This document shows, piece by piece, positions 1 to 64,000 of a stretch of 64,000 bases of DNA. Made by a program: the position numbers and the translations under genes. Each line of letters starts with the position of its first letter. Positions within the stretch are counted from its first letter, which is position 1. This stretch comes from Dietzia sp. B32 (GTDB taxonomy: Bacteria; Actinomycetota; Actinomycetes; Mycobacteriales; Mycobacteriaceae), in contig NZ_CP093845.1 in the NCBI RefSeq assembly GCF_024732245.1, positions 3,611,427 to 3,675,426 of the forward strand, read 5' to 3'. The notes below the pieces were generated by a model. It saw only the letters and a list, made by a program, of their open reading frames with translations. It was not told the origin of the DNA and did no database searches.

Positions 1-463
1 ACTCGCCCCCGACGGCACCCTGACCGTGACCACCGACACCGGACACACCATCACCACCCACCCCGACGGACCCCTCGCCCGCTGGCGCCACCGCACCACC
101 GAGACCGACCCCGCGGCCGGCACCGACAGCGACAGCTACGTCCCACCCCCACGCCGACCCTGGCTCGACCCCCGACCACAAAGCACCCACTGGTACCGCC
201 GCGCCCAACGCCTGGCCACCGAACGCAAAGCCAACACCATGGCCCCACCAGCAGAAACCCACCCCGACGGCCCCGACCACGACACCGACCCCCACCCTTC
301 TGACCGGCCGGGCGATCCCCAGCGCGCCGCTGCCCGGCGAGGCGACAGAACGAGGGCCCGGTGTCGCGGAATGCGACACCGGGCCCTCGTGGAAGGTGTG
401 GAACAGGTCAGTGCTTCTCGCGACCCCAGTGGTACTCGAAGACCAGGCCGGAGGCGCAGATGA
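1..463 (+). CDS. C-terminal part of an HNH endonuclease-like (DUF222/13E12 repeat) protein, partial
   Basis: The window opens inside this gene; the reading frame begins at base 2 and the only in-frame stop is at 461-463. The first readable residues (LAPDGTLTVTTDTGHTITTHP) resemble the end of actinobacterial DUF222-HNH proteins, where a Thr-rich beta segment follows the HNH motif; the HNH itself lies off the left edge. After about residue 100 the frame becomes Arg-rich, runs through a perfect hairpin (351-389) and overlaps the 3' end of ctaF on the other strand by 56 bases. The natural end may therefore have been lost to a frameshift: a TGA in another frame lies at 301-303. Family assignment is inferred from the tail only. 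Confidence 0.5.
   Translation, partial: LAPDGTLTVTTDTGHTITTHPDGPLARWRHRTTETDPAAGTDSDSYVPPPRRPWLDPRPQSTHWYRRAQRLATERKANTMAPPAETHPDGPDHDTDPHPSDRPGDPQRAAARRGDRTRARCRGMRHRALVEGVEQVSASRDPSGTRRPGRRRR
351..389 (-). terminator. Perfect 17-bp hairpin downstream of ctaF
   Basis: Bases 351-367 and 373-389 are exact reverse complements with a 5-base loop. The hairpin starts about 19 bases after the ctaF stop and fits a factor-independent terminator for the ctaC-ctaF side; being symmetrical it could also act on the HNH gene. No U-tract follows, which is common in high-GC actinobacteria. Confidence 0.7.
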
Positions 464-824
464 TCAGGGCGACGGCGCCGCCGATGAGCACCCACCAGTT
501 CCAGAACGCCGCACCGTACCCGATGATGAAGATCGAGAAGGCGACCAGAACCGGCCAGTAGCTGTGGGGGCTGAAGAAGCCCAGCTCGCCGGCGCCGTCA
601 GAGACCTCGGCCTCCTCGTAGTCCTCGGGAAGGGTGCTGATGCGCCGCGCCACGAACCGGAGGTAACCACCGATCAGCAGGCTCAGGCCGGCGGAGAGCA
701 CGAAGGCCGTGGTGCCGACCCACTCGACGCCCGTCCGCGACGTACCGGTGAGGTACGCGTACCCGATACCCATGACGGCCAGGAAGATAAACAGGGCGTC
801 GAAAATTCGTACTGTTGCGTTCAT
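408..824 (-). CDS. ctaF: Cytochrome c oxidase subunit IV (actinobacterial CtaF)
   Basis: Small membrane subunit of the aa3-type cytochrome c oxidase that works with the bc1 complex in actinobacteria. The 138-residue product has an N-terminal pair of hydrophobic segments (about residues 8-25 and 38-58), a polar loop containing LPEDYEEAE, and a second pair near residues 88-108 and 110-130, ending in the short HWGREKH tail. It lies 36 bases downstream of ctaC on the same strand, the arrangement seen in mycobacteria (Rv2199c-Rv2200c), so the two are probably co-transcribed. A strong hairpin follows the stop codon. Confidence 0.93.
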   Translation of the reverse strand: MNATVRIFDALFIFLAVMGIGYAYLTGTSRTGVEWVGTTAFVLSAGLSLLIGGYLRFVARRISTLPEDYEEAEVSDGAGELGFFSPHSYWPVLVAFSIFIIGYGAAFWNWWVLIGGAVALIICASGLVFEYHWGREKH

Positions 825-860
825 CGTTCAGGAATCCTTCGCGTGATACCGGGAGAGCCG

Positions 861-1979
861 TCAGTTGCCCGACGCGGTCTCGATGATGTTGTTCTGGTCG
901 CGGGTATCGCTGCGTCCGGTCTTGAACGGTGCAGTGGAGGTCGAGTACGGGTCCTGACCGATCGACTCCAGCGCCTCCGCATTGGACGCGGTCGGGTTCT
1001 CCTGGCGGAACTGGATGTACTGGGCGAAGTCCTCCGGCGACACCGCGCGCAGCTCGAAGTTCATCATCGCGTGGTAGATACCGCACATCTCGGCACAGCG
1101 TCCGACGAATGCGCCCTCGCGGTCGATCTCCTCGATCTGGAACATGCTCAACTGCTGGTTCTTGCCCGGATGCGGCATGACATCGAGCTTGTAGATGAAC
1201 TCGGGGATCCAGAACGAGTGGACCACGTCGGCCGACGCGAGGCGGAACTCGATGCGCGTGTCGGTCGGCAGCACCAGGACCGGGACCTCATCGGAGGTGC
1301 CGACGGTCTCGATGTTGTTGTAGTGGAGGTACGACTTGTCCTCGGCGAGACGACCGTGGATCGGGCCGCCGGCCGCCGGCTCACCGTGGTGCCCCAGGGC
1401 CTCACGGACCTCGTCGGAGAGCACACCGGCCTCCTCGGCCGCGCGCTGCGCCTCGACGTTGGTGCCGTCCTCGATGCTGACCCCGGCGACGTCGACCTTG
1501 TTGTAGCCGAACTTCCAGTTCCACTGGTAGGCGGTGACGTCGACCTTGACGCCGACCTCCTCCTGCGGACGGAGGTCGAGGACCTTGTTCTGCGTGACCA
1601 CGGTGAAGTAGAAGAGGACGGAGATGATCACGAACGGCACGGCCGTGTAGATGAGCTCCAGAGGCACGTTGTAGGCGGTCTGACGCGGGAACTCGCCGTC
1701 GTCGTTCTTCCGCTTGCGGTGGAACGCCATCGACCAGAAGATCAGGCCCCACACGAAGAACCCGACGATGAGCGAGGTGATGACGGTGCCCGTCCAGAAC
1801 TCGCGGATCGCGATGCCCTCCGGGGTGATCCCGTTCGGGAACCCGAAGTTGATCGTCTGGTTCCACCACTTGTTGTCGGTGTGGAGGCTACAACCGGACA
1901 ACAGCAAGCCCAATGTGCCGAGAGACACCGCGAGTGTCGCCCTGCGCGTCCGACGACGCCCGTCACGCTGTTCCACCAT
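861..1979 (-). CDS. ctaC: Cytochrome c oxidase subunit II, lipoprotein
   Basis: Carries the CuA centre that takes electrons from cytochrome c/bc1 and passes them to subunit I. The 372-residue product starts with an Arg-rich n-region and a lipobox (LLLSGC, Cys30), followed by two transmembrane helices and a periplasmic cupredoxin domain. The CuA signature is visible near the C-terminus as GRCAEMCGIYHAMM, giving the two Cys, His and Met ligands. The ATG at 1979 was preferred to a start 30 bases upstream because it puts a normal-length signal before the lipobox Cys. An acidic and His-containing insert (around EALGHHGEPAAGG) sits inside the cupredoxin domain. Divergent from asnB. Confidence 0.94.
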   Translation of the reverse strand: MVEQRDGRRRTRRATLAVSLGTLGLLLSGCSLHTDNKWWNQTINFGFPNGITPEGIAIREFWTGTVITSLIVGFFVWGLIFWSMAFHRKRKNDDGEFPRQTAYNVPLELIYTAVPFVIISVLFYFTVVTQNKVLDLRPQEEVGVKVDVTAYQWNWKFGYNKVDVAGVSIEDGTNVEAQRAAEEAGVLSDEVREALGHHGEPAAGGPIHGRLAEDKSYLHYNNIETVGTSDEVPVLVLPTDTRIEFRLASADVVHSFWIPEFIYKLDVMPHPGKNQQLSMFQIEEIDREGAFVGRCAEMCGIYHAMMNFELRAVSPEDFAQYIQFRQENPTASNAEALESIGQDPYSTSTAPFKTGRSDTRDQNNIIETASGN

Positions 1980-2208
1980 CACGCCTTCCTGATCAGCGGC
2001 ACCGGCCACGTGGCCGGGACACCTTAGAAGAGTAGACCACGGCTCTCAGAATGGAAGCCGCGGGTCCGGCAATTCACCCATAGGGCCCCCGCGCCGTCCA
2101 CGGGGGGCCGGAGGGGTCTTGCGGACCAGTAGTATTCGATCGCGTCGCGACCCGCGCGGGCGGGTCACCCACCGACGCCCCGACGACGATGGACGAGGTT
2201 TCCGACGC

Positions 2209-4134
2209 ATGTGTGGCCTGCTTGGTCTGATCACCCCCGACGGCTCCGCCCGTACCCACGAGGCGCGGGTCCTGGGCGCCATGGGGTGCCAGCGCCACCG
2301 CGGCCCCGACGAGGTGGGCACCTGGGTCGACGGCGATATGGCCTTCGGGTTCAACCGGCTGTCCATCATCGACATCGCGCACTCGCACCAACCCCTTCGC
2401 TGGGGACCGCCCGAGCAACCGGACCGCTACGCGCTGGTGTTCAACGGCGAGATCTACAACTACCTCGAACTGCGCGAGGAGCTCCAGCGTGACCACGGAG
2501 CAGTGTTCGAGACCGAGGGCGACGGCGAACCGATCGTCGTGGCGTTCCACCACTGGGGCCCCGCCGCGGTACGCCGGCTGCGCGGGATGTTCGCCTTCGC
2601 GATCTGGGACACCGTCGAGCGGTCGCTGTTCGTTGCCCGGGACCCCTTCGGCATCAAGCCCTTGTACATGGCGACCGGCCCCGGCGGAACCGTGTTCGCG
2701 AGTGAGAAGAAGTCGGTCACGGAACTGATCGACCTCGTCGTCGTCGACACCTCCATCGACACCCGCGCCCTCCAGCACTACGTCACCCTCCAGTACGTCC
2801 CCGAGGACGAGACCCTCACCCGCGGGGTCCGACGGTTGGAGTCGGGGTGCCACGCCACGCTCGCCCCCGGCGCGGCGCCGGTGATCGAGCGCTACTTCGA
2901 GCCGACGTTCCCGGTCGTGCCCGTCGCCGACGGCGACGCCCAGCGACGCTACGACGAGATCGCCGCCGCACTGGAGGACTCGGTCGCCAAGCACATGCGG
3001 GCCGACGTCACCGTGGGCTCCTTCCTCTCCGGTGGCATCGACTCCACCGCCATCGCCGCGCTGGCCCGCCGACACAACGAGAACCTGCTGACGTTCACGA
3101 CCGGTTTCGAGCGCGAGGGGTACTCCGAGATCGACGTCGCCGCCGAGTCGGCCGCGGCGATCGGTGTCGAGCACATCATCAAGGTGGTCTCGCCCGAGGA
3201 GTTCGCCGCCGCGATCCCCGAGATCATCTGGTACCTCGACGAGCCGGTCGCCGACCCGGCCCTGGTCCCGCTGTACTTCGTCGCACGCGAGGCCCGTAAG
3301 CACGTCAAGGTGGTCCTGTCCGGCGAGGGCGCGGACGAGCTGTTCGGCGGGTACACCATCTACAAGGAGCCGCTGTCGCTGGCGCCGTTCGAGAAGGTCC
3401 CCGGCGGGATCCGCCGTGCGCTGGGCAGGCTCAGCACCCGGATCCCGGAGGGCACCCGCGGCAAGAGCCTGCTGCACCGCGGCTCGATGAGTCTCGAGGA
3501 CCGGTACTACGGCAACGCCCGCTCGTTCTCCGAGGAGCAGGTCCGGTCCGTGCTGCGCGACTACCGGCCCGAATGGGGTCACCAGGACGTCACCGCCCCG
3601 ATCTACGAGCGTTCGCGCGGCTGGGACCCCGTCGCCCGGATGCAGCACCTGGACCTGTTCACGTGGCTGCGCGGCGACATCCTGGTCAAGGCGGACAAGG
3701 TCACCATGGCCAACTCCCTCGAGCTGCGGGTGCCGTTCCTCGACCGTGAGGTCTACGAGGTCGCCTCGCGTCTGCCGCACACGGAGAAGGTCGCGCACGG
3801 CACCACCAAGTACGCACTGCGCAAGGCGCTCGAGCAGATCGTGCCCGCCCACGTCCTGCACCGGAAGAAGCTCGGCTTCCCCGTGCCCACCCGCCACTGG
3901 CTGGCGGGGCCGGAGCTGCACGACTGGGCCCGCGAGCACGTGGCGGCGTCCGGCACCGACGAGTTCGTCGACAAGGCCGCCGTACTGCGGATGCTCGACG
4001 AGCACCGGCGGGGCGAGTCCGACCACAGCCGCCGCATCTGGACCATGCTGTGCTTCATGATCTGGCACGGCATCTTCGTCGAGGGCCGGATCACCCCGGA
4101 CATCGAGCAGCGCGAGTACCCGGTCCGCCTCTAG
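2209..4134 (+). CDS. asnB: Asparagine synthetase, glutamine-hydrolysing
   Basis: Makes asparagine from aspartate, ATP and glutamine. The ATG at 2209 is chosen because it leaves Cys2 (MCGLLGL) as the N-terminal nucleophile of the class II glutamine amidotransferase domain; starts further upstream would bury it. The 641-residue protein has the amidotransferase half (about 1-210) and the synthetase half with the ATP-pyrophosphatase loop LSGGIDS at 273-279. In Corynebacterium a related gene (ltsA) affects cell-wall integrity, so a role in amidation of the envelope is possible. The position next to divergent ctaC and convergent adoK matches mycobacteria (Rv2201). Confidence 0.93.
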   Translation: MCGLLGLITPDGSARTHEARVLGAMGCQRHRGPDEVGTWVDGDMAFGFNRLSIIDIAHSHQPLRWGPPEQPDRYALVFNGEIYNYLELREELQRDHGAVFETEGDGEPIVVAFHHWGPAAVRRLRGMFAFAIWDTVERSLFVARDPFGIKPLYMATGPGGTVFASEKKSVTELIDLVVVDTSIDTRALQHYVTLQYVPEDETLTRGVRRLESGCHATLAPGAAPVIERYFEPTFPVVPVADGDAQRRYDEIAAALEDSVAKHMRADVTVGSFLSGGIDSTAIAALARRHNENLLTFTTGFEREGYSEIDVAAESAAAIGVEHIIKVVSPEEFAAAIPEIIWYLDEPVADPALVPLYFVAREARKHVKVVLSGEGADELFGGYTIYKEPLSLAPFEKVPGGIRRALGRLSTRIPEGTRGKSLLHRGSMSLEDRYYGNARSFSEEQVRSVLRDYRPEWGHQDVTAPIYERSRGWDPVARMQHLDLFTWLRGDILVKADKVTMANSLELRVPFLDREVYEVASRLPHTEKVAHGTTKYALRKALEQIVPAHVLHRKKLGFPVPTRHWLAGPELHDWAREHVAASGTDEFVDKAAVLRMLDEHRRGESDHSRRIWTMLCFMIWHGIFVEGRITPDIEQREYPVRL

Positions 4135-4152
4135 CCCGGGGCCGCGGGGCGG

Positions 4153-5551
<1,399 letters not shown>

Positions 5552-5718
5552 GTCGGTTCTCCTTGCGATCGGAAAGAGGGCTTCGGGGGCGTTATGACAG
5601 ATCCAACGCCCACCGGGGAGTCCTCTATTCCCCGGCACCCGTTCCCCCGCACACGATACGCCTGCCGCGGCCGATGGGTGAATGTCCGGCGTCGGTGTCG
5701 ATCGCCTAGCCTGGGTGT

Positions 5719-6414
5719 GTGAAGTTGCGTGCATTCGGCTCCAGAGACGACGAGACCGCCAAAGGCTCCCCCGCCCACGAGGCGCGGCCCGAGCCTGCCT
5801 CGGCGTCGGCGTCCGTGCCCACCGCGGACCCGCGCCGCCCCGCGGGCAAGGGCAAGCCGACTCCCCGTCGTCGCGACCAGGAGCGGGCCCGCGGGATGCG
5901 CCAGGGACCGGTGACGGCGCCGGTCACCCGCAAGGAGGCCAGGGAGCGCAAGAAGGCGGCCAGGGCCACGATGTCCAAGGACGAGCGCCGGGCCGCCAAG
6001 GCGGAGGAGCGTGCCGCCCGCGAGGAGCGCCGCCAGCTCATGATGGAGGGCGACGACCGCTACGTGCTCTCCCGCGACCGGGGCGAGGTCCGTCGCTTCG
6101 CACGCGACTGGGTGGACACCCACCGTCGTCTCATCAACTGGTTCATGCCGCTCGCCCTGTTCGTGATCGTGTTCCAGCTCATCCCGAACCCGGCTCTCAT
6201 GGCGTACAGCCAGACTCTGTTCCTGGTCCTCATCGTCGTCGTCATCGTCGACGGCGTCTTCCTCGGACGGACCGTGAACCGGGCCGTCCGCGAACGGTTC
6301 CCGTCCACCGACGACACCGGTTTCGGAATGGGGTGGTACGCCGTCATGCGCGCGACCCAGCCCCGGATGCTCCGCACCCCCCGCCCCCGGGTCCGCCCGG
6401 GCGACGCCATCTGA
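5719..6414 (+). CDS. DUF3043 membrane protein
   Basis: Conserved actinobacterial protein of unknown function, 231 residues from a GTG start. The first 110 residues are low-complexity and very basic (Arg/Lys/Ala-rich, probably coiled-coil around KEARERKKAARATMSKDERR). Two adjacent transmembrane helices follow, near residues 140-160 and 165-185, separated by a short loop, and then a cytoplasmic tail. Same position as Rv2206 in mycobacteria, upstream of cobT/cobS. The 167 bases between this gene and erpA are divergent promoter space. Confidence 0.85.
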   Translation: MKLRAFGSRDDETAKGSPAHEARPEPASASASVPTADPRRPAGKGKPTPRRRDQERARGMRQGPVTAPVTRKEARERKKAARATMSKDERRAAKAEERAAREERRQLMMEGDDRYVLSRDRGEVRRFARDWVDTHRRLINWFMPLALFVIVFQLIPNPALMAYSQTLFLVLIVVVIVDGVFLGRTVNRAVRERFPSTDDTGFGMGWYAVMRATQPRMLRTPRPRVRPGDAI

Positions 6415-6453
6415 CCCGTTCCCACCGCTGACCCCCGGAAGGGCCCGACCCCC

Positions 6454-8193
6454 ATGCGCCTGCTCGTCCTCGGTGGTACCCGCTCGGGAAAATCCGCCCA
6501 CGCCGAGTCCGTGGCGGCCGACATCGACGACGACGTCGTCTACGTCGCCACGGCCCGGCGCGATCCCGACGACGACGAGATGACCGCCCGGATCGACGCG
6601 CATCGCGATCGCCGGCCCACCCGGTGGGCCACGGTGGAGACCGACGAGATCGCCCGCGTCCTCGCGGAGAACCCTGACGCGACGGTCCTCGTGGACGATC
6701 TCGGAGGGTGGTTGACGCGCCGGATGGACGCCACTCTCGGGTGGGCCGACGGCGGCGCCGCGGTGGCCGACGACCTGGACGAGCTCGTCACCGCGGTGAC
6801 GGAACACTCCGGCTCCGTGGTCCTGGTCTCCCCCGAGGTCGGCCTGGGAGTGGTCCCGGATTCGCTCTCCGGCCGGGTGTTCGCCGATGTGATCGGGTCG
6901 CTCAACCGGCGGCTGGCCGGGGTGTGCGACTCGGCGGTGCTCGTCGTCGCCGGTCGCGCCCTCCCCCTCGACGGGGCCCGCCCGGCGCCGGCGCCGAGCA
7001 CCGGTGCCGTCGGCGCCGTCGGTGGGGCCGGTGCCGTCGACACGACCGAGGCCGCAGCCGCCCCGCCCGCGGATCCCGGACAGGCCGGTTCCCACCTCGA
7101 GGACGTCCCCCACGACTTCCCCGGCCTGGGCGACGTCGCGCACTACGACGACCCCGTGGCGTTCCCGCCGGTCCACCCCCCGTCCCACACCGTCGCCGAC
7201 GAGGCGCGTGCCCGGCACCTCACGCTGACCAAGCCCGCGACATCCCTGGGCCGACTCGAGGAGCTCGGTGTCTGGATCTCCTCCTGCCAGGAGACGTGTC
7301 CGCCGCGCCCGCTCGACCGCGCCAGGGTGGTGGTGTTCGCCGGTGATCACGGGGTCGCCGGGCACGGCGTGTCCGCGTTCCCGCAGGAGGTCACGCTGCA
7401 GATGGCCGACAACATCGTCGGCGGTGGAGCAGCGGTGTCCGTCCTCGCGCGCACGGCCGGCGCCTCGGTCCGGGTGGCCGACATGGCGATGTCGGCCGAG
7501 CGACCCGGCGGGCTCGACGACCACAAGGTCCGCCGCTCCAGTGGGTCGATCGACCGGGAGGACGCCCTGACCCCCGACGAGGTGCGGGCCGCGATCGCCG
7601 CCGGACGCCGTATCGCCGACGAGGAGGTCGACTCCGGGGCGGACCTGCTCATCGCTGGCGACCTCGGCATCGGCAACACCACCCCGGCGACCGTGCTGAC
7701 CTGCCTCGTCACCGGTCGGGAACCGGTCGAGTTGGTCGGGCGCGGAACCGGCATCGACGACGAGGGCTGGATGCGCAAGACGGCGGCGATCCGGGACGCG
7801 ATGTTCCGGGCGTCCGGCGATCTGCGGGATCCCGTGGCCATGCTGCGCAAGGTCGGTGGTGCAGACCTCGCCGCGATGGCCGGATTCCTGGCCCAGGCGG
7901 CGATCCGGAAGACCCCGTGCCTGCTCGACGGATCGGTGGTCACCTCCGCCGCGCTCATGGCCGAGGCGATGGCACCCGGTTCCCGCCAGTGGTGGGCGGC
8001 CGGCCACCGCAGCGCGGAGCCCGCCCACACCGCCGCGCTGACGTACCTGTCCCTCGACCCGATCCTCGAACACTCGATGCGTCTGGGTGAGGGAAGCGGG
8101 GCCGTCGCCGCCCTGCCCGTCGTCCACAACGCCGTCGCGATCCTCACGCAGATGGCGACCTTCGCCGACGCCGGGGTCGCCGGCAAGGACTGA
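6454..8193 (+). CDS. cobUT: CobU-CobT fusion: adenosylcobinamide kinase/guanylyltransferase plus nicotinate-nucleotide:DMB phosphoribosyltransferase
   Basis: One 579-residue chain carries two enzymes of the cobalamin nucleotide-loop pathway. Residues 1 to about 180 are CobU: the P-loop GGTRSGKS is at 7-14, and [13 protein letters not shown] and the family ending around [23 protein letters not shown] are present. An Ala/Pro/Gly-rich linker of roughly 60 residues follows. Residues from about 235 to 579 are Cob[57 protein letters not shown] and the catalytic Glu546 in LGEGSG. In M. tuberculosis cobU and cobT are separate genes. No stop or frameshift lies in the linker, so the fusion appears real. 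cobS begins six bases after the stop, so this is an operon. Confidence 0.93.
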
Positions 8194-8199
8194 CGACCC

Positions 8200-8976
8200 G
8201 TGCTCGACGCGGCCCGGCTCGCTCTGTCGTGGATGACGGTGCTGCCGGTCGGCCGGCCCGGGGTACCCGATGCCGCGGCGGCCGGGAGGGCGATGACCGC
8301 GATGCCCGTCGTGGGACTGGTGTGCGGCGTCGTGGCGACCGCCCTCGCCCACGGCGCACACGCGTCGGGAGCGGGCGCGCTGCTGTCCGGGGTGGTCGGC
8401 GTGGCAGGCGTGCTGGCGCTGACCCGCGGCATGCACGTGGACGCGTTGGCGGACACGGCGGACGGGCTGGGGTCGTACGCCGGCCCGGATCGCGCGCTGG
8501 AGATCATGCGGTCCGGGTCCGTCGGGCCGATGGGGGCCGCCGTCCTGGTGTTGGTCCTGCTCGCCGAGGTCGCGGCGCTGGGCACCCTGGTCGACTCGGG
8601 TGCCTGGCTCGCCCCGGTCGCCGCCCTCGTCCTCTCGCGCTGCCTACCTGCCGTCCTCCTGCGTCGGGGCGTCCCCGCGGCGTCGCCGACCGGTTTCGGC
8701 GCGCTCGTCGCCGGCTCGCAGTCCCGCGTCGCCGTGGCGGGGACCGCACTGGTGTGTGCGGCCGCCGGCGCCGCGCTGGCGGGGTCCGGGTGGTCCGCCG
8801 CCACGTGGTGGGCGCCGGTGGTGGGCGCCGCCGCGGGGATCGCCGCCTGTGCCGCGGCGGCGGGGTTCGGTCGTCACGCCGTCCGCCGGCTCGGTGGGAT
8901 CAGCGGGGACGTCCTGGGAGCGGTGATCGAGACGGGCAGCGCCGCCGCGCTCGTGACGGCGGTGCTCCTCCTCTGA
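8200..8976 (+). CDS. cobS: Adenosylcobinamide-GDP ribazoletransferase (cobalamin synthase)
   Basis: Integral membrane enzyme joining adenosylcobinamide-GDP and alpha-ribazole to finish cobalamin. The 258-residue protein has the family signature RGMHVDALADTADGLGSY near residues 69-86, with acidic residues for Mg2+, and multiple Ala/Val/Leu-rich helices. The GTG start lies six bases after cobUT, so translation is probably coupled. CobS acts downstream of both domains of the preceding protein, so kinase, guanylyltransferase, phosphoribosyltransferase and synthase activities are encoded by two adjacent genes. Confidence 0.92.
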   Translation: MLDAARLALSWMTVLPVGRPGVPDAAAAGRAMTAMPVVGLVCGVVATALAHGAHASGAGALLSGVVGVAGVLALTRGMHVDALADTADGLGSYAGPDRALEIMRSGSVGPMGAAVLVLVLLAEVAALGTLVDSGAWLAPVAALVLSRCLPAVLLRRGVPAASPTGFGALVAGSQSRVAVAGTALVCAAAGAALAGSGWSAATWWAPVVGAAAGIAACAAAAGFGRHAVRRLGGISGDVLGAVIETGSAAALVTAVLLL

Positions 8977-8985
8977 CGCGGCCGC

Positions 8986-10077
8986 TCAGGCCAGACGCGT
9001 CATCCAGCCGAACGGGTCCTCCACGGAGCCGCGCTGGATGCCGGTGAGCGTCTCGCGCAACCGCATGGTGATCTCCCCCGATCCCCCGTCGCCCACCGTG
9101 TATCCGCCGGCGGCGTGCTGCACGGATCCGACGGGGGTGATGACGGCGGCGGTGCCGCACGCGAACACCTCGGAGATCTCGCCGGAGGCCACGCCCGCCT
9201 CCCACTCCTCCACGGAGACCTTGCGTTCGGTGACGCGGTAGCCGAGGTGGCGCGCCAACTGCAGGAGGCTGTCGCGGGTCACGCCCGGCAGCAGCGAACC
9301 GGACAACTCGGGGGTCACGATCTCGGCGGAGTCACCGGAGCCGAGCACGAAGAACAGGTTCATCCCGCCCATCTCCTCGACGTACTTCCGCTCGATCGCG
9401 TCGAGCCAGACCACCTGGTCGCAGCCCTTGGCGGCGGCCTGCTCCTGGGCTGCCAACGAGGCGGCGTAGTTGCCGCCGAACTTGGCCGCGCCGGTGCCGC
9501 CGGGGCTGGCGCGCACGTACTCGGTGCTCAGCCAGACGCTCACGGGGGCCACGCCGCGGGAGAAGTACGCGCCGGCCGGGGAGGCGATCACCGAGTAGAG
9601 GTACTCGTCGGCCGGGCGCACGCCGAGCCCGGTCTCGGTGGCGATCATGAAGGGCCGCAGGTAGAGGGACTCCTCACCCCCGGCGGCGGGCACCCAGTCA
9701 CGGTCGATCGCCACGATCTGGCGCAGTGACTCCATGAACAGCTCCTCGGGCAGCTGCGGCATGGCGAGGCGCTGCGCAGAGCGGTTGAAGCGGGCGGCGT
9801 TCTGCTCTGGCCGGAAGGACGCGATGGAGTCATCGGACTGCCGGTAGGCCTTGAGCCCTTCGAAGATCGTCTGGGCGTAGTGCAGGACCACGGCGGACGG
9901 GTCGATGGACAGGGGTGCGTACGCCTCGACGACCGGGGTGCCCCACTGCCCGTTCGAGTACGGGAGGGTGACCATGTGGTCGGTGAAGTACTTGCCGAAG
10001 CCGGGGGCGGCGAGGATGGCCTCACGCTCCGCGGCCGACCTCGGCGAGGCGGACGGGCGGACGTCGAACTCGGACAT
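8986..10077 (-). CDS. ilvE: Branched-chain amino acid aminotransferase
   Basis: Fold-type IV PLP aminotransferase of 363 residues that interconverts Leu, Ile and Val with their 2-keto acids. Characteristic segments are [26 protein letters not shown], the region [15 protein letters not shown] and [16 protein letters not shown]. The last contains the Glu-Met-Gly motif and the probable Schiff-base lysine just before it. Position next to gcvT is as in mycobacteria (Rv2210c-Rv2211c). It runs in the same direction as gcvT and starts 33 bases after its stop, so co-transcription is likely. Confidence 0.93.
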
Positions 10078-10110
10078 TGCGGGTCTCGTTCCTTGGGGAA
10101 GGGGGGCTGG

Positions 10111-11223
10111 TCAGCGGGTGCGGATCTCGACGAGCGGGGGTACCGCGAGGCGGCACGGTACCTCTCGGCCCCGTACGTCGACGACGACCTCGTCGCCCTT
10201 CTTCAGGCCCGCGTCGAGCTCGATGAACGCGAGCGCGATGCCCGTCTTGAGGGTCGGCGAGAACGTGCCGGAGCTGGTGACGCCCACGTCGCGTCCACCG
10301 GCCCGCACGGTCTGGCCGGCGCGCAGGATCCCGCGCCCGGTGACCTCGAGCGCGTACATCCGGCGGGCGGGGCCGGCCGCCTTTTGACGCAGCAGTTCCT
10401 CGCGGCCCCAGAAGGCGGGCTTGTCCCAGCCGATGGCCCAGGCACAGCGCGCCTCGAGCGGGCTGAGGTCGACCGACAGTTCGTTGCCGTGCAGCGGGTA
10501 CCCGGCCTCGGTGCGCAGGGAGTCGCGGGCACCGAGGCCGCACAGCGCGCCCTCCCGCGAGAGCACCTGCTCGGCGAGCGCGTCCCAGACGGCGCCGGCC
10601 TCATCCCAGGCGGGCAGGACCTCGAAGCCGTACTCGCCGGTGTACCCGGTGCGGCAGATCCGCACGGACCGGCCGTTCCAGTCGGCGTCGACGTACGCCA
10701 TGTAGTCGAGGTCGGTCGGCAGGCCGAGAGCTTCGAGGACCTCTCCGGCGCGGGGCCCCTGGACCGCGATCACGGCACGGGAACGGTGCTCGTCGGTGAC
10801 GCTGACCTCGGGCGCCCGCTCGGCCGCCGCGGCCTGCAGCCGGCGCACGACCTCGGCGTTGTTCGAGGCGTTGGGGATGAGGAAGATCTCGGAGTCGGAG
10901 ACCCGGTAGGCGATGAGGTCGTCGACCACTCCCCCGGACTCGTCGCAGCACAACGTGTACTGGGCGCTGCCGGCGGAGACCCGGTCGAGGTCGTTGGTGA
11001 AGCACGTGTTGACGAACTCTGCGGCGCCGGGGCCGGTCACGAGCGCCTTGCCGAGGTGGCTGACGTCGAACAGTCCGACGGCCGTGCGGGTGGCGGTGTG
11101 CTCGGCGACGGTGCCGGTGTACTGCACCGGCATCGACCAGCCGCCGAAGGGGGCGAAGGTCGCACCGGCCTCGACGTGACGGGAGTGCAGCGGTCCCTCG
11201 TGAAGGTCCCCTGTGTCTGTCAT
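10111..11223 (-). CDS. gcvT: Aminomethyltransferase, glycine cleavage system T protein
   Basis: Transfers the methylene group from lipoyl-bound aminomethyl to tetrahydrofolate, releasing ammonia. The 370-residue product shows the family N-terminus ([21 protein letters not shown]), [11 protein letters not shown], and the [15 protein letters not shown] segment containing the folate-contacting residues. The other glycine-cleavage genes (gcvP, gcvH) are not in this window; the position beside ilvE is conserved in mycobacteria. Divergent from the aminopeptidase gene, with a 143-base shared promoter region. Confidence 0.92.
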
Positions 11224-11366
11224 CTGACCACTCCTCGCGCTCTACGGTCCGGCTGCCTGCCCACGTTAGTCGATAGACTATGGTGCCCTCGCCGTGGCGG
11301 TCCCGCCGCGTCGCCCGGGCATCGCACTCACTTCCCGCCGGACCCACCGACCCCCAGGAGCGCTTC

Positions 11367-12884
11367 ATGCCGACCGCGCAGTCGATCCTCACCCACAACC
11401 CGGACCTCGCCCCGATCGAGGCGGTGACGTCGCCGGTGGACGCGGACGTGGTGGTGGTCGGGATCGCCGCGGATTCCGCGGATGCCGGGGCGGATGCCGC
11501 GCCCGTCGTCGTCGCCCCGGGGTTGGACGCCGAGGTCACCGCGGCGCTGGCCACGGTCGCGCGGTCGGTGGGCGCGTCCACCAAGGTCGCCGCCACCACC
11601 CGTGTCCCCGCACCGGACGGCGTGCCGGCCGGGTCCGTGGTGCTCGTGGGGCTCGGGTCCTCCGACGACGAGGTGTCCGACGAGTCCCTGCGCCGCGCGG
11701 CCGGTGCCGCCGCGCGTGCGTGCCGCGGACTCGGGACCGCCCTGGTGTTGCTGGACGCCGAGCGCGCGGAGCCGGTGGCCCTGGGAGCGGGGCTCGGATC
11801 GTTCCGCCCGGCCAAGGTCACCTCGAAGAACGACGACGACGACGAGAACAGCGATTCGCTGAAGGTGTTCGTCGCCGAGGGCGGCGCCGACGCCGTGGCC
11901 CGTGCCGCCTCCATCGCGGAGTGTGTCGGTCTCGCGCGCGATCTGGTCAACACCCCACCCAACCTGCTGTTCCCCGGATCGTTCGCCGATCGGGCCGCCG
12001 AGCTCGCCGGCGAGGCCGGTCTCGAGGTCGAGGTGCTCGACGAGGCCGCGCTGGCCGAGGGTGGCTTCGGCGGCATCCTCGCCGTGGGTGGCGGTTCCTC
12101 GCGCGGTCCGCGTCTGGTGCGTCTGACCCATCGTGGCGCCGCGGGTCGGCCGACGGTCGCGTTGGTCGGCAAGGGCGTCACCTTCGACACCGGCGGCATC
12201 TCGATCAAGCCGGCCGCGGGCATGGAGCAGATGACGATGGACATGGGCGGGGCCGCGGCCGTGGTCGCGACCGTGATCCTGGCCGCCCGTCTGGGACTGG
12301 ACCTGACCGTGGTCGCCACCGTGCCCATGGCGGAGAACATGCCGTCCTCCACCGCGTACCGGCCCGGTGACGTGCTGACCATGTACGGGGGGACGACCGT
12401 CGAGGTGCAGAACACCGACGCCGAGGGGCGTCTCATCCTCGCCGACGCGATCGTGCGTGCCTGCGAGGATTCGCCGTCGCACCTCATCGACACCGCCACC
12501 CTCACCGGCGCGCAGATGGTCGCGCTGGGCAAGAAGACGCCCGGCGTCATGGGCACCGAGGACTTCCGGGACCGGGTGGCCGAGCTCAGCCGCGGGGTCG
12601 GCGAGGGCGGGTGGCCGATGCCGCTGCCCGAGGAGCTCCGTGCCGGGCTGGACTCCGAGGTCGCCGACCTCACCAACGTCACCCCGCACCGCTGGGGCGG
12701 CATGCTGTCGGCCGGGTTGTTCCTCTCCGAGTTCGTGGCCGAGGGCGTCGAGTGGGCGCACATCGACGTGGCCGGGCCCGCCTACAACGACGGTGGCCCG
12801 GAGGGTTACCTGCCCAAGGGCGGAACCGGGGTGCCCGTGCGGACCATGCTCGCCGTCCTGGAGGACATCGCCGCCGCAGGCTGA
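11367..12884 (+). CDS. pepA: Leucyl aminopeptidase (M17 family)
   Basis: Di-metal exopeptidase of 505 residues, hexameric in the family, that removes N-terminal residues. The C-terminal catalytic half contains [15 protein letters not shown] (metal and active-site Lys) and the M17 signature [13 protein letters not shown]. The N-terminal half is variable and includes an acidic stretch [11 protein letters not shown]. The ATG at 11367 is preferred because CAGGAG lies six bases upstream; the open frame extends 29 codons further but that part is not family-like. Equivalent to Rv2213 (pepB) by position. Homologues can also act as DNA-binding regulators; nothing here shows that. Confidence 0.92.
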
Positions 12885-12909
12885 CCGTCACCGCCGCCGC
12901 GGGCTCGCC

Positions 12910-13275
12910 CTAGCGCCCGTCGGCTTCGCGCATCTGCTCGCGGAGGCGCTCGGCGCGTTCGCGCCGCTCGCGCTTGATGCGGACCTCCTCGTAGTCGCGC
13001 ATCCGCCGGGGGTAGCCCTGGACGGCGGCGTCGAACAGGGGAAGCTTGAGCTGCGCCGCGAGCCTGCGCGCGGTGGCCACGTCGCCGACGGGCCTGCGGG
13101 TCCATTCGCCGTCGAAGGCCACGAGGCACAGTCCGGGGACCGAGACGAGGGTCTCCGGCTCGAGATAGGCCTCGACGCCAACGCGGGTACGGCACCACCG
13201 GCGCAGGTGATCGAGATCGGCCGGATCCGCCGGGATCCGCGGCCCACGACGTCCGAACAGGTCACGGATACCCAC
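12910..13275 (-). CDS. Conserved hypothetical protein next to dlaT
   Basis: Product of 121 residues from a GTG start reading VGIRDLFGRRGPRIP. It has a mixed N-terminal domain (PADLDHLRRWCRTRVGVEAYLEPE, then VSVPGLCLVAFDGEWTRRPVG), and a highly charged helical tail rich in Arg and Glu. I do not recognise a named family. The start at 13275 is chosen because coding character stops upstream, although the frame stays open to 13470. It is convergent with pepA (25 bases apart) and divergent from dlaT, where mycobacteria carry ephD instead. Confidence 0.6.
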   Translation of the reverse strand: MGIRDLFGRRGPRIPADPADLDHLRRWCRTRVGVEAYLEPETLVSVPGLCLVAFDGEWTRRPVGDVATARRLAAQLKLPLFDAAVQGYPRRMRDYEEVRIKRERRERAERLREQMREADGR

Positions 13276-13589
13276 CGCCGGCTCCCTCCCGTCGGGCCCC
13301 CGTACGGGGTGAGGGCCGCCTGTGGAAAACGATCGTACCGACGTCCGACGCCCGTCACGCTGCGGGCAACCGGCGGATCGGGCACCCGGCCGGGTCCGGA
13401 TCGGCACGTCCGCCGACACCGACAGGTGGCAGAGGGCACAATGGACGACGATCCTGGGTAGGGGCGCCACCGCGCACCCGGCTCCGGACCGACACGACGA
13501 ACAGATAACTCACACCCACGACGCCGCTCACGCGGGCGCGGACCGCGCCTGCTGACAGCGCCTGAGAACTCTTGAGGAGTCACGACACC
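13276..13589. other. Intergenic region between the hypothetical gene and dlaT
   Basis: 314 bases holding two divergent promoters. A possible -10 element for dlaT, GGGCACAAT (CACAAT at 13437-13442), is preceded at 18 bases by a weak CCGACA. A very similar GGGCACAAT occurs upstream of aceE (45976-45981), another 2-oxoacid dehydrogenase gene. A GAGGAG ribosome site for dlaT is at about 13574-13579. No small gene or RNA seen. Confidence 0.35.
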
Positions 13590-15440
13590 ATGGCCTTCTC
13601 CGTACAGATGCCGGCTCTCGGTGAATCCGTCAGCGAGGGCACGGTTACCCGCTGGCTCAAGAAGGAGGGGGACACGGTCGAGGTCGACGAGCCGTTGCTC
13701 GAGGTCTCCACCGACAAGGTCGACACCGAGATCCCGTCGCCCGCGGCCGGCACGCTGAAGAAGATCGTCGCCGAGGAGGACGAGACCGTCGAGATCGGCG
13801 GGGAGCTCGCGGTCATCGACGACGGCTCCGGCGGATCCGATGACGCCGACTCCGGGGATGCCGACGACTCCGACGATCAGGCCGACGACTCCGCGGACGA
13901 CTCCGACGAGCCCGCCGACGAGCCCGCCGAGAAGTCCGGCAGCAGCAGCAAGAGCGGCGGTAACAAGGGCGGCGGCAAGGGCACCGACGTGGTCATGCCC
14001 GAACTCGGCGAGTCCGTCACCGAGGGCACCATCACCAACTGGCTCAAGTCCGTCGGCGACACCGTCGAGATGGACGAGCCCCTGCTCGAGGTCTCCACCG
14101 ACAAGGTCGACACCGAGATCCCCTCCCCCGTCGCCGGCACCCTCCAGAAGATCGTGGCCGAGGAGGACGAGACCGTCGAGGTCGGAGCCGTCCTCGCCGT
14201 CATCGGCGACGGCGACGCCGGAAACGACGACGACTCCGACGATCAGGACGCCGACGACGACGCCGACGACCAGTCGGCCGAGGATCAGAACGCGACCGAC
14301 GCCAAGGACGAGGGCGTGGACGCCTCCGACGAGGACGAGGTCCCCGAGGACACCCCGGAGAAGGAGAAGAAGGCGGCCGCCGAGGCGGAGGCCAAGTCCG
14401 AGGAGAAGGCCGAGAAGAAGTCGGAGAAGTCCTCCGGCGACTCGTCGTCCGGTGACCTGCCGAAGCGGGCCGAGCCCGCGGCGGCCGCGAAGTCCGGGAC
14501 CTCGCCGTACGTCACCCCGCTCGTGCGCAAGCTCGCGCAGGAGCACGGGGTCGACCTCGACTCGGTCAAGGGCACCGGCATCGGCGGCCGCATCCGCAAG
14601 CAGGACGTCCTCGCGGCGGCCGAGGGTTCGGGTTCCGACTCCGGGTCCGCGGCCCCGGCGGCCGAGAAGGCGACCACCGGCGGCCCGTCCACGGCCGGCG
14701 TGCGCCCCGAGCTCGCCGAGCTGCGGGGCACCACCAAGAAGGCCAACCGGATCCGCAAGATCACAGCGAAGAAGACCCGCGAGTCGCTGCAGCAGACCGC
14801 GCAGCTCACGCAGGTCTTCGAGGTGGACATGACCCGGGTGGCGCAGCTGCGTTCGCAGGTCAAGGAGCAGTTCGCCGACAAGCACGGCGCCAAGCTCTCG
14901 TACCTGCCGTTCTACGCCAAGGCGGTCGTCGAGGCCCTCGTGTCGCACCCGAACGTCAACGCCTCCTACAACGAGGACACCAACGAGATCACCTACCACG
15001 GTTCGGTGAACCTCGGGATCGCCGTGGACACCGAGGCGGGGCTGCTCTCCCCGGTCATCCAGAACGCCCAGGACCTGGACATCCCGGGGCTGGCCAAGGC
15101 GATCATCGACCTGGCCGAGCGGGCGCGGGCGTCGAAGCTCACCCCGGACGACCTCCAGGGCGGCACGTTCACCATCACCAACATCGGCAGCGAGGGGGCC
15201 CTGTTCGACACCCCGATCCTCGTCCCGCCGCAGGCGGCGATGCTGGGCACCGGCGCGATCGTGCGGCGGCCCGTCGTGGACGCGGACGCCGACGGCGAGT
15301 CGATCGCCATCCGGTCCATGGGCTTCATGCCCCTGACCTACGATCACCGCCTGATCGACGGTGCCGACGCCGGCCGCTTCCTCACCACGGTGAAGGACCG
15401 GTTGGAGAAGGCCGAGTTCGACAGTGACCTCGATCTGTAG
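13590..15440 (+). CDS. dlaT: Dihydrolipoamide acyltransferase (E2) with two lipoyl domains
   Basis: Core E2 of 2-oxoacid dehydrogenase complexes; in mycobacteria the orthologue (Rv2215) serves pyruvate dehydrogenase. The 616-residue protein has two nearly identical lipoyl domains (about 1-80 and 135-215), each with the lipoylated Lys in [16 protein letters not shown]. They are joined by very acidic Asp/Ser/Glu-rich linkers. A peripheral subunit-binding domain follows ([17 protein letters not shown], near residue 310), then the catalytic domain ending with the [11 protein letters not shown] active-site motif. The ATG at 13590 has a GAGGAG site upstream and gives the canonical [14 protein letters not shown] start. 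lipB and lipA, which make its cofactor, follow directly; aceE is 31 kb away. Confidence 0.94.
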
Positions 15441-15456
15441 ATTCGGCTGAACCCCG

Positions 15457-15491
15457 CGACGGGCGCCCTCCCCAACGGAGGGCGCCCGTCG
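15457..15491 (+). terminator. Terminator after dlaT
   Basis: A perfect 15-bp stem (15457-15471 with 15477-15491) and 5-base loop begins 16 bases after the dlaT stop. It separates dlaT from lipB, which must then have its own promoter or depend on read-through. Confidence 0.8.
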
Positions 15492-15524
15492 TCGTCGTCA
15501 CACCCTTCGGCCTACCCTGGAGAC

Positions 15525-16202
15525 ATGTCCCACACCGGTCAGTCCCTCCGCCGCGACCCGGCGCCCCCGGAGATCCGTCGGCTCGGCACAGTCGAGTACA
15601 GCCCCACCTGGGAGCTCCAACGCTCCCTGGCGGAGGAACGCGCCGACGGGAAGCGTGGTGACACGATCCTGCTCCTGGAGCACCCCGCGACGTACACCGC
15701 CGGCAAGCGCACGGAGCCGTCCGACCGCCCCACCGACGGGACCCCGGTCGTCGACGTCGACCGCGGCGGGCGCATCACGTGGCACGGGCCCGGCCAGCTG
15801 GTGGGGTACCCGATCATCGAACTGACCGACCCCATCGACGTGGTCGAGTACGTCCGACGCGTGGAGCAGGCCCTCATCACCACCTGCGCGCGGCTCGGTG
15901 TGGAGGCCGGGCGCGTCGACGGGCGTTCCGGGGTGTGGTGTGTGGCCTCGGACGGCAGGCCCGAGCGCAAGATCGCCGCCATCGGGATCCGGGTCCAGCG
16001 GGGCGTGACGATGCACGGGTTCTCCCTCAACTGCGACTGCGATCTGACCGCGTTCTCGCGGATCGTCCCCTGCGGCATCGTCGACGCCGGGGTCACGTCA
16101 CTCACCGCCGAACTCGGGCGGACCGTGCCGGTGTCGGGGGTTCTCGACCAGGTCACCTCCGACATGGTGGAGGCGCTCGACGGCCGACTGCCCGTGGCGT
16201 GA
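15525..16202 (+). CDS. lipB: Lipoyl(octanoyl) transferase
   Basis: Moves octanoate from octanoyl-ACP onto lipoyl domains. The 225-residue protein contains the family signature [18 protein letters not shown], the catalytic lysine region RKIAAIGIR, and the C-terminal [18 protein letters not shown] with the nucleophilic Cys of the PCGI motif. lipA starts 21 bases after its stop. Together they form the endogenous lipoate pathway supplying DlaT. Confidence 0.94.
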
Positions 16203-16223
16203 TTCGCGCGTAGGCTTGCGGCC

Positions 16224-17240
16224 GTGACTGTCACCCCTGAAGGCCGCAAGCTCCTCCGTATCGAGGCCCGCAACGCCGAGACGCCGATCGAGCGGAAGCC
16301 GTCGTGGATCCGCACCCGGGCCACCATGGGTCCCGAGTACAAGGAACTCAAGACCCTGGTCAAGACCGGTGGCCTGCACACGGTGTGCGAGGAGGCCGGC
16401 TGCCCCAACATCTACGAGTGTTGGGAGGACAGGGAGGCGACGTTCCTCATCGGCGGCGAGCAGTGCACCCGTCGCTGTGACTTCTGCCAGATCGACACCG
16501 GCAAACCGAGTGCCCTCGACCGTGACGAGCCGCGCCGTGTCGCCGAGTCCGTGCGCGAGATGGGATTGCGATACTCCACGATCACGGGTGTCGCACGCGA
16601 CGACCTCGACGACGGCGGGGCGTGGCTCTACGCGGAGACGGTCCGCAAGATCCACGAACTCAATCCCAACACGGGTGTCGAGAACCTCATCCCCGACTTC
16701 AACGGGAACCCGGAGCAGCTGGCCGAGGTGTTCGAATCGCGCCCCGAGGTGCTGGCGCACAACCTCGAGACCGTTCCCCGGATCTTCAAGCGGATCCGCC
16801 CGGCGTTCCGGTTCGACCGGTCCCTCGACGTGATCCGCGCCGCCCGCGACTTCGGCCTGGTCACCAAGTCCAACCTCATCCTGGGGATGGGCGAGACGAC
16901 CGAGGAGATCGTCGACGCGATGCGCGACCTGCACTCCGCCGGCTGCGACATCCTCACCATCACGCAGTACCTGCGGCCGAGCCCGCTGCACCACCCGATC
17001 GACCGCTGGGTCAAGCCCGAGGAGTTCGTCGAGCTGTCCGACCAGGCCCGCGAGATCGGCTTCGCCGGCGTCATGGCCGGCCCTCTCGTCCGCTCCTCGT
17101 ACCGCGCCGGTCGCCTCTACGTCCAGGCCATGGAGCACCGCGGACAGGCCGTGCCGGAGCACCTGCAGCAGCTGATGACCGGGGGATCGGCGTCCCAGGA
17201 GGCGTCGAGCGTCCTGGATCGCGAACGCGCCCGCGTCTGA
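16224..17240 (+). CDS. lipA: Lipoyl synthase (radical SAM)
   Basis: Inserts two sulfurs into protein-bound octanoate using two 4Fe-4S clusters. In the 338-residue product the auxiliary cluster cysteines are C55, C60 and C66 ([12 protein letters not shown]) and the radical-SAM triad is C81, C85 and C88 (CTRRCDFC). The family C-terminal segment with [11 protein letters not shown] provides the conserved serine ligand. GTG start, 21 bases after lipB. The A-type carrier upstream (5204-5551) is a plausible cluster source, but this is inference. Confidence 0.95.
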
Positions 17241-17273
17241 CCCGCTCGCCGTCGGCCCGGCGGGTCACCCCTC

Positions 17274-17307
17274 GCGCCCGCCGCGGTTCCCGAACCGCGG
17301 CGGGCGC
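17274..17307 (+). terminator. Terminator after lipA
   Basis: A 16-bp perfect GC-rich stem (17274-17289 with 17292-17307) begins 34 bases after the lipA stop and ends 17 bases before the next start codon, so it also sits in the leader of the DUF4191 gene. Confidence 0.75.
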
Positions 17308-17324
17308 CACGTATCCTGGTGGGC

Positions 17325-18080
17325 ATGGCGAAGAGCGAGCTCACCAAGGCGGATAAGAAGGCGGCCCGCGCCGTCCGGCGGCAGGCGGGCAAGGAACAGC
17401 GCGGCCAGATGTGGCAGGCGCTGAAGATCCAGTCCAAGCAGGACAAGCTCCTGTGGCCGCTGATGATCGGCGCCCTGGTGGTGTCGGTGGTCGTGTTCTT
17501 CCTTCTCGGCACACTGTGGGGCGGCGAGTGGTGGATGCTCCCACTGGGCGTGCTCACCGGTCTCATGCTCGCGATGGTGATCTTCTCGCGACGTGTGCAG
17601 AACACGGTGTACGGCAAAGCCGAGGGTCAGCCCGGTGCCGCGGCGTGGTCCCTGGACCAACTGCGGTCCGGATGGCGGGTCAACCAGGCCGTCGCCGCCA
17701 CGACGAGCTTCGACGCCGTTCACCGGGTGGTCGGACGGTGCGGCATCGTGATCGTGGGCGAGGGTGAACCGCGCCGCCTCAAGCCGCTCATGGCGCAGGA
17801 GAAGAAGAAGGTCGCCCGGGTCGTGGGCGACACCCCGATCTACGAACTGATCGTGGGCGATGAGCAGGACGCCACCCCGGAACAGGTGCCGCTGCGCAAG
17901 CTCAATCGCCGCCTCACCCGCTACCCGATGAACATCAGTCGGGCCAAGGTCGACGCGCTCGATACGCGGCTCCGCGCGCTGAGCACCAAGACCGGCGTGC
18001 AGAATCAGATGCCCAAGGGCCCGATGCCCCAGGGTGCGAAGGTCCGCAACATCCAGCGCAGCGCCCGCCGCCGCGGCTGA
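17325..18080 (+). CDS. DUF4191 membrane protein
   Basis: Conserved actinobacterial protein (251 residues), equivalent by position to Rv2219. It has a basic N-terminus (MAKSELTKADKKAARAVRRQ), two closely spaced transmembrane helices near residues 45-65 and 70-90, and a soluble C-terminal domain ending in a basic tail (RRRG). Function unknown. The ATG at 17325 was chosen over a GTG six bases upstream because MAKSE is the usual family start. Confidence 0.85.
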   Translation: MAKSELTKADKKAARAVRRQAGKEQRGQMWQALKIQSKQDKLLWPLMIGALVVSVVVFFLLGTLWGGEWWMLPLGVLTGLMLAMVIFSRRVQNTVYGKAEGQPGAAAWSLDQLRSGWRVNQAVAATTSFDAVHRVVGRCGIVIVGEGEPRRLKPLMAQEKKKVARVVGDTPIYELIVGDEQDATPEQVPLRKLNRRLTRYPMNISRAKVDALDTRLRALSTKTGVQNQMPKGPMPQGAKVRNIQRSARRRG

Positions 18081-18097
18081 CCCGGCCCGCCGGCTCG

Positions 18098-18583
18098 TCA
18101 GCGGGTGCGGATGAGCGTGGTGCCGGTGGCGCGGTCGTGCATGCCACGGCCGTCCTCGTCCTGGATGAGCGGGGGTAGCAGGAAGAAGATGAACACCACC
18201 CGCACGAGCGCGCGGACGAAGCCCACGCGCTCGTCGGCATCGATCCGCGCCGTGCCGATGCCCACCACTGCCTGCCCCGGGGTCTGTGCGAACAGCCACA
18301 CGCAGACCACGCCGCTCACGCCCCAGATCAGCGGCACGGCCCAGCTCGAGACAGTGGAGAACGAGTCACCTCCGAGGACGCCCGGGCCGGCCAGCATCAC
18401 GATGATCGCGACCAGGCCGTACGCCAGGGACCAATCCACCACGAGGGCGCCGATCCGGAGGCCCAGCGGGGCGATCGACCCCTCCCCGTGGCGGGGGAGC
18501 CCGAGGTTCTCTCCCTTGAACTTCTGCTCCGGCCCACTGCCGGAGGTGGGTCCGGACAGCCAAGATCCCGCAACGTCACGCAT
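18098..18583 (-). CDS. RDD family membrane protein
   Basis: Small integral membrane protein (161 residues) of the RDD family, named for conserved Arg and Asp residues. Here APLGLRIGALVVDWSLAYG carries the first conserved Arg/Asp pair and ARIDADERVGFVRALVR the later one, with three to four hydrophobic helices. Function unknown in most cases; some members transport ions. Convergent with the DUF4191 gene and divergent from glnA1, the arrangement in mycobacteria (Rv2219A). Confidence 0.85.
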   Translation of the reverse strand: MRDVAGSWLSGPTSGSGPEQKFKGENLGLPRHGEGSIAPLGLRIGALVVDWSLAYGLVAIIVMLAGPGVLGGDSFSTVSSWAVPLIWGVSGVVCVWLFAQTPGQAVVGIGTARIDADERVGFVRALVRVVFIFFLLPPLIQDEDGRGMHDRATGTTLIRTR

Positions 18584-18687
18584 GCTGACCAGGGTAGCCG
18601 GGCGACCTGCCGATCCCCATGTCGGCGATACCCCGCCGCGGATGACTAAACTGACCCCATTGGGAGGGACCCCACCCGGTCGATGGT

Positions 18688-18725
18688 GTTACACCAGCGA
18701 AACATTCGGTTGACGGCCGGGCAAC
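18688..18725 (+). promoter_or_regulatory. Double GlnR box and candidate promoter for glnA1
   Basis: The sequence reads GTTAC-n6-GAAAC-n6-TTGAC-n6-GCAAC with exact six-base spacers. This fits two consecutive copies of the actinobacterial GlnR motif gTnAC-n6-GaAAc, first near-perfect and second degenerate. The second a-half overlaps a possible -35 TTGACG (18710-18715), followed after 18 bases by CATATC (18734-18739). The glnA1 start is 77 bases beyond the box. GlnR itself is not in this window. Confidence 0.75.
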
Positions 18726-18802
18726 ACCTCGCCCATATCGTGAGGTCACCGCACGACGGGAGACACCGGTCGCCCGTCGCACAGAGAGACGAGGAGCGAA
18801 TC

Positions 18803-20236
18803 GTGGCATTCTCCACTCCGGACGAGGTCATCAAGTTCATCAAGGACGAGGGCGTCGAGTACGTCGACATCCGGTTCACCGACCTGCCGGGCAACGAGCA
18901 GCACTTCACGATCGCCGCAGCGGCGTTCGACGAGGACCTGATCGAAGACGGTCTGGCCTTCGACGGCTCCTCCATCCGGGGTTTCCAGTCGATCCACGAG
19001 TCCGACATGATGCTCCTGCCGGATGTCGCCACGGCCCGCCTCGACCCGTTCCGCAAGGCCAAGACGCTCAACATCAGCTGCTTCGTCCACGATCCCTTCA
19101 CCCGTGAGGCCTACAGCCGCGACCCGCGCAACGTCGCCCGCAAGGCCGAGGAGTACCTGGTCTCCACCGGCATCGCCGACACCTGCTTCTTCGGCGCCGA
19201 GGCCGAGTTCTTCATCTTCGATTCGGTCCGCTACGGCTCGGGCACCAACCACGGCTTCTACGAGGTCGACTCGACCGCCGGCCACTGGAACAGCGGCGCC
19301 GAGACCGAGGCCGACGGCTCCCCCAACCTCGGCTACAAGGTCCGCGCCAAGGGTGGCTACTTCCCGGTCGCCCCGTACGACCACTTCGTCGACCTGCGCG
19401 ACGAGATGTCCACCAACCTCACCAACGCCGGCTTCGAGCTCGAGCGTCTGCACCACGAGGTCGCCGGCGCCCAGCAGGAGATCAACTACAAGTTCAACAC
19501 CCTGCTGCACGCCGCCGACGACGTCCAGCTGTTCAAGTACATCGTCAAGAACACCGCGTGGAAGAACGGCAAGTCCGCCACGTTCATGCCCAAGCCCCTC
19601 TTCGGCGACAACGGTTCGGGTATGCACGCCCACCAGTCGCTGTGGAAGGACGGCAAGCCGTTGTTCCACGACGAGTCCGGCTACGCGGGCCTGTCCGACA
19701 TCGCCCGGTACTACATCGGCGGCATCCTGCACCACGCGCCGTCGCTGCTGGCGTTCACCAACCCGACGATCAACTCGTACCACCGGCTCGTCCCGGGCTA
19801 CGAGGCCCCGATCAACCTGGTGTACTCGCAGCGCAACCGCTCGGCGTGTGTCCGGATCCCGATCACCGGCAACAACCCCAAGGCCAAGCGCATCGAGTTC
19901 CGCTGCCCCGACTCCTCCGGCAACCCGTACTTCGCGTTCGCCGCGATGATGATGGCCGGCATCGACGGTGTGAAGAACAAGATCGAGCCGATGGCCCCGG
20001 TCGACAAGGACCTCTACGAGCTCCCGCCGGAGGAGGCCGCCGACATCCCGCAGGCGCCCACCTCGCTGCCCGCGGTGATCGACCGCCTCGAGCAGGACCA
20101 CGAGTACCTCACCGAGGGTGGCGTGTTCACCGAGGACCTCATCGAGAACTGGATCTCGTACAAGCGCGAGAAGGAGATCGCCCCGGTGAACCTCCGCCCG
20201 CACCCGCACGAGTTCGAGCTCTACTACGACTGCTGA
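18803..20236 (+). CDS. glnA1: Glutamine synthetase type I
   Basis: Dodecameric GSI-beta enzyme making glutamine from glutamate and ammonia. The 477-residue product from a GTG start (GAGGAG upstream) has the family landmarks [28 protein letters not shown] and [10 protein letters not shown]. The adenylylation site Tyr405 in [11 protein letters not shown] corresponds closely to Tyr406 of the M. tuberculosis enzyme. GlnE in this window is the expected modifier, and a GlnR box lies upstream. The last eight codons (ending FELYYDC) are repeated 3.3 kb downstream, see 23543-23566. Confidence 0.96.
20213..20236 (+). repeat. glnA1 3'-end copy of a 24-bp direct repeat (candidate attachment site)
   Basis: The final 24 bases of glnA1, including the stop codon, match 23543-23566 at 21 of 24 positions with no gaps. 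The first eight bases are identical. The two copies lie on either side of the DUF262-HNH/EcsC gene pair. Interpreted as one end of an inserted element; see findings. Confidence 0.65.
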
Positions 20237-20543
20237 CAGATGTCGCAGCCCTGAAAGGGCCTCTGAACTGCAGACTTGCAGGCTCAGGGGCCTTTTCCGT
20301 TGCCGTGAGATCGGCCGGATCCCGCAGGACTCACTGGGCCGTGGTCATCGAGGCCACGCTCCACGCACCGATCGCCACGGACTTCGAGCAGTACCGTCGC
20401 GTCGACGACGCCCGGTGTACACCGCTGTGCGTCGTGAGGCATAGCGACTCTTGAACATGCCGCGGTGGGAGGCGGCAATACGTTTGTCCTGCACCGTGTC
20501 GGCGCACTCGCTAACGTTTGCTGCAACGACGAGGAGATCACGT
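20237..20543. other. Intergenic region between glnA1 and the DUF262 gene
   Basis: 307 bases. The first part holds the glnA1 terminator (20254-20297). The remainder shows a shift to lower GC and contains a GAGGAG ribosome site at 20531-20536 for the DUF262 gene. No small gene or structured RNA recognised. Confidence 0.4.
20254..20297 (+). terminator. Terminator after glnA1
   Basis: An imperfect stem pairs AAAGGGCCTCTGA (from 20254) with TCAGGGGCCTTTT (to about 20296), followed by a short T run. It begins 18 bases after the glnA1 stop and lies inside the direct-repeat-bounded segment. Confidence 0.65.
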
Positions 20544-22334
20544 ATGGCGAAGTACTCCGTGACGCAGTCCGCGGTCACGCAATTGCTGGCTGACGTCAGG
20601 AGCGATCGCATCGCAATACCCGAACTCCAGCGACCATTCGTCTGGGACAGCGTCAAGGTCCGCGATCTGATGGACTCCCTCTATAAGGGCTACCCCGTCG
20701 GCTACCTGATCACCTGGCAGTCGGTGGGCGCCAAACTTAAGGGGGGTCAGGTCGCGGCGCACCAGCAAATCCTCATTGATGGCCAGCAGCGCATCACGGC
20801 ACTTCGGGCCGCGGTCGCGGGTCTAAAGGTGATCAACAAGAGGTACAAGGCAGTCCGCATCGTCGTCGCGTTCAATCCGATCACCGAAGCGTTCGCGACC
20901 CTGACCCCAGTCATCGGGAAGAATCCCCAGTGGATCTCTGACATCAGCGAGTACTTCAACTCTGACTCGCCGCTGGGGTTCGCGCGGCAGTACATGGAGC
21001 GCAATCCCAGTGTCGACCCTAAGGTCTTCGAATTCAACCTCGCCAAACTCGGGGCGATCCAGAACGCCCAGATCGGGATCATCGGTCTCGCCGACGACCT
21101 CGACGTCGAGACTGTCTCCGAGATCTTCATCCGCATCAACTCCAAGGGTGTGCCCCTCAGCAGCGCCGACTTCGCGATGAGCAAGATCGCCACCTACGGC
21201 GACCGCGGACGCAATCTCCGCAAGCTAATCGACTACTTCTGCCACTTGGCTGTCGCGCCGCACGCCTACGCCGACATCAAAGAGAACGATGGCGAGTTCG
21301 CAGCCACCAGCTACCTCAAGGCGATTAGCTGGCTGAAGGACGAGGCCGAGGACCTCTACGACCCCGAATACAGTGACATCATCCGCGTAGCGGGGCTAGT
21401 CGGCTTCAGCCGGGGCAAGGCCTCCAGCATCGTGAGTGAACTTTCTGGTCGCGACCCGGAGACCCGCAAGGTTGACGAGGAACGCATTCCGGTCGCCTAC
21501 GACAAACTCGAAGCGGCTCTCCTCAAGATCGTCAACAACTTTCACTTCGACAACTTCCTCATGCTTATAAAGTCGGCGGGCTTCATCAGTCCAGGCATGG
21601 TGAACTCTCGGAACGCGCTCAATTTCGCCTACGCGCTCTATCTCCGCCTGCGCGACGACAAAGACACTAGCGAGGGTGAGCGTAAGCGCATCGTGAAGCG
21701 CTGGTTCGTGATGTCGATGCTCACCGGCCGACACTCCGGAAGCTTCGAGTCCACCTGGGAGCAAGACATCCGCCGCATCGGTGAGCAAGGTGCCGCCAAC
21801 TACCTCAAGCAAGTCGAAGAGTCCGAGCTCTCGGACGCCTTCTGGGCCGTTACTCTTCCCGCCGCCTTGGAGACGACGAGTACGGTTAGCCCCTTCTTCC
21901 AGACCTTCCTCGCTGCCCAGGTCGCGAACAACTCCCGCGGATTCCTCTCCAAAGGAATCACCGTCGCAGCTATGACCCAGCAGTCGGGCGACATACACCA
22001 CATAGTCCCCAAGGACTACCTGCAGAAGAATGGCTATCCCGACCGCGGTGACTACAATCAGGTAGCCAATTACGTATTGACCGAGACGTCAATCAACATC
22101 AGCATCAGCAACAAACCACCAGCTGTTTACATGGCCGAAGTCGATGAGCAGATCAAGACCGGCAAACTCACCCTCGGAGAGATCACCGACACTGGCGGTT
22201 TGGCCCGGAACCTTGCCGAGAACGCTGTGCCTGAATTCCTACCGGCAGTCGATGCCGGTTCCTACAAGGAGTTTCTCGCCGAGCGCCGGAAGCTTATGGC
22301 CGCCACCATCCGCGACTACTTCCAAGCCCTCTGA
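20544..22334 (+). CDS. DUF262 protein with C-terminal HNH (DUF1524-like) nuclease domain, GmrSD-type
   Basis: A 596-residue protein. The N-terminal DUF262 (ParB/Srx-like, GmrS) domain shows IPELQRPFVWDSVKVRDLM near residue 22, the nucleotide-binding or hydrolysis motif DGQQR at 79-83, and EIFIRINSKGVPLSSADFAM near residue 193. The C-terminal region carries a His-His nuclease motif DIHHIVPKDYL with His485 and His486, followed by NYVLTETSINISISNKPP, as in the GmrD/DUF1524 HNH fold. GmrSD proteins are modification-dependent (type IV) restriction enzymes that attack glucosylated hydroxymethylcytosine DNA. Others in the family have untested targets, so the substrate here is unknown. The ATG at 20544 has GAGGAG upstream. 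Lower GC than neighbours suggests transfer. The EcsC gene follows after 17 bases. Confidence 0.82.
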   Translation: MAKYSVTQSAVTQLLADVRSDRIAIPELQRPFVWDSVKVRDLMDSLYKGYPVGYLITWQSVGAKLKGGQVAAHQQILIDGQQRITALRAAVAGLKVINKRYKAVRIVVAFNPITEAFATLTPVIGKNPQWISDISEYFNSDSPLGFARQYMERNPSVDPKVFEFNLAKLGAIQNAQIGIIGLADDLDVETVSEIFIRINSKGVPLSSADFAMSKIATYGDRGRNLRKLIDYFCHLAVAPHAYADIKENDGEFAATSYLKAISWLKDEAEDLYDPEYSDIIRVAGLVGFSRGKASSIVSELSGRDPETRKVDEERIPVAYDKLEAALLKIVNNFHFDNFLMLIKSAGFISPGMVNSRNALNFAYALYLRLRDDKDTSEGERKRIVKRWFVMSMLTGRHSGSFESTWEQDIRRIGEQGAANYLKQVEESELSDAFWAVTLPAALETTSTVSPFFQTFLAAQVANNSRGFLSKGITVAAMTQQSGDIHHIVPKDYLQKNGYPDRGDYNQVANYVLTETSINISISNKPPAVYMAEVDEQIKTGKLTLGEITDTGGLARNLAENAVPEFLPAVDAGSYKEFLAERRKLMAATIRDYFQAL

Positions 22335-22351
22335 CGGACTGGATCTCTTCG

Positions 22352-23410
22352 ATGACCCTCTCTGCTTACGAACAGAAGGAGTGGGACCGCCTTCAACAGC
22401 GCAAGGCGGACGCTCTCAGCAAGAAGGCCCGCCACCTGTTGCCGACCGCAGCTCGGGATCGGATCTCCACGGCTGTCGATACAGTCAAACAGGCTCCTGC
22501 AGCCGAACTCGCGGGCACGGCCTATGCCAACGCGACGACAGAGCTCTGGAAGATCATCGGGAGTGCCGCTTCCATCACTGTGAGCACCGAGAACGTGGTC
22601 AAGCAGTTTCGAGCAGCGGGCTACCGGATCGGCGCGTTTGGCAGCATCCGAGGTCTTGACCTGGAAGTCGTCGATTCGGTTGCGAGGTTGAGCCGCATCC
22701 GGTGGGGCCACGCAGGGTCGGCCGCACTCAGCGGCTTCGCATCGGCAGCGGCCATCACAGGCGGTGGCGTGCTCGTCGCCGAGGGAACGGTGCACAACGA
22801 AGGCGCCAAGAAGGCCCCGGGATTCGGGGTTGTGGCAACCGCATACGCCGCAGACATCGCGTCGGTCCTCGGACTCGCGGCGCGAACAGTCGCCTCGACC
22901 GCCCGCTACTACGGCTACGACCCCCATCGACCCGAAGAGCAGGTCTTCATGATGTCCGTGATCGGTCTCGGCATGGCGACTGGGACGCCTGCCAAGACCG
23001 CCGCCTACGCCGAACTCTCACAGTTGACGCAACTCCTGTTCCGTGATGCAACCTGGGCCAAGCTCAACGAGAAGGTCCTCACGAAGATCGCTCAGCAGTT
23101 CGCGAACAGGTTCAGTGTCAGTCTCACCAAGAAGAAGCTTGGCCAGTTCGTCCCGATTGCTGGGGTACTCGTCGGGGCAGGGCTCAACTTCGCGCTCATT
23201 GACAGCATTGCGGTCGCCGCCAACGATGCCTATCGAGAACGCTTCCTCATCGGGAAGTCGGGTGTAACGCTCTATGATGTCGCCGATGGCTCTGGTTCAG
23301 CCGCTTCGCTCAACGAGAGCGCCATCAGCGTCATCAATCTGCTTAAGGAAGAGGGCGCACTCCCGGCACTCGATCCGCGCACCGCATCGCCCGAGGAGCA
23401 CGACGCCTGA
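22352..23410 (+). CDS. EcsC family protein, partner of the DUF262-HNH gene
   Basis: A 352-residue protein recognisable as EcsC family from its central segment YYGYDPHRPEEQVFMMSVIG and the hydrophobic, Gly/Ala-rich helices around it (about residues 125-150, 160-185, and near 265-290 in PIAGVLVGAGLNFALID). EcsC was named from the Bacillus ecs exporter operon but has no settled biochemical role. The hydrophobic stretches suggest membrane association. It starts 17 bases after the DUF262 gene with no good ribosome site of its own, which argues for translational coupling and a joint function. Composition matches the DUF262 gene. Confidence 0.8.
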   Translation: MTLSAYEQKEWDRLQQRKADALSKKARHLLPTAARDRISTAVDTVKQAPAAELAGTAYANATTELWKIIGSAASITVSTENVVKQFRAAGYRIGAFGSIRGLDLEVVDSVARLSRIRWGHAGSAALSGFASAAAITGGGVLVAEGTVHNEGAKKAPGFGVVATAYAADIASVLGLAARTVASTARYYGYDPHRPEEQVFMMSVIGLGMATGTPAKTAAYAELSQLTQLLFRDATWAKLNEKVLTKIAQQFANRFSVSLTKKKLGQFVPIAGVLVGAGLNFALIDSIAVAANDAYRERFLIGKSGVTLYDVADGSGSAASLNESAISVINLLKEEGALPALDPRTASPEEHDA

Positions 23411-23542
23411 CCCTCTGAGATTCCGCAGGAGACCCGTTCGAGGCCGAGATCAGCCAGAACGGGCCGAGCTCCGTTCTCAGCGTTCCTTAGCTCACACTGT
23501 GTTTTCCCGAGATGCTGAACATTTGCAAACGAACCCCGGGGT

Positions 23543-23566
23543 TTCGAGCTTTACTGCGACTGTTGA
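23543..23566 (+). repeat. Distal copy of the glnA1 3'-end repeat (candidate attachment site)
   Basis: Translated in frame it reads FELYCDC-stop, against FELYYDC-stop at the end of GlnA1. Two of the three base differences are synonymous third-position changes and one changes Tyr to Cys. The similarity stops abruptly on both sides. There is no open gene leading into it, so it is a non-coding fragment of a related but not identical glnA gene. Confidence 0.7.
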
Positions 23567-23627
23567 TGCTCTTGCCGCCCCGTACTATTGCAAAATGCAG
23601 GTCAGGGCCGCGGCCTGCCTTGAGGGA

Positions 23628-24032
23628 CTAGCCGGCCGAGTGACCGAAGGACCACGCGTCGACGGAGGAGATGCGCACGCGCATGACCGGCATGACGCCG
23701 GGAACGCCCCGCTGCCACGCGTCGGTGAGGTGGATGAACGAGGACACCCGTTCCTCGTCGTCCAGGGCGTTCTCGTACTTCATGATGCCGATCTGGCGGA
23801 ATATACTCGCCTGGGCGCCGGCCACTTCCTCGGACTTCTCGTCACCCGACAGTGCGTCGAGGGTGGCCGCCTGGATCCGCATGAACTCGCCCTCGGTGAT
23901 CAGGTTGCCCTCCCAGGCGTTCCCGTTGATCACGAGGGTGATCGGGAAGTTCACGGGGGCTTGCTCAATGCCCTCCGCCATCCGGCGGAGCAAGTAGTCG
24001 AGGTCGGTGGCGCCTTCATTACCAGTAGTCAC
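23628..24032 (-). CDS. Hypothetical protein, possibly GvpU-like
   Basis: 134-residue product from a GTG start (VTTGNEGATDLDYLL). The segment EQAPVNFPITLVINGNAWEGNLITEGEFMR recalls gas-vesicle accessory proteins of the GvpU type, but no gas-vesicle genes are nearby and the match is from memory of the fold pattern only. The start at 24032 is chosen since the upstream extension is Arg-rich and not protein-like. It is the first gene to the right of the candidate island and transcribed toward it. High-GC codon use agrees with the chromosome. Confidence 0.55.
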   Translation of the reverse strand: MTTGNEGATDLDYLLRRMAEGIEQAPVNFPITLVINGNAWEGNLITEGEFMRIQAATLDALSGDEKSEEVAGAQASIFRQIGIMKYENALDDEERVSSFIHLTDAWQRGVPGVMPVMRVRISSVDAWSFGHSAG

Positions 24033-24232
24033 GGCTCGAGTGTATCGACGCCGGTCGGTTACACGGACAGGACGCCGAGGACGCACACCCGCCCGTCGGC
24101 GCTCCCTCCGGATGCCGTTCCCCACCCCGTCGGGAAAACCCCTGATTCCGCCGGCCGCCCCGGCCGGGGCGTTTACGGTGGTGGCAACCCGGCGACCACG
24201 GCCGGGCGCCACGCCGGGAAGGAGCCGGGATC

Positions 24233-24637
24233 ATGGAGACCGACGGATTCGACTTCCGCAGTTCCTCCCCCCGGGCCCGGCCGCTCAAGGTGGTCGCCGC
24301 GGCACTCGATCCGGAACACGACCCCGACAGGCAGGGACAGGGCTACCCCGTCCTGCTCAAACTGTCGCGGGTCCTGGACCCGGAGGAGGCGCGTCTGATC
24401 CTCGAGCGCAATCCCTTCCTCCACGCCACCGCCGGTTCCCGGAAGCTCATCGCCATGGACACCTCGGTCGAGACCCTCCGCGAGCAGAAGGACCGGCTCC
24501 AGCTCCTCCTCGCGGAGGTCGAGGCCGACGCCCTCGCCGAGCAGGCCCGCCAGCGGATGGAGGAGCACCGGGCGGCCGAACTCCGGGTGGAGGAGCTGCG
24601 TCGGCGGAACGAGATCCTCGGGGAGATCGAGTGGTGA
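24233..24637 (+). CDS. Hypothetical protein with C-terminal coiled coil
   Basis: 134 residues, not recognised. The N-terminal half is mixed ([25 protein letters not shown], then YPVLLKLSRVLDPEEARLILERNPF); from about residue 80 to the end it is a Glu/Arg/Leu heptad-rich helix likely to form a coiled coil. A GGAAGGAG ribosome site lies just upstream of the ATG at 24233, supporting the start. DUF1206 gene follows 45 bases later on the same strand. Confidence 0.65.
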   Translation: METDGFDFRSSSPRARPLKVVAAALDPEHDPDRQGQGYPVLLKLSRVLDPEEARLILERNPFLHATAGSRKLIAMDTSVETLREQKDRLQLLLAEVEADALAEQARQRMEEHRAAELRVEELRRRNEILGEIEW

Positions 24638-24682
24638 CCGGGTTCGGGTGGTGAATGTGCAGCGGCATGGGAGAGTTCACCC

Positions 24683-25492
24683 ATGAATTCCCCGCTCCGC
24701 TCCCGGTCCGTCTCCGGCGCCGCACGCTCCGCCGCGGACCACCCCGCACTCGAATGGCTGGCCCGCGCCGGATTCGTCATGAACGGGGTGCTCCACCTGC
24801 TCATCGGGTGGATCGCCGTTCGCATCGCGCTCGGGTCGGGAGGCGGTGAGGCCTCCAACTCGGGTGCCCTGGCGCAGATCGCGAGCGCCCCCGGCGGGCA
24901 GGTCATGCTGTGGGGTGGCGCGGTGGGCTTCGTCGCGCTGGGCCTGTGGCAGATCACCGAACTGCTACTCGGGTCCGAGGATGCCTCCGACCGGGTGAAG
25001 GCCGGGGCCAAGGCGGCCGTCTACGTGGCGCTGGGGCTCACCACCGCGCGGTTCGCCTCCGGCGGCGGCGGGTCGGATTCCCAGACCGCCTCCGACGCCA
25101 CGTCCGGCCTGCTCGCCTCCGGGCCGGGGAAGGTGGCGTTGGTCATCGCGGGCCTGGTGATCCTCGGGGTGGGCGGGTACCACGTCTACAAGGGGGCCAC
25201 GGCGGCGTTCGTCGAGGACCTCGAACGCACCGGCGGTGGTCAGGTCGGCCGGGCCATGATCATCGCGGGCCGGGTGGGTTACGTCGCCAAGGGCATCGCG
25301 CTGGCCATCCTGGGCGGTCTGGTGGTCGCCGCCGTCGTCACCACGGACCCGGAGAAGGCCGGCGGGCTGGACTCCGCGCTGCGCACGGTCGGCGAGCAAC
25401 CGTTCGGGCAGGTCCTGTTGGTGCTGACCGGCGCGGGAATCGCCCTGTACGGTCTCTACTCGATCGGGCGGGCCCGCTACGGCCGGATGTGA
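24683..25492 (+). CDS. DUF1206 membrane protein
   Basis: 269 residues with six hydrophobic helices arranged as three repeated two-helix units, typical of DUF1206. Each unit opens with an Ala-Arg-x-Gly motif: LARAGFVMNGVLHLLIG at the start, a middle unit after KAGAKAAVYVALG, and AGRVGYVAKGIALAILG near residue 195. Function unknown; no enzymatic residues seen. The ATG at 24683 is weakly supported by a GGAG 13 bases upstream. Confidence 0.85.
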   Translation: MNSPLRSRSVSGAARSAADHPALEWLARAGFVMNGVLHLLIGWIAVRIALGSGGGEASNSGALAQIASAPGGQVMLWGGAVGFVALGLWQITELLLGSEDASDRVKAGAKAAVYVALGLTTARFASGGGGSDSQTASDATSGLLASGPGKVALVIAGLVILGVGGYHVYKGATAAFVEDLERTGGGQVGRAMIIAGRVGYVAKGIALAILGGLVVAAVVTTDPEKAGGLDSALRTVGEQPFGQVLLVLTGAGIALYGLYSIGRARYGRM

Positions 25493-25528
25493 CCCGGCGA
25501 GCGTGACACGGCGGGGCGCACGCGTGTC

Positions 25529-26086
25529 TCAGCCGAGCTTGGGGAAGTTCTGGGGACAGTAGGTCCCGACCGCAGCGCCGAGGAAGAAGCCCTGGCCGTC
25601 GGGGTCGAGGCCGGCCCGCTCCCCCAGCCATCCGGAGACCTCGTCCATCTGCTGCCCGCCGTCGAACCGGCCGCAGGCCTCGGTGGCCGTCACGACGGGA
25701 TCCACGCCCTCGGGCAGGGTGACGCCCCGCCGCTCGAGCAGTGCGACGAAGTCCCCACCCCCGGGAGCCGGCGGCGGGGGCTCGGCAGCCCCCGGGCCGG
25801 GTGCGTCCGCCGGTGCCTCCTCGGGCGGCGGCAGCGGTTCGGGCTCCCCCGGCATCGGCTCGGGAGCCGGCGACTGGGGCGAAGGAGGCGGAACCGGGCC
25901 GGTGGGCTTCTCCGGCCGCTCCTGGGCGAACGGCGACGAGGTGGCCACCGACGCAGTGGGTTCCGAGGACACCTCCGGGGCCTCGCCGTCCACCGTCGCC
26001 CCGCCGCACCCCGCGAGGACTGCCGCCACCACAGCGGTGGCGACGCCGGAGGCGGTCAGGCGCGTACGTGAACTCATGGTGCGCAT
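25529..26086 (-). CDS. DUF732-domain lipoprotein with proline-rich spacer
   Basis: 185 residues. The N-terminus is a lipoprotein signal (VAAVLAGCGG, lipidated Cys near 27), followed by about 75 residues dominated by Pro, Glu and Ser, then a DUF732-like domain. That domain runs FVALLERRGVTLPEG to the end and has two cysteines (EACGRF and TYCPQNF), expected to form a disulfide. DUF732 proteins are small exported proteins of unknown function common in mycobacteria. The Pro-rich spacer probably spans the cell wall. Confidence 0.75.
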   Translation of the reverse strand: MRTMSSRTRLTASGVATAVVAAVLAGCGGATVDGEAPEVSSEPTASVATSSPFAQERPEKPTGPVPPPSPQSPAPEPMPGEPEPLPPPEEAPADAPGPGAAEPPPPAPGGGDFVALLERRGVTLPEGVDPVVTATEACGRFDGGQQMDEVSGWLGERAGLDPDGQGFFLGAAVGTYCPQNFPKLG

Positions 26087-26092
26087 GTTAGG

Positions 26093-27058
26093 TCACCCGG
26101 ACCCGGGCGCGGGGAGAAGCACCGTCGCGAGCACTCCGAGGTGATCCGTCCTGGCCACCTCGACGGTGTCCGTCTCCCCCACGGCGACCGCACCGCGGGC
26201 CAGCACGTGGTCGATACCGATGAGCGGGGGGATCCGCCGACCCGCCGGCCAGGTGGGCACCCACCCGTCGCTCCCGCCCGAGACGGAGTCCGTGTAACCG
26301 AGACCCCGCAGGTCCCGGAACCGCACGTGATCCCAGGTGGCGTTGAAGTCCCCGCCCACCACGACCGGCCCGGGCCCGGGCAGGCTGCCGAGGTACCAGC
26401 GCAGTCGATCGGCCTCGTCCACGGCGGCGGGTGCGTCGAACACCGGAGCCACGGGGTGTGCGGCCACCACCGTCACCGGTCCGCCCGGACCCGCCATCTC
26501 GGTGCGCAGCAGTCCGAGGCTGAAGCCCTCGACCCTCTCCGGCGGCGAGAGGGGGAACCGCGACCACACCGCCACCCCCTGGGTCGTGGGAGCGGTCGCG
26601 GCCGCCTCGTGCGGCAGCAGCCCCGTCAGCCCCGCGGTGCGCAGCGCGTCCGCCGCCTCCGGCGTCGTCTCCACGGTCATGAGCAGGTCGACCCCGCCGG
26701 TGCGGACCGCCCGGACCACGTCGTGCGGGGCGGCTCGGCCGAACTCGAGGTTCTGCACCATCACCCGAACCGGCAGGCCCTCGTCGTCGTCGATCTGGCG
26801 TGGCGGGGCCACGAGGGGCCCGTACTGGACCACCCCGGCGCCGACGAGCGCGACGGCGATGATCCCGAGAAGCACCGACCGTGCGCGGACGGCCGCGATC
26901 AAGGCGACCAGGGAGAACGCCCACGCGGCGACCGCGAACGACGCGAGGACCGGCACCGCCGGGAGCTCCGAGCGTGAGTGGTGCAGCGTCACCCCGGCGC
27001 CGGCGACGAGCACGGCGAGGACGGCGATGGCCCGGGCGACCGGGCGCCGACGGGTCAA
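26093..27058 (-). CDS. Endonuclease/exonuclease/phosphatase-family membrane protein
   Basis: 321 residues: three N-terminal transmembrane helices (about residues 9-30, 38-60, 64-85) and then an EEP-fold domain. Catalytic signatures are QNLEFG, the Glu in DLLMTVETTPE, GGDFNATWDH, and the terminal IDHVLARG and RTDHLGVLATV. The topology would put the active site outside the membrane. Substrate may be a phospholipid, nucleic acid or phosphodiester; not determinable. Its start overlaps the stop of the preceding gene (27055-27414) by four bases, so the two are an operon. Confidence 0.82.
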   Translation of the reverse strand: MTRRRPVARAIAVLAVLVAGAGVTLHHSRSELPAVPVLASFAVAAWAFSLVALIAAVRARSVLLGIIAVALVGAGVVQYGPLVAPPRQIDDDEGLPVRVMVQNLEFGRAAPHDVVRAVRTGGVDLLMTVETTPEAADALRTAGLTGLLPHEAAATAPTTQGVAVWSRFPLSPPERVEGFSLGLLRTEMAGPGGPVTVVAAHPVAPVFDAPAAVDEADRLRWYLGSLPGPGPVVVGGDFNATWDHVRFRDLRGLGYTDSVSGGSDGWVPTWPAGRRIPPLIGIDHVLARGAVAVGETDTVEVARTDHLGVLATVLLPAPGSG

Positions 27059-27414
27059 CGCAGAAACTTGCGCAGGTCCCCCAGCGCGGCGATCACGCGG
27101 TCCAGGTCGTCACCGTTACGCACCATCGAGCGCACCGTCTCCGCGACCGACGCGACGGTCGGTGAGGATGCGGTCGCGGTGGGCCCGTCGACCGGCTGGC
27201 CCACCAGCGCGCCCGAGGCGGCGCGGGCCGCACCGGGGCGCCGGCGGTCCGGGCCGAGCTCCACCTCGAAGCGGTCGCCCTTGTCGTCGGACCCGAGGCA
27301 GCGGACACGCTCGTCGGCGGGGACCCCGGCGGCGCGCACGGCGTCGACGAACTCGTAGAGCTCGCCGTAGGTCACGCCGTCGAGGGTGAGGGTGAGGTTC
27401 ATCGTCACAGCCAT
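27055..27414 (-). CDS. Conserved hypothetical protein
   Basis: 119 residues: an N-terminal alpha/beta segment (MNLTLTLDGVTYGELYEFVDAVRAAG), a short Ala/Pro-rich linker, and a C-terminal helix pair (VASVAETVRSMVRNGDDLDRVIAALGDLRKFL). Not recognised. An alternative start four codons later gives MNLTL. It is translationally coupled by a four-base overlap to the EEP-family gene. Confidence 0.6.
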   Translation of the reverse strand: MAVTMNLTLTLDGVTYGELYEFVDAVRAAGVPADERVRCLGSDDKGDRFEVELGPDRRRPGAARAASGALVGQPVDGPTATASSPTVASVAETVRSMVRNGDDLDRVIAALGDLRKFLR

Positions 27415-27507
27415 GCGCCCAGGTTATCGGCGCGCGGGTGGGCCGCGCATCAGGGACGACCCTGGTTCCGACCCTGGCCCACCCCCGCGCCGGGCCGGCG
27501 TCCCCCG

Positions 27508-30500
27508 TCAGTCCTCGCCCCAGAACACGTGGTCGACAGCCTTGCGCCCGAGACGGGTCACGCGGAGGTACTCGTTGAGGAACCCCGCACCGTCGGCCGA
27601 ACCCGTGCAGATCATCGCCACCGCCGCAAGGATCGCACCCTGCCCCGGGAGCTGGTCGACCGCTTTGCCGCGTGCCAGCACCAGAGCGTTGCGGGCGTGC
27701 CCGGCCATCAACCACGAGTCGACCAGGGCATCGCGCTCGGACTCGGACAACAGTTCGGCGGAGGCCGCGGCGTCGAGCGCCTCGAGCGTGGACGTCGTGT
27801 GGAGGCCGGGTACCCGGGCGGCGTGCTGCATCGTCAACAGTTGGGCGCACCATTCCACATCCGCCAGGCCACCGCGCCCGAGCTTGGTGTGGGTGGCCGG
27901 GTCCGCGCCGCGGGGCAGTCGCTCCGAGTCGATCCTCGCCTTCATGCGGCGGATCTCCTGGACGATCTTCGGCGGCACACCCTGTTCCGGGTAGCGGAAC
28001 TCGTCGATCATGTGGAGGAAGTCCAGCCCGAGGTCGCGGTCGCCGGCGGCGAACGCGGCGCGGAGCAGCGCCTGCAGCTCCCAGGTCTCGGCCCACTTGG
28101 CGTAGTAGGCGCGGTAGGAGGCCAGAGTGCGCACGAGGGGGCCGTTCCGCCCCTCGGGGCGCAGGTCGGCGTCCAGGTCCAGCGGGGGATCCGACGACGG
28201 CGAGGACAGCAACCTGCCCACCCGCTCGGCCACCTGCGTGGCCCACCGGACCGCCTCGTCCTCCGGGACGCCCTCGGCCGGGTCGCAGACGATCATCACG
28301 TCCGCGTCCGAACTGTAGGACAGCTCGTCCCCGCCGAGCCGCCCCATCCCGATGTAGGCGATGCGGGCCGGCGCCGCACCGCCCTCGGGCATCATGTCGC
28401 GGACCACCGCGGCCAGCGACGCCTCGAGCACCGCACGCCACACGGCCGACAGTCGCCTCCCCACGTCGGGGACCGAGATCATCTGTAGAACGTCCGCGGC
28501 ACCGATCCGGGCCAGCTCGGCGCGGCGCAGCGACCGCGCCGCCGCGATGACCCGCTCGGGAGTCGGGTGCCGGGCGGCGGAGGCGGTGAGCGCGGAGGCG
28601 ATGTCGGAGACCTTGGAGGCCACCAGCACCGGCCCCTGCGCGCCGTCGGTGAGATCGGGGATCACCTCGGGATTGCGCGTGAGCAGGCCGGCCACGAACG
28701 CCGAGGTCCCCAGGACCCGCACCAGACGGCGGGCGACGATGCTGTCATCGCGCAGTGTGCGCAGGAACCAGGTGACCTCCTCGTGCTCCTCGCACAGGCG
28801 CCGGTAGGCCAGCAGCCCCGCGTCGGGGTCCGCCGTGTCGGCGAGCCACTCCATGAACGTGGGCAGCAGCAGCGCCTGGATGCGGCCCCGGCGACTGTTC
28901 TGCCCCGCGAGCGCACGCAGGTGACCCAACGCGTTGCGGGGAGCCGCGAAGCCGAGGGCGGCCAGCTGACGCTCCATCGCCTCCGGGCTGAGGGAGAGCG
29001 CCTCGGCGTCGTAGGAGGCGATCGAGTCCAGCAGCGGGCGGTAGAAGAGCTTCGAGTGCAGGCGTCGCACCCGGCGGCGCAGCTCCCGCAGACTCTGCCG
29101 CAGCACCTGGGCGGCGTCGTTCGGCCCGTTCGGCCGGATGTGCGCCGCGCGGGCCAGCCAGCGGTAGGCCTCCTCGTCGTCGTCCTCCGGTAGCAGGTGG
29201 GTGCGCTTGTAGCGCTGCAGCTGGAGACGGTGCTCGAGCAGGCGGAGGAACTCGTAGGCGGCCATCAGTTCCGCGCCGTCCTCACGCGCGATGTACCCGC
29301 CGTCGCGCAGGGCTCCGAGCGCCTCGACGGTGCTGGTGACCCGCAGGTCCTCGTCCGTGCGGCCGTGGACCATCTGCAGCAGCTGCACGGCGAACTCGAC
29401 GTCGCGCAGGCCACCGCGCCCGAGTTTGAGTTCCCGCTCGCGCAGGGCCTCGGGCACGTTCTCCTCGACCCGCCGTCGCATCGCCTGCACGTCGTGGACG
29501 AAGTCGTCCCGTTCGGCGGCGGTCCACACCATCGGGTGGACGGTGTCGTGGTACTCCACGGCCAGTGCCATGTCGCCGGTCATGGGGCGCGCCTTGAGCT
29601 GTGCCTGGAACTCCCACGTCTTGGCCCAACGCTTGTAGTAGGCCGTGTGTGAGTCGAGTGTGCGCACCAATTCGCCGGACTTGCCCTCCGGACGCAGTGC
29701 CGCGTCAACCTCGAAGAAGGCCATGGACCCGATGCGCATCATCTCCCCCGCCACCCGCCCGGTCCTGGCGTCGGCGGGCTCGGCCACGAAGATCACGTCG
29801 ACGTCCGAGATGTAGTTGAGTTCCCGCGCACCGCCCTTGCCCATGGCGACCACGCCCAGCCTGCCCGGCATCGGCGAATCCGGATAGACGGTGGCCACCG
29901 CGACCGCGAGGGCGGCGGTCAGTGCGGCGTCGGCGAGGTCGGACAGCCGCCGACCCACCTCGATGAAGGGAAGTGCGGGTTCGTCGTCCTCGACGGCCAC
30001 GGCCACGTCGTGGGCGGCGAGCAGGGCCACGTGATCGCGGTAGGTGGAGCGCAGCACGCTGACCGCGGCGCCGCCGGTGACCCCGGCGCGGTAGGTGCCG
30101 ACGCTGCGCAGATCCTCCCGCTGGGACGGCTCGGGGGCGTCTGCCACGGCCTGCTCCGGGACCGCCTCGACCGCACTGAGCATGTCGGCCAGGATGTCCT
30201 CGAACGCGGGGAGGTCCGCCCGCAACAGCGTCCACCGGGTGGGCTCCGCGACGAGGTGGTCCCCCAGAGCGCTCGACGACCCGAGCAGCCCCAGCAGTCG
30301 CGCGCGCAGCCGCGAGTCGGACCGCAGGGCGCCGTCCAGCGCCGCGACGCCGGCGCCGGCGGAGCCGCTCTCATCGTGGGAACCGGCGGCGAGTGATTCG
30401 TGGAGCCGCACCAGGGCTCCCAGAGCGAGGTCGGGGTCCGGAGCCCGGGACAGCGACCACAGCACCGGGACCGCGTCGTCGTCGGTCCACCCCAGGTAGT

Positions 30501-30582
30501 CGAGCCAGTCCGCGGCTCGGTCGTCTAGCAGCCCGAGGCGGCCCGGGCTCGGTAGCCGTGGTCGCGAGGAATCCCTGCTCAC
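27508..30582 (-). CDS. glnE: Bifunctional glutamine synthetase adenylyltransferase/adenylyl-removing enzyme
   Basis: Controls GlnA1 by adding or removing AMP on its regulatory tyrosine. The 1024-residue protein has two nucleotidyltransferase domains, each with the family motif: [19 protein letters not shown] in the N-terminal half (de-adenylylation) and [19 protein letters not shown] in the C-terminal half (adenylylation), joined by the linker domain. The GTG at 30582 was chosen since it gives a plausible length and lies 15 bases from glnA2; the frame remains open further into glnA2. In mycobacteria glnE sits directly beside glnA1; here about 7 kb of accessory genes intervene. Confidence 0.93.
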
Positions 30583-30596
30583 GATCCCACCGCCGG

Positions 30597-31937
30597 TCAC
30601 AAGTTGAGGTAGTGCCGCAGCTCGTACGGGGTCACGTCGTTGCGGTACTCGCGCCACTCACGCCGCTTGTTTCGCAGGAAGAACTCGAAGACGTGCTCGC
30701 CCAGCGCCTCGGCGACCAACTCGGACTCCTCCATCGCGTCCAGCGCCTGCTCGAGGCTGCCCGGGAGGTCGGTGTACCCCATCGCGCGCCGCTCGCGGCG
30801 GCTCATGGTCCACACGTCGTCCTCGGACTCCGGCGGGAGCTCGTAGCCCTCCTGCACACCCTTGATCCCTGCGGCGAACATCACCGCATAGGCCAGGTAC
30901 GGGTTGCAGGCCGAATCGGGACTGCGCACCTCGATCCGCCGCGACGACGCCTTGTTGGGCGTGTACATGGGCACGCGGACGAGGGCCGAACGGTTGGCCC
31001 GTCCCCACGTGGCCGCGGTGGGGGCCTCGCCGCCGCCGATGAGACGCTTGTAGGAGTTGACCCACTGGTTGGTCACGGCGGAGAACTCGGGCGCGTGGGT
31101 GAGGATGCCCGCGACGAACGACTTCGCGGTGGTCGACAGCTGGTACTCGTCGTCCGGGTCGTGGAACGCGTTGGCGTCGCCCTCGAACAGGCTCATGTGG
31201 GTGTGCATCGCCGAGCCCGGGTGGTCGCGCAGGGGCTTGGGCATGAACGACGCCCACACCCCGTTGTTCATGGCCACCTCCTTGACCACGTAGCGGAACG
31301 TCATGATGTTGTCCGCCATGCTCAGGGCGTCGGCGTAGCGCAGGTCGATCTCCTGCTGCCCCGGCGCGTTCTCGTGGTGGGAGAACTCCACGGAGATGCC
31401 CATGGCCTCCAGTGCCTCGATCGCGTGGCGTCGGAAGTGGGGCGCCGAGTCGTGGACCGCCTGGTCGAAGTAGCCACCGTTGTCGGTGGGCACCGGTTCC
31501 GCGCCGTCGGTGTCCAGGTCCTTGAACAGGAAGAACTCGATCTCGGGGTGCACGTAGCACGAGAACCCGAGGTCGGCGGCCTTGTTGAGCTGGCGGCGCA
31601 GCACGTGCCGGGGGTCGGCCCAGCTGGGGCTGCCGTCCGGGTTGTAGATGTCGCAGAAGATTCGTGCGGAGTGCTGCTTGCCGTCGGCGTGGGCCCACGG
31701 GAGCACCTGGAAGGTCGACGGATCGGGCTTCGCGACGGTGTCCGCCTCCGAGACCCGGGAGAAGCCCTCGATGGCCGAGCCGTCGAAGCCGATCCCCTCC
31801 CCGAAGGCGCCCTCGAGCTCCGCCGGCGCCACGGCGACCGACTTGAGGGTGCCGAGGACGTCGGTGAACCAGAGCCGGACGAACCGGATATCGCGCTCTT
31901 CCAAGGTCCTGAGAACGTACTCCTGCTGGCGGTTCAT
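30597..31937 (-). CDS. glnA2: Glutamine synthetase type I, GlnA2 paralogue
   Basis: 446-residue second glutamine synthetase. It keeps the catalytic landmarks ([41 protein letters not shown]) but lacks the NLYDLP-like adenylylation tyrosine segment seen in GlnA1; instead the sequence reads [21 protein letters not shown]. It is therefore probably not a GlnE target. The ATG at 31937 is the standard family start ([16 protein letters not shown]). It lies immediately upstream of glnE on the same strand, as in mycobacteria (Rv2222c-Rv2221c). In related species GlnA2-like proteins can be dispensable or act on polyamines. Confidence 0.92.
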
Positions 31938-32136
31938 GCCGTCCAACCTAGCGCCTGTCGCATTACGAGCGTGTGACACCCGCCGTGCCGACTCCCACCG
32001 CCCCTCTCCGGGCCGGTCGTGGCAGACTCGTCCGCGACAGCGCGCCGATTCCGCCGCGCACGTCACCGCCCCCTGTCCACCCGGGTACCGGCCACCGCCG
32101 CCGGCCTCGAGGTCACCGAAGGAAGGCCACATCTCC

Positions 32137-33015
32137 ATGAGCGACTCCCCCGACACCCCGGTCTACGGCGCCGGCGGCGCACCGGCTCCGACACCGCAGG
32201 GCGACGGGCCGCAGGGCCTGACCCGGGTCACCCGTCTGCACCACCTCGCCGAGCTGAAGGCCGCCGGCGAGCCGTGGCCGATGCTCACCGCCTACGACTT
32301 CGTCTCCGCGCGGCTGTTCCAGGAGGCCGGGATCCCCGTGCTGCTCGTGGGCGACTCGGCGGCCAACGTGGTCTACGGCTATGACACGACGGTCCCGGTG
32401 ACCGAGGACGAGATGATCCCGCTGGTGCGGGCGGTCACCCGCGGCGCCCCCAAGGCGCTCGTCGTGGCGGACCTGGTCTTCGGCAGCTATGAGGCCTCGC
32501 CGACGCAGGCCGTGGCCGCGGCCACCCGCATGATGAAGGAAGGCGGCGCCCAGGCCGTCAAGCTCGAGGGCGGGGTGCGGATGGTCCCGCAGATCAAGGC
32601 GATCGTGGACGCCGGGATCCCCGTGATGGCCCACATCGGGTTCACCCCGCAGTCCGTCAACGGGCTGGGCGGGTTCCGGGTCCAGGGCCGCGGCGACGCA
32701 GCGGATCAGCTGCGTGCCGACGCGCGCGCCGTCCAGGAGGCCGGGGCGTTCTCCGTGGTGATGGAGATGGTGCCCGCCGACCTCGCCCGCGAGGTGACCG
32801 CGGAGCTGCAGATCTCGACCGTGGGCATCGGAGCCGGCAACGGGTGCGACGCCCAGGTGCTGGTCTGGCAGGACATGGCCGGTCACAGCACCGGTCGCAC
32901 CGCGAAGTTCGTCAAGCGGTACGCCGAGCTGGCGGACACGCTGCGCGACGCCGCCCGTGAGTACGGCACCGAGGTCCGCTCGCGGGCCTTCCCCGGCGCC
33001 GAGCACTCCTTCTGA
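32137..33015 (+). CDS. panB: 3-methyl-2-oxobutanoate hydroxymethyltransferase
   Basis: First step of pantothenate synthesis: transfers a hydroxymethyl group from methylene-THF to ketoisovalerate. The 292-residue protein shows [30 protein letters not shown] with the Mg-binding Asp, [23 protein letters not shown] and [17 protein letters not shown]. It has a Pro-rich N-terminal extension of about 25 residues before the barrel. A GAAGGAAGG ribosome site precedes the ATG at 32137. panC and panD are not nearby. Divergent from glnA2. Confidence 0.94.
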
Positions 33016-33017
33016 CC

Positions 33018-34031
33018 GTGATGGCACCGACGACCGACACCGGGCGCGGCGCCGCCCGCCGCGCCCCCTACCCCGCGATCGAACCGCACGACAGCGGGAT
33101 GCTCGACGTGGGCGACGGCCAGCAGCTCCACTGGGAGTGCTCCGGCAACCCGGACGGCGCCCCCGTGGTGTTCGTCCACGGCGGACCCGGCGGTGGGACC
33201 ACCCCCGCGCACCGGCGCATGTTCGACCCGGCCGCCTACCGGATCATCCTGTTCGACCAGCGGGGATGCGGACGGAGCACCCCGCACGTCGCCGAGGGCG
33301 CGGACCTGTCGGTCAACACGACCCGTCATCTGATCGACGACCTCGAGCGACTGCGGGAGCACCTCGGCGTCGAGACGTGGCTGGTCTTCGGCGGCTCGTG
33401 GGGGTCGACTCTGGCACTGGCCTACGCCCAGGACCATCCGGACAGGGTTCGTGGTCTGGTCCTGCGCGGCATCTTCCTGTGCCGTCCGAGCGAGATCGAC
33501 TGGTTCTACCGCGGTGGCGCGGCGCACCTGTTCCCCGACGTGTGGGAGGGCTATCTCGCGCCGCTGCTCGCCGCGGACGGGGCGGACGCCGTCCACGGGC
33601 CGGGCTACGACCACGTCGCCGCCTACCACCGGCTCCTGCACTGCGGTGATCCGCAGATCGAGATCGAGGCGGCCCGGGCGTGGACCACGTGGGAGACGTC
33701 GACCTCGACGCTGCTCCCCCGGCCCGTCGACACCGGCGGGGACCACGACCGTTTCTCGCTGGCCTTCGCCCGGATCGAGAACCACTACTTCGCCAGCGAC
33801 GCGTTCCTGCAGGGCCGGGCGATCCTGGACCGGATGGACCGCATCGCCCATCTCCCGGCCGTGATCGTCCACGGCCGGTACGACGTGGTGTGCCCGGTCG
33901 TGAGCGCGTGGGAACTGCACGCGGCGTGGCCGGGTTCCGAGCTGCACATCGTCCCCGACGCCGGGCACGCGATGGCCGAGCCCGGCACGACCCACCACCT
34001 GCTGGAGGCCACGGACCGCTTCCGGCCCTGA
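33018..34031 (+). CDS. pip: Proline iminopeptidase (alpha/beta hydrolase)
   Basis: S33-family serine peptidase releasing N-terminal proline. The 337-residue product has the oxyanion segment FVHGGPGGGT, the LFDQRGCGRSTPH motif, the nucleophile elbow GGSWGSTLAL, and the C-terminal His in DAGHAM. It begins two bases after the panB stop, so they are co-transcribed although functionally unrelated. Both a GTG at 33018 and an ATG at 33021 are possible starts. Confidence 0.9.
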   Translation: MMAPTTDTGRGAARRAPYPAIEPHDSGMLDVGDGQQLHWECSGNPDGAPVVFVHGGPGGGTTPAHRRMFDPAAYRIILFDQRGCGRSTPHVAEGADLSVNTTRHLIDDLERLREHLGVETWLVFGGSWGSTLALAYAQDHPDRVRGLVLRGIFLCRPSEIDWFYRGGAAHLFPDVWEGYLAPLLAADGADAVHGPGYDHVAAYHRLLHCGDPQIEIEAARAWTTWETSTSTLLPRPVDTGGDHDRFSLAFARIENHYFASDAFLQGRAILDRMDRIAHLPAVIVHGRYDVVCPVVSAWELHAAWPGSELHIVPDAGHAMAEPGTTHHLLEATDRFRP

Positions 34032-34054
34032 CGAGCCCCTGACGCGCTCCCGGG

Positions 34055-34939
34055 TCAGACCACCCCGAAGCGGCGCGACACCGCGACGGTGCCCCTCTGG
34101 TAGCCTGCCGGGAACAGCCGGACCAGGGCGTCCAATAGGTGCGCGTCGACCCCTACCAGCACTCGCGCCTTGCGTCGCTCCACGCCGTCGAGGATCACCC
34201 GTGCGGCGGTCGACGCCTCCGTGCGCGCGAACTTGGTGTCGAAGATCGTGGCGAAGTTCGCGCTGTCGAGGCCCTCCGCCGCGCCGGCGCTGCGGGCGAC
34301 GGCGGTCTTGATCCCGCCCGGGTGCACGCAGGTGACGTCGACGGGGTGCCCGGCCGCCAGCATCTCCATCCGCAGGGACTCGGTGAACTGCTGCACCGCC
34401 GCCTTGGCCGCGTTGTAGGCGTTCTGGGTGGGGACGGACAGGAACGCGAAGATGCTGGAGACGTTGACCAGGTGGCCGTCGCCGGAGGCGATGAGGTGCG
34501 GCAGGAACTCCTTGGTGCCGTGGACGACGCCCCAGTAGTCCACGTCCATCACCCGCGCGATGTCCTTGTAGGCGGACTGCTCGACCGCCCCGGTGAAGGC
34601 GATCCCCGCGTTGTTGACGACCAGGTGGACCGCGCCGAAGTGCTCGGCGACGGCCCCCGCGTACTCCGCGACCATGGCCTGCTCGGTGACGTCGAGGCGC
34701 TGCGAGTGCACGTCGGTGGCGCCGTCACCGCGCGCGAGCTCGACGGTGCGGGTCAGGCCGTCGACGTCGATGTCGCTCAGTGCCAGCCGCGCGCCGCGCC
34801 GCGCGGCCTCGCGCGCCAGTTCGCGCCCGATCCCCGAACCGGCGCCGGTGACGACGACGACCTTGCCGTCCATCCGCCAGCGGGGGCGGCGGGCCAGTGA
34901 CCCGACGGTGCCGAACAGTCGGCGGACAGGGGCGCTCAC
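34055..34939 (-). CDS. Short-chain dehydrogenase/reductase
   Basis: 294-residue classical SDR. The cofactor motif TGAGSGIG is at about 31-38, followed by NNAGIAF, the catalytic Ser in VNVSSIFAF and the YNAAK Tyr-Lys pair. The acidic residue after strand 2 (LSDID) suggests NAD rather than NADP. The GTG start at 34939 overlaps the stop of the monooxygenase gene by four bases, so they are translationally coupled and likely act on the same substrate: alcohol to ketone by the SDR, then Baeyer-Villiger oxidation. Confidence 0.88.
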   Translation of the reverse strand: MSAPVRRLFGTVGSLARRPRWRMDGKVVVVTGAGSGIGRELAREAARRGARLALSDIDVDGLTRTVELARGDGATDVHSQRLDVTEQAMVAEYAGAVAEHFGAVHLVVNNAGIAFTGAVEQSAYKDIARVMDVDYWGVVHGTKEFLPHLIASGDGHLVNVSSIFAFLSVPTQNAYNAAKAAVQQFTESLRMEMLAAGHPVDVTCVHPGGIKTAVARSAGAAEGLDSANFATIFDTKFARTEASTAARVILDGVERRKARVLVGVDAHLLDALVRLFPAGYQRGTVAVSRRFGVV

Positions 34940-36444
34940 GAGAGGGCCTCCTGCCCGGTACGCGTCACGTCCGTGGCGTCGGCCGCGGTCCGCCGATACG
35001 CGCTCAGGTCGAACTCCCGCGTCTGGTTGCGGAAGGAGAACGTGAAGTCCGGCCACACGGCCGGCGCGTTGCCCTTGGCGTCGAGGTACCAGCTGCGACA
35101 GCCGGTCACCCACACGGTCTCGCCGGTGCTGTCGCGCAACTCACGGTTGTACGCGTCCTGGACGGCCGAACGCACCTCGACGGTCTGCAGGTCGCGGTCG
35201 CGCATGGTGCGCAGCGCGTCCACGAGGTAGTTGAGCTGGGACTCGATCATGTAGATCATCGACGAGTGCCCGAGCCCGGTGGCGGGGCCCACCAGGACGA
35301 ACAGGTTGGGGTAGCCGGCGACGGTGGTGCCCTTGTAGGCCTCCATGCCCTCGCTCTGCCACTTGTCCGCGAGCGTGCGTCCGTCCGTTCCGCGGACCCG
35401 CTCGAAGAACGGGGAGTCGGTGACGTGGAAGCCGGTGGCCACCACCAGGACGTCCGTGGGGTGCTCGACGCCGTCACCGGTGACGATCCCGGTCCCGGTG
35501 ACACGGGTGATCGGCTCGGTGACCACGTCGACGTTGTCCCGGGACAGTGCCGGGTACCAGGAGTTGGACAGCAGGATGCGCTTGCACCCGATCTCGAAGT
35601 GCGGGGTGAGCCGCGCGCGCAGCGCCCGGTCGCGCACCTGCATCGCCAGGTGCGCCCGTCCGAGCGCCTTGATCGGCGCCAGCGCCGCGCGCGTGCGGGT
35701 CAGGCCCACCACCTGGAACTCGCGGCTGGCGTACTGCAGGGCCCGCACCGCGCGTTGCAACCCGGGCACCCGGCGGTACAGCGACCGCTCGACCCGGGGG
35801 TACTGCCGATCCATACGCGGCAGTACCCAGGGCGCGGTGCGCTGGTAGACGTCGAGGTGCGCCACGGTCGGGGCGATGGACGGCACCACCTGGATCGCCG
35901 AGGCGCCGGTGCCGATCACCGCGACGCGCCGATCGGCAAGCGTCACCGAGTGGTCCCACCGGGCGGTGTGGAAGACGGGCCCGGCGAAGTCTCCGATGCC
36001 GTCGATCTCGGGGAGCCTGGGCTCGCACAGTGCGCCGACGCCCAGCACCACCACGCGGGCGTCGTATACCCCCTCGCTGGTGCGCACCGTCCACCGGCCG
36101 CGGGACTCGGAGTAGTCGACGGAGGTGACGTCGACGCCGAAGCGGATCTTGTCGCGCACGCCGGCCTCGTGGGTCACCCGGCGGATGTAGTCGTAGATCT
36201 CGCCCTGCGGCGAGAAGGCCCGCGACCAGTCGGGGTTGAGGGCGAAGGAGTACGAGTAGAGGTGGGACGGGACGTCGCACGCCGCCCCGGGGTAGCTGTT
36301 GTCCCGCCACGTCCCGCCGACATCCGGGCCGCGCTCGAGGACCACGAGGTCGTCGAAGCCCTCCTGCGCGAGTCTGATGGCCGCGCCGAGCCCGGAGAAC
36401 CCGGCCCCCACGACGAGGGTGTCGACGATTTCCGGCTGATCCAC
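34936..36444 (-). CDS. FAD-dependent monooxygenase, Baeyer-Villiger type
   Basis: 502 residues with the FAD Rossmann motif GAGFSG at 13-18. The Baeyer-Villiger fingerprint FxGxxxHxxxW is at 153-163 (FAGPVFHTARW), and a second Rossmann motif follows soon after (VIGTGASAIQV) for NADPH. Related actinobacterial enzymes oxidise ketones, steroids or ethionamide-like drugs; the natural substrate is not readable here. It is the first gene of a two-gene operon with the SDR. A palindrome lies about 40 bases upstream of its start. Confidence 0.9.
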   Translation of the reverse strand: MDQPEIVDTLVVGAGFSGLGAAIRLAQEGFDDLVVLERGPDVGGTWRDNSYPGAACDVPSHLYSYSFALNPDWSRAFSPQGEIYDYIRRVTHEAGVRDKIRFGVDVTSVDYSESRGRWTVRTSEGVYDARVVVLGVGALCEPRLPEIDGIGDFAGPVFHTARWDHSVTLADRRVAVIGTGASAIQVVPSIAPTVAHLDVYQRTAPWVLPRMDRQYPRVERSLYRRVPGLQRAVRALQYASREFQVVGLTRTRAALAPIKALGRAHLAMQVRDRALRARLTPHFEIGCKRILLSNSWYPALSRDNVDVVTEPITRVTGTGIVTGDGVEHPTDVLVVATGFHVTDSPFFERVRGTDGRTLADKWQSEGMEAYKGTTVAGYPNLFVLVGPATGLGHSSMIYMIESQLNYLVDALRTMRDRDLQTVEVRSAVQDAYNRELRDSTGETVWVTGCRSWYLDAKGNAPAVWPDFTFSFRNQTREFDLSAYRRTAADATDVTRTGQEALS

Positions 36445-36484
36445 AGTCTCTCCCTACGACGAACGTGTGACCGTTGCCACCGAC

Positions 36485-36500
36485 CTTACCCGTCGGTAAG
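36485..36500. promoter_or_regulatory. Inverted repeat, candidate TetR-type operator upstream of the monooxygenase operon
   Basis: CTTACC-CGTC-GGTAAG is a perfect 6-bp inverted repeat with a 4-base centre, located in the 112-base gap between the divergent monooxygenase and CYTH-CHAD genes. The layout resembles TetR-family operators next to actinobacterial monooxygenases. No regulator gene is adjacent. Confidence 0.4.
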
Positions 36501-36556
36501 TCCACCGGGGGCCGTGCTCCTTCACGCCGTTCATCCTTTACTGATACAACCGGTCC

Positions 36557-38215
36557 ATGACGATCAACGAGACCGTCGAGGTCGAGAGCAAGTTCGAGGT
36601 CGACGAGCACACCCCGCTGCCCACCGTCGACGCCCTCGCGCCTCTCGTCGCGGACGTCCCGGTGCAGCACCAGCTCTCCGCCACCTACTACGACACCGCG
36701 GACCTGTCGCTCACCCGCCACAAGGTGACCCTCCGGCGCCGGACCGGTGGGGACGACGAGGGCTGGCACCTCAAGCTGCCCGCCCGGGGTGGTCGCGTCG
36801 AGTTGCAGGCCCCGCTCGGTGACGGCGACCCGCGCGACGACGTCGTCCCACCGGAGTTCCTCTCCGCGGTCGCCGGGGTGGTCCGGCGCCGGCCGCTCGA
36901 GCCCGTCGCCCGCATCGACAACCGTCGGCAGGTCCTCACGTTGCGGGACCCCGACGGTGCCCCGGTGATCGAGTTCTGCGACGACCACGTCTCCACCGAG
37001 TCCTTCGTCGACGGCGGGTCCACGTCCGGGTGGCGGGAGTGGGAGACCGAACTGGTCGATCCGGGACGGCCCGACGCGCACGACCTCCTCGAGAGCGTCG
37101 CGACTGCATGCGCTGCCGCGGGCGCCACGGCCTCGTCGTCGTCGTCCAAACTCGCCCGCACGATCGGGCCCCTCCCCGAGGCCCACGAGCGCGGCGTCTC
37201 CCCCGTGCGGGACGCCCTGGCTCGTGACCTGCACCAACTCCTCGATCACGACCCGGGCGCCCGTCGCGTCACCATGGTGGGCGTCCACCAGATGCGCGTG
37301 GCGGTCCGGGGTCTGCGCAGCACCATCAGTTCCTACGCCGACGAGCTCGGGTCCGAGACCGCCGCCACCGACCTCGACCTGGCAGCGATCCTCGCCGAGC
37401 TCAAGGTGCTCGCCGCCGTACTGGGCAAGGTCCGTGACATCCAGGTGGTCGACCAACGGCTCGGGGCGCTGGCCGCCGGCTACCCCGAGGACGTGGTGAC
37501 CCCGCGGACCCGGCACCTCCTGCGTACCGAACTGGACCTCGAGGAGGCCAGGGCGGGCGAACGACTCACCGCGGCGCTGCTCTCCGACCGGTACCTCGAC
37601 CTCCTCGACCGGCTCCACGACCTGGTCCGCATCGCGGGCACCGACGCGGCCCCGGCGGAGGGCGGGACGCGGACGAAGGGCGGCGGGACGCGTCGCGACG
37701 CCGAGGACCTCCTCCTGCGCGGGGTCGATCGGCAGTTCAGGAAGTTCGCCAAGGCCCGCACCCGCACCGAGCGCGACCTGGACTCCCTCGACCTGACGCT
37801 GGCCCAGCGGGAGGAGCTCACCCACGTCGTGCGCAAGCGGGCCAAGGCGTTACGCTCCAACGTCAGCGCGGTGCCGGCCACGGACGACCTCGCCATCGCA
37901 CCGTTGCGCACCGCCTGCGACCGGCTGCACTCGGTGCTCGGCGAGGTGCAGGACAGTGTCACCACCCGGCAGTGGATCAGACGCATCACGCGGCGTGCCG
38001 AATTCGCGGGCGAATCGACGTTCGGCCTCGGGGTGCTCTTCGAGCACGAGCGGGGGTTCTCCGAGCGCGCCCTCGAGGGGTTCGAGGGCGACGCCGCGGC
38101 GGTGACGGCCGCCTACCGCGAGCTGTCCGAATCACGCCGCGCGGCACGGCGATGCAGGAGGAAGGACGAGAAGGGCGGGAAGAAGGGCAACAAGAAGAAG
38201 GGCCGCGGGAAGTAG
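36557..38215 (+). CDS. CYTH and CHAD domain protein
   Basis: 552 residues. The N-terminal CYTH (triphosphate tunnel) domain has its ExExK signature at Glu8-Glu10-Lys12 (VEVESKFEV) and further charged tunnel residues (LRRRTGGDDEGWHLKLP). The CHAD domain begins near residue 210 (VGVHQMRVAVRGLRSTIS) and is helical and rich in conserved His/Arg, binding polyphosphate. A basic Lys-rich tail (KDEKGGKKGNKKKGRGK) ends the protein. Such fusions associate with polyphosphate granules or hydrolyse inorganic triphosphate. Position matches Rv2226. Confidence 0.92.
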   Translation: MTINETVEVESKFEVDEHTPLPTVDALAPLVADVPVQHQLSATYYDTADLSLTRHKVTLRRRTGGDDEGWHLKLPARGGRVELQAPLGDGDPRDDVVPPEFLSAVAGVVRRRPLEPVARIDNRRQVLTLRDPDGAPVIEFCDDHVSTESFVDGGSTSGWREWETELVDPGRPDAHDLLESVATACAAAGATASSSSSKLARTIGPLPEAHERGVSPVRDALARDLHQLLDHDPGARRVTMVGVHQMRVAVRGLRSTISSYADELGSETAATDLDLAAILAELKVLAAVLGKVRDIQVVDQRLGALAAGYPEDVVTPRTRHLLRTELDLEEARAGERLTAALLSDRYLDLLDRLHDLVRIAGTDAAPAEGGTRTKGGGTRRDAEDLLLRGVDRQFRKFAKARTRTERDLDSLDLTLAQREELTHVVRKRAKALRSNVSAVPATDDLAIAPLRTACDRLHSVLGEVQDSVTTRQWIRRITRRAEFAGESTFGLGVLFEHERGFSERALEGFEGDAAAVTAAYRELSESRRAARRCRRKDEKGGKKGNKKKGRGK

Positions 38216-38229
38216 GCGCGCCCGGCGGG

Positions 38230-38403
38230 TCAGTCCTTCTCGTCCTCGGCGTCCCACGCCTCGTTGCGGGCCTTCGCCTTCGCCAGCGCCGCCTCCGCCT
38301 CCCCGCGCGTGGCGTACGGGCCCATCCGGTTGTCCCAGTTGGTCACCTTGCCCTGCAACGCCTGACCTGTGGTGATGTCGTAGTACCACTGTTCGTCCGA
38401 CAT
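38230..38403 (-). CDS. Small SPOR-like protein
   Basis: 57-residue protein starting MSDEQWYYDITTGQ, then VTNWDNRMGPYATRGEAEAAL and an acidic/basic helical tail. Small actinobacterial proteins of this type are annotated as SPOR-domain-like because of the GPYATRGEAEAAL pattern. An AGGAGG ribosome site sits just upstream of the ATG (38401-38403). It is convergent with the CYTH-CHAD gene, 14 bases apart. Confidence 0.75.
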   Translation of the reverse strand: MSDEQWYYDITTGQALQGKVTNWDNRMGPYATRGEAEAALAKAKARNEAWDAEDEKD

Positions 38404-38584
38404 GGTGGACCTCCTCGGTGCGACGGATGGCGTTCACTCCGGACCCTACTACCAGCGCCTCGGAGTATCAGTCTTCCGGCCTCGTCGGCTTGCGCGCCGG
38501 AAATGCACGATTCCGAGGGACGTGCGCTCCCGGAGTGGACCATAGGGAGCACGCAACCGGCGGGCGCACCACCAACCGGGGATG

Positions 38585-39022
<438 letters not shown>

Positions 39023-39064
39023 CAGGGAGTCTAGTCGCCCGCGCGGGGCGGTCGGGGTGCGGGC

Positions 39065-39748
39065 TCAGACGAGGTGGGAGGTGTCGTTGACCAGGTGCAC
39101 CGAGGTGGGACCGTCGGGGTAGAAGCGCACGTCGGAGACGGAGGCGAGGTCCAGGTGCAATCGGAACAGCAGTTCGTCCCCGGCGCCCAGACCCGCCCGG
39201 ATCGCCAGTTTGATGGGCGTGACGTGGCTGACCACGGCGACGACGCCGCCGGGGCGGTCGGTCACGATGCGCTGCAGTCCCCGCTCGACGCGCGCCCGCA
39301 CCACGGCGAAGCTCTCGCCACCCGGTGGTGCCACGGCGGTGTCGGCGAGCCACCGCGAGTGGAGGGCGGGGTCCTGCTCGGCGGCCTCCCGGAAGGTCAG
39401 CCCCTCCCACCCGCCGAAGTCGGTCTCGATGAGGTCCTCGTCCACCACCAGGGGCACGCCTGCGGCATCGGCGGCCCGCTCGGCGGTCGCCAGGCAGCGT
39501 CGGAGCGGGGAGGAGACCACCGCGGTGAGATCCGGCAGTGCCGCGAGCCGGGCGGCGGTCCGCTCGGCCTGGGTGACGCCCAACTCGGTGAGGTCGGGGT
39601 CGCCCTGTCCGGAGTAGCGCCGGTCCACCGACAACGGGGTCTGTCCGTGGCGGGCCAGGACGATCCGGGTGGGGTGGCCGGTGGCCCCGGTCCAGCCGGG
39701 TCCGCTGCTCGAACCCGCTCCGGTGCCCGAACCCGGTCGGCTGCTCAC
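39065..39748 (-). CDS. Histidine phosphatase family protein (CobC/acid-phosphatase domain)
   Basis: 227 residues. The phosphoglycerate-mutase-like catalytic motif RIVLARHGQTP contains the phosphorylated His; the second Arg/His set is in SSPLRRCLATAE and VSHVTPIK. In mycobacteria the gene at this position (Rv2228c) is a fusion of RNase HI with this phosphatase and can act on alpha-ribazole phosphate. Here only about 30 low-complexity residues (Gly/Ser-rich) precede the phosphatase, so the RNase H domain is absent. GTG start overlapping the upstream stop by four bases. Confidence 0.85.
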   Translation of the reverse strand: MSSRPGSGTGAGSSSGPGWTGATGHPTRIVLARHGQTPLSVDRRYSGQGDPDLTELGVTQAERTAARLAALPDLTAVVSSPLRRCLATAERAADAAGVPLVVDEDLIETDFGGWEGLTFREAAEQDPALHSRWLADTAVAPPGGESFAVVRARVERGLQRIVTDRPGGVVAVVSHVTPIKLAIRAGLGAGDELLFRLHLDLASVSDVRFYPDGPTSVHLVNDTSHLV

Positions 39749-40476
39749 GAGTTGTCGGTGCGGACCACGATCACGCCACACTCGGGGCAGTTAAGCACCT
39801 CGTCCTCGGGGGCGGAGCGGAACGCCGAGACGGTGCTCCGGTCGAGGTCCATCGCGCAGGCGGAGCAGCGGCCGCCGTTGAGGATCGCCGCGCCCCGGCC
39901 CGCCTCCTTCGCGCTACGGGTGTAGTGGTCGAGGAGTGCGGCGGGGATGGTCTCGGCCACGCGGGCCCGCTCGGCCATGGTCTCCGTCACCGCGTCCTCG
40001 AGCTCCGCGAGGGCGGTGTCGCGCAGCGTCACGGCCAGCCCGATGCGCGCGTCCAGGTCGGTGACGATCGCGCCGGAGTGGCGGACGTCGGCCTCCATGG
40101 CCTCGTGCCGCTCGCCGAGCTCGCCGAGCTCACCCTCGAGTGCCTCCTGCCGGCGGGCCAGCGAACGCAGTTCGTAGTCCAGTTCGGTGGACTGCCGCTC
40201 GGACAGGCCGCCCTTCGCGAGCAGGTCGGAGTCCGCAGCACGACGCCGACGCACGGCCTCCAGGTCGGACCGCAGCTTGGCCAGTGCGCGGTCGAGATCC
40301 TCCAGGTGGATCCGGGCCCGGGCGACGGACTCCGTGGCGGCCCGCCGCTCGGCCTCCAGCGCGTCGAGGGTCGCCTGCTCGGGTAGCTGCGACCGCCGGT
40401 GCTCGAGACTCGCCAGTCGCAGGTCGAGGTCGGCGATGTCGACGAGTCGACGCTGGTCGTGGGGATCGGCCTTCAT
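39745..40476 (-). CDS. Coiled-coil zinc-ribbon protein (DUF164/C4-type)
   Basis: 243 residues: a long helical hairpin (about 1-175) rich in Glu/Arg/Leu, then a C4 zinc ribbon with CSAC near residue 202 and CPEC near residue 232. The family is conserved across bacteria (Rv2229c by position) and has been linked to tRNA or RNA quality control and nucleic-acid binding, but function is not established here. Overlaps the phosphatase gene by four bases and follows the Nif3-like gene after 11 bases, forming one operon. Confidence 0.9.
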   Translation of the reverse strand: MKADPHDQRRLVDIADLDLRLASLEHRRSQLPEQATLDALEAERRAATESVARARIHLEDLDRALAKLRSDLEAVRRRRAADSDLLAKGGLSERQSTELDYELRSLARRQEALEGELGELGERHEAMEADVRHSGAIVTDLDARIGLAVTLRDTALAELEDAVTETMAERARVAETIPAALLDHYTRSAKEAGRGAAILNGGRCSACAMDLDRSTVSAFRSAPEDEVLNCPECGVIVVRTDNS

Positions 40477-40487
40477 GGGTGCCAAGA

Positions 40488-41645
40488 CTACCGCTGCCCC
40501 CGCGCTCCCCCGGCGGCCACCGTCCAGGGGTCGGTCCGCTGCTCGCAGACCGTCGCCGTGAGATCCGCCCCCTCCTCGAGCAGGGCCGCGGCCTGTGCGC
40601 ACCACGGGAACTCCAGCGCCCAGTGCGCGGCGTCGACGAGCATGGGCCCGCCCGAGCGAAGGTGCTCGTCCACGACGTGATGGCGCAGGTCCCCGGTGAG
40701 GTAGACGTCGGCGCCCGCGGCGCGGGCCGCGCCCAGCAGGGAATCGCCGGACCCGCCGCACAGCGCGACGCGCCGGATCTCGGCGTCGGGATCGCCCGCG
40801 GCGCGGACCCCCCACTCGGTGGTGGGCAGGCGCTCGGCCACGAGCTCGGTGAACCGCGCCAACGTCATCGGTGCGTCGAGTTCGCAGATCCGACCGAGCC
40901 CGGTGTCCTCGGGTCCGGGTCCGGGTCCGGCGTGGTTGACGAACACGTCCATCGCGGGCACCTCGTACGGGTGCCCGGCCAGGACGGCGCGCCGCACCGC
41001 GGACCGCAGTTCCGGCGGCGCGACGAATTCCACCCGGGTCTCGGAGACCTGCTCGGGCTCGCCGATGCTGCCGATGGTCGGGTCGGTGCCGTCGCCGGGG
41101 CGGAACCGGCCGGTGCCCCGGACGGAGAACGAGCACTCGGTGTAGCCGCTCATCCGCCCGGCGCCGGCGGCGAAGACCGCGTTCAGCAGGTCGTCGCGGT
41201 CGTCGTCGGGCACGGTCACCACCCACCGGTCGACGGTTCCGTCGCCGGTGGGGGCCAGGGGGCGGCCGGGGGTCAGACCGAGCGCGTCGGCGAGGGCGTC
41301 GTTGACTCCGGGTCGGGCGGAATCGGCGTTGGTGTGTGCGGAGTACAGCGCGCAGCCGCCCGCGATGAGCCGGTGGAGCAGTCGACCCTTGGGGGTGTCG
41401 GCGGCCACGGAGTGCACGCCCCGCATCAGCGGCGGGTGGTGGACCAGCAGCAGGTCGGCGCCCTCGGCGAGCGCGTGGTCGACCACGGCGTCGGTGGCGT
41501 CCACCGCCACCACGACCCGCTCCACCTCGGCCGCCGGGTCACCGGCGACCAGTCCCACGCGGTCCCACGATTCGGCCAACCGCGGCGGGTAGGCGTGCTC
41601 CAACAGGTCGATCACGTCGGCCAGGGTGGGCCTGCCGGTGGTCAT
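40488..41645 (-). CDS. Nif3-like dinuclear metal centre protein
   Basis: 385 residues of the NIF3/YqfO family, with metal-binding motifs HHPPLMRG near residue 75, SAHTNADSARPGVNDAL near residue 110, and GDLRHHVVDEH near the end. Actinobacterial members carry a central PII-like insert, which fits the length here. Proposed GTP cyclohydrolase-related function is not settled. Conserved neighbour of the zinc-ribbon gene (Rv2230c-Rv2229c). Confidence 0.9.
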   Translation of the reverse strand: MTTGRPTLADVIDLLEHAYPPRLAESWDRVGLVAGDPAAEVERVVVAVDATDAVVDHALAEGADLLLVHHPPLMRGVHSVAADTPKGRLLHRLIAGGCALYSAHTNADSARPGVNDALADALGLTPGRPLAPTGDGTVDRWVVTVPDDDRDDLLNAVFAAGAGRMSGYTECSFSVRGTGRFRPGDGTDPTIGSIGEPEQVSETRVEFVAPPELRSAVRRAVLAGHPYEVPAMDVFVNHAGPGPGPEDTGLGRICELDAPMTLARFTELVAERLPTTEWGVRAAGDPDAEIRRVALCGGSGDSLLGAARAAGADVYLTGDLRHHVVDEHLRSGGPMLVDAAHWALEFPWCAQAAALLEEGADLTATVCEQRTDPWTVAAGGARGQR

Positions 41646-41681
41646 GGTCGCTCCCCTTCCTGTTCACCCGCCGCGCCGCGA

Positions 41682-42782
41682 TCAGTCCGTGCCGCGATCT
41701 GCCCGTTCCGCCATCTGTCCGTGCCAGGCTCCGACGAGTTCGTCCACCATCGTGCCCGGCCGCACGGCCAGTCGCAGGTAGGTGGCGTCGAGGCCGGGGA
41801 ACGTGTCGCAGCGACGGGTGACGATCCCCCGGCGCACGAGCCCGGTCCGGAACGCGACCGGATCGATCCCGGCCGGGGTGCGGACCAGGACGAACGGCGC
41901 GGCCGGCGGCACCACCACCTCGATCCCCGCGGCGCCGAGTGCGCGGACCATCTCATCCCGCTCGGCCGCGACCTGCACCCGCGCGGCGTCGAGCTCCGGA
42001 TCCGCCTCCGGACCGACGCATGCCCGGACGGCCTCCAGCTGGAGGGTGCCCAGGGGCCAGTGCGGCCGGCGCGCGGCCAGGTCGGCCAACACCGACGGGT
42101 CCCCGACGGCGTACCCCACTCGCAGGCCGGCCAGCGCCCACGTCTTGGTCAACGACCGCAGCACCACGAGGCCCGGCAGCTCGGCGCCGGCGAGGGTGTG
42201 GGCCGCCTCGTCCGGGAGGATGTCGCAGAACGCCTCGTCGACGACCGTCACCCGCCCCGGACGACACAGCGCCGCCACGGCGGACCGGGGGTGCACCACC
42301 GAGGTGGGGTTGGTGGGATTGCCGACGACGACGAGGTCCGCCTCCTCCGGGACGAGGCCGGGATCGAGGTCGAACGGAACCGGCAGGAGGACCCGCTCCA
42401 CCGACACGCCGGCCCGTCGCAGCTCGAGCTCCGGTTCGGTGAAGGACGGGTGCACCACCGCCGCTCGCAGCAGGTTCCGGGCCGCGTGCGCGGCGAGCAG
42501 GTGGAACCCCTCCGAGGCGCCGCCCAGCAGCAGGACGCGGTCGCGTCCGACCCCGTGACGGGCGGCCACGGCGGCCACCGCGGCGTCGTCGTCGTCGACC
42601 CCCGGATATCCCCCCAGGTCGGCGAGGCGGGCCGCCAACCTGTCGCGGAGCCAGCCCGGCGGCCCGGACCCGCGCACGTTGACGGCGAAGTCCAGGGCGC
42701 CGGGGACCAGCTCGGCGTCACCGTGGTGTCGCAGCGCCGCCCACGACGCCTGGTCGGGGCCCTCTCCGGGTTGTTCACTCAT
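41682..42782 (-). CDS. cobC: Class I/II PLP aminotransferase, CobC/threonine-phosphate decarboxylase-like
   Basis: 366 residues, equivalent in position to Rv2231c. The PLP Schiff-base lysine is in LRSLTKTWALAGLRVGYAVG, with the upstream VVGNPTNPTSVVHP and VVDEAFCDI motifs; it resembles CobD/CobC, which makes (R)-1-amino-2-propanol phosphate for cobalamin. The family can also hold histidinol-phosphate aminotransferases. The presence of cobUT, cobS and cobD in this window supports a cobalamin role. It starts at 42782, divergent from the HAD gene. Confidence 0.8.
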   Translation of the reverse strand: MSEQPGEGPDQASWAALRHHGDAELVPGALDFAVNVRGSGPPGWLRDRLAARLADLGGYPGVDDDDAAVAAVAARHGVGRDRVLLLGGASEGFHLLAAHAARNLLRAAVVHPSFTEPELELRRAGVSVERVLLPVPFDLDPGLVPEEADLVVVGNPTNPTSVVHPRSAVAALCRPGRVTVVDEAFCDILPDEAAHTLAGAELPGLVVLRSLTKTWALAGLRVGYAVGDPSVLADLAARRPHWPLGTLQLEAVRACVGPEADPELDAARVQVAAERDEMVRALGAAGIEVVVPPAAPFVLVRTPAGIDPVAFRTGLVRRGIVTRRCDTFPGLDATYLRLAVRPGTMVDELVGAWHGQMAERADRGTD

Positions 42783-42868
42783 TCCCGGAAGCGTAGGACG
42801 ACCGCGCGCGCCGCGCGGCGCCGGACGGGCGGAGGGGCCCGCCCGGCGGACTCTGGGAGGATGGCGGC

Positions 42869-43537
42869 ATGACCGACCGCCCGATCCTCCTGGTGGACCT
42901 CGACGGCACCATCACCGACTCCCTCGACGGCATCGCCAAGTCCCTCCACCACGCGCTCGGCGTGGTGGGCACGCGCTGGGACGACACCCGCGACATCCGT
43001 TCCATCGCCGGCCCGCCCATGGTCGACACGTTGACCTCGCTCGGCCTCGCCGGGTCCGACCTGGACCGGGCCGTGGCCGCCTACCGGGAGCGCTACGACG
43101 AGGTGGGGTGGTTGGAGAACGCCGTCTTCACCGGGATGGACGCGTTGCTCGACCGGCTCGCCGTGGACGGCTACCGGATGGCGGTCGCCACGAGCAAGGA
43201 CGAGGTCGCCGCGCGCCGGATCCTCGGGCACTTCGACCTGGCCGCGCCCTTCGAGTTCATCGGCGGGGCCGACATCTCCGTCGGCCGGATGGCCAAGGCC
43301 GACGTGATCGCGCACTCCCTCGCTGCGATGGGGGTCGAGCCGACGCCCGTCGACGGGGGCGGGACCGGGCAGGTGCTGATGATCGGAGACCGCGAGCACG
43401 ACATCGAGGGCGCCGCCCGCTACGGCGTCCCCACCGCGATCGTGCGGTGGGGTTACGGGCGCCCCGACGAGTGGGACCGCGCCCACTGGTCGGCCGTCGA
43501 CACCGCCGCACTGGAGGAGATCATCCGTGGGTGGTGA
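42869..43537 (+). CDS. HAD-family hydrolase (PtkA/phosphoglycolate phosphatase-like)
   Basis: 222 residues with the HAD motif I LLVDLDGTITDSL (nucleophile Asp8), a motif II threonine in VATSKDEV and motif IV GDREHDIEGA. The next gene is the tyrosine phosphatase ptpA, overlapping by eleven bases. In M. tuberculosis the HAD protein at this place (Rv2232) is described as the tyrosine kinase PtkA acting on PtpA, but it is also close to phosphoglycolate phosphatases, so I keep the call general. Confidence 0.85.
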   Translation: MTDRPILLVDLDGTITDSLDGIAKSLHHALGVVGTRWDDTRDIRSIAGPPMVDTLTSLGLAGSDLDRAVAAYRERYDEVGWLENAVFTGMDALLDRLAVDGYRMAVATSKDEVAARRILGHFDLAAPFEFIGGADISVGRMAKADVIAHSLAAMGVEPTPVDGGGTGQVLMIGDREHDIEGAARYGVPTAIVRWGYGRPDEWDRAHWSAVDTAALEEIIRGW

Positions 43538-44003
43538 GTCGCGGGTGCGCGTGGTGTTCGTCTGTACCGGCAACATCTGTCGCTCCCCCATGGCCGACGT
43601 CATGGCGCGTCGGGCGTTCGCAGACGCCGGGCTCGGCGACCGGGTGGTCGTCTCCAGCGTCGGCACCGGCGGCTGGCACGTCGGCGACGGCATGGACCCG
43701 CGCGCCGCGGCCGAGCTCGCGGCCCACGGCTACGACACCGGGCACGTGGCCGCGCAGCTGTCCGAGGAGGACCACGACGCCGACCTCGTGGTGGCCCTCG
43801 ACGCCGGCCACCGCGATCACCTGCACCGCGCGGGCGTCGACCCCGACCGGATCCGGCTGCTGCGTTCGTACGAACCCGGCGCGGACGGTGCGGACGTGGC
43901 CGACCCGTACTACGGCGACGACAGCGGCTTCGCCCGCACCCGCCTGCAGATCTCGCGCGCCCTGCCCGGTCTGGTCGCCGAGGTGCGCGGCCTCACTGCT
44001 TAG
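43527..44003 (+). CDS. ptpA: Low-molecular-weight protein tyrosine phosphatase
   Basis: 158 residues. The P-loop VCTGNICRSP gives nucleophile Cys13 and Arg19, and the general acid Asp is in VADPYYGDD near residue 130. Orthologue of Rv2234 by position. It starts with GTG inside the end of the HAD gene, so the two are coupled. A 14-bp tandem repeat begins exactly at its stop codon. Confidence 0.92.
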   Translation: MGGESRVRVVFVCTGNICRSPMADVMARRAFADAGLGDRVVVSSVGTGGWHVGDGMDPRAAAELAAHGYDTGHVAAQLSEEDHDADLVVALDAGHRDHLHRAGVDPDRIRLLRSYEPGADGADVADPYYGDDSGFARTRLQISRALPGLVAEVRGLTA

Positions 44004-44056
44004 CGGGCGCAGGGTAGCGGGCGCGGGGTAGCGGGCGCGGGGTAGCGGGCGCGGGG
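44001..44056 (+). repeat. 14-bp tandem repeat, four units
   Basis: TAGCGGGCGCGGGG occurs at 44015, 44029 and 44043, preceded by one copy with a single change at 44001, and followed by a decayed partial copy. The first TAG is the ptpA stop codon. The repeat lies between ptpA and the SURF1 gene. Confidence 0.9.
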
Positions 44057-44110
44057 TGGCGGGCGCACCGGCGACGGGACCCGCCGGCGCGCGACGGATA
44101 CCCTGGGACC

Positions 44111-45100
44111 ATGCGGACTCTGCGGCGATTCCTGACCCCGGGATGGGTGATCGGCGTCCTCGCCGCGATCTTGTTCGCCTGGGCGTGCTTCGCGCTGCTG
44201 GCGCCGTGGCAGTTGGGCAAGAGCGACGATCTCGACGCCCGCAACGCGCGGCTCGCCGAGTCCGTCGAGGCCGCCCCGGCGCCGCTGGCGCAGGTGGTCG
44301 ACGGGCCGCAGGCCTACGCCGAGCGGGAGTGGCGCCTGGTCACCCTCTCCGGCGAATGGCAGCCGGACTCCGAGGCGCTGTTGCGTCTCCGGTCCGTGGA
44401 CGGGGATCTCGTCTACCAGGTGCTCACCGTGTTCGACCCCGTCGACGGCGCGGACCTGCTGGTCAACCGCGGATACGTCCTCGTCGGGGAGAACAACGCC
44501 GTCCCGGACTACCCCGCGGCTCCCACCGGCGAGGTGGAGATCACCGCGCGTCTTCGCGTCGCCGAACCCGGCGAGGCCGAGCCCGTGCCGATGGCCGGCC
44601 TGCCGGCGGTGCGGGTGGTCGACCCCGCGGCCATCGGAGACACCCTCGGACACGACCTCGTCCCGGAGGGGTACCTGCAGTTGACCGGGGACCAGCCCGG
44701 TTCGTTGACCCCCGCGCCGATCCCCGGCATTGAGAACGGCCCGTACCTGTCCTACGGTCTGCAGTGGCTGGCCTTCGGCGTGCTCGCCCCGGCCGCGCTC
44801 ATCTACTTCGCCTGGGCCGAGATCCGGGCCCGGCGACGCGACGCCGAGGTCGCGGCCGCCGACGCCGAGGCGGACGCCGACCGGGGTTCGGATGACGACA
44901 TCCCCCCGACCGCGGGGAGAAGCGACCAGGGTGGCGGGACGACGGGCGGCATCGCCCGTGGCGACAGCAGCGTCGACCGGGACGCCTCCGACGTCGACGA
45001 ACTCTCGGCGCGCGAACGGGCGATGCGAGCCCGCTACGGCGACCGCGACGACGTCGAGAAGCGCCGGGCTCTCCGCCGCGCCGACCGCCTGCGGACGTGA
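44111..45100 (+). CDS. SURF1-family cytochrome oxidase assembly protein
   Basis: 329 residues: an N-terminal transmembrane helix (WVIGVLAAILFAWACFALLA, about 14-34), a periplasmic domain with GEWQPDSEALLRLRSVDG and LLVNRGYV, a second helix (YGLQWLAFGVLAPAALIYFAWAE, near 215-237), and a long acidic cytoplasmic tail. SURF1 proteins help insert haem a or mature the aa3 oxidase, linking this gene to ctaC and ctaF at the left end. Orthologue of Rv2235 by position. The tail is longer and more acidic than the core family. Confidence 0.9.
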   Translation: MRTLRRFLTPGWVIGVLAAILFAWACFALLAPWQLGKSDDLDARNARLAESVEAAPAPLAQVVDGPQAYAEREWRLVTLSGEWQPDSEALLRLRSVDGDLVYQVLTVFDPVDGADLLVNRGYVLVGENNAVPDYPAAPTGEVEITARLRVAEPGEAEPVPMAGLPAVRVVDPAAIGDTLGHDLVPEGYLQLTGDQPGSLTPAPIPGIENGPYLSYGLQWLAFGVLAPAALIYFAWAEIRARRRDAEVAAADAEADADRGSDDDIPPTAGRSDQGGGTTGGIARGDSSVDRDASDVDELSARERAMRARYGDRDDVEKRRALRRADRLRT

Positions 45101-45174
45101 CCACACCCCGCCGTATCCACCGCGGCCCGGAGTGTTCGGTGGTGCGATCGGGAACGGCTCCGGAGATGTTATGC

Positions 45175-45213
45175 GAGAGGCCCCACCTCGTACGGGTACG
45201 GGGTGGGACCTCT
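45175..45213 (-). terminator. Terminator downstream of tRNA-Val
   Basis: Arms AGAGGCCCCACCTCGTA and TACGGGGTGGGACCTCT pair with two mismatches around a short loop. On the minus strand it begins eight bases after the tRNA 3' end; it also lies downstream of the SURF1 gene. Confidence 0.7.
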
Positions 45214-45220
45214 TCCTCGG

Positions 45221-45293
45221 TGCGCGCGGAGGGAATCGAACCCCCGACCGCTGGTGTGTAAGACCAGAGCTCTAACCGCTGAGCTACGCGCGC
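45221..45293 (-). tRNA. tRNA-Val (anticodon UAC)
   Basis: A 73-nt cloverleaf folds on the minus strand. Acceptor GCGCGCG pairs with CGCGCGC, the D arm is GCTC/GAGC, anticodon stem CTGGT/ACCAG encloses loop CTTACAC (anticodon TAC), and the T arm carries the TTCGATT loop. The discriminator is A and CCA is not encoded. Confidence 0.96.
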
Positions 45294-45390
45294 GTACGCA
45301 CCGGCGCCGAGAACGCGCCGGTGCGGTCAGATTATGCCATCCGGGAGATCGCCCCGCCCCGGGGCGGGGCGGGCATCCCGGGTGCCGGGA

Positions 45391-45825
45391 TCACTTACGC
45401 GGCATGCTGTTCTTGCGCAGGGCGAGCCGGCTGCCGGCCCAGTCCCCGAGCGCGGCGGTGCGCGTCTGCAACATCCCCGCGGTCTGCGCGGACTCCGCGA
45501 TCACCGCGGGCACGACATGCCCGTCGCGCCCCGTCTTGGGGGTGAGGACCCACACGGAACCGTCGTCCGCCAGGGGGGTCATGACGTCCATGAGTCGGTC
45601 GACGAGGTCACCGTCACCGTCCCTCCACCAGAGCAGCACCGCGTCGACCACCTCGTCGGTGTCCTCCTCCAGCAGCTCTGATCCGACGGCGTCCTCGACG
45701 GCCTCGCTGATCGACTCGTCACAGTCGGAATCCCATCCGACCTCCTGAACGAGCATGCCCTCCGTCAGTTCGAGCTGACCAGCTACCTGGTCCGCTCCGT
45801 CCTGCTGGTTCGCCGCGGCGACCAC
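45391..45825 (-). CDS. DUF3052 protein
   Basis: 144-residue acidic protein, conserved in actinobacteria next to aceE (Rv2239c by position). Features: LELTEGMLVQEVGWDSDCDE and LLWWRDGDGDLVDRLMD, then a C-terminal strand region with VWVLTPKTGRDGHV. DUF3052 overlaps a family of ESX-independent, GroEL-associated or SatD-like proteins, but I know of no firm function. A possible shorter start is not better supported. Confidence 0.85.
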   Translation of the reverse strand: MVAAANQQDGADQVAGQLELTEGMLVQEVGWDSDCDESISEAVEDAVGSELLEEDTDEVVDAVLLWWRDGDGDLVDRLMDVMTPLADDGSVWVLTPKTGRDGHVVPAVIAESAQTAGMLQTRTAALGDWAGSRLALRKNSMPRK

Positions 45826-46132
45826 CGTGGTGTTCCTCCCTCTATTCCGTCGTGCTACTTCTCGGGTCCTTCGCTGACCAGGAACACTACCCGCGCATGC
45901 TCACCGGGGAAACGACTACCGCCCATTTACCGGTGCCCGGGCTCGGGTGACGGTGTCGCGCGTCACGCTTTGGGGCACAATCGGAACCGGTGGGCCTACG
46001 GTGGCCCGTCCCGAGCCCGACGCGATCCGCCCCACACCTGCGGACCGCGGCCCGGGCCCGACGAAGTACCACGACATGTGGAGGCCCCACCGGGCGTCCA
46101 CGGTACGAATCACAGAAGTGAGGACGATACGC
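45826..46132. other. Divergent promoter region between DUF3052 and aceE
   Basis: 307 bases without a gene. A candidate -10 GGGCACAAT (CACAAT at 45976-45981) points toward aceE and resembles the one upstream of dlaT (13437-13442). The aceE start is preceded by a moderate GTGAGGAC site. No operator palindrome stood out. Confidence 0.3.
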
Positions 46133-48928
46133 ATGAGCGGAAACGAAGGCCCACGGGACGGGACCGCCCCCACCAACGTGCCGATTCTCCGGGAAGGGGT
46201 CGCCTCCTACCTGGCGGACTCCGACCCCGAGGAGACCCAGGAGTGGATGGACTCGCTCGACGGCCTGCTCGCCGAGGCCGGTCCCGAGCGTGCCCGTTAC
46301 CTCATGCTCCGTCTGCTCGAGCGGGCCTCCAAGCAGCGTGTTCCGCTGCCCGCCCTCACGTCCACCGATTACGTCAACACCATCCCCACGAGCCTCGAGC
46401 CGGAGTTCCCCGGCGACGAGGCGGTGGAGCGGACCTACCGTCGGTGGATCCGCTGGAACGCCGCCATCATGGTCCACCGCGCCCAGCGGCCCGGAATCGG
46501 CGTCGGTGGCCACATCTCCACGTACGCCGGGGCGGCCCCGCTCTATGAGGTGGGGTACAACCATTTCTTCCGCGGCAAGGACCATCCCGGCGGCGGCGAC
46601 CACATCTTCTTCCAGGGTCACGCCTCCCCCGGCATGTACGCCCGCGCGTACCTCGAGGGCCGACTGCGTGAGCAGGACCTCGACGGGTTCCGCCAGGAGA
46701 AGAGCCATCCGGGGCGTTCACTCCCCTCCTACCCCCACCCCCGCTCGCTGCCCGAGTTCTGGGAGTTCCCCACGGTCTCCATGGGCCTGGGGCCGATCAA
46801 CGCGATCTACCAGGCGCGGTTCAACCGCTACCTCCACAACCGCGGCATCAAGGACACGTCGCAGCAGCACGTGTGGGCGTTCCTCGGTGACGGTGAGATG
46901 GACGAGGTCGAGTCGCGCGGCGCGCTCCAGATCGCCGCGAACGACGCCCTCGACAACCTCACCTTTGTCATCAACTGCAACCTCCAGCGTCTCGACGGGC
47001 CGGTCCGCGGGAACGGGCAGATCGTCCAGGAGCTGGAGTCGTACTTCAGCGGCGCTGGCTGGAACGTCATCAAGGTGGTCTGGGGTCGCGAATGGGACGC
47101 CCTGTTCGACAAGGACACCGAGGGCGCCCTGGTCTCGCTGATGAACTCGGTCTCCGACGGCGACTACCAGACCTTCCGCGCCAACGACGGTGCGTGGATC
47201 CGTGAGCACTTCTTCGGACGCGACCCCCGCACCGCGAAGCTCGTCGAGGACATGACGGACGAGGAGATCTGGGCGCTGCGCCGTGGCGGGCACGACTACC
47301 GCAAGATCCACGCCGCGTACAAGGCGTCGCTCGAGCACACCGGTCGGCCGACGGTCATCCTGGCCCACACCATCAAGGGCTTCGGGCTGGGCCAGAACTT
47401 CGAGGGACGCAACGCGACCCACCAGATGAAGAAGCTGACGCTGGACGATCTCAAGCAGTTCCGCGACAAGCAGGAGATCCCCATCACCGACGAGGAGCTG
47501 GAGGCCGACCCGACCCAGCCGCCCTACTACAACCCCGGACCCAACTCGCCGGAGATCCGGTACATGTTGGAGCGCCGGTCCGCTCTCGGCGGGCACGTCC
47601 CCGAGCGGCGCCAGTCGTTCACGCCGCTGGCCGTGCCGGACATCGATTCCCTCAAGTCCCTGCGCAAGGGGTCGGGCAAGCAGGCCGTGGCCACCACGAT
47701 GGCGCTCGTGCGGACGGCCAAGGAGCTCATGCGCGACGAGTCACTGCGGGACCGCTTCGTGCCGATCATCCCCGACGAGGCCCGCACCTTCGGCATGGAC
47801 TCGTGGTTCCCCACCCTGAAGATCTACAACCCGCACGGGCAGAACTACACCTCGGTGGACCACGACCTCATGCTGAGCTACAAGGAGGCCAAGGACGGCC
47901 AGATCTTGCACGAGGGCATCAGCGAGGCGGGCTCGGTCGCCGAGTTCACCGCCGCCGGGACCGCCTATGCGACCCACGGTCAGCCAATGATCCCGCTGTA
48001 CATCTTCTACTCGATGTTCGGGTTCCAGCGCACCGGCGACGGCATCTGGGCCGCCGCCGACCAGCTCGCCCGGGGCTTCCTGCTGGGTGCGACCGCCGGC
48101 CGCACCACGCTCACCGGCGAGGGACTGCAGCACATGGACGGCCACTCCCCGCTCCTGGCCGCGACCAACCCGGGGATCATCTCCTACGACCCCGCGTGGG
48201 CGTACGAGGTCGCCCACATCATGCGTGCGGGCATCGAGCACATGTACGGCCCCGGGGCGGCCCACGAGACCGAGACCGACGGCATCGACCGCAACGTCTC
48301 GTACTACATCACCCTGTACAACGAGCCCGTCCCCCAGCCGGCCGAGCCCGAGGACCTGGACGCAGACGCGCTCCTGCGCGGCTTGTACCGATTCAGTGCG
48401 GCCGAGACCGGGACCCACAAGGCCGCCGTCCTCGCCTCCGGCGTGGCGATGTACGCGGCGGTCGAGGCCCAGAAGATGCTCTCCGAGAAGTGGGACGTGG
48501 CGGCCGACCTGTGGTCCGCCACCTCGTGGACCGAACTCGCCCGCGACGGCTTCGAGTGCGAGCGTCATGCGCTGCGCCATCCCGACCAGCAGCCGCGCAC
48601 CCCGTTCGTCACCGCCGCCCTGGCCTCGGCCGAGGGGCCGAAGGTGGCGGTGAGCGATTTCCAGAAGGCGGTTCCGGACCAGATCCGCGCCTGGGTGCCC
48701 GGCGACTTCACCGTTCTCGGGTGCGACGGCTTCGGGTTCTCCGACACCCGGCCCGCCGCGCGCCGCTTCTTCAACACGGACGCGGAATCGATCGTCGTCG
48801 CCGTCCTGGCAGGTCTGGTTCGTGAGGGCGCGATCGAGAAGCGCACCCTCCTCGAGGCCGCCCGCCTGTACCGGATCGACGACGTCATGGCCGCGCCCGA
48901 GCCGACGACGGACCCCGGAGTGGCGTGA
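46133..48928 (+). CDS. aceE: Pyruvate dehydrogenase E1 component, homodimeric type
   Basis: Thiamine-diphosphate enzyme that decarboxylates pyruvate and passes the acetyl group to E2 (DlaT). The 931-residue product shows the family start ([20 protein letters not shown]), [20 protein letters not shown], the TPP-binding [14 protein letters not shown] through [15 protein letters not shown], and [21 protein letters not shown]. The ATG at 46133 gives [10 protein letters not shown]; the frame is open upstream but not homologous in character. The MabR-type regulator gene overlaps the stop by four bases. Confidence 0.95.
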
Positions 48929-50178
48929 CAGACCCGACCGGCCCCGGGACCGGGGAGAGGGATCCACAGCCCGTCCGGCGGCGTTCTTCGACGCCGCCGG
49001 ACCAGCGACCCGTCTCCGATGCCCTGCTCAAGCGCATCACCCGGTACTCGGGGACCCTGTCCACCGAGGCGGTCCGCGCGCTCGAGCAGGAGCTGCCGTT
49101 CTTCGGCGAGCTGTCCGCTGACCAGCGGGCCGAGATCCAACTGATCATCCAGAGCGCGGTGCGCGACTTCGTGACCTGGATGCGCAACCCGGAGGCGCCG
49201 CACACGGACACCATCGCGGGATTCAAGCTGCTCCCCAAGGGGCTCGGCCAGGGTCTCACCCTGCAGCAGACGGTCCAGCTCGTCCGGTCGACGTGTGAGT
49301 ACTTCGAATTGGTGATGCCCCGGATCACCCACAACGAGCGCCAACGGGGTCTCATGATCACCGCGGTGCTCAAGTTCGGTCGCGAACTCGGCTTCACCGC
49401 GGCGTCGGTCTATGCCGCCGCCGCGGAGAACCGGGGTGCCTGGGACACCCGGATGGAAGCCATGCTGGTCGACGCCGTGGTCCGCGGTGACCGCCATGCC
49501 GACCTCGCCTCGGGGGCCTCGGCCCTGAACTGGGACCCGACCACCGCCGCGACCGTGATCGTCGGCCGGCCCCGTGAGGAACTGGGACTGGCGTCGGTAC
49601 CCGCCGCCCACCGGGCTGCGGTCGCCGCCAACCGGCACGCCCTGGCCGTGGTGCAGGGCGCCCGCCTCGTCGTCATCCTCTCCGGTGAACTCGAGTCCTC
49701 CTCCGCCGTGCCGGCCGGGGTCCTCGACTCCTTCTCTCCGGATGCACCGATCGTCGTCGGGCACACGGTGGGCTCCCTCGCCGAGGCCCCCGACAGCGCG
49801 GCCGAGGCGCTCTCCGGGTCGGCGGCCGTCTGCGGTTGGCCCGGTGCACCCCGGCCGGTGGCAGCGATCGACCTCCTTCCCGAGCGGGTCCTCGCCGGCG
49901 ATCGTGGCGCGGCGGCGATGTTGGTCGATCGGATCGTCACTCCCCTGCGTGGCGCCGATTCCTCGGTCGAGGACACCCTGCGGGCCTATCTGGACTCCGG
50001 AGGGCACGTCGAGGCCTGTGCCCGCGAGTTGTTCGTCCATCCCAATACGGTGCGGTACCGCCTCAAGAGAGTGAGCCAAATCACCCAATTCGATCCGCTT
50101 AACGCAAGGGACGCTTTTGTCCTCAGAATTGCCCTCGTCCTCGGGAAGTTCGCCGATCGAAGTACTCAGGAGTCCTAA
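48925..50178 (+). CDS. mabR: PucR/CdaR-type transcriptional regulator, MabR homologue
   Basis: 417 residues. The C-terminus is a PucR helix-turn-helix ([34 protein letters not shown], near 350-385); the N-terminal half is a helical sensor-like domain ([28 protein letters not shown]). In M. tuberculosis the orthologue at this site (Rv2242, MabR) regulates the fasII operon that starts with fabD. Here fabD is also the next gene and a MabR-like motif lies in the 131-base gap. The GTG start overlaps the aceE stop by four bases, so its expression is tied to aceE. The last 100 bases are AT-richer than the rest. Confidence 0.85.
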
Positions 50179-50246
50179 TTAGTCACTTCTGTAACAGGGT
50201 GTAACGAAACCGCACAGAATGCAGATGGACGACCGGCCAGCTCGAC

Positions 50247-50267
50247 ATTTGTGGGAAGTGTACAAAA
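50247..50267. promoter_or_regulatory. Candidate MabR operator upstream of fabD
   Basis: ATTTGT-N9-ACAAAA matches, with one mismatch, the palindrome TTTTGT-N9-ACAAAA that I recall being reported for MabR in mycobacteria. It lies 43 bases before the fabD start and directly after mabR. A nearby TGTAAC direct repeat (50190-50205) could also be regulatory. Confidence 0.5.
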
Positions 50268-50309
50268 TCCGGGCTGTGTTTCTGGCTTGGGGAACATCAT
50301 CCGAAGTGG

Positions 50310-51260
50310 GTGCGGACGTGTTCTCTGATATTCGTGCTTTGCCTTACCTCCCCTGGACAAGGGTCTCAGAAAGCCGGGATGCTCGCCCCCTGGCTCGAGT
50401 TGCCCGGTGCCTCGGACCGCCTCGACGAGTGGTCCGCATCGAGCGGACTCGACCTCGAGCGTCTCGGCACCACCGCGACCCTGCAGGAGATCACCGACAC
50501 CGCGGTGACCCAGCCACTCGTCGTGGCCTCCGCACTGCTCGGTGCCGCAGAGCTGCGCCGTCGTGGCCAGGTCCCCTCCGACACGATGGTCGCCGGTCAC
50601 TCGATCGGCGAGATCGCGGCGCTGGCGATCGCCGGGATCGTGTCGGAAGCCGACGCCCTGCGCCTGGCGTCCGTCCGTGGTGCGGCGATGTCCCGGGCGT
50701 GCGCCGAACGTCCCACCGGGATGATCGCGGTCCTGGGCGGCGTCGAGGCCGACGTCCTGTTGTCCCTGGACACGGCCGGTCTGCAGCCCGCCAACCGCAA
50801 CGGTGCGGGCCAGATCGTGGCCGCCGGCCCGCTCGAGGCCTGCGACGCGCTGGAGCAGAACCCGCCGAGCCGGGCCCGCCTGCGCCGACTGGAGGTCGCG
50901 GGGGCGTTCCACACCCACCACATGGCCTCCGCCGTCGCCGAGTTCCGCGAGCTCGCGGACACGATCGAGGTCAACGACCCCGAACTGACCCTGATCTCCA
51001 ACGCCGACGGCATGGTGGTCACCTCCGGTCGCGATGCCCTCGACCGGGTCGTCTCCCAGATCACCCACCCCGTCCGGTGGGACCTGTGCACGCAGACCAT
51101 GCTCAAGCTGGGTGTCGACACGTTCGTCGAACTCCCGCCCTCCGGCTCGCTCGTGGGACTGGCCAAGCGCATGATGCGCGATGTGCCCCGCTACGGCGTG
51201 ACCACCGTTGAGGACCTCGAGTTCGCACTCGAGTCGGTTCCCGCACTCAGCGGCGCCTGA
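50310..51260 (+). CDS. fabD: Malonyl-CoA:ACP transacylase
   Basis: Loads malonyl groups onto ACP for FAS-II. The 316-residue protein contains SPGQGSQ near residue 14, the catalytic GHSIGE with Ser98, and AGAFHTHHM with the catalytic His. GTG at 50310 is used; a second GTG at 50334 would leave a short family-typical N-terminus (VLCLTSPGQGSQ) and is also possible. First gene of the fabD-acpM-accD6 set under the putative MabR site. Confidence 0.92.
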   Translation: MRTCSLIFVLCLTSPGQGSQKAGMLAPWLELPGASDRLDEWSASSGLDLERLGTTATLQEITDTAVTQPLVVASALLGAAELRRRGQVPSDTMVAGHSIGEIAALAIAGIVSEADALRLASVRGAAMSRACAERPTGMIAVLGGVEADVLLSLDTAGLQPANRNGAGQIVAAGPLEACDALEQNPPSRARLRRLEVAGAFHTHHMASAVAEFRELADTIEVNDPELTLISNADGMVVTSGRDALDRVVSQITHPVRWDLCTQTMLKLGVDTFVELPPSGSLVGLAKRMMRDVPRYGVTTVEDLEFALESVPALSGA

Positions 51261-51362
51261 CCGCTCCATCCACCCCCGATCGGCGGCCCCGGCCGTCGAT
51301 CGCGATCAGACCACCCGTCGCGCCCGCCGGGCACGACACCACCCATCAGAAAGGGACACCAC

Positions 51363-51614
51363 ATGGCACGCACCGAGGCCGAGATCATCGCAGGACTGGC
51401 GGAGATCGTCGAGGAGGTCACCGGAATCGAACCCTCCGAGGTGACCCCGGAGAAGTCCTTCGTAGACGATCTCGACATCGATTCGCTCTCCATGGTGGAG
51501 ATCGCCGTGCAGACCGAGGACCGCTACGGGGTGGAGATCCCCGACGAGGACCTCGCAAAGTTGCGTACTGTTCAGGATGCGGTCGACTACATCCAGAAGA
51601 TCGACCAGAGCTGA
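51363..51614 (+). CDS. acpM: Acyl carrier protein, AcpM type
   Basis: 83-residue acidic ACP. The 4'-phosphopantetheine site is Ser41 in DDLDIDSLSMVEI. It lacks the long C-terminal extension of mycobacterial AcpM and is closer to the plain ACP length. A GAAAGG ribosome site lies upstream of the ATG. Follows fabD after 102 bases; in mycobacteria kasA and kasB come next but here they do not. Confidence 0.93.
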   Translation: MARTEAEIIAGLAEIVEEVTGIEPSEVTPEKSFVDDLDIDSLSMVEIAVQTEDRYGVEIPDEDLAKLRTVQDAVDYIQKIDQS

Positions 51615-51721
51615 CATCCGGCCCCGTGTGCCGGGGCGGGGACGCAGTCAGGGCCGAAGGTGCGGTCGGTGCACCACGTCGAGCCCGCGTCCCCTCCCCC
51701 ACACAGGGCCCAGCAATGACC

Positions 51722-51740
51722 GCCCCGCTGACCGCGGGGC
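51722..51740 (+). other. RNA hairpin between acpM and accD6
   Basis: GCCCCGC (51722-51728) and GCGGGGC (51734-51740) form a 7-bp perfect stem with a 5-base loop. Possible terminator or processing site in the 255-base acpM-accD6 gap. No T-run. Confidence 0.4.
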
Positions 51741-51755
51741 ACCGGGCGAGAGGTC

Positions 51756-51781
51756 CGGATCGGGACGGGGGTCCTGATCCG
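51756..51781 (+). other. Second RNA hairpin between acpM and accD6
   Basis: An 11-bp stem with one G-U pair joins 51756-51766 to 51771-51781 around a GGGG loop. Together with the hairpin at 51722-51740 it gives two adjacent structures 90 to 150 bases upstream of accD6. Function not known. Confidence 0.4.
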
Positions 51782-51869
51782 AACGCCGATCGCCCACCAG
51801 CCAGTCCGGGGGTCCATCGCAGGCGCGCTCTCCGTCACGGGGACACGCGCCGAGGAAAGGACTGCACTT

Positions 51870-53306
51870 ATGACCATCACCAGCGCTGTTGACCAGAACA
51901 TCCAGATCGATCCTCGCGATCCCGTCGTCCGGCTCGAGAATCTCTTCGACCCGGCCTCACTCGAGTTCATCACCGAACCCGACGCCTCCGGTGCTCTGGC
52001 CGCACGCGGCCTGATCGACGGCGAACCCACCATCGCGTACGCGACGGACGCCACTGTCATGGGTGGCGCCATGGGCCTGGACGGGTGCCGGCACATCGTG
52101 CGCGCCATCGACGTGGCGATCGACGAGCATTTGCCCGTCGTCGGCGTCTGGCATTCGGGTGGGGCGCGACTCGCGGAGGGCGTCGAGGCGCTCCACGCGG
52201 TCGGCCTCGTTTTCGAGGCCATGGTCCGCGCATCGGGCCACGTGCCCCAGATCTCAGTCGTGCTCGGGCCCGCCGCCGGCGGCGCCGCCTACGGTCCCGC
52301 CCTGACCGACGTCGTCATCATGGCGCCGGCCGGCAAGATCTTCGTCACCGGACCCGACGTGGTCCGCTCGGTGACCGGCGAGCAGGTCGACATGGAAGGC
52401 CTGGGCGGCCAGGACGTGCACCACCGCAAGTCGGGCGTCTGCCACATCGCCGCGACCGATGAGCGTGACGCCCTTCACCGGGCGCGCCGGCTCGTGACGC
52501 TGCTGTCCGCGCAGGGCGAGTTCGACACGCGTGTGCTCGAGGGCGACCACACCGATCTCGCGGGCCTGCTCCCCGAGTCCCCCAAGCGCGCGTATGACGT
52601 CCGCCCCCTCGTACACGGGTTGCTCGACTCCTCGGAGCTCGATGGCAGCACCACGTTCGAGGAGCTGCAGGCGAAGTGGGCGCCCAGCATCGTCGTGGGC
52701 TTCGGTCGTATGGCCGGCCGCACCGTCGGCGTGATCGCCAACAACCCGCTGCGGCTGGGCGGCTGCCTCAACTCGGAGTCCGCGGAGAAGGCGTCGCGCT
52801 TCGTCCGGCTCTGTAACGCCTTCGGCGTGCCGCTGCTCGTGATCGTGGACGTGCCCGGGTACCTGCCCGGCGTCTCGCAGGAGTGGGACGGCGTGGTGCG
52901 TCGCGGTGCGAAGCTGCTCCACGCGTTCGCCGAGGCCTCGGTCGCCCGCGTCACCCTGGTGACGCGCAAGATCTACGGCGGCGCCTACATCGCGATGAAC
53001 TCACGAGCGCTCGGCGCCTCGGCCGTGTTCGCCTGGCCCGACGCCGAGGTCGCCGTCATGGGGGCCAAGGCCGCCGTCGGCATCCTGCACAAGCGCACCC
53101 TCGCGGCGGCACCGGAGGACGAGCGGGAGGCGCTGCACGAGCGTCTGGCCGAGGAGCACGCGGCCATCGCCGGCGGCGTGGGCCGGGCGGTCTCCATCGG
53201 GGTCGTCGACGAGGTCATCGAGCCGACCGACACCCGACGCCGCCTCGCGGAGGCCCTGGACGCCGCCGCGCACACCCGCGGCCGGCACAAGAACATCCCG
53301 CTGTGA
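51870..53306 (+). CDS. accD6: Acyl-CoA carboxylase beta subunit, AccD6 type
   Basis: Carboxyltransferase (478 residues) that makes malonyl-CoA or methylmalonyl-CoA with a biotinylated alpha subunit encoded elsewhere. Features are the two crotonase-like halves: GVWHSGGARLAEGVEAL and GPAAGGAAYGPALTDV in the first, and VPGYLPGVSQEW plus KIYGGAYIAMNSRALG in the second. In mycobacteria AccD6 lies at the end of the fasII cluster and supplies malonyl-CoA for mycolic acid synthesis; here it is separated from acpM by 255 bases and no kas gene. Confidence 0.92.
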   Translation: MTITSAVDQNIQIDPRDPVVRLENLFDPASLEFITEPDASGALAARGLIDGEPTIAYATDATVMGGAMGLDGCRHIVRAIDVAIDEHLPVVGVWHSGGARLAEGVEALHAVGLVFEAMVRASGHVPQISVVLGPAAGGAAYGPALTDVVIMAPAGKIFVTGPDVVRSVTGEQVDMEGLGGQDVHHRKSGVCHIAATDERDALHRARRLVTLLSAQGEFDTRVLEGDHTDLAGLLPESPKRAYDVRPLVHGLLDSSELDGSTTFEELQAKWAPSIVVGFGRMAGRTVGVIANNPLRLGGCLNSESAEKASRFVRLCNAFGVPLLVIVDVPGYLPGVSQEWDGVVRRGAKLLHAFAEASVARVTLVTRKIYGGAYIAMNSRALGASAVFAWPDAEVAVMGAKAAVGILHKRTLAAAPEDEREALHERLAEEHAAIAGGVGRAVSIGVVDEVIEPTDTRRRLAEALDAAAHTRGRHKNIPL

Positions 53307-53350
53307 CCTGATCCCCCGGCCGGAACACCCCGGCAGGATCTGCGAACGAC

Positions 53351-53391
53351 GACTGCGCCCTCTCCCCGATCGTCTGGGAGGGGGCGCAGTC
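53351..53391 (+). terminator. Terminator after accD6
   Basis: A 16-bp stem with one G-U pair (53351-53366 with 53376-53391) starts 45 bases after the accD6 stop. Its right arm runs into the first unit of the 17-bp tandem repeat. Confidence 0.75.
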
Positions 53392-53434
53392 GTGTGTCGG
53401 GCGCAGTCGTGTGTCGGGCGCAGTCGTGTGTCGG
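53384..53434 (+). repeat. 17-bp tandem repeat, three perfect copies
   Basis: GCGCAGTCGTGTGTCGG is repeated exactly at 53384, 53401 and 53418. Each unit carries GCGCAGTC, which can pair with the left arm of the accD6 terminator, so alternative terminator hairpins are possible. Confidence 0.95.
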
Positions 53435-53441
53435 GCGAACG

Positions 53442-53476
53442 GGAAGCGCCCGCCCCGAGAGGGTGCGGGCGCTTCC
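53442..53476 (-). terminator. Terminator downstream of the DUF3145 gene
   Basis: A perfect 12-bp stem (53442-53453 with 53465-53476) whose loop can pair further (CCC with GGG). It begins about 25 bases after the DUF3145 stop on the minus strand and closes a convergent intergenic region. Confidence 0.75.
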
Positions 53477-53501
53477 TGCGCGAGTGCGGGAGTGCGGTGG
53501 G

Positions 53502-54014
53502 TCAGCCGACCCGGGAGAGCCAGGTGACCTCGGCTGCGGCCGGGTGGCCGCGCAGCGGCTCGAGGGCGCGGTCCCAGGCGGTGCCGAGCTCGTCCTCCAC
53601 CGCGGAGTGGAAGGCGGCGGGGCCGGCCTTCATGAGATGACGCAGGCGGTTCTCGCTGATCACCACGTCACCGCTGGCGCCCGTCTGTCCCCGCCACATC
53701 CCGAGTTCGGGTGTGTGCGAGAAGCGTTCGCCGTCGACGAGGTCGCTCGGGTCCTCGGTGACCTCGAACGAGAGCATCGCCCATTTTGCCAACGAGTCGG
53801 CCAGGCGCGCGCCGGTGCCGACCGGGCCGATCCAGTCGACGATCGCCTTGCGAGCGCCCGGCTGGGCCGGCTGGTCTTCCCAGCGCATGGCTGAGTTGGC
53901 GTCGAGCGTGGCTGCGAGAGCCCACTCGACGTGAGGGCATAACGCGGTAGGCGCGGCATGGATGAACACCACGCCGGTCGTCGTATCCGCGAGATAGTTA
54001 TGGTCAGACATCAC
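53502..54014 (-). CDS. DUF3145 protein
   Basis: 170 residues, conserved in actinobacteria near the FAS-II/accD6 genes. The sequence starts MMSDHNYLADTTTGVVFIHAAP and contains CPHVEWALAATLDANSAMRWEDQPAQPG and TGARLADSLAKWAMLSFEVTEDP. No known catalytic motif and function unknown. The ATG at 54014 or the second Met one codon on are both possible. Upstream 199 bases (54015-54213) are AT-richer than average. Confidence 0.85.
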   Translation of the reverse strand: MMSDHNYLADTTTGVVFIHAAPTALCPHVEWALAATLDANSAMRWEDQPAQPGARKAIVDWIGPVGTGARLADSLAKWAMLSFEVTEDPSDLVDGERFSHTPELGMWRGQTGASGDVVISENRLRHLMKAGPAAFHSAVEDELGTAWDRALEPLRGHPAAAEVTWLSRVG

Positions 54015-54213
54015 TTCACTCCCGACTCACTGAGGGACGTCTTCCCCAACGACCTCACGAAATCGTGTGAATGATGTTGCTTATGTTGCTTGCAGTTACC
54101 ACTGTGCCTGAAGTGGTCGAATTACACCAGCGACACTTCTCGACTCTCAGCAAAGTTACAGCACGGTGATTCCGGCGCCCGGCACGACTGCGGGCGTGTC
54201 GCGGGTGGCGGAC

Positions 54214-55089
54214 TCACCCGCCCAACGCATCGTCCTCGCGCGAGCGCCGGGTGGCCGCGTCGACGACCCTGTCGGACAGCTCCGGCCACAGCGGCTTGGC
54301 CCAGTCGCCGAAGTCGCGGTCGGTGAGCACCACCAGCGCCGTGGAGATCTCGGGCTCGACCCACAGCAGCGTCCCGGACTGTCCGAAGTGACCGAAGGTC
54401 GCGGGCGAGTTGTGCTGGCCGGTCCAGTGGGGGTGCTTGGCGTCGCGGAGTTCGAAGCCCAGGCCCCAGGGGCACGGCTTCTGCATGCCGTACCCGGGCA
54501 CGATCCCGTCGAGGCCGCGGAACTGCTCGGTGACGGCCTCTTCCAGGGTCTCGGGGGCGAGCAGGCCCGGGGCCACGAGTTCCCGGGCGAACGCGATGAG
54601 GTCGGCGAGGCTGGCGGACGCGCCGTGGCCGGCGGATCCCTCGAGCGTGGTGGACTCCATGCCCAGCGGCTGGCACACCCCCTCGTGGAGGTAGTCGCCG
54701 AACGCGATCCCGGTGGCGTCGGCGATGTGGTCGGCCAGCACCTCGAACCCGGCCGAGGAGTAGATCCGCCGTTCCCCCGGCTCGGCGCGGACCTTGTCGC
54801 GGTCGGCGAAGTCCAGCCCCGAGGCGTGGGCGAGCAGGTGACGCACCGTGGACCCCTCGGGCCCGGCGGGCTCGTCGAGGGTGATGGCCTCCTCCTCGAT
54901 GGCCAGGAGCGCGGCCATCGCGACGAGGGGCTTGGTCACCGAGGCCAGGCGGTACACGCGGGTGTCGTCGCCGTGGACCGCGAGGGCGCCGTCGGGGCCG
55001 ACGACCGCGGCCGAGACGTTGTCCACCGGCCAGTCCGCGACCACCGACAGTGCGGTGGAGAGCCTGTCTCGATCGAACTCGTCCGACAT
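54214..55089 (-). CDS. Serine hydrolase of the beta-lactamase/transpeptidase-like family
   Basis: 291 residues with the class C-like S-x-x-K motif in LASVTKPLVAM (near residue 49) and a Tyr-containing second motif (RRIYSSAGFEVLADH); LLAHASGLDF is the usual family segment. No signal peptide, so it is probably cytoplasmic and an esterase or peptidase rather than a true beta-lactamase. Start GTG or the equivalent at 55089. It stands alone between DUF3145 and the ABC transporter genes. Confidence 0.85.
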   Translation of the reverse strand: MSDEFDRDRLSTALSVVADWPVDNVSAAVVGPDGALAVHGDDTRVYRLASVTKPLVAMAALLAIEEEAITLDEPAGPEGSTVRHLLAHASGLDFADRDKVRAEPGERRIYSSAGFEVLADHIADATGIAFGDYLHEGVCQPLGMESTTLEGSAGHGASASLADLIAFARELVAPGLLAPETLEEAVTEQFRGLDGIVPGYGMQKPCPWGLGFELRDAKHPHWTGQHNSPATFGHFGQSGTLLWVEPEISTALVVLTDRDFGDWAKPLWPELSDRVVDAATRRSREDDALGG

Positions 55090-55201
55090 CGGTTCCTCCC
55101 TGGATCGCCTGCGGCCGGCGGAGCCGGCGGCCGTGTCGGCCTCGCCGATGTGGCGTAGCGGCCGTGGGGGCCAGTCTGTCAGGTCGGGTCGGCCACCGCG
55201 G

Positions 55202-56782
55202 TCAGGTCCGCGGCACGTCGCGGCGCCGGAATCCGACCACCCCCACGGCGACGAGGACGGCCGCGATGGCGAGGAGCACGGTCACGCCGACCGTGTCCAC
55301 GGGACCGACGGGGGCGGTGCCCACCGCGCCGAACGGGGACAGGCGCATCTGGTCCTCGCTGAGCCGGAGCGTGGGTCCCATGAGGGTGACGACGACGGCG
55401 AGGACGAACGGCACCCAGGCGAGGACCTGCAGCCGCGGGGCCGCACCGAACAGTCCGATGGAGACCGCGACGAACACCAGCGCGGCGGGGATGTACCACG
55501 CCCCGGCCCCGATGATGCGCACCGCGAGGCCCGCGTCGTCCAGCACGGCGGCCGCGGTGATCCCGAAGGCGGCCGCGCCGGCGAGGACCACCACGACGGT
55601 GCCGGCGGCCACGACGGCCGCGTGCGCGGCGAGCCATGACCACCGCGAGCGCCCCGTGGACAGCTCCACCTCGAGCCGGCCGGCGGCCTCCTCGGCGCGC
55701 AACCCGGTGAGGGTCTGCAACGCGAAGCCGGCTCCGAGGAATCCGGCGAAGGCGACGAGCATCTGCACGATCGAGTCGACCAGGGTGCCCGCATCGGCGA
55801 GGAACATCGCCAGGTCGGGGTTGGAGAGCATCGTCTCGACCACCACGTTCATCAGCGCGCCGTACACGGCCATCAGCGCCACCACGCCGATCGTCCAGCC
55901 GGCGAATGCGCCGAGGTGCTGGTGGACGGCGGACCCGGTCCGGGACGCGCGCCATCTCGACGCGGTGGCGGGGCCGGTCCGGGCCGGGACCAACCCCTGG
56001 CCCACGTCCCGGCGGCCGGCGAGCCACAGGGAGACGGCCGCGAGTCCGGCCGCGGCGGCGACGGCCACGATCAGAGGCACCACGGACGCATCGCCGAACG
56101 GCCGGGTGAGGCCGTGCCACCCCAACGGGGAGGTCCAGCTCAGCCAGTTGCGGTTGACGTCACCGATCCCGCGGGTGATGAGGGTCAGTCCGGCCGCGGC
56201 CATCGACACCGCCCACACGGTGCGGGTGTGCGCGAGTACCTGGGCGACCACGGCGGTGCCCGCGGCGTAGACCCAGCCGGCGGCGACGATCGAGCCCACG
56301 TACAGCGCCGCGCCGCCGGGATCGATCTCGAGGGTGAGGGTCGCCGTCCACAGCGCCAGTCCCAGGACGGTGAAGACCCCGACGACGACGACAAGTGCGG
56401 CCGCTGTCGGGGCGAGCCGACCGACCCGGCCCGACAACAGCAGTTCGGACCGTCCGGACTCCTCCTCCCTGCGGGTGGAGCGCGCGGTCAGGGCGATCGC
56501 CATGACGGGGATGCCGAAGGCGACCATGAACGAGTACTCGTTCATCATCACGCCGCCGAGGGTGTCGAGTCCGGCCACCCGGCCCGTGAGCATGATCATC
56601 GACTCGCCGACCGAGGTGCCGTACGCGGCGAGGTCCTGCGGGGTGTCGTAGAGGGCTGCGATCGAGAGCCCCGTGATGAGGTACAGCGCGGCGAGGCCGA
56701 GGACCCAGGCGGCCGCGACCCGCCACCCCGTGCGCAGGGCGATGCGGGTTAGTAGTCCGGTGCCGGCGAACGGCGAGGTCAT
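55202..56782 (-). CDS. ABC exporter permease (polyketide/antibiotic transporter type)
   Basis: 526-residue integral membrane protein with about twelve hydrophobic helices in two similar halves, each opening with an aromatic helix (LTRIALRTGWRVAAAWVLG and LGAFAGWTIGVVALMAVYG). Both halves have an acidic amphipathic loop (TARSTRREEESGRSELLLSG and LTGLRAEEAAGRLEVELSTG). This duplicated EEx(A/S)GRxE loop is typical of tetronasin-resistance-like ABC-2 permeases. The start overlaps the ATPase stop by four bases. Confidence 0.88.
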   Translation of the reverse strand: MTSPFAGTGLLTRIALRTGWRVAAAWVLGLAALYLITGLSIAALYDTPQDLAAYGTSVGESMIMLTGRVAGLDTLGGVMMNEYSFMVAFGIPVMAIALTARSTRREEESGRSELLLSGRVGRLAPTAAALVVVVGVFTVLGLALWTATLTLEIDPGGAALYVGSIVAAGWVYAAGTAVVAQVLAHTRTVWAVSMAAAGLTLITRGIGDVNRNWLSWTSPLGWHGLTRPFGDASVVPLIVAVAAAAGLAAVSLWLAGRRDVGQGLVPARTGPATASRWRASRTGSAVHQHLGAFAGWTIGVVALMAVYGALMNVVVETMLSNPDLAMFLADAGTLVDSIVQMLVAFAGFLGAGFALQTLTGLRAEEAAGRLEVELSTGRSRWSWLAAHAAVVAAGTVVVVLAGAAAFGITAAAVLDDAGLAVRIIGAGAWYIPAALVFVAVSIGLFGAAPRLQVLAWVPFVLAVVVTLMGPTLRLSEDQMRLSPFGAVGTAPVGPVDTVGVTVLLAIAAVLVAVGVVGFRRRDVPRT

Positions 56783-57702
56783 CCCCGGTCCCCTGCTCCG
56801 GAGTAGGCGCTGAGGAACAGGTCGTCCAGGCTGGGCGGGGTCGCGGTGAGCGTGTGGATGCCGGCCGCGTGCAGGACGCCGGTGACCTCCCCCAGCTGCG
56901 GGGCAGGCACGTGGCAGCGGACCTCGAACCGACCGTCGGCGGCCTCCTCGATCCGCAGGCCGTCGACCCCCGTCACGCGTCCGAGTGAACCCGGATCGGC
57001 GTCGGTGACGGCATGGACCTCGGTCGTGGTGTGGCGCCGCAGGTCGGCCAGCGTCCCCGAGGTGACGGTGCGTCCGTCGCGGATGATGCTCACCCGGTCG
57101 GCGAGCGCCTCGACCTCGCCCATGATGTGGCTGGACAGCAGCACGGTGGCGCCACCGTCGACGGCCTCGCGGACGCACTCCTGGAACGTCTGCTCCATGA
57201 GCGGGTCGAGGCCGGAGGTGGGCTCGTCCAGGACGAGCAGCTCCGCGTCGGACGCCAGCGCGGCGATCAGTGACACTTTCTGTCGATTGCCCTTGGAGTA
57301 GTCGCGCGTGCGCTTGGTGGGGTCCAGGCGGAAGCGGTCGATCAGTCCGTCGCGCCTGTCGGGGTCGAGTCCTCCGAGCGCCCGGCCCAGCAGGTCGATG
57401 CACTGGCCGCCCGTCAGCCGCGGCCACAGGGTCACCTCACCGGGGACGTAGGCCAGCCGGGCGTGCAGCTGGACCGCGTCTCGCCACGGGTCGCCGCCGA
57501 ACACCGTCACCCGGCCGGAGTCGGCGCGCATGAGCCCGAGCAGGATCCGGATCGTGGTGGATTTTCCCGACCCGTTGGGGCCGAGGAACCCGTGGACCTC
57601 CCCCCGGCGCACGTCCAGGTCGAGCTCGTCCAGGGCCCGGGCCCGGCCGAAGGTCTTGACCAGGCTCTCGACCCGCACCACGCTCTCGTCTTCTGAACGC
57701 AT
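56779..57702 (-). CDS. ABC transporter ATP-binding protein (drug exporter type)
   Basis: 307 residues. Walker A is GPNGSGKST, the signature motif is YSKGNRQKVSL (a Ser-Lys-Gly-Asn variant common in DrrA-like exporters), and Walker B is ELLVLDEPTSGLDP. A C-terminal domain of about 90 residues follows. It is translationally coupled to the permease, making a two-gene exporter. No TetR regulator is adjacent, so control is unknown. Its start faces the divergent esterase gene with a 59-base gap. Confidence 0.9.
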   Translation of the reverse strand: MRSEDESVVRVESLVKTFGRARALDELDLDVRRGEVHGFLGPNGSGKSTTIRILLGLMRADSGRVTVFGGDPWRDAVQLHARLAYVPGEVTLWPRLTGGQCIDLLGRALGGLDPDRRDGLIDRFRLDPTKRTRDYSKGNRQKVSLIAALASDAELLVLDEPTSGLDPLMEQTFQECVREAVDGGATVLLSSHIMGEVEALADRVSIIRDGRTVTSGTLADLRRHTTTEVHAVTDADPGSLGRVTGVDGLRIEEAADGRFEVRCHVPAPQLGEVTGVLHAAGIHTLTATPPSLDDLFLSAYSGAGDRG

Positions 57703-57761
57703 GACCAGCTCCTTCGTCCGATTACCCTGATCATCCCAGGGATCCGCGTCACAATGTGGGC

Positions 57762-58856
57762 ATGCGCTCTCCCATGTCCGGCCACCGTGCCTTCTCCCCG
57801 TCGATCGCGGATCGCGTCACCAAATCGGTCATGACCGCTGCGGGGTTCCTGCCCGGCCGGCTGCTCCGAGTAGTGGGTGGGACCCCGAGGCGGCTGGACG
57901 GCCAGGTTCTCGACCCGCACTTCCAGGCCGGGCTCCGGGTCATCTCGATGACGTCCGAGGGTGAATACGAGGACCTCACCGTCGACAGGGCACGTTCGGC
58001 TGTCGAGCGGTCGGCGTTCACGGTCTCGGGCAAGAAGATCGACCTCGCCGTCGTCTCCGACATCGTCCTCCCGCTCGGCGGCACCGGTCCGGACCGGGCC
58101 GACCTGCCCGCTCGCCTCTACTCGCCGGTCGAGGGGGACGAGCCGCTGCCGGTGCTGGTGTACTTCCACGGCGGCGGCTGGGTGCTCGGCAGCGTCGACT
58201 CGCACGACGCGACCTGCCGCTACATCGCACGGGCGGGCCGACTCAAGGTGATCAGCGTCGACTACCGGCTGGCACCGGAGTTCCGGTTCCCCACCGCCTC
58301 CGAGGACGCCCTCGCCGCGTTCCGGTACGTCCGCGACCACGCCGACGAATTCGGCGTGGACCCGACGCGCATCGCGGTGGGCGGTGACAGCGCCGGCGGC
58401 AACCTGGCGGCGGTGGTGTGCCAGCAGACGCGCGACGCCGGGGAGAAGATGCCGGACTTCCAACTGCTGTTCGTCCCCGCCACCAACATGTCCGCGCGGA
58501 CCCGCTCGTACGAGCTGTTCGGCGACGGCTTCTTCCTCACCCGGGCCAACATGGACTGGTACGAGGAGACCTACATCCGGTCCGACGAGGACCGGTTCGA
58601 CCCCCGCGCCTCCCCCCTGCTGGCGGAGGACTTCTCGGGACTGCCGCCCGCCCACGTGGCCACGGGCGGGTTCGACCCGCTGCGCGACGAGGGCGAGGCG
58701 TACGCCCGGAAGATGGCCGACGCCGGTGTCCCGGTCTCGCTGCGCCGCCACGATTCGCTGGTCCACCCGTTCGTCAACGCCGTCGGGGCCACCCCGCTCG
58801 CGCGCTCGGCACTGTCCGAGGCGGTGGGCGCGATGCGGATGGGGCTGGCGTACTGA
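57762..58856 (+). CDS. Alpha/beta hydrolase, hormone-sensitive-lipase (LipH/Est) family
   Basis: 364 residues with the HSL oxyanion motif VYFHGGGWVLG, the nucleophile elbow VGGDSAGGNLAA, and the catalytic Asp/His near the end (GGFDPLRDEGEAY, HDSLVHPFV). An N-terminal extension of about 110 residues precedes the core. A cytosolic esterase for short to medium acyl chains is expected; substrate unknown. ATG at 57762; a GTG two codons upstream is an alternative. Confidence 0.9.
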   Translation: MRSPMSGHRAFSPSIADRVTKSVMTAAGFLPGRLLRVVGGTPRRLDGQVLDPHFQAGLRVISMTSEGEYEDLTVDRARSAVERSAFTVSGKKIDLAVVSDIVLPLGGTGPDRADLPARLYSPVEGDEPLPVLVYFHGGGWVLGSVDSHDATCRYIARAGRLKVISVDYRLAPEFRFPTASEDALAAFRYVRDHADEFGVDPTRIAVGGDSAGGNLAAVVCQQTRDAGEKMPDFQLLFVPATNMSARTRSYELFGDGFFLTRANMDWYEETYIRSDEDRFDPRASPLLAEDFSGLPPAHVATGGFDPLRDEGEAYARKMADAGVPVSLRRHDSLVHPFVNAVGATPLARSALSEAVGAMRMGLAY

Positions 58857-58883
58857 CCCTGGAGCGCGTGTTACCTTGTGATC

Positions 58884-59032
58884 GCCAGCGAGACCGATCG
58901 GTCGCGGGAATCCGGTGTGACTCCGGAACTGACGCGCAGCGGTGAGGGTGATGGCGGGGCACGATGCCACTGGGCCGCACGGTCTGGGAAGGCGCTCCGT
59001 CCAGGTGATCCCGAGTCCGAATACCGGCTGGC
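58884..59032 (+). promoter_or_regulatory. Cobalamin riboswitch upstream of the btuF-btuC-btuD operon
   Basis: Outer P1 pairs GCCAGC (58884-58889) with GCTGGC (59027-59032). Conserved parts are visible in order: GGGAATCCGGTGTGACTCCGG, CTGACGCGCAGCGGTGAG, the B12 box GCCACTGGG at about 58966-58974, GGGAAGGCG and the GTGATCCCGAGTCCGAATACC end. It fits the classic long type with the peripheral stem. Expected to switch the transporter genes off when adenosylcobalamin is high. Confidence 0.92.
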
Positions 59033-59101
59033 CCTCGCGGTGACAACCGCCAGGTCATCATCGGGCTTCGCGTTCCAGGCCCGCGACCTCGGAGCACACC
59101 C

Positions 59102-60142
59102 ATGCGTTCTTCCGCCTTGTTCACCCTCGCCGGCGTCACCCTTCTCACCCTGGCCTCCTGCACCGCCCACGACCCGGCCGCGATCGCCGGCCCGCGCACC
59201 GATCCGATCGAGAACTGCGGGGAGCAGGTGCAGGTCGAGGCCCCGCCCGAGCGGGTCGTCTCACTCAACCAGGGCTCCACCGAGATCCTGTACGCCCTCG
59301 GCCTCGGCGACCGGATGGTCGGCACCGCCACCTGGACCGACCCGGTCCTGCCCGAGTTCGCCGAGGTGAACAGGTCAGTCCCCCGCCTGGCCGACAACGC
59401 GCCGTCGATGGAGGCCGTCCTCGACGTGGAGCCGGACTTCGTCACCGCCTCCTTCGGCAGCACCCTCGGGGAGGGCGGGGTCGCCGCCCGCGAGCAGTTC
59501 CACGAACTCGGCGTGGGCACGTACCTCTCCCCCACCGACTGTGTGGGCAAGGTCGCCGACTCCGGGGACGGCGTCCGGGAGACCCCGCTGACCCCGGACC
59601 TGCTCTACCGCGAGATCACCGAGCTCGCCCGGATCTTCGACGTGGAGCAGGCCGGTGACGAGCTGGTGGCGGACCTGCAGCGCCGGCTCGACGAGGCCGC
59701 CGAGAGCGTCGATGCCCGCGGGATCTCCGCGATGTACTGGTTCGCCAACTCCGAGTCCCCGTACCTGGCCGGCTGCTGCGGTGCCCCCGGCCTCATCTCG
59801 ACCACCCTGGGCCTGGAGAACGCCTTCGACGACACCACCCAGGAGTGGCCGCAGATCAGCTGGGAGGTCGTGGCCGAGCGCGACCCGGACGTGATCGTCG
59901 TGGGCGACCTGACCCGCAAGAGCCAGACCGCCGAGACCGCGGAGGCCAAGATCGCCTACCTCGAGTCCAACCCCGTCACCCGGGAGATGGCCGCGGTCCG
60001 CGAGAAGCGATTCATCGACATCACCGGCGCCGAGATGAACCCGTCGCTGCGCACGATCTACGGGGTGGAGACCGTCGCGGCGGGGCTCACCGAGCTTGGA
60101 CTCACCACGCCGGGTCTCGCCGAGCCGGACCCGGCGAACTGA
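59102..60142 (+). CDS. btuF: Cobalamin ABC transporter substrate-binding lipoprotein
   Basis: 346 residues. The lipobox LLTLASC places the lipidated Cys at 20. The class III periplasmic-binding fold shows PPERVVSLNQGSTEILYALGLGDRMVG and DVEPDFVTASFGS, with a C-terminal lobe around DPDVIVVGDLT. Family members bind iron siderophores or cobalamin; the B12 riboswitch and the downstream btuC, btuD and cobD genes make corrinoid the likely ligand. btuC follows after four bases. A second paralogue starts at 63310. Confidence 0.85.
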   Translation: MRSSALFTLAGVTLLTLASCTAHDPAAIAGPRTDPIENCGEQVQVEAPPERVVSLNQGSTEILYALGLGDRMVGTATWTDPVLPEFAEVNRSVPRLADNAPSMEAVLDVEPDFVTASFGSTLGEGGVAAREQFHELGVGTYLSPTDCVGKVADSGDGVRETPLTPDLLYREITELARIFDVEQAGDELVADLQRRLDEAAESVDARGISAMYWFANSESPYLAGCCGAPGLISTTLGLENAFDDTTQEWPQISWEVVAERDPDVIVVGDLTRKSQTAETAEAKIAYLESNPVTREMAAVREKRFIDITGAEMNPSLRTIYGVETVAAGLTELGLTTPGLAEPDPAN

Positions 60143-60146
60143 CCCG

Positions 60147-61232
60147 ATGACCCTCGCACCCGAGAGGACCCCCGCCACGGTGGGCCCGGCGTCACCGCAC
60201 CGGCGGCCGCCACTGCGGCGACCGTCCGCACTGGTCACCCTGTGGCTCGGCGGCCTGGGGCTGCTGGCGGTGTCGGCAGCGCTCGTCATCACCATCGGCC
60301 CGTCCGGACTCACCGCCGCCGACGTCGTCCAGTCCGCGCTGGCCCGCCTCACCGGAGCCGACTCCGGGCTCACGCGGATCCAGGAGGGGATCATCTGGAA
60401 CCTGCGGCTGCCGCGCACCCTCATGGCCGCGCTGGCCGGGGCGGGGCTCGCACTGTGCGGCGTCATCCTGCAGTCGCTGCTTCGCAACCCGCTGGCAGAC
60501 CCGTACATCCTCGGCATCTCCTCCGGGGCCTCGACCGGGGCGGTCCTCGTGGTGGTGCTCGGGGTCGGGGCGGGCGCGGTCGGGCTCACCACGGGGGCGT
60601 TCGTCGGGGCGCTCGCCGCGTTCGGCTTCGTCCTGGTCCTGGCCTTCGCGTCCGGCGGGACGCCCGACCGGGTGGTGCTGGCGGGGGTCGCGGCCACCCA
60701 GTTGTTCTCCGCGGTGACCTCGTTCGTCGTCTACATCGCCGCCGACGCCGAGCAGACCCGCGGCGTGCTGTTCTGGCTGCTCGGCTCGCTGGCCTCCGTC
60801 CGCTGGTCGGACGTGGCGGTGTGCGGCGTCGTGGTCCTGCTCGGGCTGGTGGCGTGCCTGCTGCACACCTCCAGCCTCGACGCGTTCACCTTCGGCCAGG
60901 ACGCCGCGGCCGCCCTCGGCGTCAACGTGGCGCGCACCCGGCTGGTGCTCATGGTGGTGACGGCGCTCGTCACGGCCGTCATCGTGAGCACCTGCGGGGC
61001 GATCGGCTTCGTGGGCCTAGTGCTGCCACACGCCGCCCGTGCCCTGGTCGGCGGCCGGCACCGGGTCCTCGTCCCGACCGCGGCGCTGATGGGGGCCGTG
61101 TTCGTGGTGTGGATCGACGCGGTCTCCCGCACCGTGATCGCGCCCCAGGAGTTGCCGATCGGGGTGGCGACCGCGCTCATCGGCGTCCCGGCCTTCGTCG
61201 GGCTCCTCCTGCGACGGGGACGGGGCCGATGA
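60147..61232 (+). CDS. btuC: FecCD-family permease, cobalamin transport
   Basis: 361-residue permease with about ten helices. It contains LRLPRTLMAALAGAGLALCGVILQ, RNPLADPYILGISSGASTGAV and the cytoplasmic coupling segment GAIGFVGLVLPHAARALVGGRHR. The ATG at 60147 is chosen as it lies four bases after btuF and keeps a plausible N-terminal cytoplasmic tail. Stop overlaps the ATPase start by four bases. Ligand is inferred from the riboswitch and cob genes. Confidence 0.88.
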   Translation: MTLAPERTPATVGPASPHRRPPLRRPSALVTLWLGGLGLLAVSAALVITIGPSGLTAADVVQSALARLTGADSGLTRIQEGIIWNLRLPRTLMAALAGAGLALCGVILQSLLRNPLADPYILGISSGASTGAVLVVVLGVGAGAVGLTTGAFVGALAAFGFVLVLAFASGGTPDRVVLAGVAATQLFSAVTSFVVYIAADAEQTRGVLFWLLGSLASVRWSDVAVCGVVVLLGLVACLLHTSSLDAFTFGQDAAAALGVNVARTRLVLMVVTALVTAVIVSTCGAIGFVGLVLPHAARALVGGRHRVLVPTAALMGAVFVVWIDAVSRTVIAPQELPIGVATALIGVPAFVGLLLRRGRGR

Positions 61233-62011
61233 CCCCGGCCACAGGCGCCCCGTCGACGCTCGAGGCGCGCAGCGTCTCGTGGTCCGTGCGCGGCCGGACC
61301 ATCCTCGACGACGTCAGCGTGGCCCCGGCCCACGGCACGATGGTCGGGGTGCTGGGGCCGAACGGATCCGGCAAGTCGACGCTCCTGCGCATCCTGACGG
61401 GCCTACTCCGCCCCGACACCGGATCGGTGCACCTCGACGGCACGGACATCCGATCACTCCCCCGCAAACGCCTGTCCCGGCGCCTGGCGCTGGTGGCGCA
61501 GGAGGCGACCACCGACCAGAACCCCACGGTCCGGGAGGTCATCGAACTCGGCCGCATCCCGCATCGCCCGGCCTGGTCGGGCCCCGCTCCCGGGGACGAC
61601 GGGGTGGTGCGGCGCGCGGCGGCCACGACCGGCCTCGGCGACCGCCTGGACCAGCGGTACGCGACGCTGTCCGGCGGCGAGCGGCAGCGGGTGCAGATCG
61701 CGCGGGCCCTGGCCCAGGAGCCCGGGGTGCTGGTCCTCGACGAACCGACCAACCACCTCGACATCCGCCACCAGCTCGACCTGCTGGCCCTCGTCCGCGC
61801 CACGGACACCACGGTGATCGCGGCCCTGCACGATCTCACCCTGGCGGCCACGTTCTGCGACCATCTCATCGTGTTATCCGGTGGGCGACTGGTGATCGGC
61901 GGCGCGCCCCACGAGGTGCTCACCGCCGATCTGATCCGGGAGGTGTACGGAGTGGAGGCCGAGGTGACCCACGACGGGCGGGGGGCGCATGTCCGCTATC
62001 TCGCGCGCTGA
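61229..62011 (+). CDS. btuD: ABC transporter ATPase, cobalamin uptake
   Basis: 260 residues: Walker A GPNGSGKST, Q-loop ALVAQEATTDQNPTV, signature LSGGERQRV, Walker B VLVLDEPTNHLDI and the H-loop in ALHDLTLA. Iron-chelate/B12-type ATPase. Translationally coupled to btuC by a four-base overlap and overlapped at the end by cobD. Confidence 0.9.
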   Translation: MTPATGAPSTLEARSVSWSVRGRTILDDVSVAPAHGTMVGVLGPNGSGKSTLLRILTGLLRPDTGSVHLDGTDIRSLPRKRLSRRLALVAQEATTDQNPTVREVIELGRIPHRPAWSGPAPGDDGVVRRAAATTGLGDRLDQRYATLSGGERQRVQIARALAQEPGVLVLDEPTNHLDIRHQLDLLALVRATDTTVIAALHDLTLAATFCDHLIVLSGGRLVIGGAPHEVLTADLIREVYGVEAEVTHDGRGAHVRYLAR

Positions 62012-63077
62012 CGGGACCGCACTCGCGACCCGCGCGGCAGGCATCGCGGCCGGGTTCGCTCTCGACCGCCTCGTCGGCGACCCGGGGCGGTTCCACCCCG
62101 TCGCGGGCTTCGGCCGGGTGGCGCTCGCCGTGGAGTCGCGACTCCTCCGGCCCGGCCGGACGCCCAATACGCAGCGGGCGGCGGGCCTGCTGTTCACCGG
62201 CCTCCTCGTGGGGGGCACCGCCGCTGCGGTGACGGGCGTCGGACGTCTCGCCGGACGGAACCGCGTCGCGGCAGTGGCGTGGGACGCCGCCGTGGTGTGG
62301 TCGTGCCTGGGCGGGTCGTCGCTGCTCGCGGTCGCGCGGCGGCAGGGTGACCTGCTCGCCCGGGGCGACCACGCGGGTTCCCGGGACCTGTTGCCGTGGT
62401 TGTGCGGTCGCGATCCGGCCGCGCTCGGCCCGGAGGATCTCGCGCGGGCGGTCGTCGAGTCGGTCGCGGAGAACACCTCCGATGCGGCGGTGGCGACGCT
62501 GTTCTGGGCCGCGGTGGCGGGTTCGCCCGGTGCCGCCGTCCACCGCGCGGCCAACACGCTGGACGCGATGGTGGGTCACCGTTCGGATCGGTACCGCCAC
62601 TTCGGCACCGCCGCGGCGCGGTTCGACGACGTGCTGGGGTTCCTGCCGGCCCGGGTGGCCGGCGCGCTCGGGGTGGTCTGTGCCCCGACCGTGGGCGGGA
62701 GTCCCGCCGGGGCCCTGCGGGTGTGGCTCCGTGATGCGCGGGCGCACCCGAGCCCGAACGCCGGGGTCGTCGAGGCCGTGTGCGCGGGCGCACTCGGGGT
62801 CCGGCTTGGCGGGCCCACGCCCTACCCCTACGGCGTGGAGGACCGAGCGGTCCTCGGTGACGGCCGGTCGGTCCGGGACGACGACATCCGCCGCGCGATC
62901 CTCCTGCACGACCGCGTCCAGGTGGGCACCGCTGCCCTGGCCGTGCTGGGTGTGGTCGTGCGTCGCGCCGTCCTCGGGCGGCGCCGGGCCACGAAGCGCG
63001 CGTGGTCGGCTCCGCCGAGCCGGGGTACCTGCAAAGCACGCGGACGCGGTGTGCCTATCCTGAGGGCGTACTGCTGA
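61989..63077 (+). CDS. cobD: Adenosylcobinamide-phosphate synthase (CbiB/CobD)
   Basis: Membrane enzyme that attaches aminopropanol phosphate to adenosylcobyric acid, before CobU and CobS act. The 362-residue protein has the family elements FALDRLVGDPGRFHPVAGFG, ENTSDAAVATLFWA, ANTLDAMVGHRSDRYRHFGTAAARFDDVLGFLPAR and SPNAGVVEAVCAGALGV. Its start lies within the last 23 bases of btuD. Its stop codon touches the second riboswitch: the final A of TGA is the first base of the P1 stem. Confidence 0.92.
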   Translation: MSAISRADGTALATRAAGIAAGFALDRLVGDPGRFHPVAGFGRVALAVESRLLRPGRTPNTQRAAGLLFTGLLVGGTAAAVTGVGRLAGRNRVAAVAWDAAVVWSCLGGSSLLAVARRQGDLLARGDHAGSRDLLPWLCGRDPAALGPEDLARAVVESVAENTSDAAVATLFWAAVAGSPGAAVHRAANTLDAMVGHRSDRYRHFGTAAARFDDVLGFLPARVAGALGVVCAPTVGGSPAGALRVWLRDARAHPSPNAGVVEAVCAGALGVRLGGPTPYPYGVEDRAVLGDGRSVRDDDIRRAILLHDRVQVGTAALAVLGVVVRRAVLGRRRATKRAWSAPPSRGTCKARGRGVPILRAYC

Positions 63078-63178
63078 CATCCGGAACGAGCAGGGGAAGA
63101 CCGGTGGGAATCCGGCGCTGACCCGCAACGGTGTGTGGCCACTTTCGTGACCGCGAGCCCGATTACCTGCCCGGATGT
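63077..63178 (+). promoter_or_regulatory. Second cobalamin riboswitch, short form
   Basis: P1 is formed by ACATCCGG (63077-63084) with CCGGATGT (63171-63178). The core GGGAAGACCGGTGGGAATCC, GCTGACCCGCAACGG, GTGGCCAC and GCGAGCCCGATTACCTGCC is in the expected order, but the region after the B12 box is short, so this is a compact variant. It precedes the second btuF and is expected to control it. Confidence 0.88.
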
Positions 63179-63309
63179 TCGCGACTCCGAGTACATCGCC
63201 GTGGTCTGCGATCCGGGGTCCTGTCAGGTGACGTGGTGTCGTCGTCGACTCCTACCCTCCTGCGGGTCTCACGTGTCGTCGACCGCACGACACGATCCGA
63301 GGACTGATC

Positions 63310-64000
63310 ATGTTCCGTCGCCACACCAGAATCACGCTCGCCACCCTCCTCGTCGCGGGGGTCGCACTCACCGGCTGCTCCCGCGGCGAGGCGCAGGAGG
63401 CCGCGGGCTCAACCGAACCCTTCGCCGACCCGGTGACCATCACCAACTGCGACCGCGAGGCCACCTACGACGCCCCACCCCAGCGCATCGTCTCGATGAA
63501 CGACCACGTCACCGAGACCCTCATCCAGATGGGGGCCGGCGACCGGATCGTGGGAATGGGATACGGCGAGCAGGACGACGTCCTGCCGGAGGTCGCCGAT
63601 CAGTTCCACACCATCCCCTCGCTGGCCGAGGAGTACCCGACCTGGGAGCAGATCGTGGACCTCGAGCCCGACCTCGTGGTGGCCGGGATGCGCAGCGCCT
63701 TCGACGACAAGGAGGGCCGCAGCCGCGACGCCCTCGAGGCCGCGGGGATCAACACCTTCCTGTTCTCGGAGTACTGCGGAGAGGGCTTCGGTGACCTGTC
63801 GATGCTCGAGACCGACTTCTCCCAGCTCGGCCGGATCCTCGACGTCGAGCAGGGGGCCCGGGACCTGACGGACCGGATCACCGGCGAGATGAGGGAGGTC
63901 CGAGAGACGCTCGATGCGTCGGGTGTCACCGGCACCCCCACGTTCTTCTACGACGGTGGCGAATCAGAACCGACGACGATCGGCGGCGTGGGCATCGGAC
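63310..64000 (+). CDS. Second cobalamin-type substrate-binding lipoprotein, truncated by window end
   Basis: The reading frame is open to the end of the window, so only about 230 residues are visible. MFRRHTRITLATLLVAGVALTGC is a lipoprotein signal with the lipidated Cys at 23, followed by PPQRIVSMNDHVTETLIQMGAGDRIVG, the class III binding-protein fold of BtuF/FecB type. It differs clearly from the first btuF gene (59102). The B12 riboswitch 130 bases upstream supports a corrinoid ligand. Its permease and ATPase partners may follow outside the window. Confidence 0.85.
   Translation, partial: MFRRHTRITLATLLVAGVALTGCSRGEAQEAAGSTEPFADPVTITNCDREATYDAPPQRIVSMNDHVTETLIQMGAGDRIVGMGYGEQDDVLPEVADQFHTIPSLAEEYPTWEQIVDLEPDLVVAGMRSAFDDKEGRSRDALEAAGINTFLFSEYCGEGFGDLSMLETDFSQLGRILDVEQGARDLTDRITGEMREVRETLDASGVTGTPTFFYDGGESEPTTIGGVGIG

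Follow-up and report, generated by a model that had tools for sequence, protein, structure and literature searches.

In the analysed DNA (a stretch of 64 kb, hereafter the window), a DUF262-HNH gene and an EcsC-family gene are bounded on either side by a copy of the glnA1 3' end, an arrangement which had been proposed in a preliminary description and which raises the question as to how the two genes arrived at this position and whether they represent one defence system or two modules that merely share a locus.

The island follows glnA1 (18803..20236, + strand), whose protein product displays 92-97% identity to its counterparts at 20 loci of the genus and 82% identity at a further one. The terminal 24 bases of this gene (20213..20236, +) constitute the left attachment-core copy and at the same time its functional 3' end, the identical 24-mer being present in most same-genus glnA1 genes. 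The left non-coding island end (20237..20543, +) contains, as read from the sequence, a terminator-like pair of inverted arms (20254-20266 and 20284-20296) that leads into T residues, and overlapping it a terminator-like stem (20280-20293) that is weak in view of three such stems being present in the region versus 2.2 expected. A possible integrase relic at approximately 20402-20473 on the complementary (-) strand reaches only 2.3 bits against an integrase profile, a score equalled in 1 of 120 controls. Next are the DUF262-HNH gene (20544..22334, +; 596 aa), predicted from Pfam, PADLOC and structural modelling to encode a single-chain GmrSD/BrxU-like nuclease of the HEC-05 type, and, following a gap of 17 bases as originally reported, the EcsC-family gene (22352..23410, +; 352 aa), a PDC-S29-like candidate defence gene by its PF12787 and PADLOC matches. 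The EcsC start is preceded, at a distance of 8 bases, by no more than a weak GGA, in line with the previously noted lack of a clear ribosome site. The right non-coding end (23411..23542, +) precedes the right attachment-core copy (23543..23566, +), which carries three mismatches and was delineated by a repeat search and by alignment to the empty site of the relative G316.

Base composition sets the two genes apart from their surroundings, as had been claimed, with GC contents of 0.591 (DUF262-HNH) and 0.626 (EcsC) versus 0.706 for the window (59 of 120 bases being G+C at 22021-22140), and with GC3 values of 0.80 and 0.74, respectively, versus 0.90-0.96 in six flanking genes. An Rfam search of positions 18000-26000 returned no match, mobile-element protein remnants in the island were limited to weak matches (best listed E value 7e-4), and the island lacks the integrase of its own that would characterise a complete element. 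The view that the island is foreign, att-bounded and patchily distributed is supported by the base composition, by the duplicated attachment core and by the absence of both genes from 21 same-genus glnA1 loci.

The assignment of the DUF262-HNH protein to the GmrSD/DUF262 group was borne out by a GmrSD_N match (Pfam E value 9.8e-28; 98 bits versus a cut-off of 33.2) and by HEC-05 being its best PADLOC match (2.7e-29), while the GmrSD_C match (0.0011; 19.4 bits) is below the 23-bit Pfam cut-off. The residues previously singled out, DGQQR (79-83) and HH (485-486), are invariant in 9/9 and in 32/32 aligned relatives, and H485, H486, N505, N509 and N518 are likewise invariant in all 32. The predicted model (mean pLDDT 86.9) has BrxU (7p9k) as its best match among solved structures (Foldseek E value 1.4e-11, ~18% identity), with a loose superposition (TM 0.39). 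On this basis the protein is best read as a BrxU/HEC-05-like single-chain relative of GmrSD, with putative nuclease activity and a presumed role in phage defence.

A total of 93 relatives of this protein were collected, corresponding to 80 genome loci and 13 viral loci. DNA identity of 76-81% to six distant hosts is limited to about 20511-22336, that is, to the boundaries of the gene itself, and in the DUF262 tree Betaproteobacteria are nested among Actinobacteria (100/97 within 97/94), which shows that the gene moves singly. EcsC was found near none of the 93 relatives (81 of which have at least 1.5 kb of downstream sequence), and this result, together with DNA homology ending at the gene, led to the rejection of a conserved DUF262(HEC-05)-EcsC operon and points to a gene without an obligate partner on genomic context. 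As has been described for BrxU and for further GmrSD fusions, the protein most probably works on its own.

Regarding the second gene, its product matches PF12787 over residues 164-299 (9e-28; 98 bits versus a cut-off of 30.4), and its best PADLOC match is PDC-S29 (5.2e-14; positions 78-214 of the 220 of a profile for which no cut-off is given). Glycine/alanine-rich hydrophobic stretches, with a best 19-residue hydropathy of 1.91 at residue 272, indicate that the protein is probably membrane-associated. Single-sequence structure prediction yielded an unusable model (pLDDT 38), and comparison with solved structures returned only chance-level matches to ribose-5-phosphate isomerase (E value 0.007). 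No EcsC with an experimentally tested function was found in the literature searched. The favoured reading treats EcsC as a separable second module with a candidate role in defence, a role which rests on gene surroundings chosen by eye. A possible, though doubtful, alternative is that EcsC is a passenger or a membrane-housekeeping gene without a defence role, in which case the DUF262-HNH gene alone would matter. Consistent with this are the metabolic-looking neighbours, as judged by eye, of the EcsC loci L066 and L068 in mycobacteria-like genomes, and the fact that no EcsC relative was retrieved from 50,697 phage records or from viral contigs. Against it stand the PDC-S29 match and the finding that 9 of 11 other EcsC loci have at least one scanned neighbour that falls into the restriction, helicase-nuclease, reverse-transcriptase or GmrSD categories, a proportion that is biased since these neighbours were picked by eye.

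The exact DUF262-HNH and EcsC pair of the window was found nowhere else, and the same two subfamilies do not recur in fixed order in several genomes as would be expected of a conserved system. On plasmids, EcsC occurs in six records, and in none of the four viewed is it beside DUF262. A different picture emerged for the wider families from a Pfam search of 30 EcsC-bearing genomes, which reversed the reading that EcsC and DUF262 never pair: a GmrSD-type gene is located within 5 kb of EcsC in five of these genomes (approximately four independent cases), versus a chance expectation of ~0.05 genomes. The corresponding P value under random placement is ~2e-9, or 2e-7 when the near-identical G627 and G634 are counted once, although random placement is ill suited as a null model, given that defence genes are clustered in any case. 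A separate search also flagged L070, L243 and L244. Co-occurrence elsewhere, the lack of which the preliminary description had named as a refutation, holds for the wider families and not for the exact pair, and neither this condition nor that of a pair shared at the same position by close relatives counts cleanly against the proposal.

It is tentatively conceivable, and on balance unlikely, that EcsC is a recurrent accessory partner of GmrSD/BrxU-type nucleases which, having been recruited time and again next to differing DUF262 subfamilies, would provide a membrane-side second layer, the window then containing a two-gene minimal form on an integrase-less cassette that a dedicated family of glnA1-site integrases mobilises in trans. 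Rather improbable is an obligate two-gene abortive infection system, in which the DUF262-HNH protein would detect or cut phage DNA and trigger EcsC to damage or close the membrane. The 17-base spacing in the window, from which an operon-like single transcription unit may be inferred, the recurrent proximity within 5 kb and a second operon-like case in G245, where 11 bases separate the end of a different, insertion-split DUF262-HNH gene from the EcsC gene that follows it on the same strand, are in agreement with such a system. However, EcsC is absent from the vicinity of all 93 close DUF262 relatives, the P values rest on the poor null mentioned above, and the orientation of the GmrSD-type gene relative to EcsC varies, being divergent in G428, G634 and G627 and convergent in G415, as does the DUF262 subfamily among the recurrent cases. 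Furthermore, DUF262-adjacent EcsC copies are scattered in the EcsC tree, where they require at least five changes and cluster no more than with shuffled labels, and G146 contains an EcsC near-identical to that of G245 without an adjacent DUF262 gene. The best reading is that of two separable modules and not of a fixed two-gene system. The earlier defence interpretation is supported as regards the two families, which best match HEC-05 and PDC-S29, and is not supported as regards a fixed pair.

How the genes arrived is indicated by the repeat itself, in which the terminal 24-base segment of glnA1 recurs to the right of the island with 21 identical positions, the next-best match to this 3' end on both strands of the 64 kb having seven mismatches. 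Of 23 genomes of the genus, two have the 21-base core (at most three mismatches) a second time, namely that of the window, in which the duplication is unique, and G308. The right core copy and the bases beyond it are 82% identical over 39 bases to the empty site of G316, and native downstream sequence resumes beyond this copy. Such an empty site, with only ~120-200 bases from glnA1 to the next gene, occurs in 13 of 21 same-genus loci, where that next gene is a homologue of window positions 24233-24637 and not glnE, and the earlier statement that the island splits glnA1 from glnE was incorrect. Neither DUF262 nor EcsC was detected in the glnA1 flanks, the only regions searched, of the 21 loci. 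The island thus shows the target-derived direct repeat on its flanks and the empty sites in relatives that are expected of an integrative element, and the duplicated glnA1 3' end is an attachment-site footprint. Present mobility of the island is doubtful because of the three mismatches among the 24 bases of the right core copy.

The same site is used by other elements. In G308, of the same genus, glnA1 is followed by an integrase and then a repressor, and another contig carries head-closure/adaptor genes, after which come a perfect 22-base copy of the core and the flank known from empty sites; this prophage uses the glnA1 3'-end site. The sequence TCCGCAGGAGA is common to the right end of the island (23422-23432) and to a 24-base repeat that bounds the G308 prophage on either side, and represents one of two such 11-mers on both strands of the 64 kb, which is weak and merely suggestive evidence of a relation. 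The genome of the window contains neither the intact 24-base repeat nor, at an E value of 1e-3, an integrase of the G308 type. Near-full-length relatives of this integrase in the same order (47-60% identity) are convergent beside glnA1 in 14 of 14 cases; each of the 14 genomes has a second copy of the glnA1 3' end, located 8.5-30 kb further on in 12 of 13 elements followed and on another contig in G245 and G237. Four broken or weaker matches were checked as well; glnA1 is likewise the neighbour of those in G261, G208 and G264, but not of a frameshifted copy in G242 (44-50% identity). The glnA1-site elements followed contained no EcsC or DUF262 at an E value of 0.01, and the attachment-core pattern had no match in viral contigs. 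A tyrosine-integrase lineage targets the glnA1 3' end across several families of one order, delivering prophages, elements that encode a relaxase and small elements equipped with tail genes, and this 3' end is a spot of repeated small-mobile-element uptake in related bacteria. That the repeat is due to chance or local duplication, as the missing integrase and the three mismatches might suggest, is strongly disfavoured and extremely improbable, considering that ~5e-6 such matches are expected from base composition, that the G308 prophage uses the same bases and that the order-wide integrase clade uses the homologous position.

Taken together, the locus is probably an integrase-less, att-bounded defence island of 3.3 kb, comprising a BrxU-like nuclease gene and an EcsC candidate-defence gene as separable modules and resulting from mobile-element integration at glnA1, a reading which partly supports the preliminary description. 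A mobile element would have entered the glnA1 3' end by site-specific recombination, thereby regenerating glnA1 on the left, displacing a 3'-end copy to the right and leaving behind the present layout of non-coding end, DUF262-HNH, EcsC and non-coding end. The two genes may be cargo that survived when a larger element, belonging to the glnA1-site integrase family, was otherwise deleted, or they may form a cassette for which such an integrase acted in trans. Nucleotide binding and hydrolysis by the DUF262 domain (DGQQR) would permit the C-terminal His-Me/HNH domain to cut DNA, with modified phage DNA as the putative target, and EcsC would be co-transcribed with DUF262-HNH in one unit. The analysis connects a two-gene island of foreign origin and defence type with one specific glnA1-site integration system, and makes EcsC a concrete test candidate beside GmrSD-type nucleases.

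Among the literature matches listed, neither glnA as an attachment site nor EcsC with DUF262 was recognised, and the combination of EcsC, DUF262 and defense returned no literature match. The available portion of PMC11411939 equates HEC-05 with BrxU and describes both as acting independently. The window protein resembles BrxU/HEC-05 in its DUF262 domain with invariant DGQQR, its C-terminal HH motif with conserved Asn and its single chain of ~596 aa; it differs in that structural alignment gives an identity of ~18% and in having HHI-P in place of the DHIYP motif given for BrxU in the accessible text of PMC8565348. No BREX neighbours were annotated in the seven plasmid DUF262 neighbourhoods viewed. 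The EcsC protein is similar to the PDC-S29/EcsC family (PF12787) by its family (9e-28) and PADLOC candidate (5e-14) matches, PDCs being single-gene defence candidates obtained by guilt-by-embedding according to the part of PMC12988326 at hand, and differs in being at most ~41% identical to the closest relative found. TgvAB of V. cholerae, as outlined in the same portion of PMC11411939, is comparable as a GmrSD-like two-protein defence. The island also resembles integrative elements inserted in the 3' ends of protein genes, such as SGI1 in trmE, in that the target gene is restored and a copy of its 3' end displaced, and differs from them in having glnA1 as target and in being devoid of an integrase, although elements that lack an integrase and are mobilisable in cis are known.

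The island holds two tandem genes on the + strand, a DUF262-HNH gene (20544-22334; Pfam GmrSD_N 9.8e-28, and GmrSD_C at 0.0011, below the cut-off of that family) and, after a gap of 17 bases, an EcsC gene (22352-23410; Pfam EcsC 9e-28). It is enclosed by a left core copy, being the last 24 bases of glnA1 (20213-20236), and a right core copy (23543-23566), with 3 mismatches between the two and at least 7 in the next-best match elsewhere in the window. GC3 is 0.80 for DUF262-HNH and 0.74 for EcsC, versus 0.90-0.96 for six neighbouring genes. Considering that the right copy and the bases beyond it align to the empty site of the comparison genome G316 (82% over 39 bases), the right copy is the displaced native glnA1 end. 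Its 3 mismatches suggest an old insertion; the elements at the same site in G222 and G109, which carry an integrase, also show 3 core mismatches.

A 21-base core is single in 21 of 23 same-genus genomes and double only in the genome of the window and in G308. In the latter, a convergent integrase gene and a repressor gene follow the glnA1 stop, and phage head-closure/adaptor genes on a different contig are succeeded by an exact 22-base core and then by the flank found right after glnA1 in other genomes. The core repeats are the footprint of an attachment site. Within the stretch retrieved per locus, DUF262 and EcsC occur at none of 21 same-genus glnA1 loci: the next gene lies merely ~120-200 bases away in 13, a homologue of 23628-24212 intervenes in two, and the remaining gaps contain an antitoxin-like gene (one), the G308 prophage (one) or something else (four). 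The antitoxin gene, in G298, is HigA-like (L061:909-1214; PHROG ‘plasmid antitoxin’, 5e-20), with neither a second core copy nor an obvious toxin neighbour among the ORFs listed. In G302 (L058) and G300 (L059), glnA1 and the gene that usually adjoins it are ~5.7 kb apart, with other DNA in between and no duplication of the core.

The island itself lacks an integrase gene, and no G308-type integrase was found in the genome of the window at E 1e-3; a possible integrase relic left of DUF262 reaches 2.3 bits against the integrase profile, with 1 of 120 control stretches scoring as high. The G308 prophage bears a 24-base repeat at both ends, one copy lying within the 3’ end of the integrase gene. 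This full repeat was not found in the genome of the window, and the right island end holds an 11-base match to it (one of two such 11-mers in the window, both strands counted), which is suggestive only. A third copy of the repeat (L261:774-797) sits in G308 where a further prophage-like region ends.

The G308 integrase was then used as query against 296 genomes of the order, and loci were retrieved for the best 30 genomes. Among these, all 14 integrases at 47-60% identity are convergent with and adjoin glnA1, as do none of the 16 retrieved at 34-41% and none of 11 weaker same-genus relatives. A coordinate check added three that adjoin glnA1, in G261 and G208 (both partial) and G264 (~35-38%), while the frameshifted G242 integrase (44-50%) is not beside it; the association of this clade with glnA1 is thus strong, but neither perfect nor fully delimited by identity. 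Followed outward from the integrase, 12 of 13 elements reach a second glnA1 3’ end with 0-3 mismatches, at 8.5, 8.5, 9.1, 12.6, 12.9, 15.1, 16.0, 17.9, 18.6, 18.8, 20.3 and 30.0 kb; in the thirteenth (G245) and in the fourteenth (G237) the second copy is on another contig. The glnA1 3’-end site is in use across the order. Since the core-pattern survey used one glnA1-end variant, matching 144 of the 296 genomes, further integrase-less inserts may have been overlooked. A degenerate core match with 2 mismatches (G288:C2:147401-147427) was also seen on a second contig, ~530 bases from another tyrosine integrase.

The contents of glnA1-site elements vary between genomes. A TrwC-type relaxase is encoded by those of G265 and G288 (Pfam), with which genes of G049 and G284 cluster, and the 20.3 kb G109 element (L295) encodes a PD-T4-6-like kinase, together with a protein weakly matching HNH-type defence profiles. 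Tape-measure or other tail genes occur in G222, G113 and G016 (L263-L276, L293-L318; tape-measure-like proteins, joined in G222 by an endolysin and a minor tail protein); their 15-18 kb is too little for an ordinary prophage, and these elements are possible tail-encoding satellites. The mobility of the island, proposed in the preliminary description, is well supported by the duplicated core, the empty same-genus sites and the use of the site by related integrases.

The same description treated the two genes as one system, and a fixed DUF262-EcsC unit is not supported: EcsC is near none of 93 loci of DUF262-HNH relatives (80 genome, 13 viral; 81 with at least 1.5 kb downstream retrieved), and GmrSD-EcsC orientation varies in the recurrent cases. 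Of 297 other genomes of the order, 20 hold an EcsC relative, and a class search (394 genomes, a draw overlapping the order search) adds 10 genomes; the EcsC coordinates in these 30 genomes were compared with those of Pfam GmrSD_N matches. A GmrSD-type gene adjoins EcsC in five: on the same strand, 11 bases apart, in G245 (DUF262 split by an insertion), divergently in G428, G634 and G627 (a fragment in the last) and convergently in G415. It is absent beside EcsC in the other 25, that of G626 being 14 kb off. Because the EcsC genes of G634 and G627 are near-identical, about four cases are independent; against ~0.05 such cases expected within 5 kb of EcsC under random placement in 30 genomes, this gives P about 2e-7. 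The association is real within this sample, recurrent but loose, and merits a proper survey.

Clustering of defence genes in islands explains this proximity equally well as functional pairing. On the EcsC tree, GmrSD-adjacent copies are scattered (at least 5 changes), with clustering no greater than under shuffled labels. In 9 of 11 loci EcsC has a gene of restriction, helicase-nuclease, reverse-transcriptase or GmrSD type nearby, the scanned neighbours having been selected by eye, and two mycobacteria-like EcsC loci have metabolic-looking surroundings. Individual loci include ZacC-type helicase genes a few kb from EcsC (L326, L329; PADLOC E 0), an RT_III-A defence-type reverse transcriptase (L319:8017-10134; 8e-157) on one side of EcsC with a GmrSD-type gene on the other, and a Klebsiella plasmid (L122) on which EcsC stands between two annotated genes, one for a site-specific integrase and one for an HNH endonuclease. 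Hydrophobic stretches and the general background of the family suggest a membrane-associated EcsC protein; a tested mechanism was not found in the literature searched.

The DUF262-HNH gene moves on its own. Its relatives with at least 42% identity are spread over several phyla, in chromosomes as well as on plasmids. At the DNA level, Kribbella, Nanopelagicales, Metallococcus, Rhizobacter, Rhodoferax and Polaromonas share 76-81% identity with it, limited to ~20511-22336; in the tree, a supported clade of three copies from Betaproteobacteria is nested among actinobacterial ones. Restriction-modification genes adjoin the relative in four of seven plasmid neighbourhoods viewed (H8, H9, H11, H16) and toxin-antitoxin genes in one (H7), with neither type in H10 and H12. 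A defence role is likely for this candidate island.

The best PADLOC family of DUF262-HNH is HEC-05 (2.7e-29), equated with BrxU and described as working independently in PMC11411939, and BrxU is its sole sequence relative among solved structures (9.5e-14). From this homology, DUF262-HNH alone is predicted to restrict modified phage DNA. According to PMC8565348, BrxU cuts 5mC, 5hmC and glc-5hmC DNA, nucleotide binding and hydrolysis by the DUF262 domain preceding cutting by the C-terminal domain; PMC4619093 proposes DGQQR as the NTP site, locates HNH in GmrD, and describes fused GmrSD forms as common and associated with defence islands. The predicted DUF262-HNH structure (32-row alignment; mean pLDDT 86.9) retrieves BrxU as first structure match at 1.4e-11, but with a TM of 0.39, and SspE as third.
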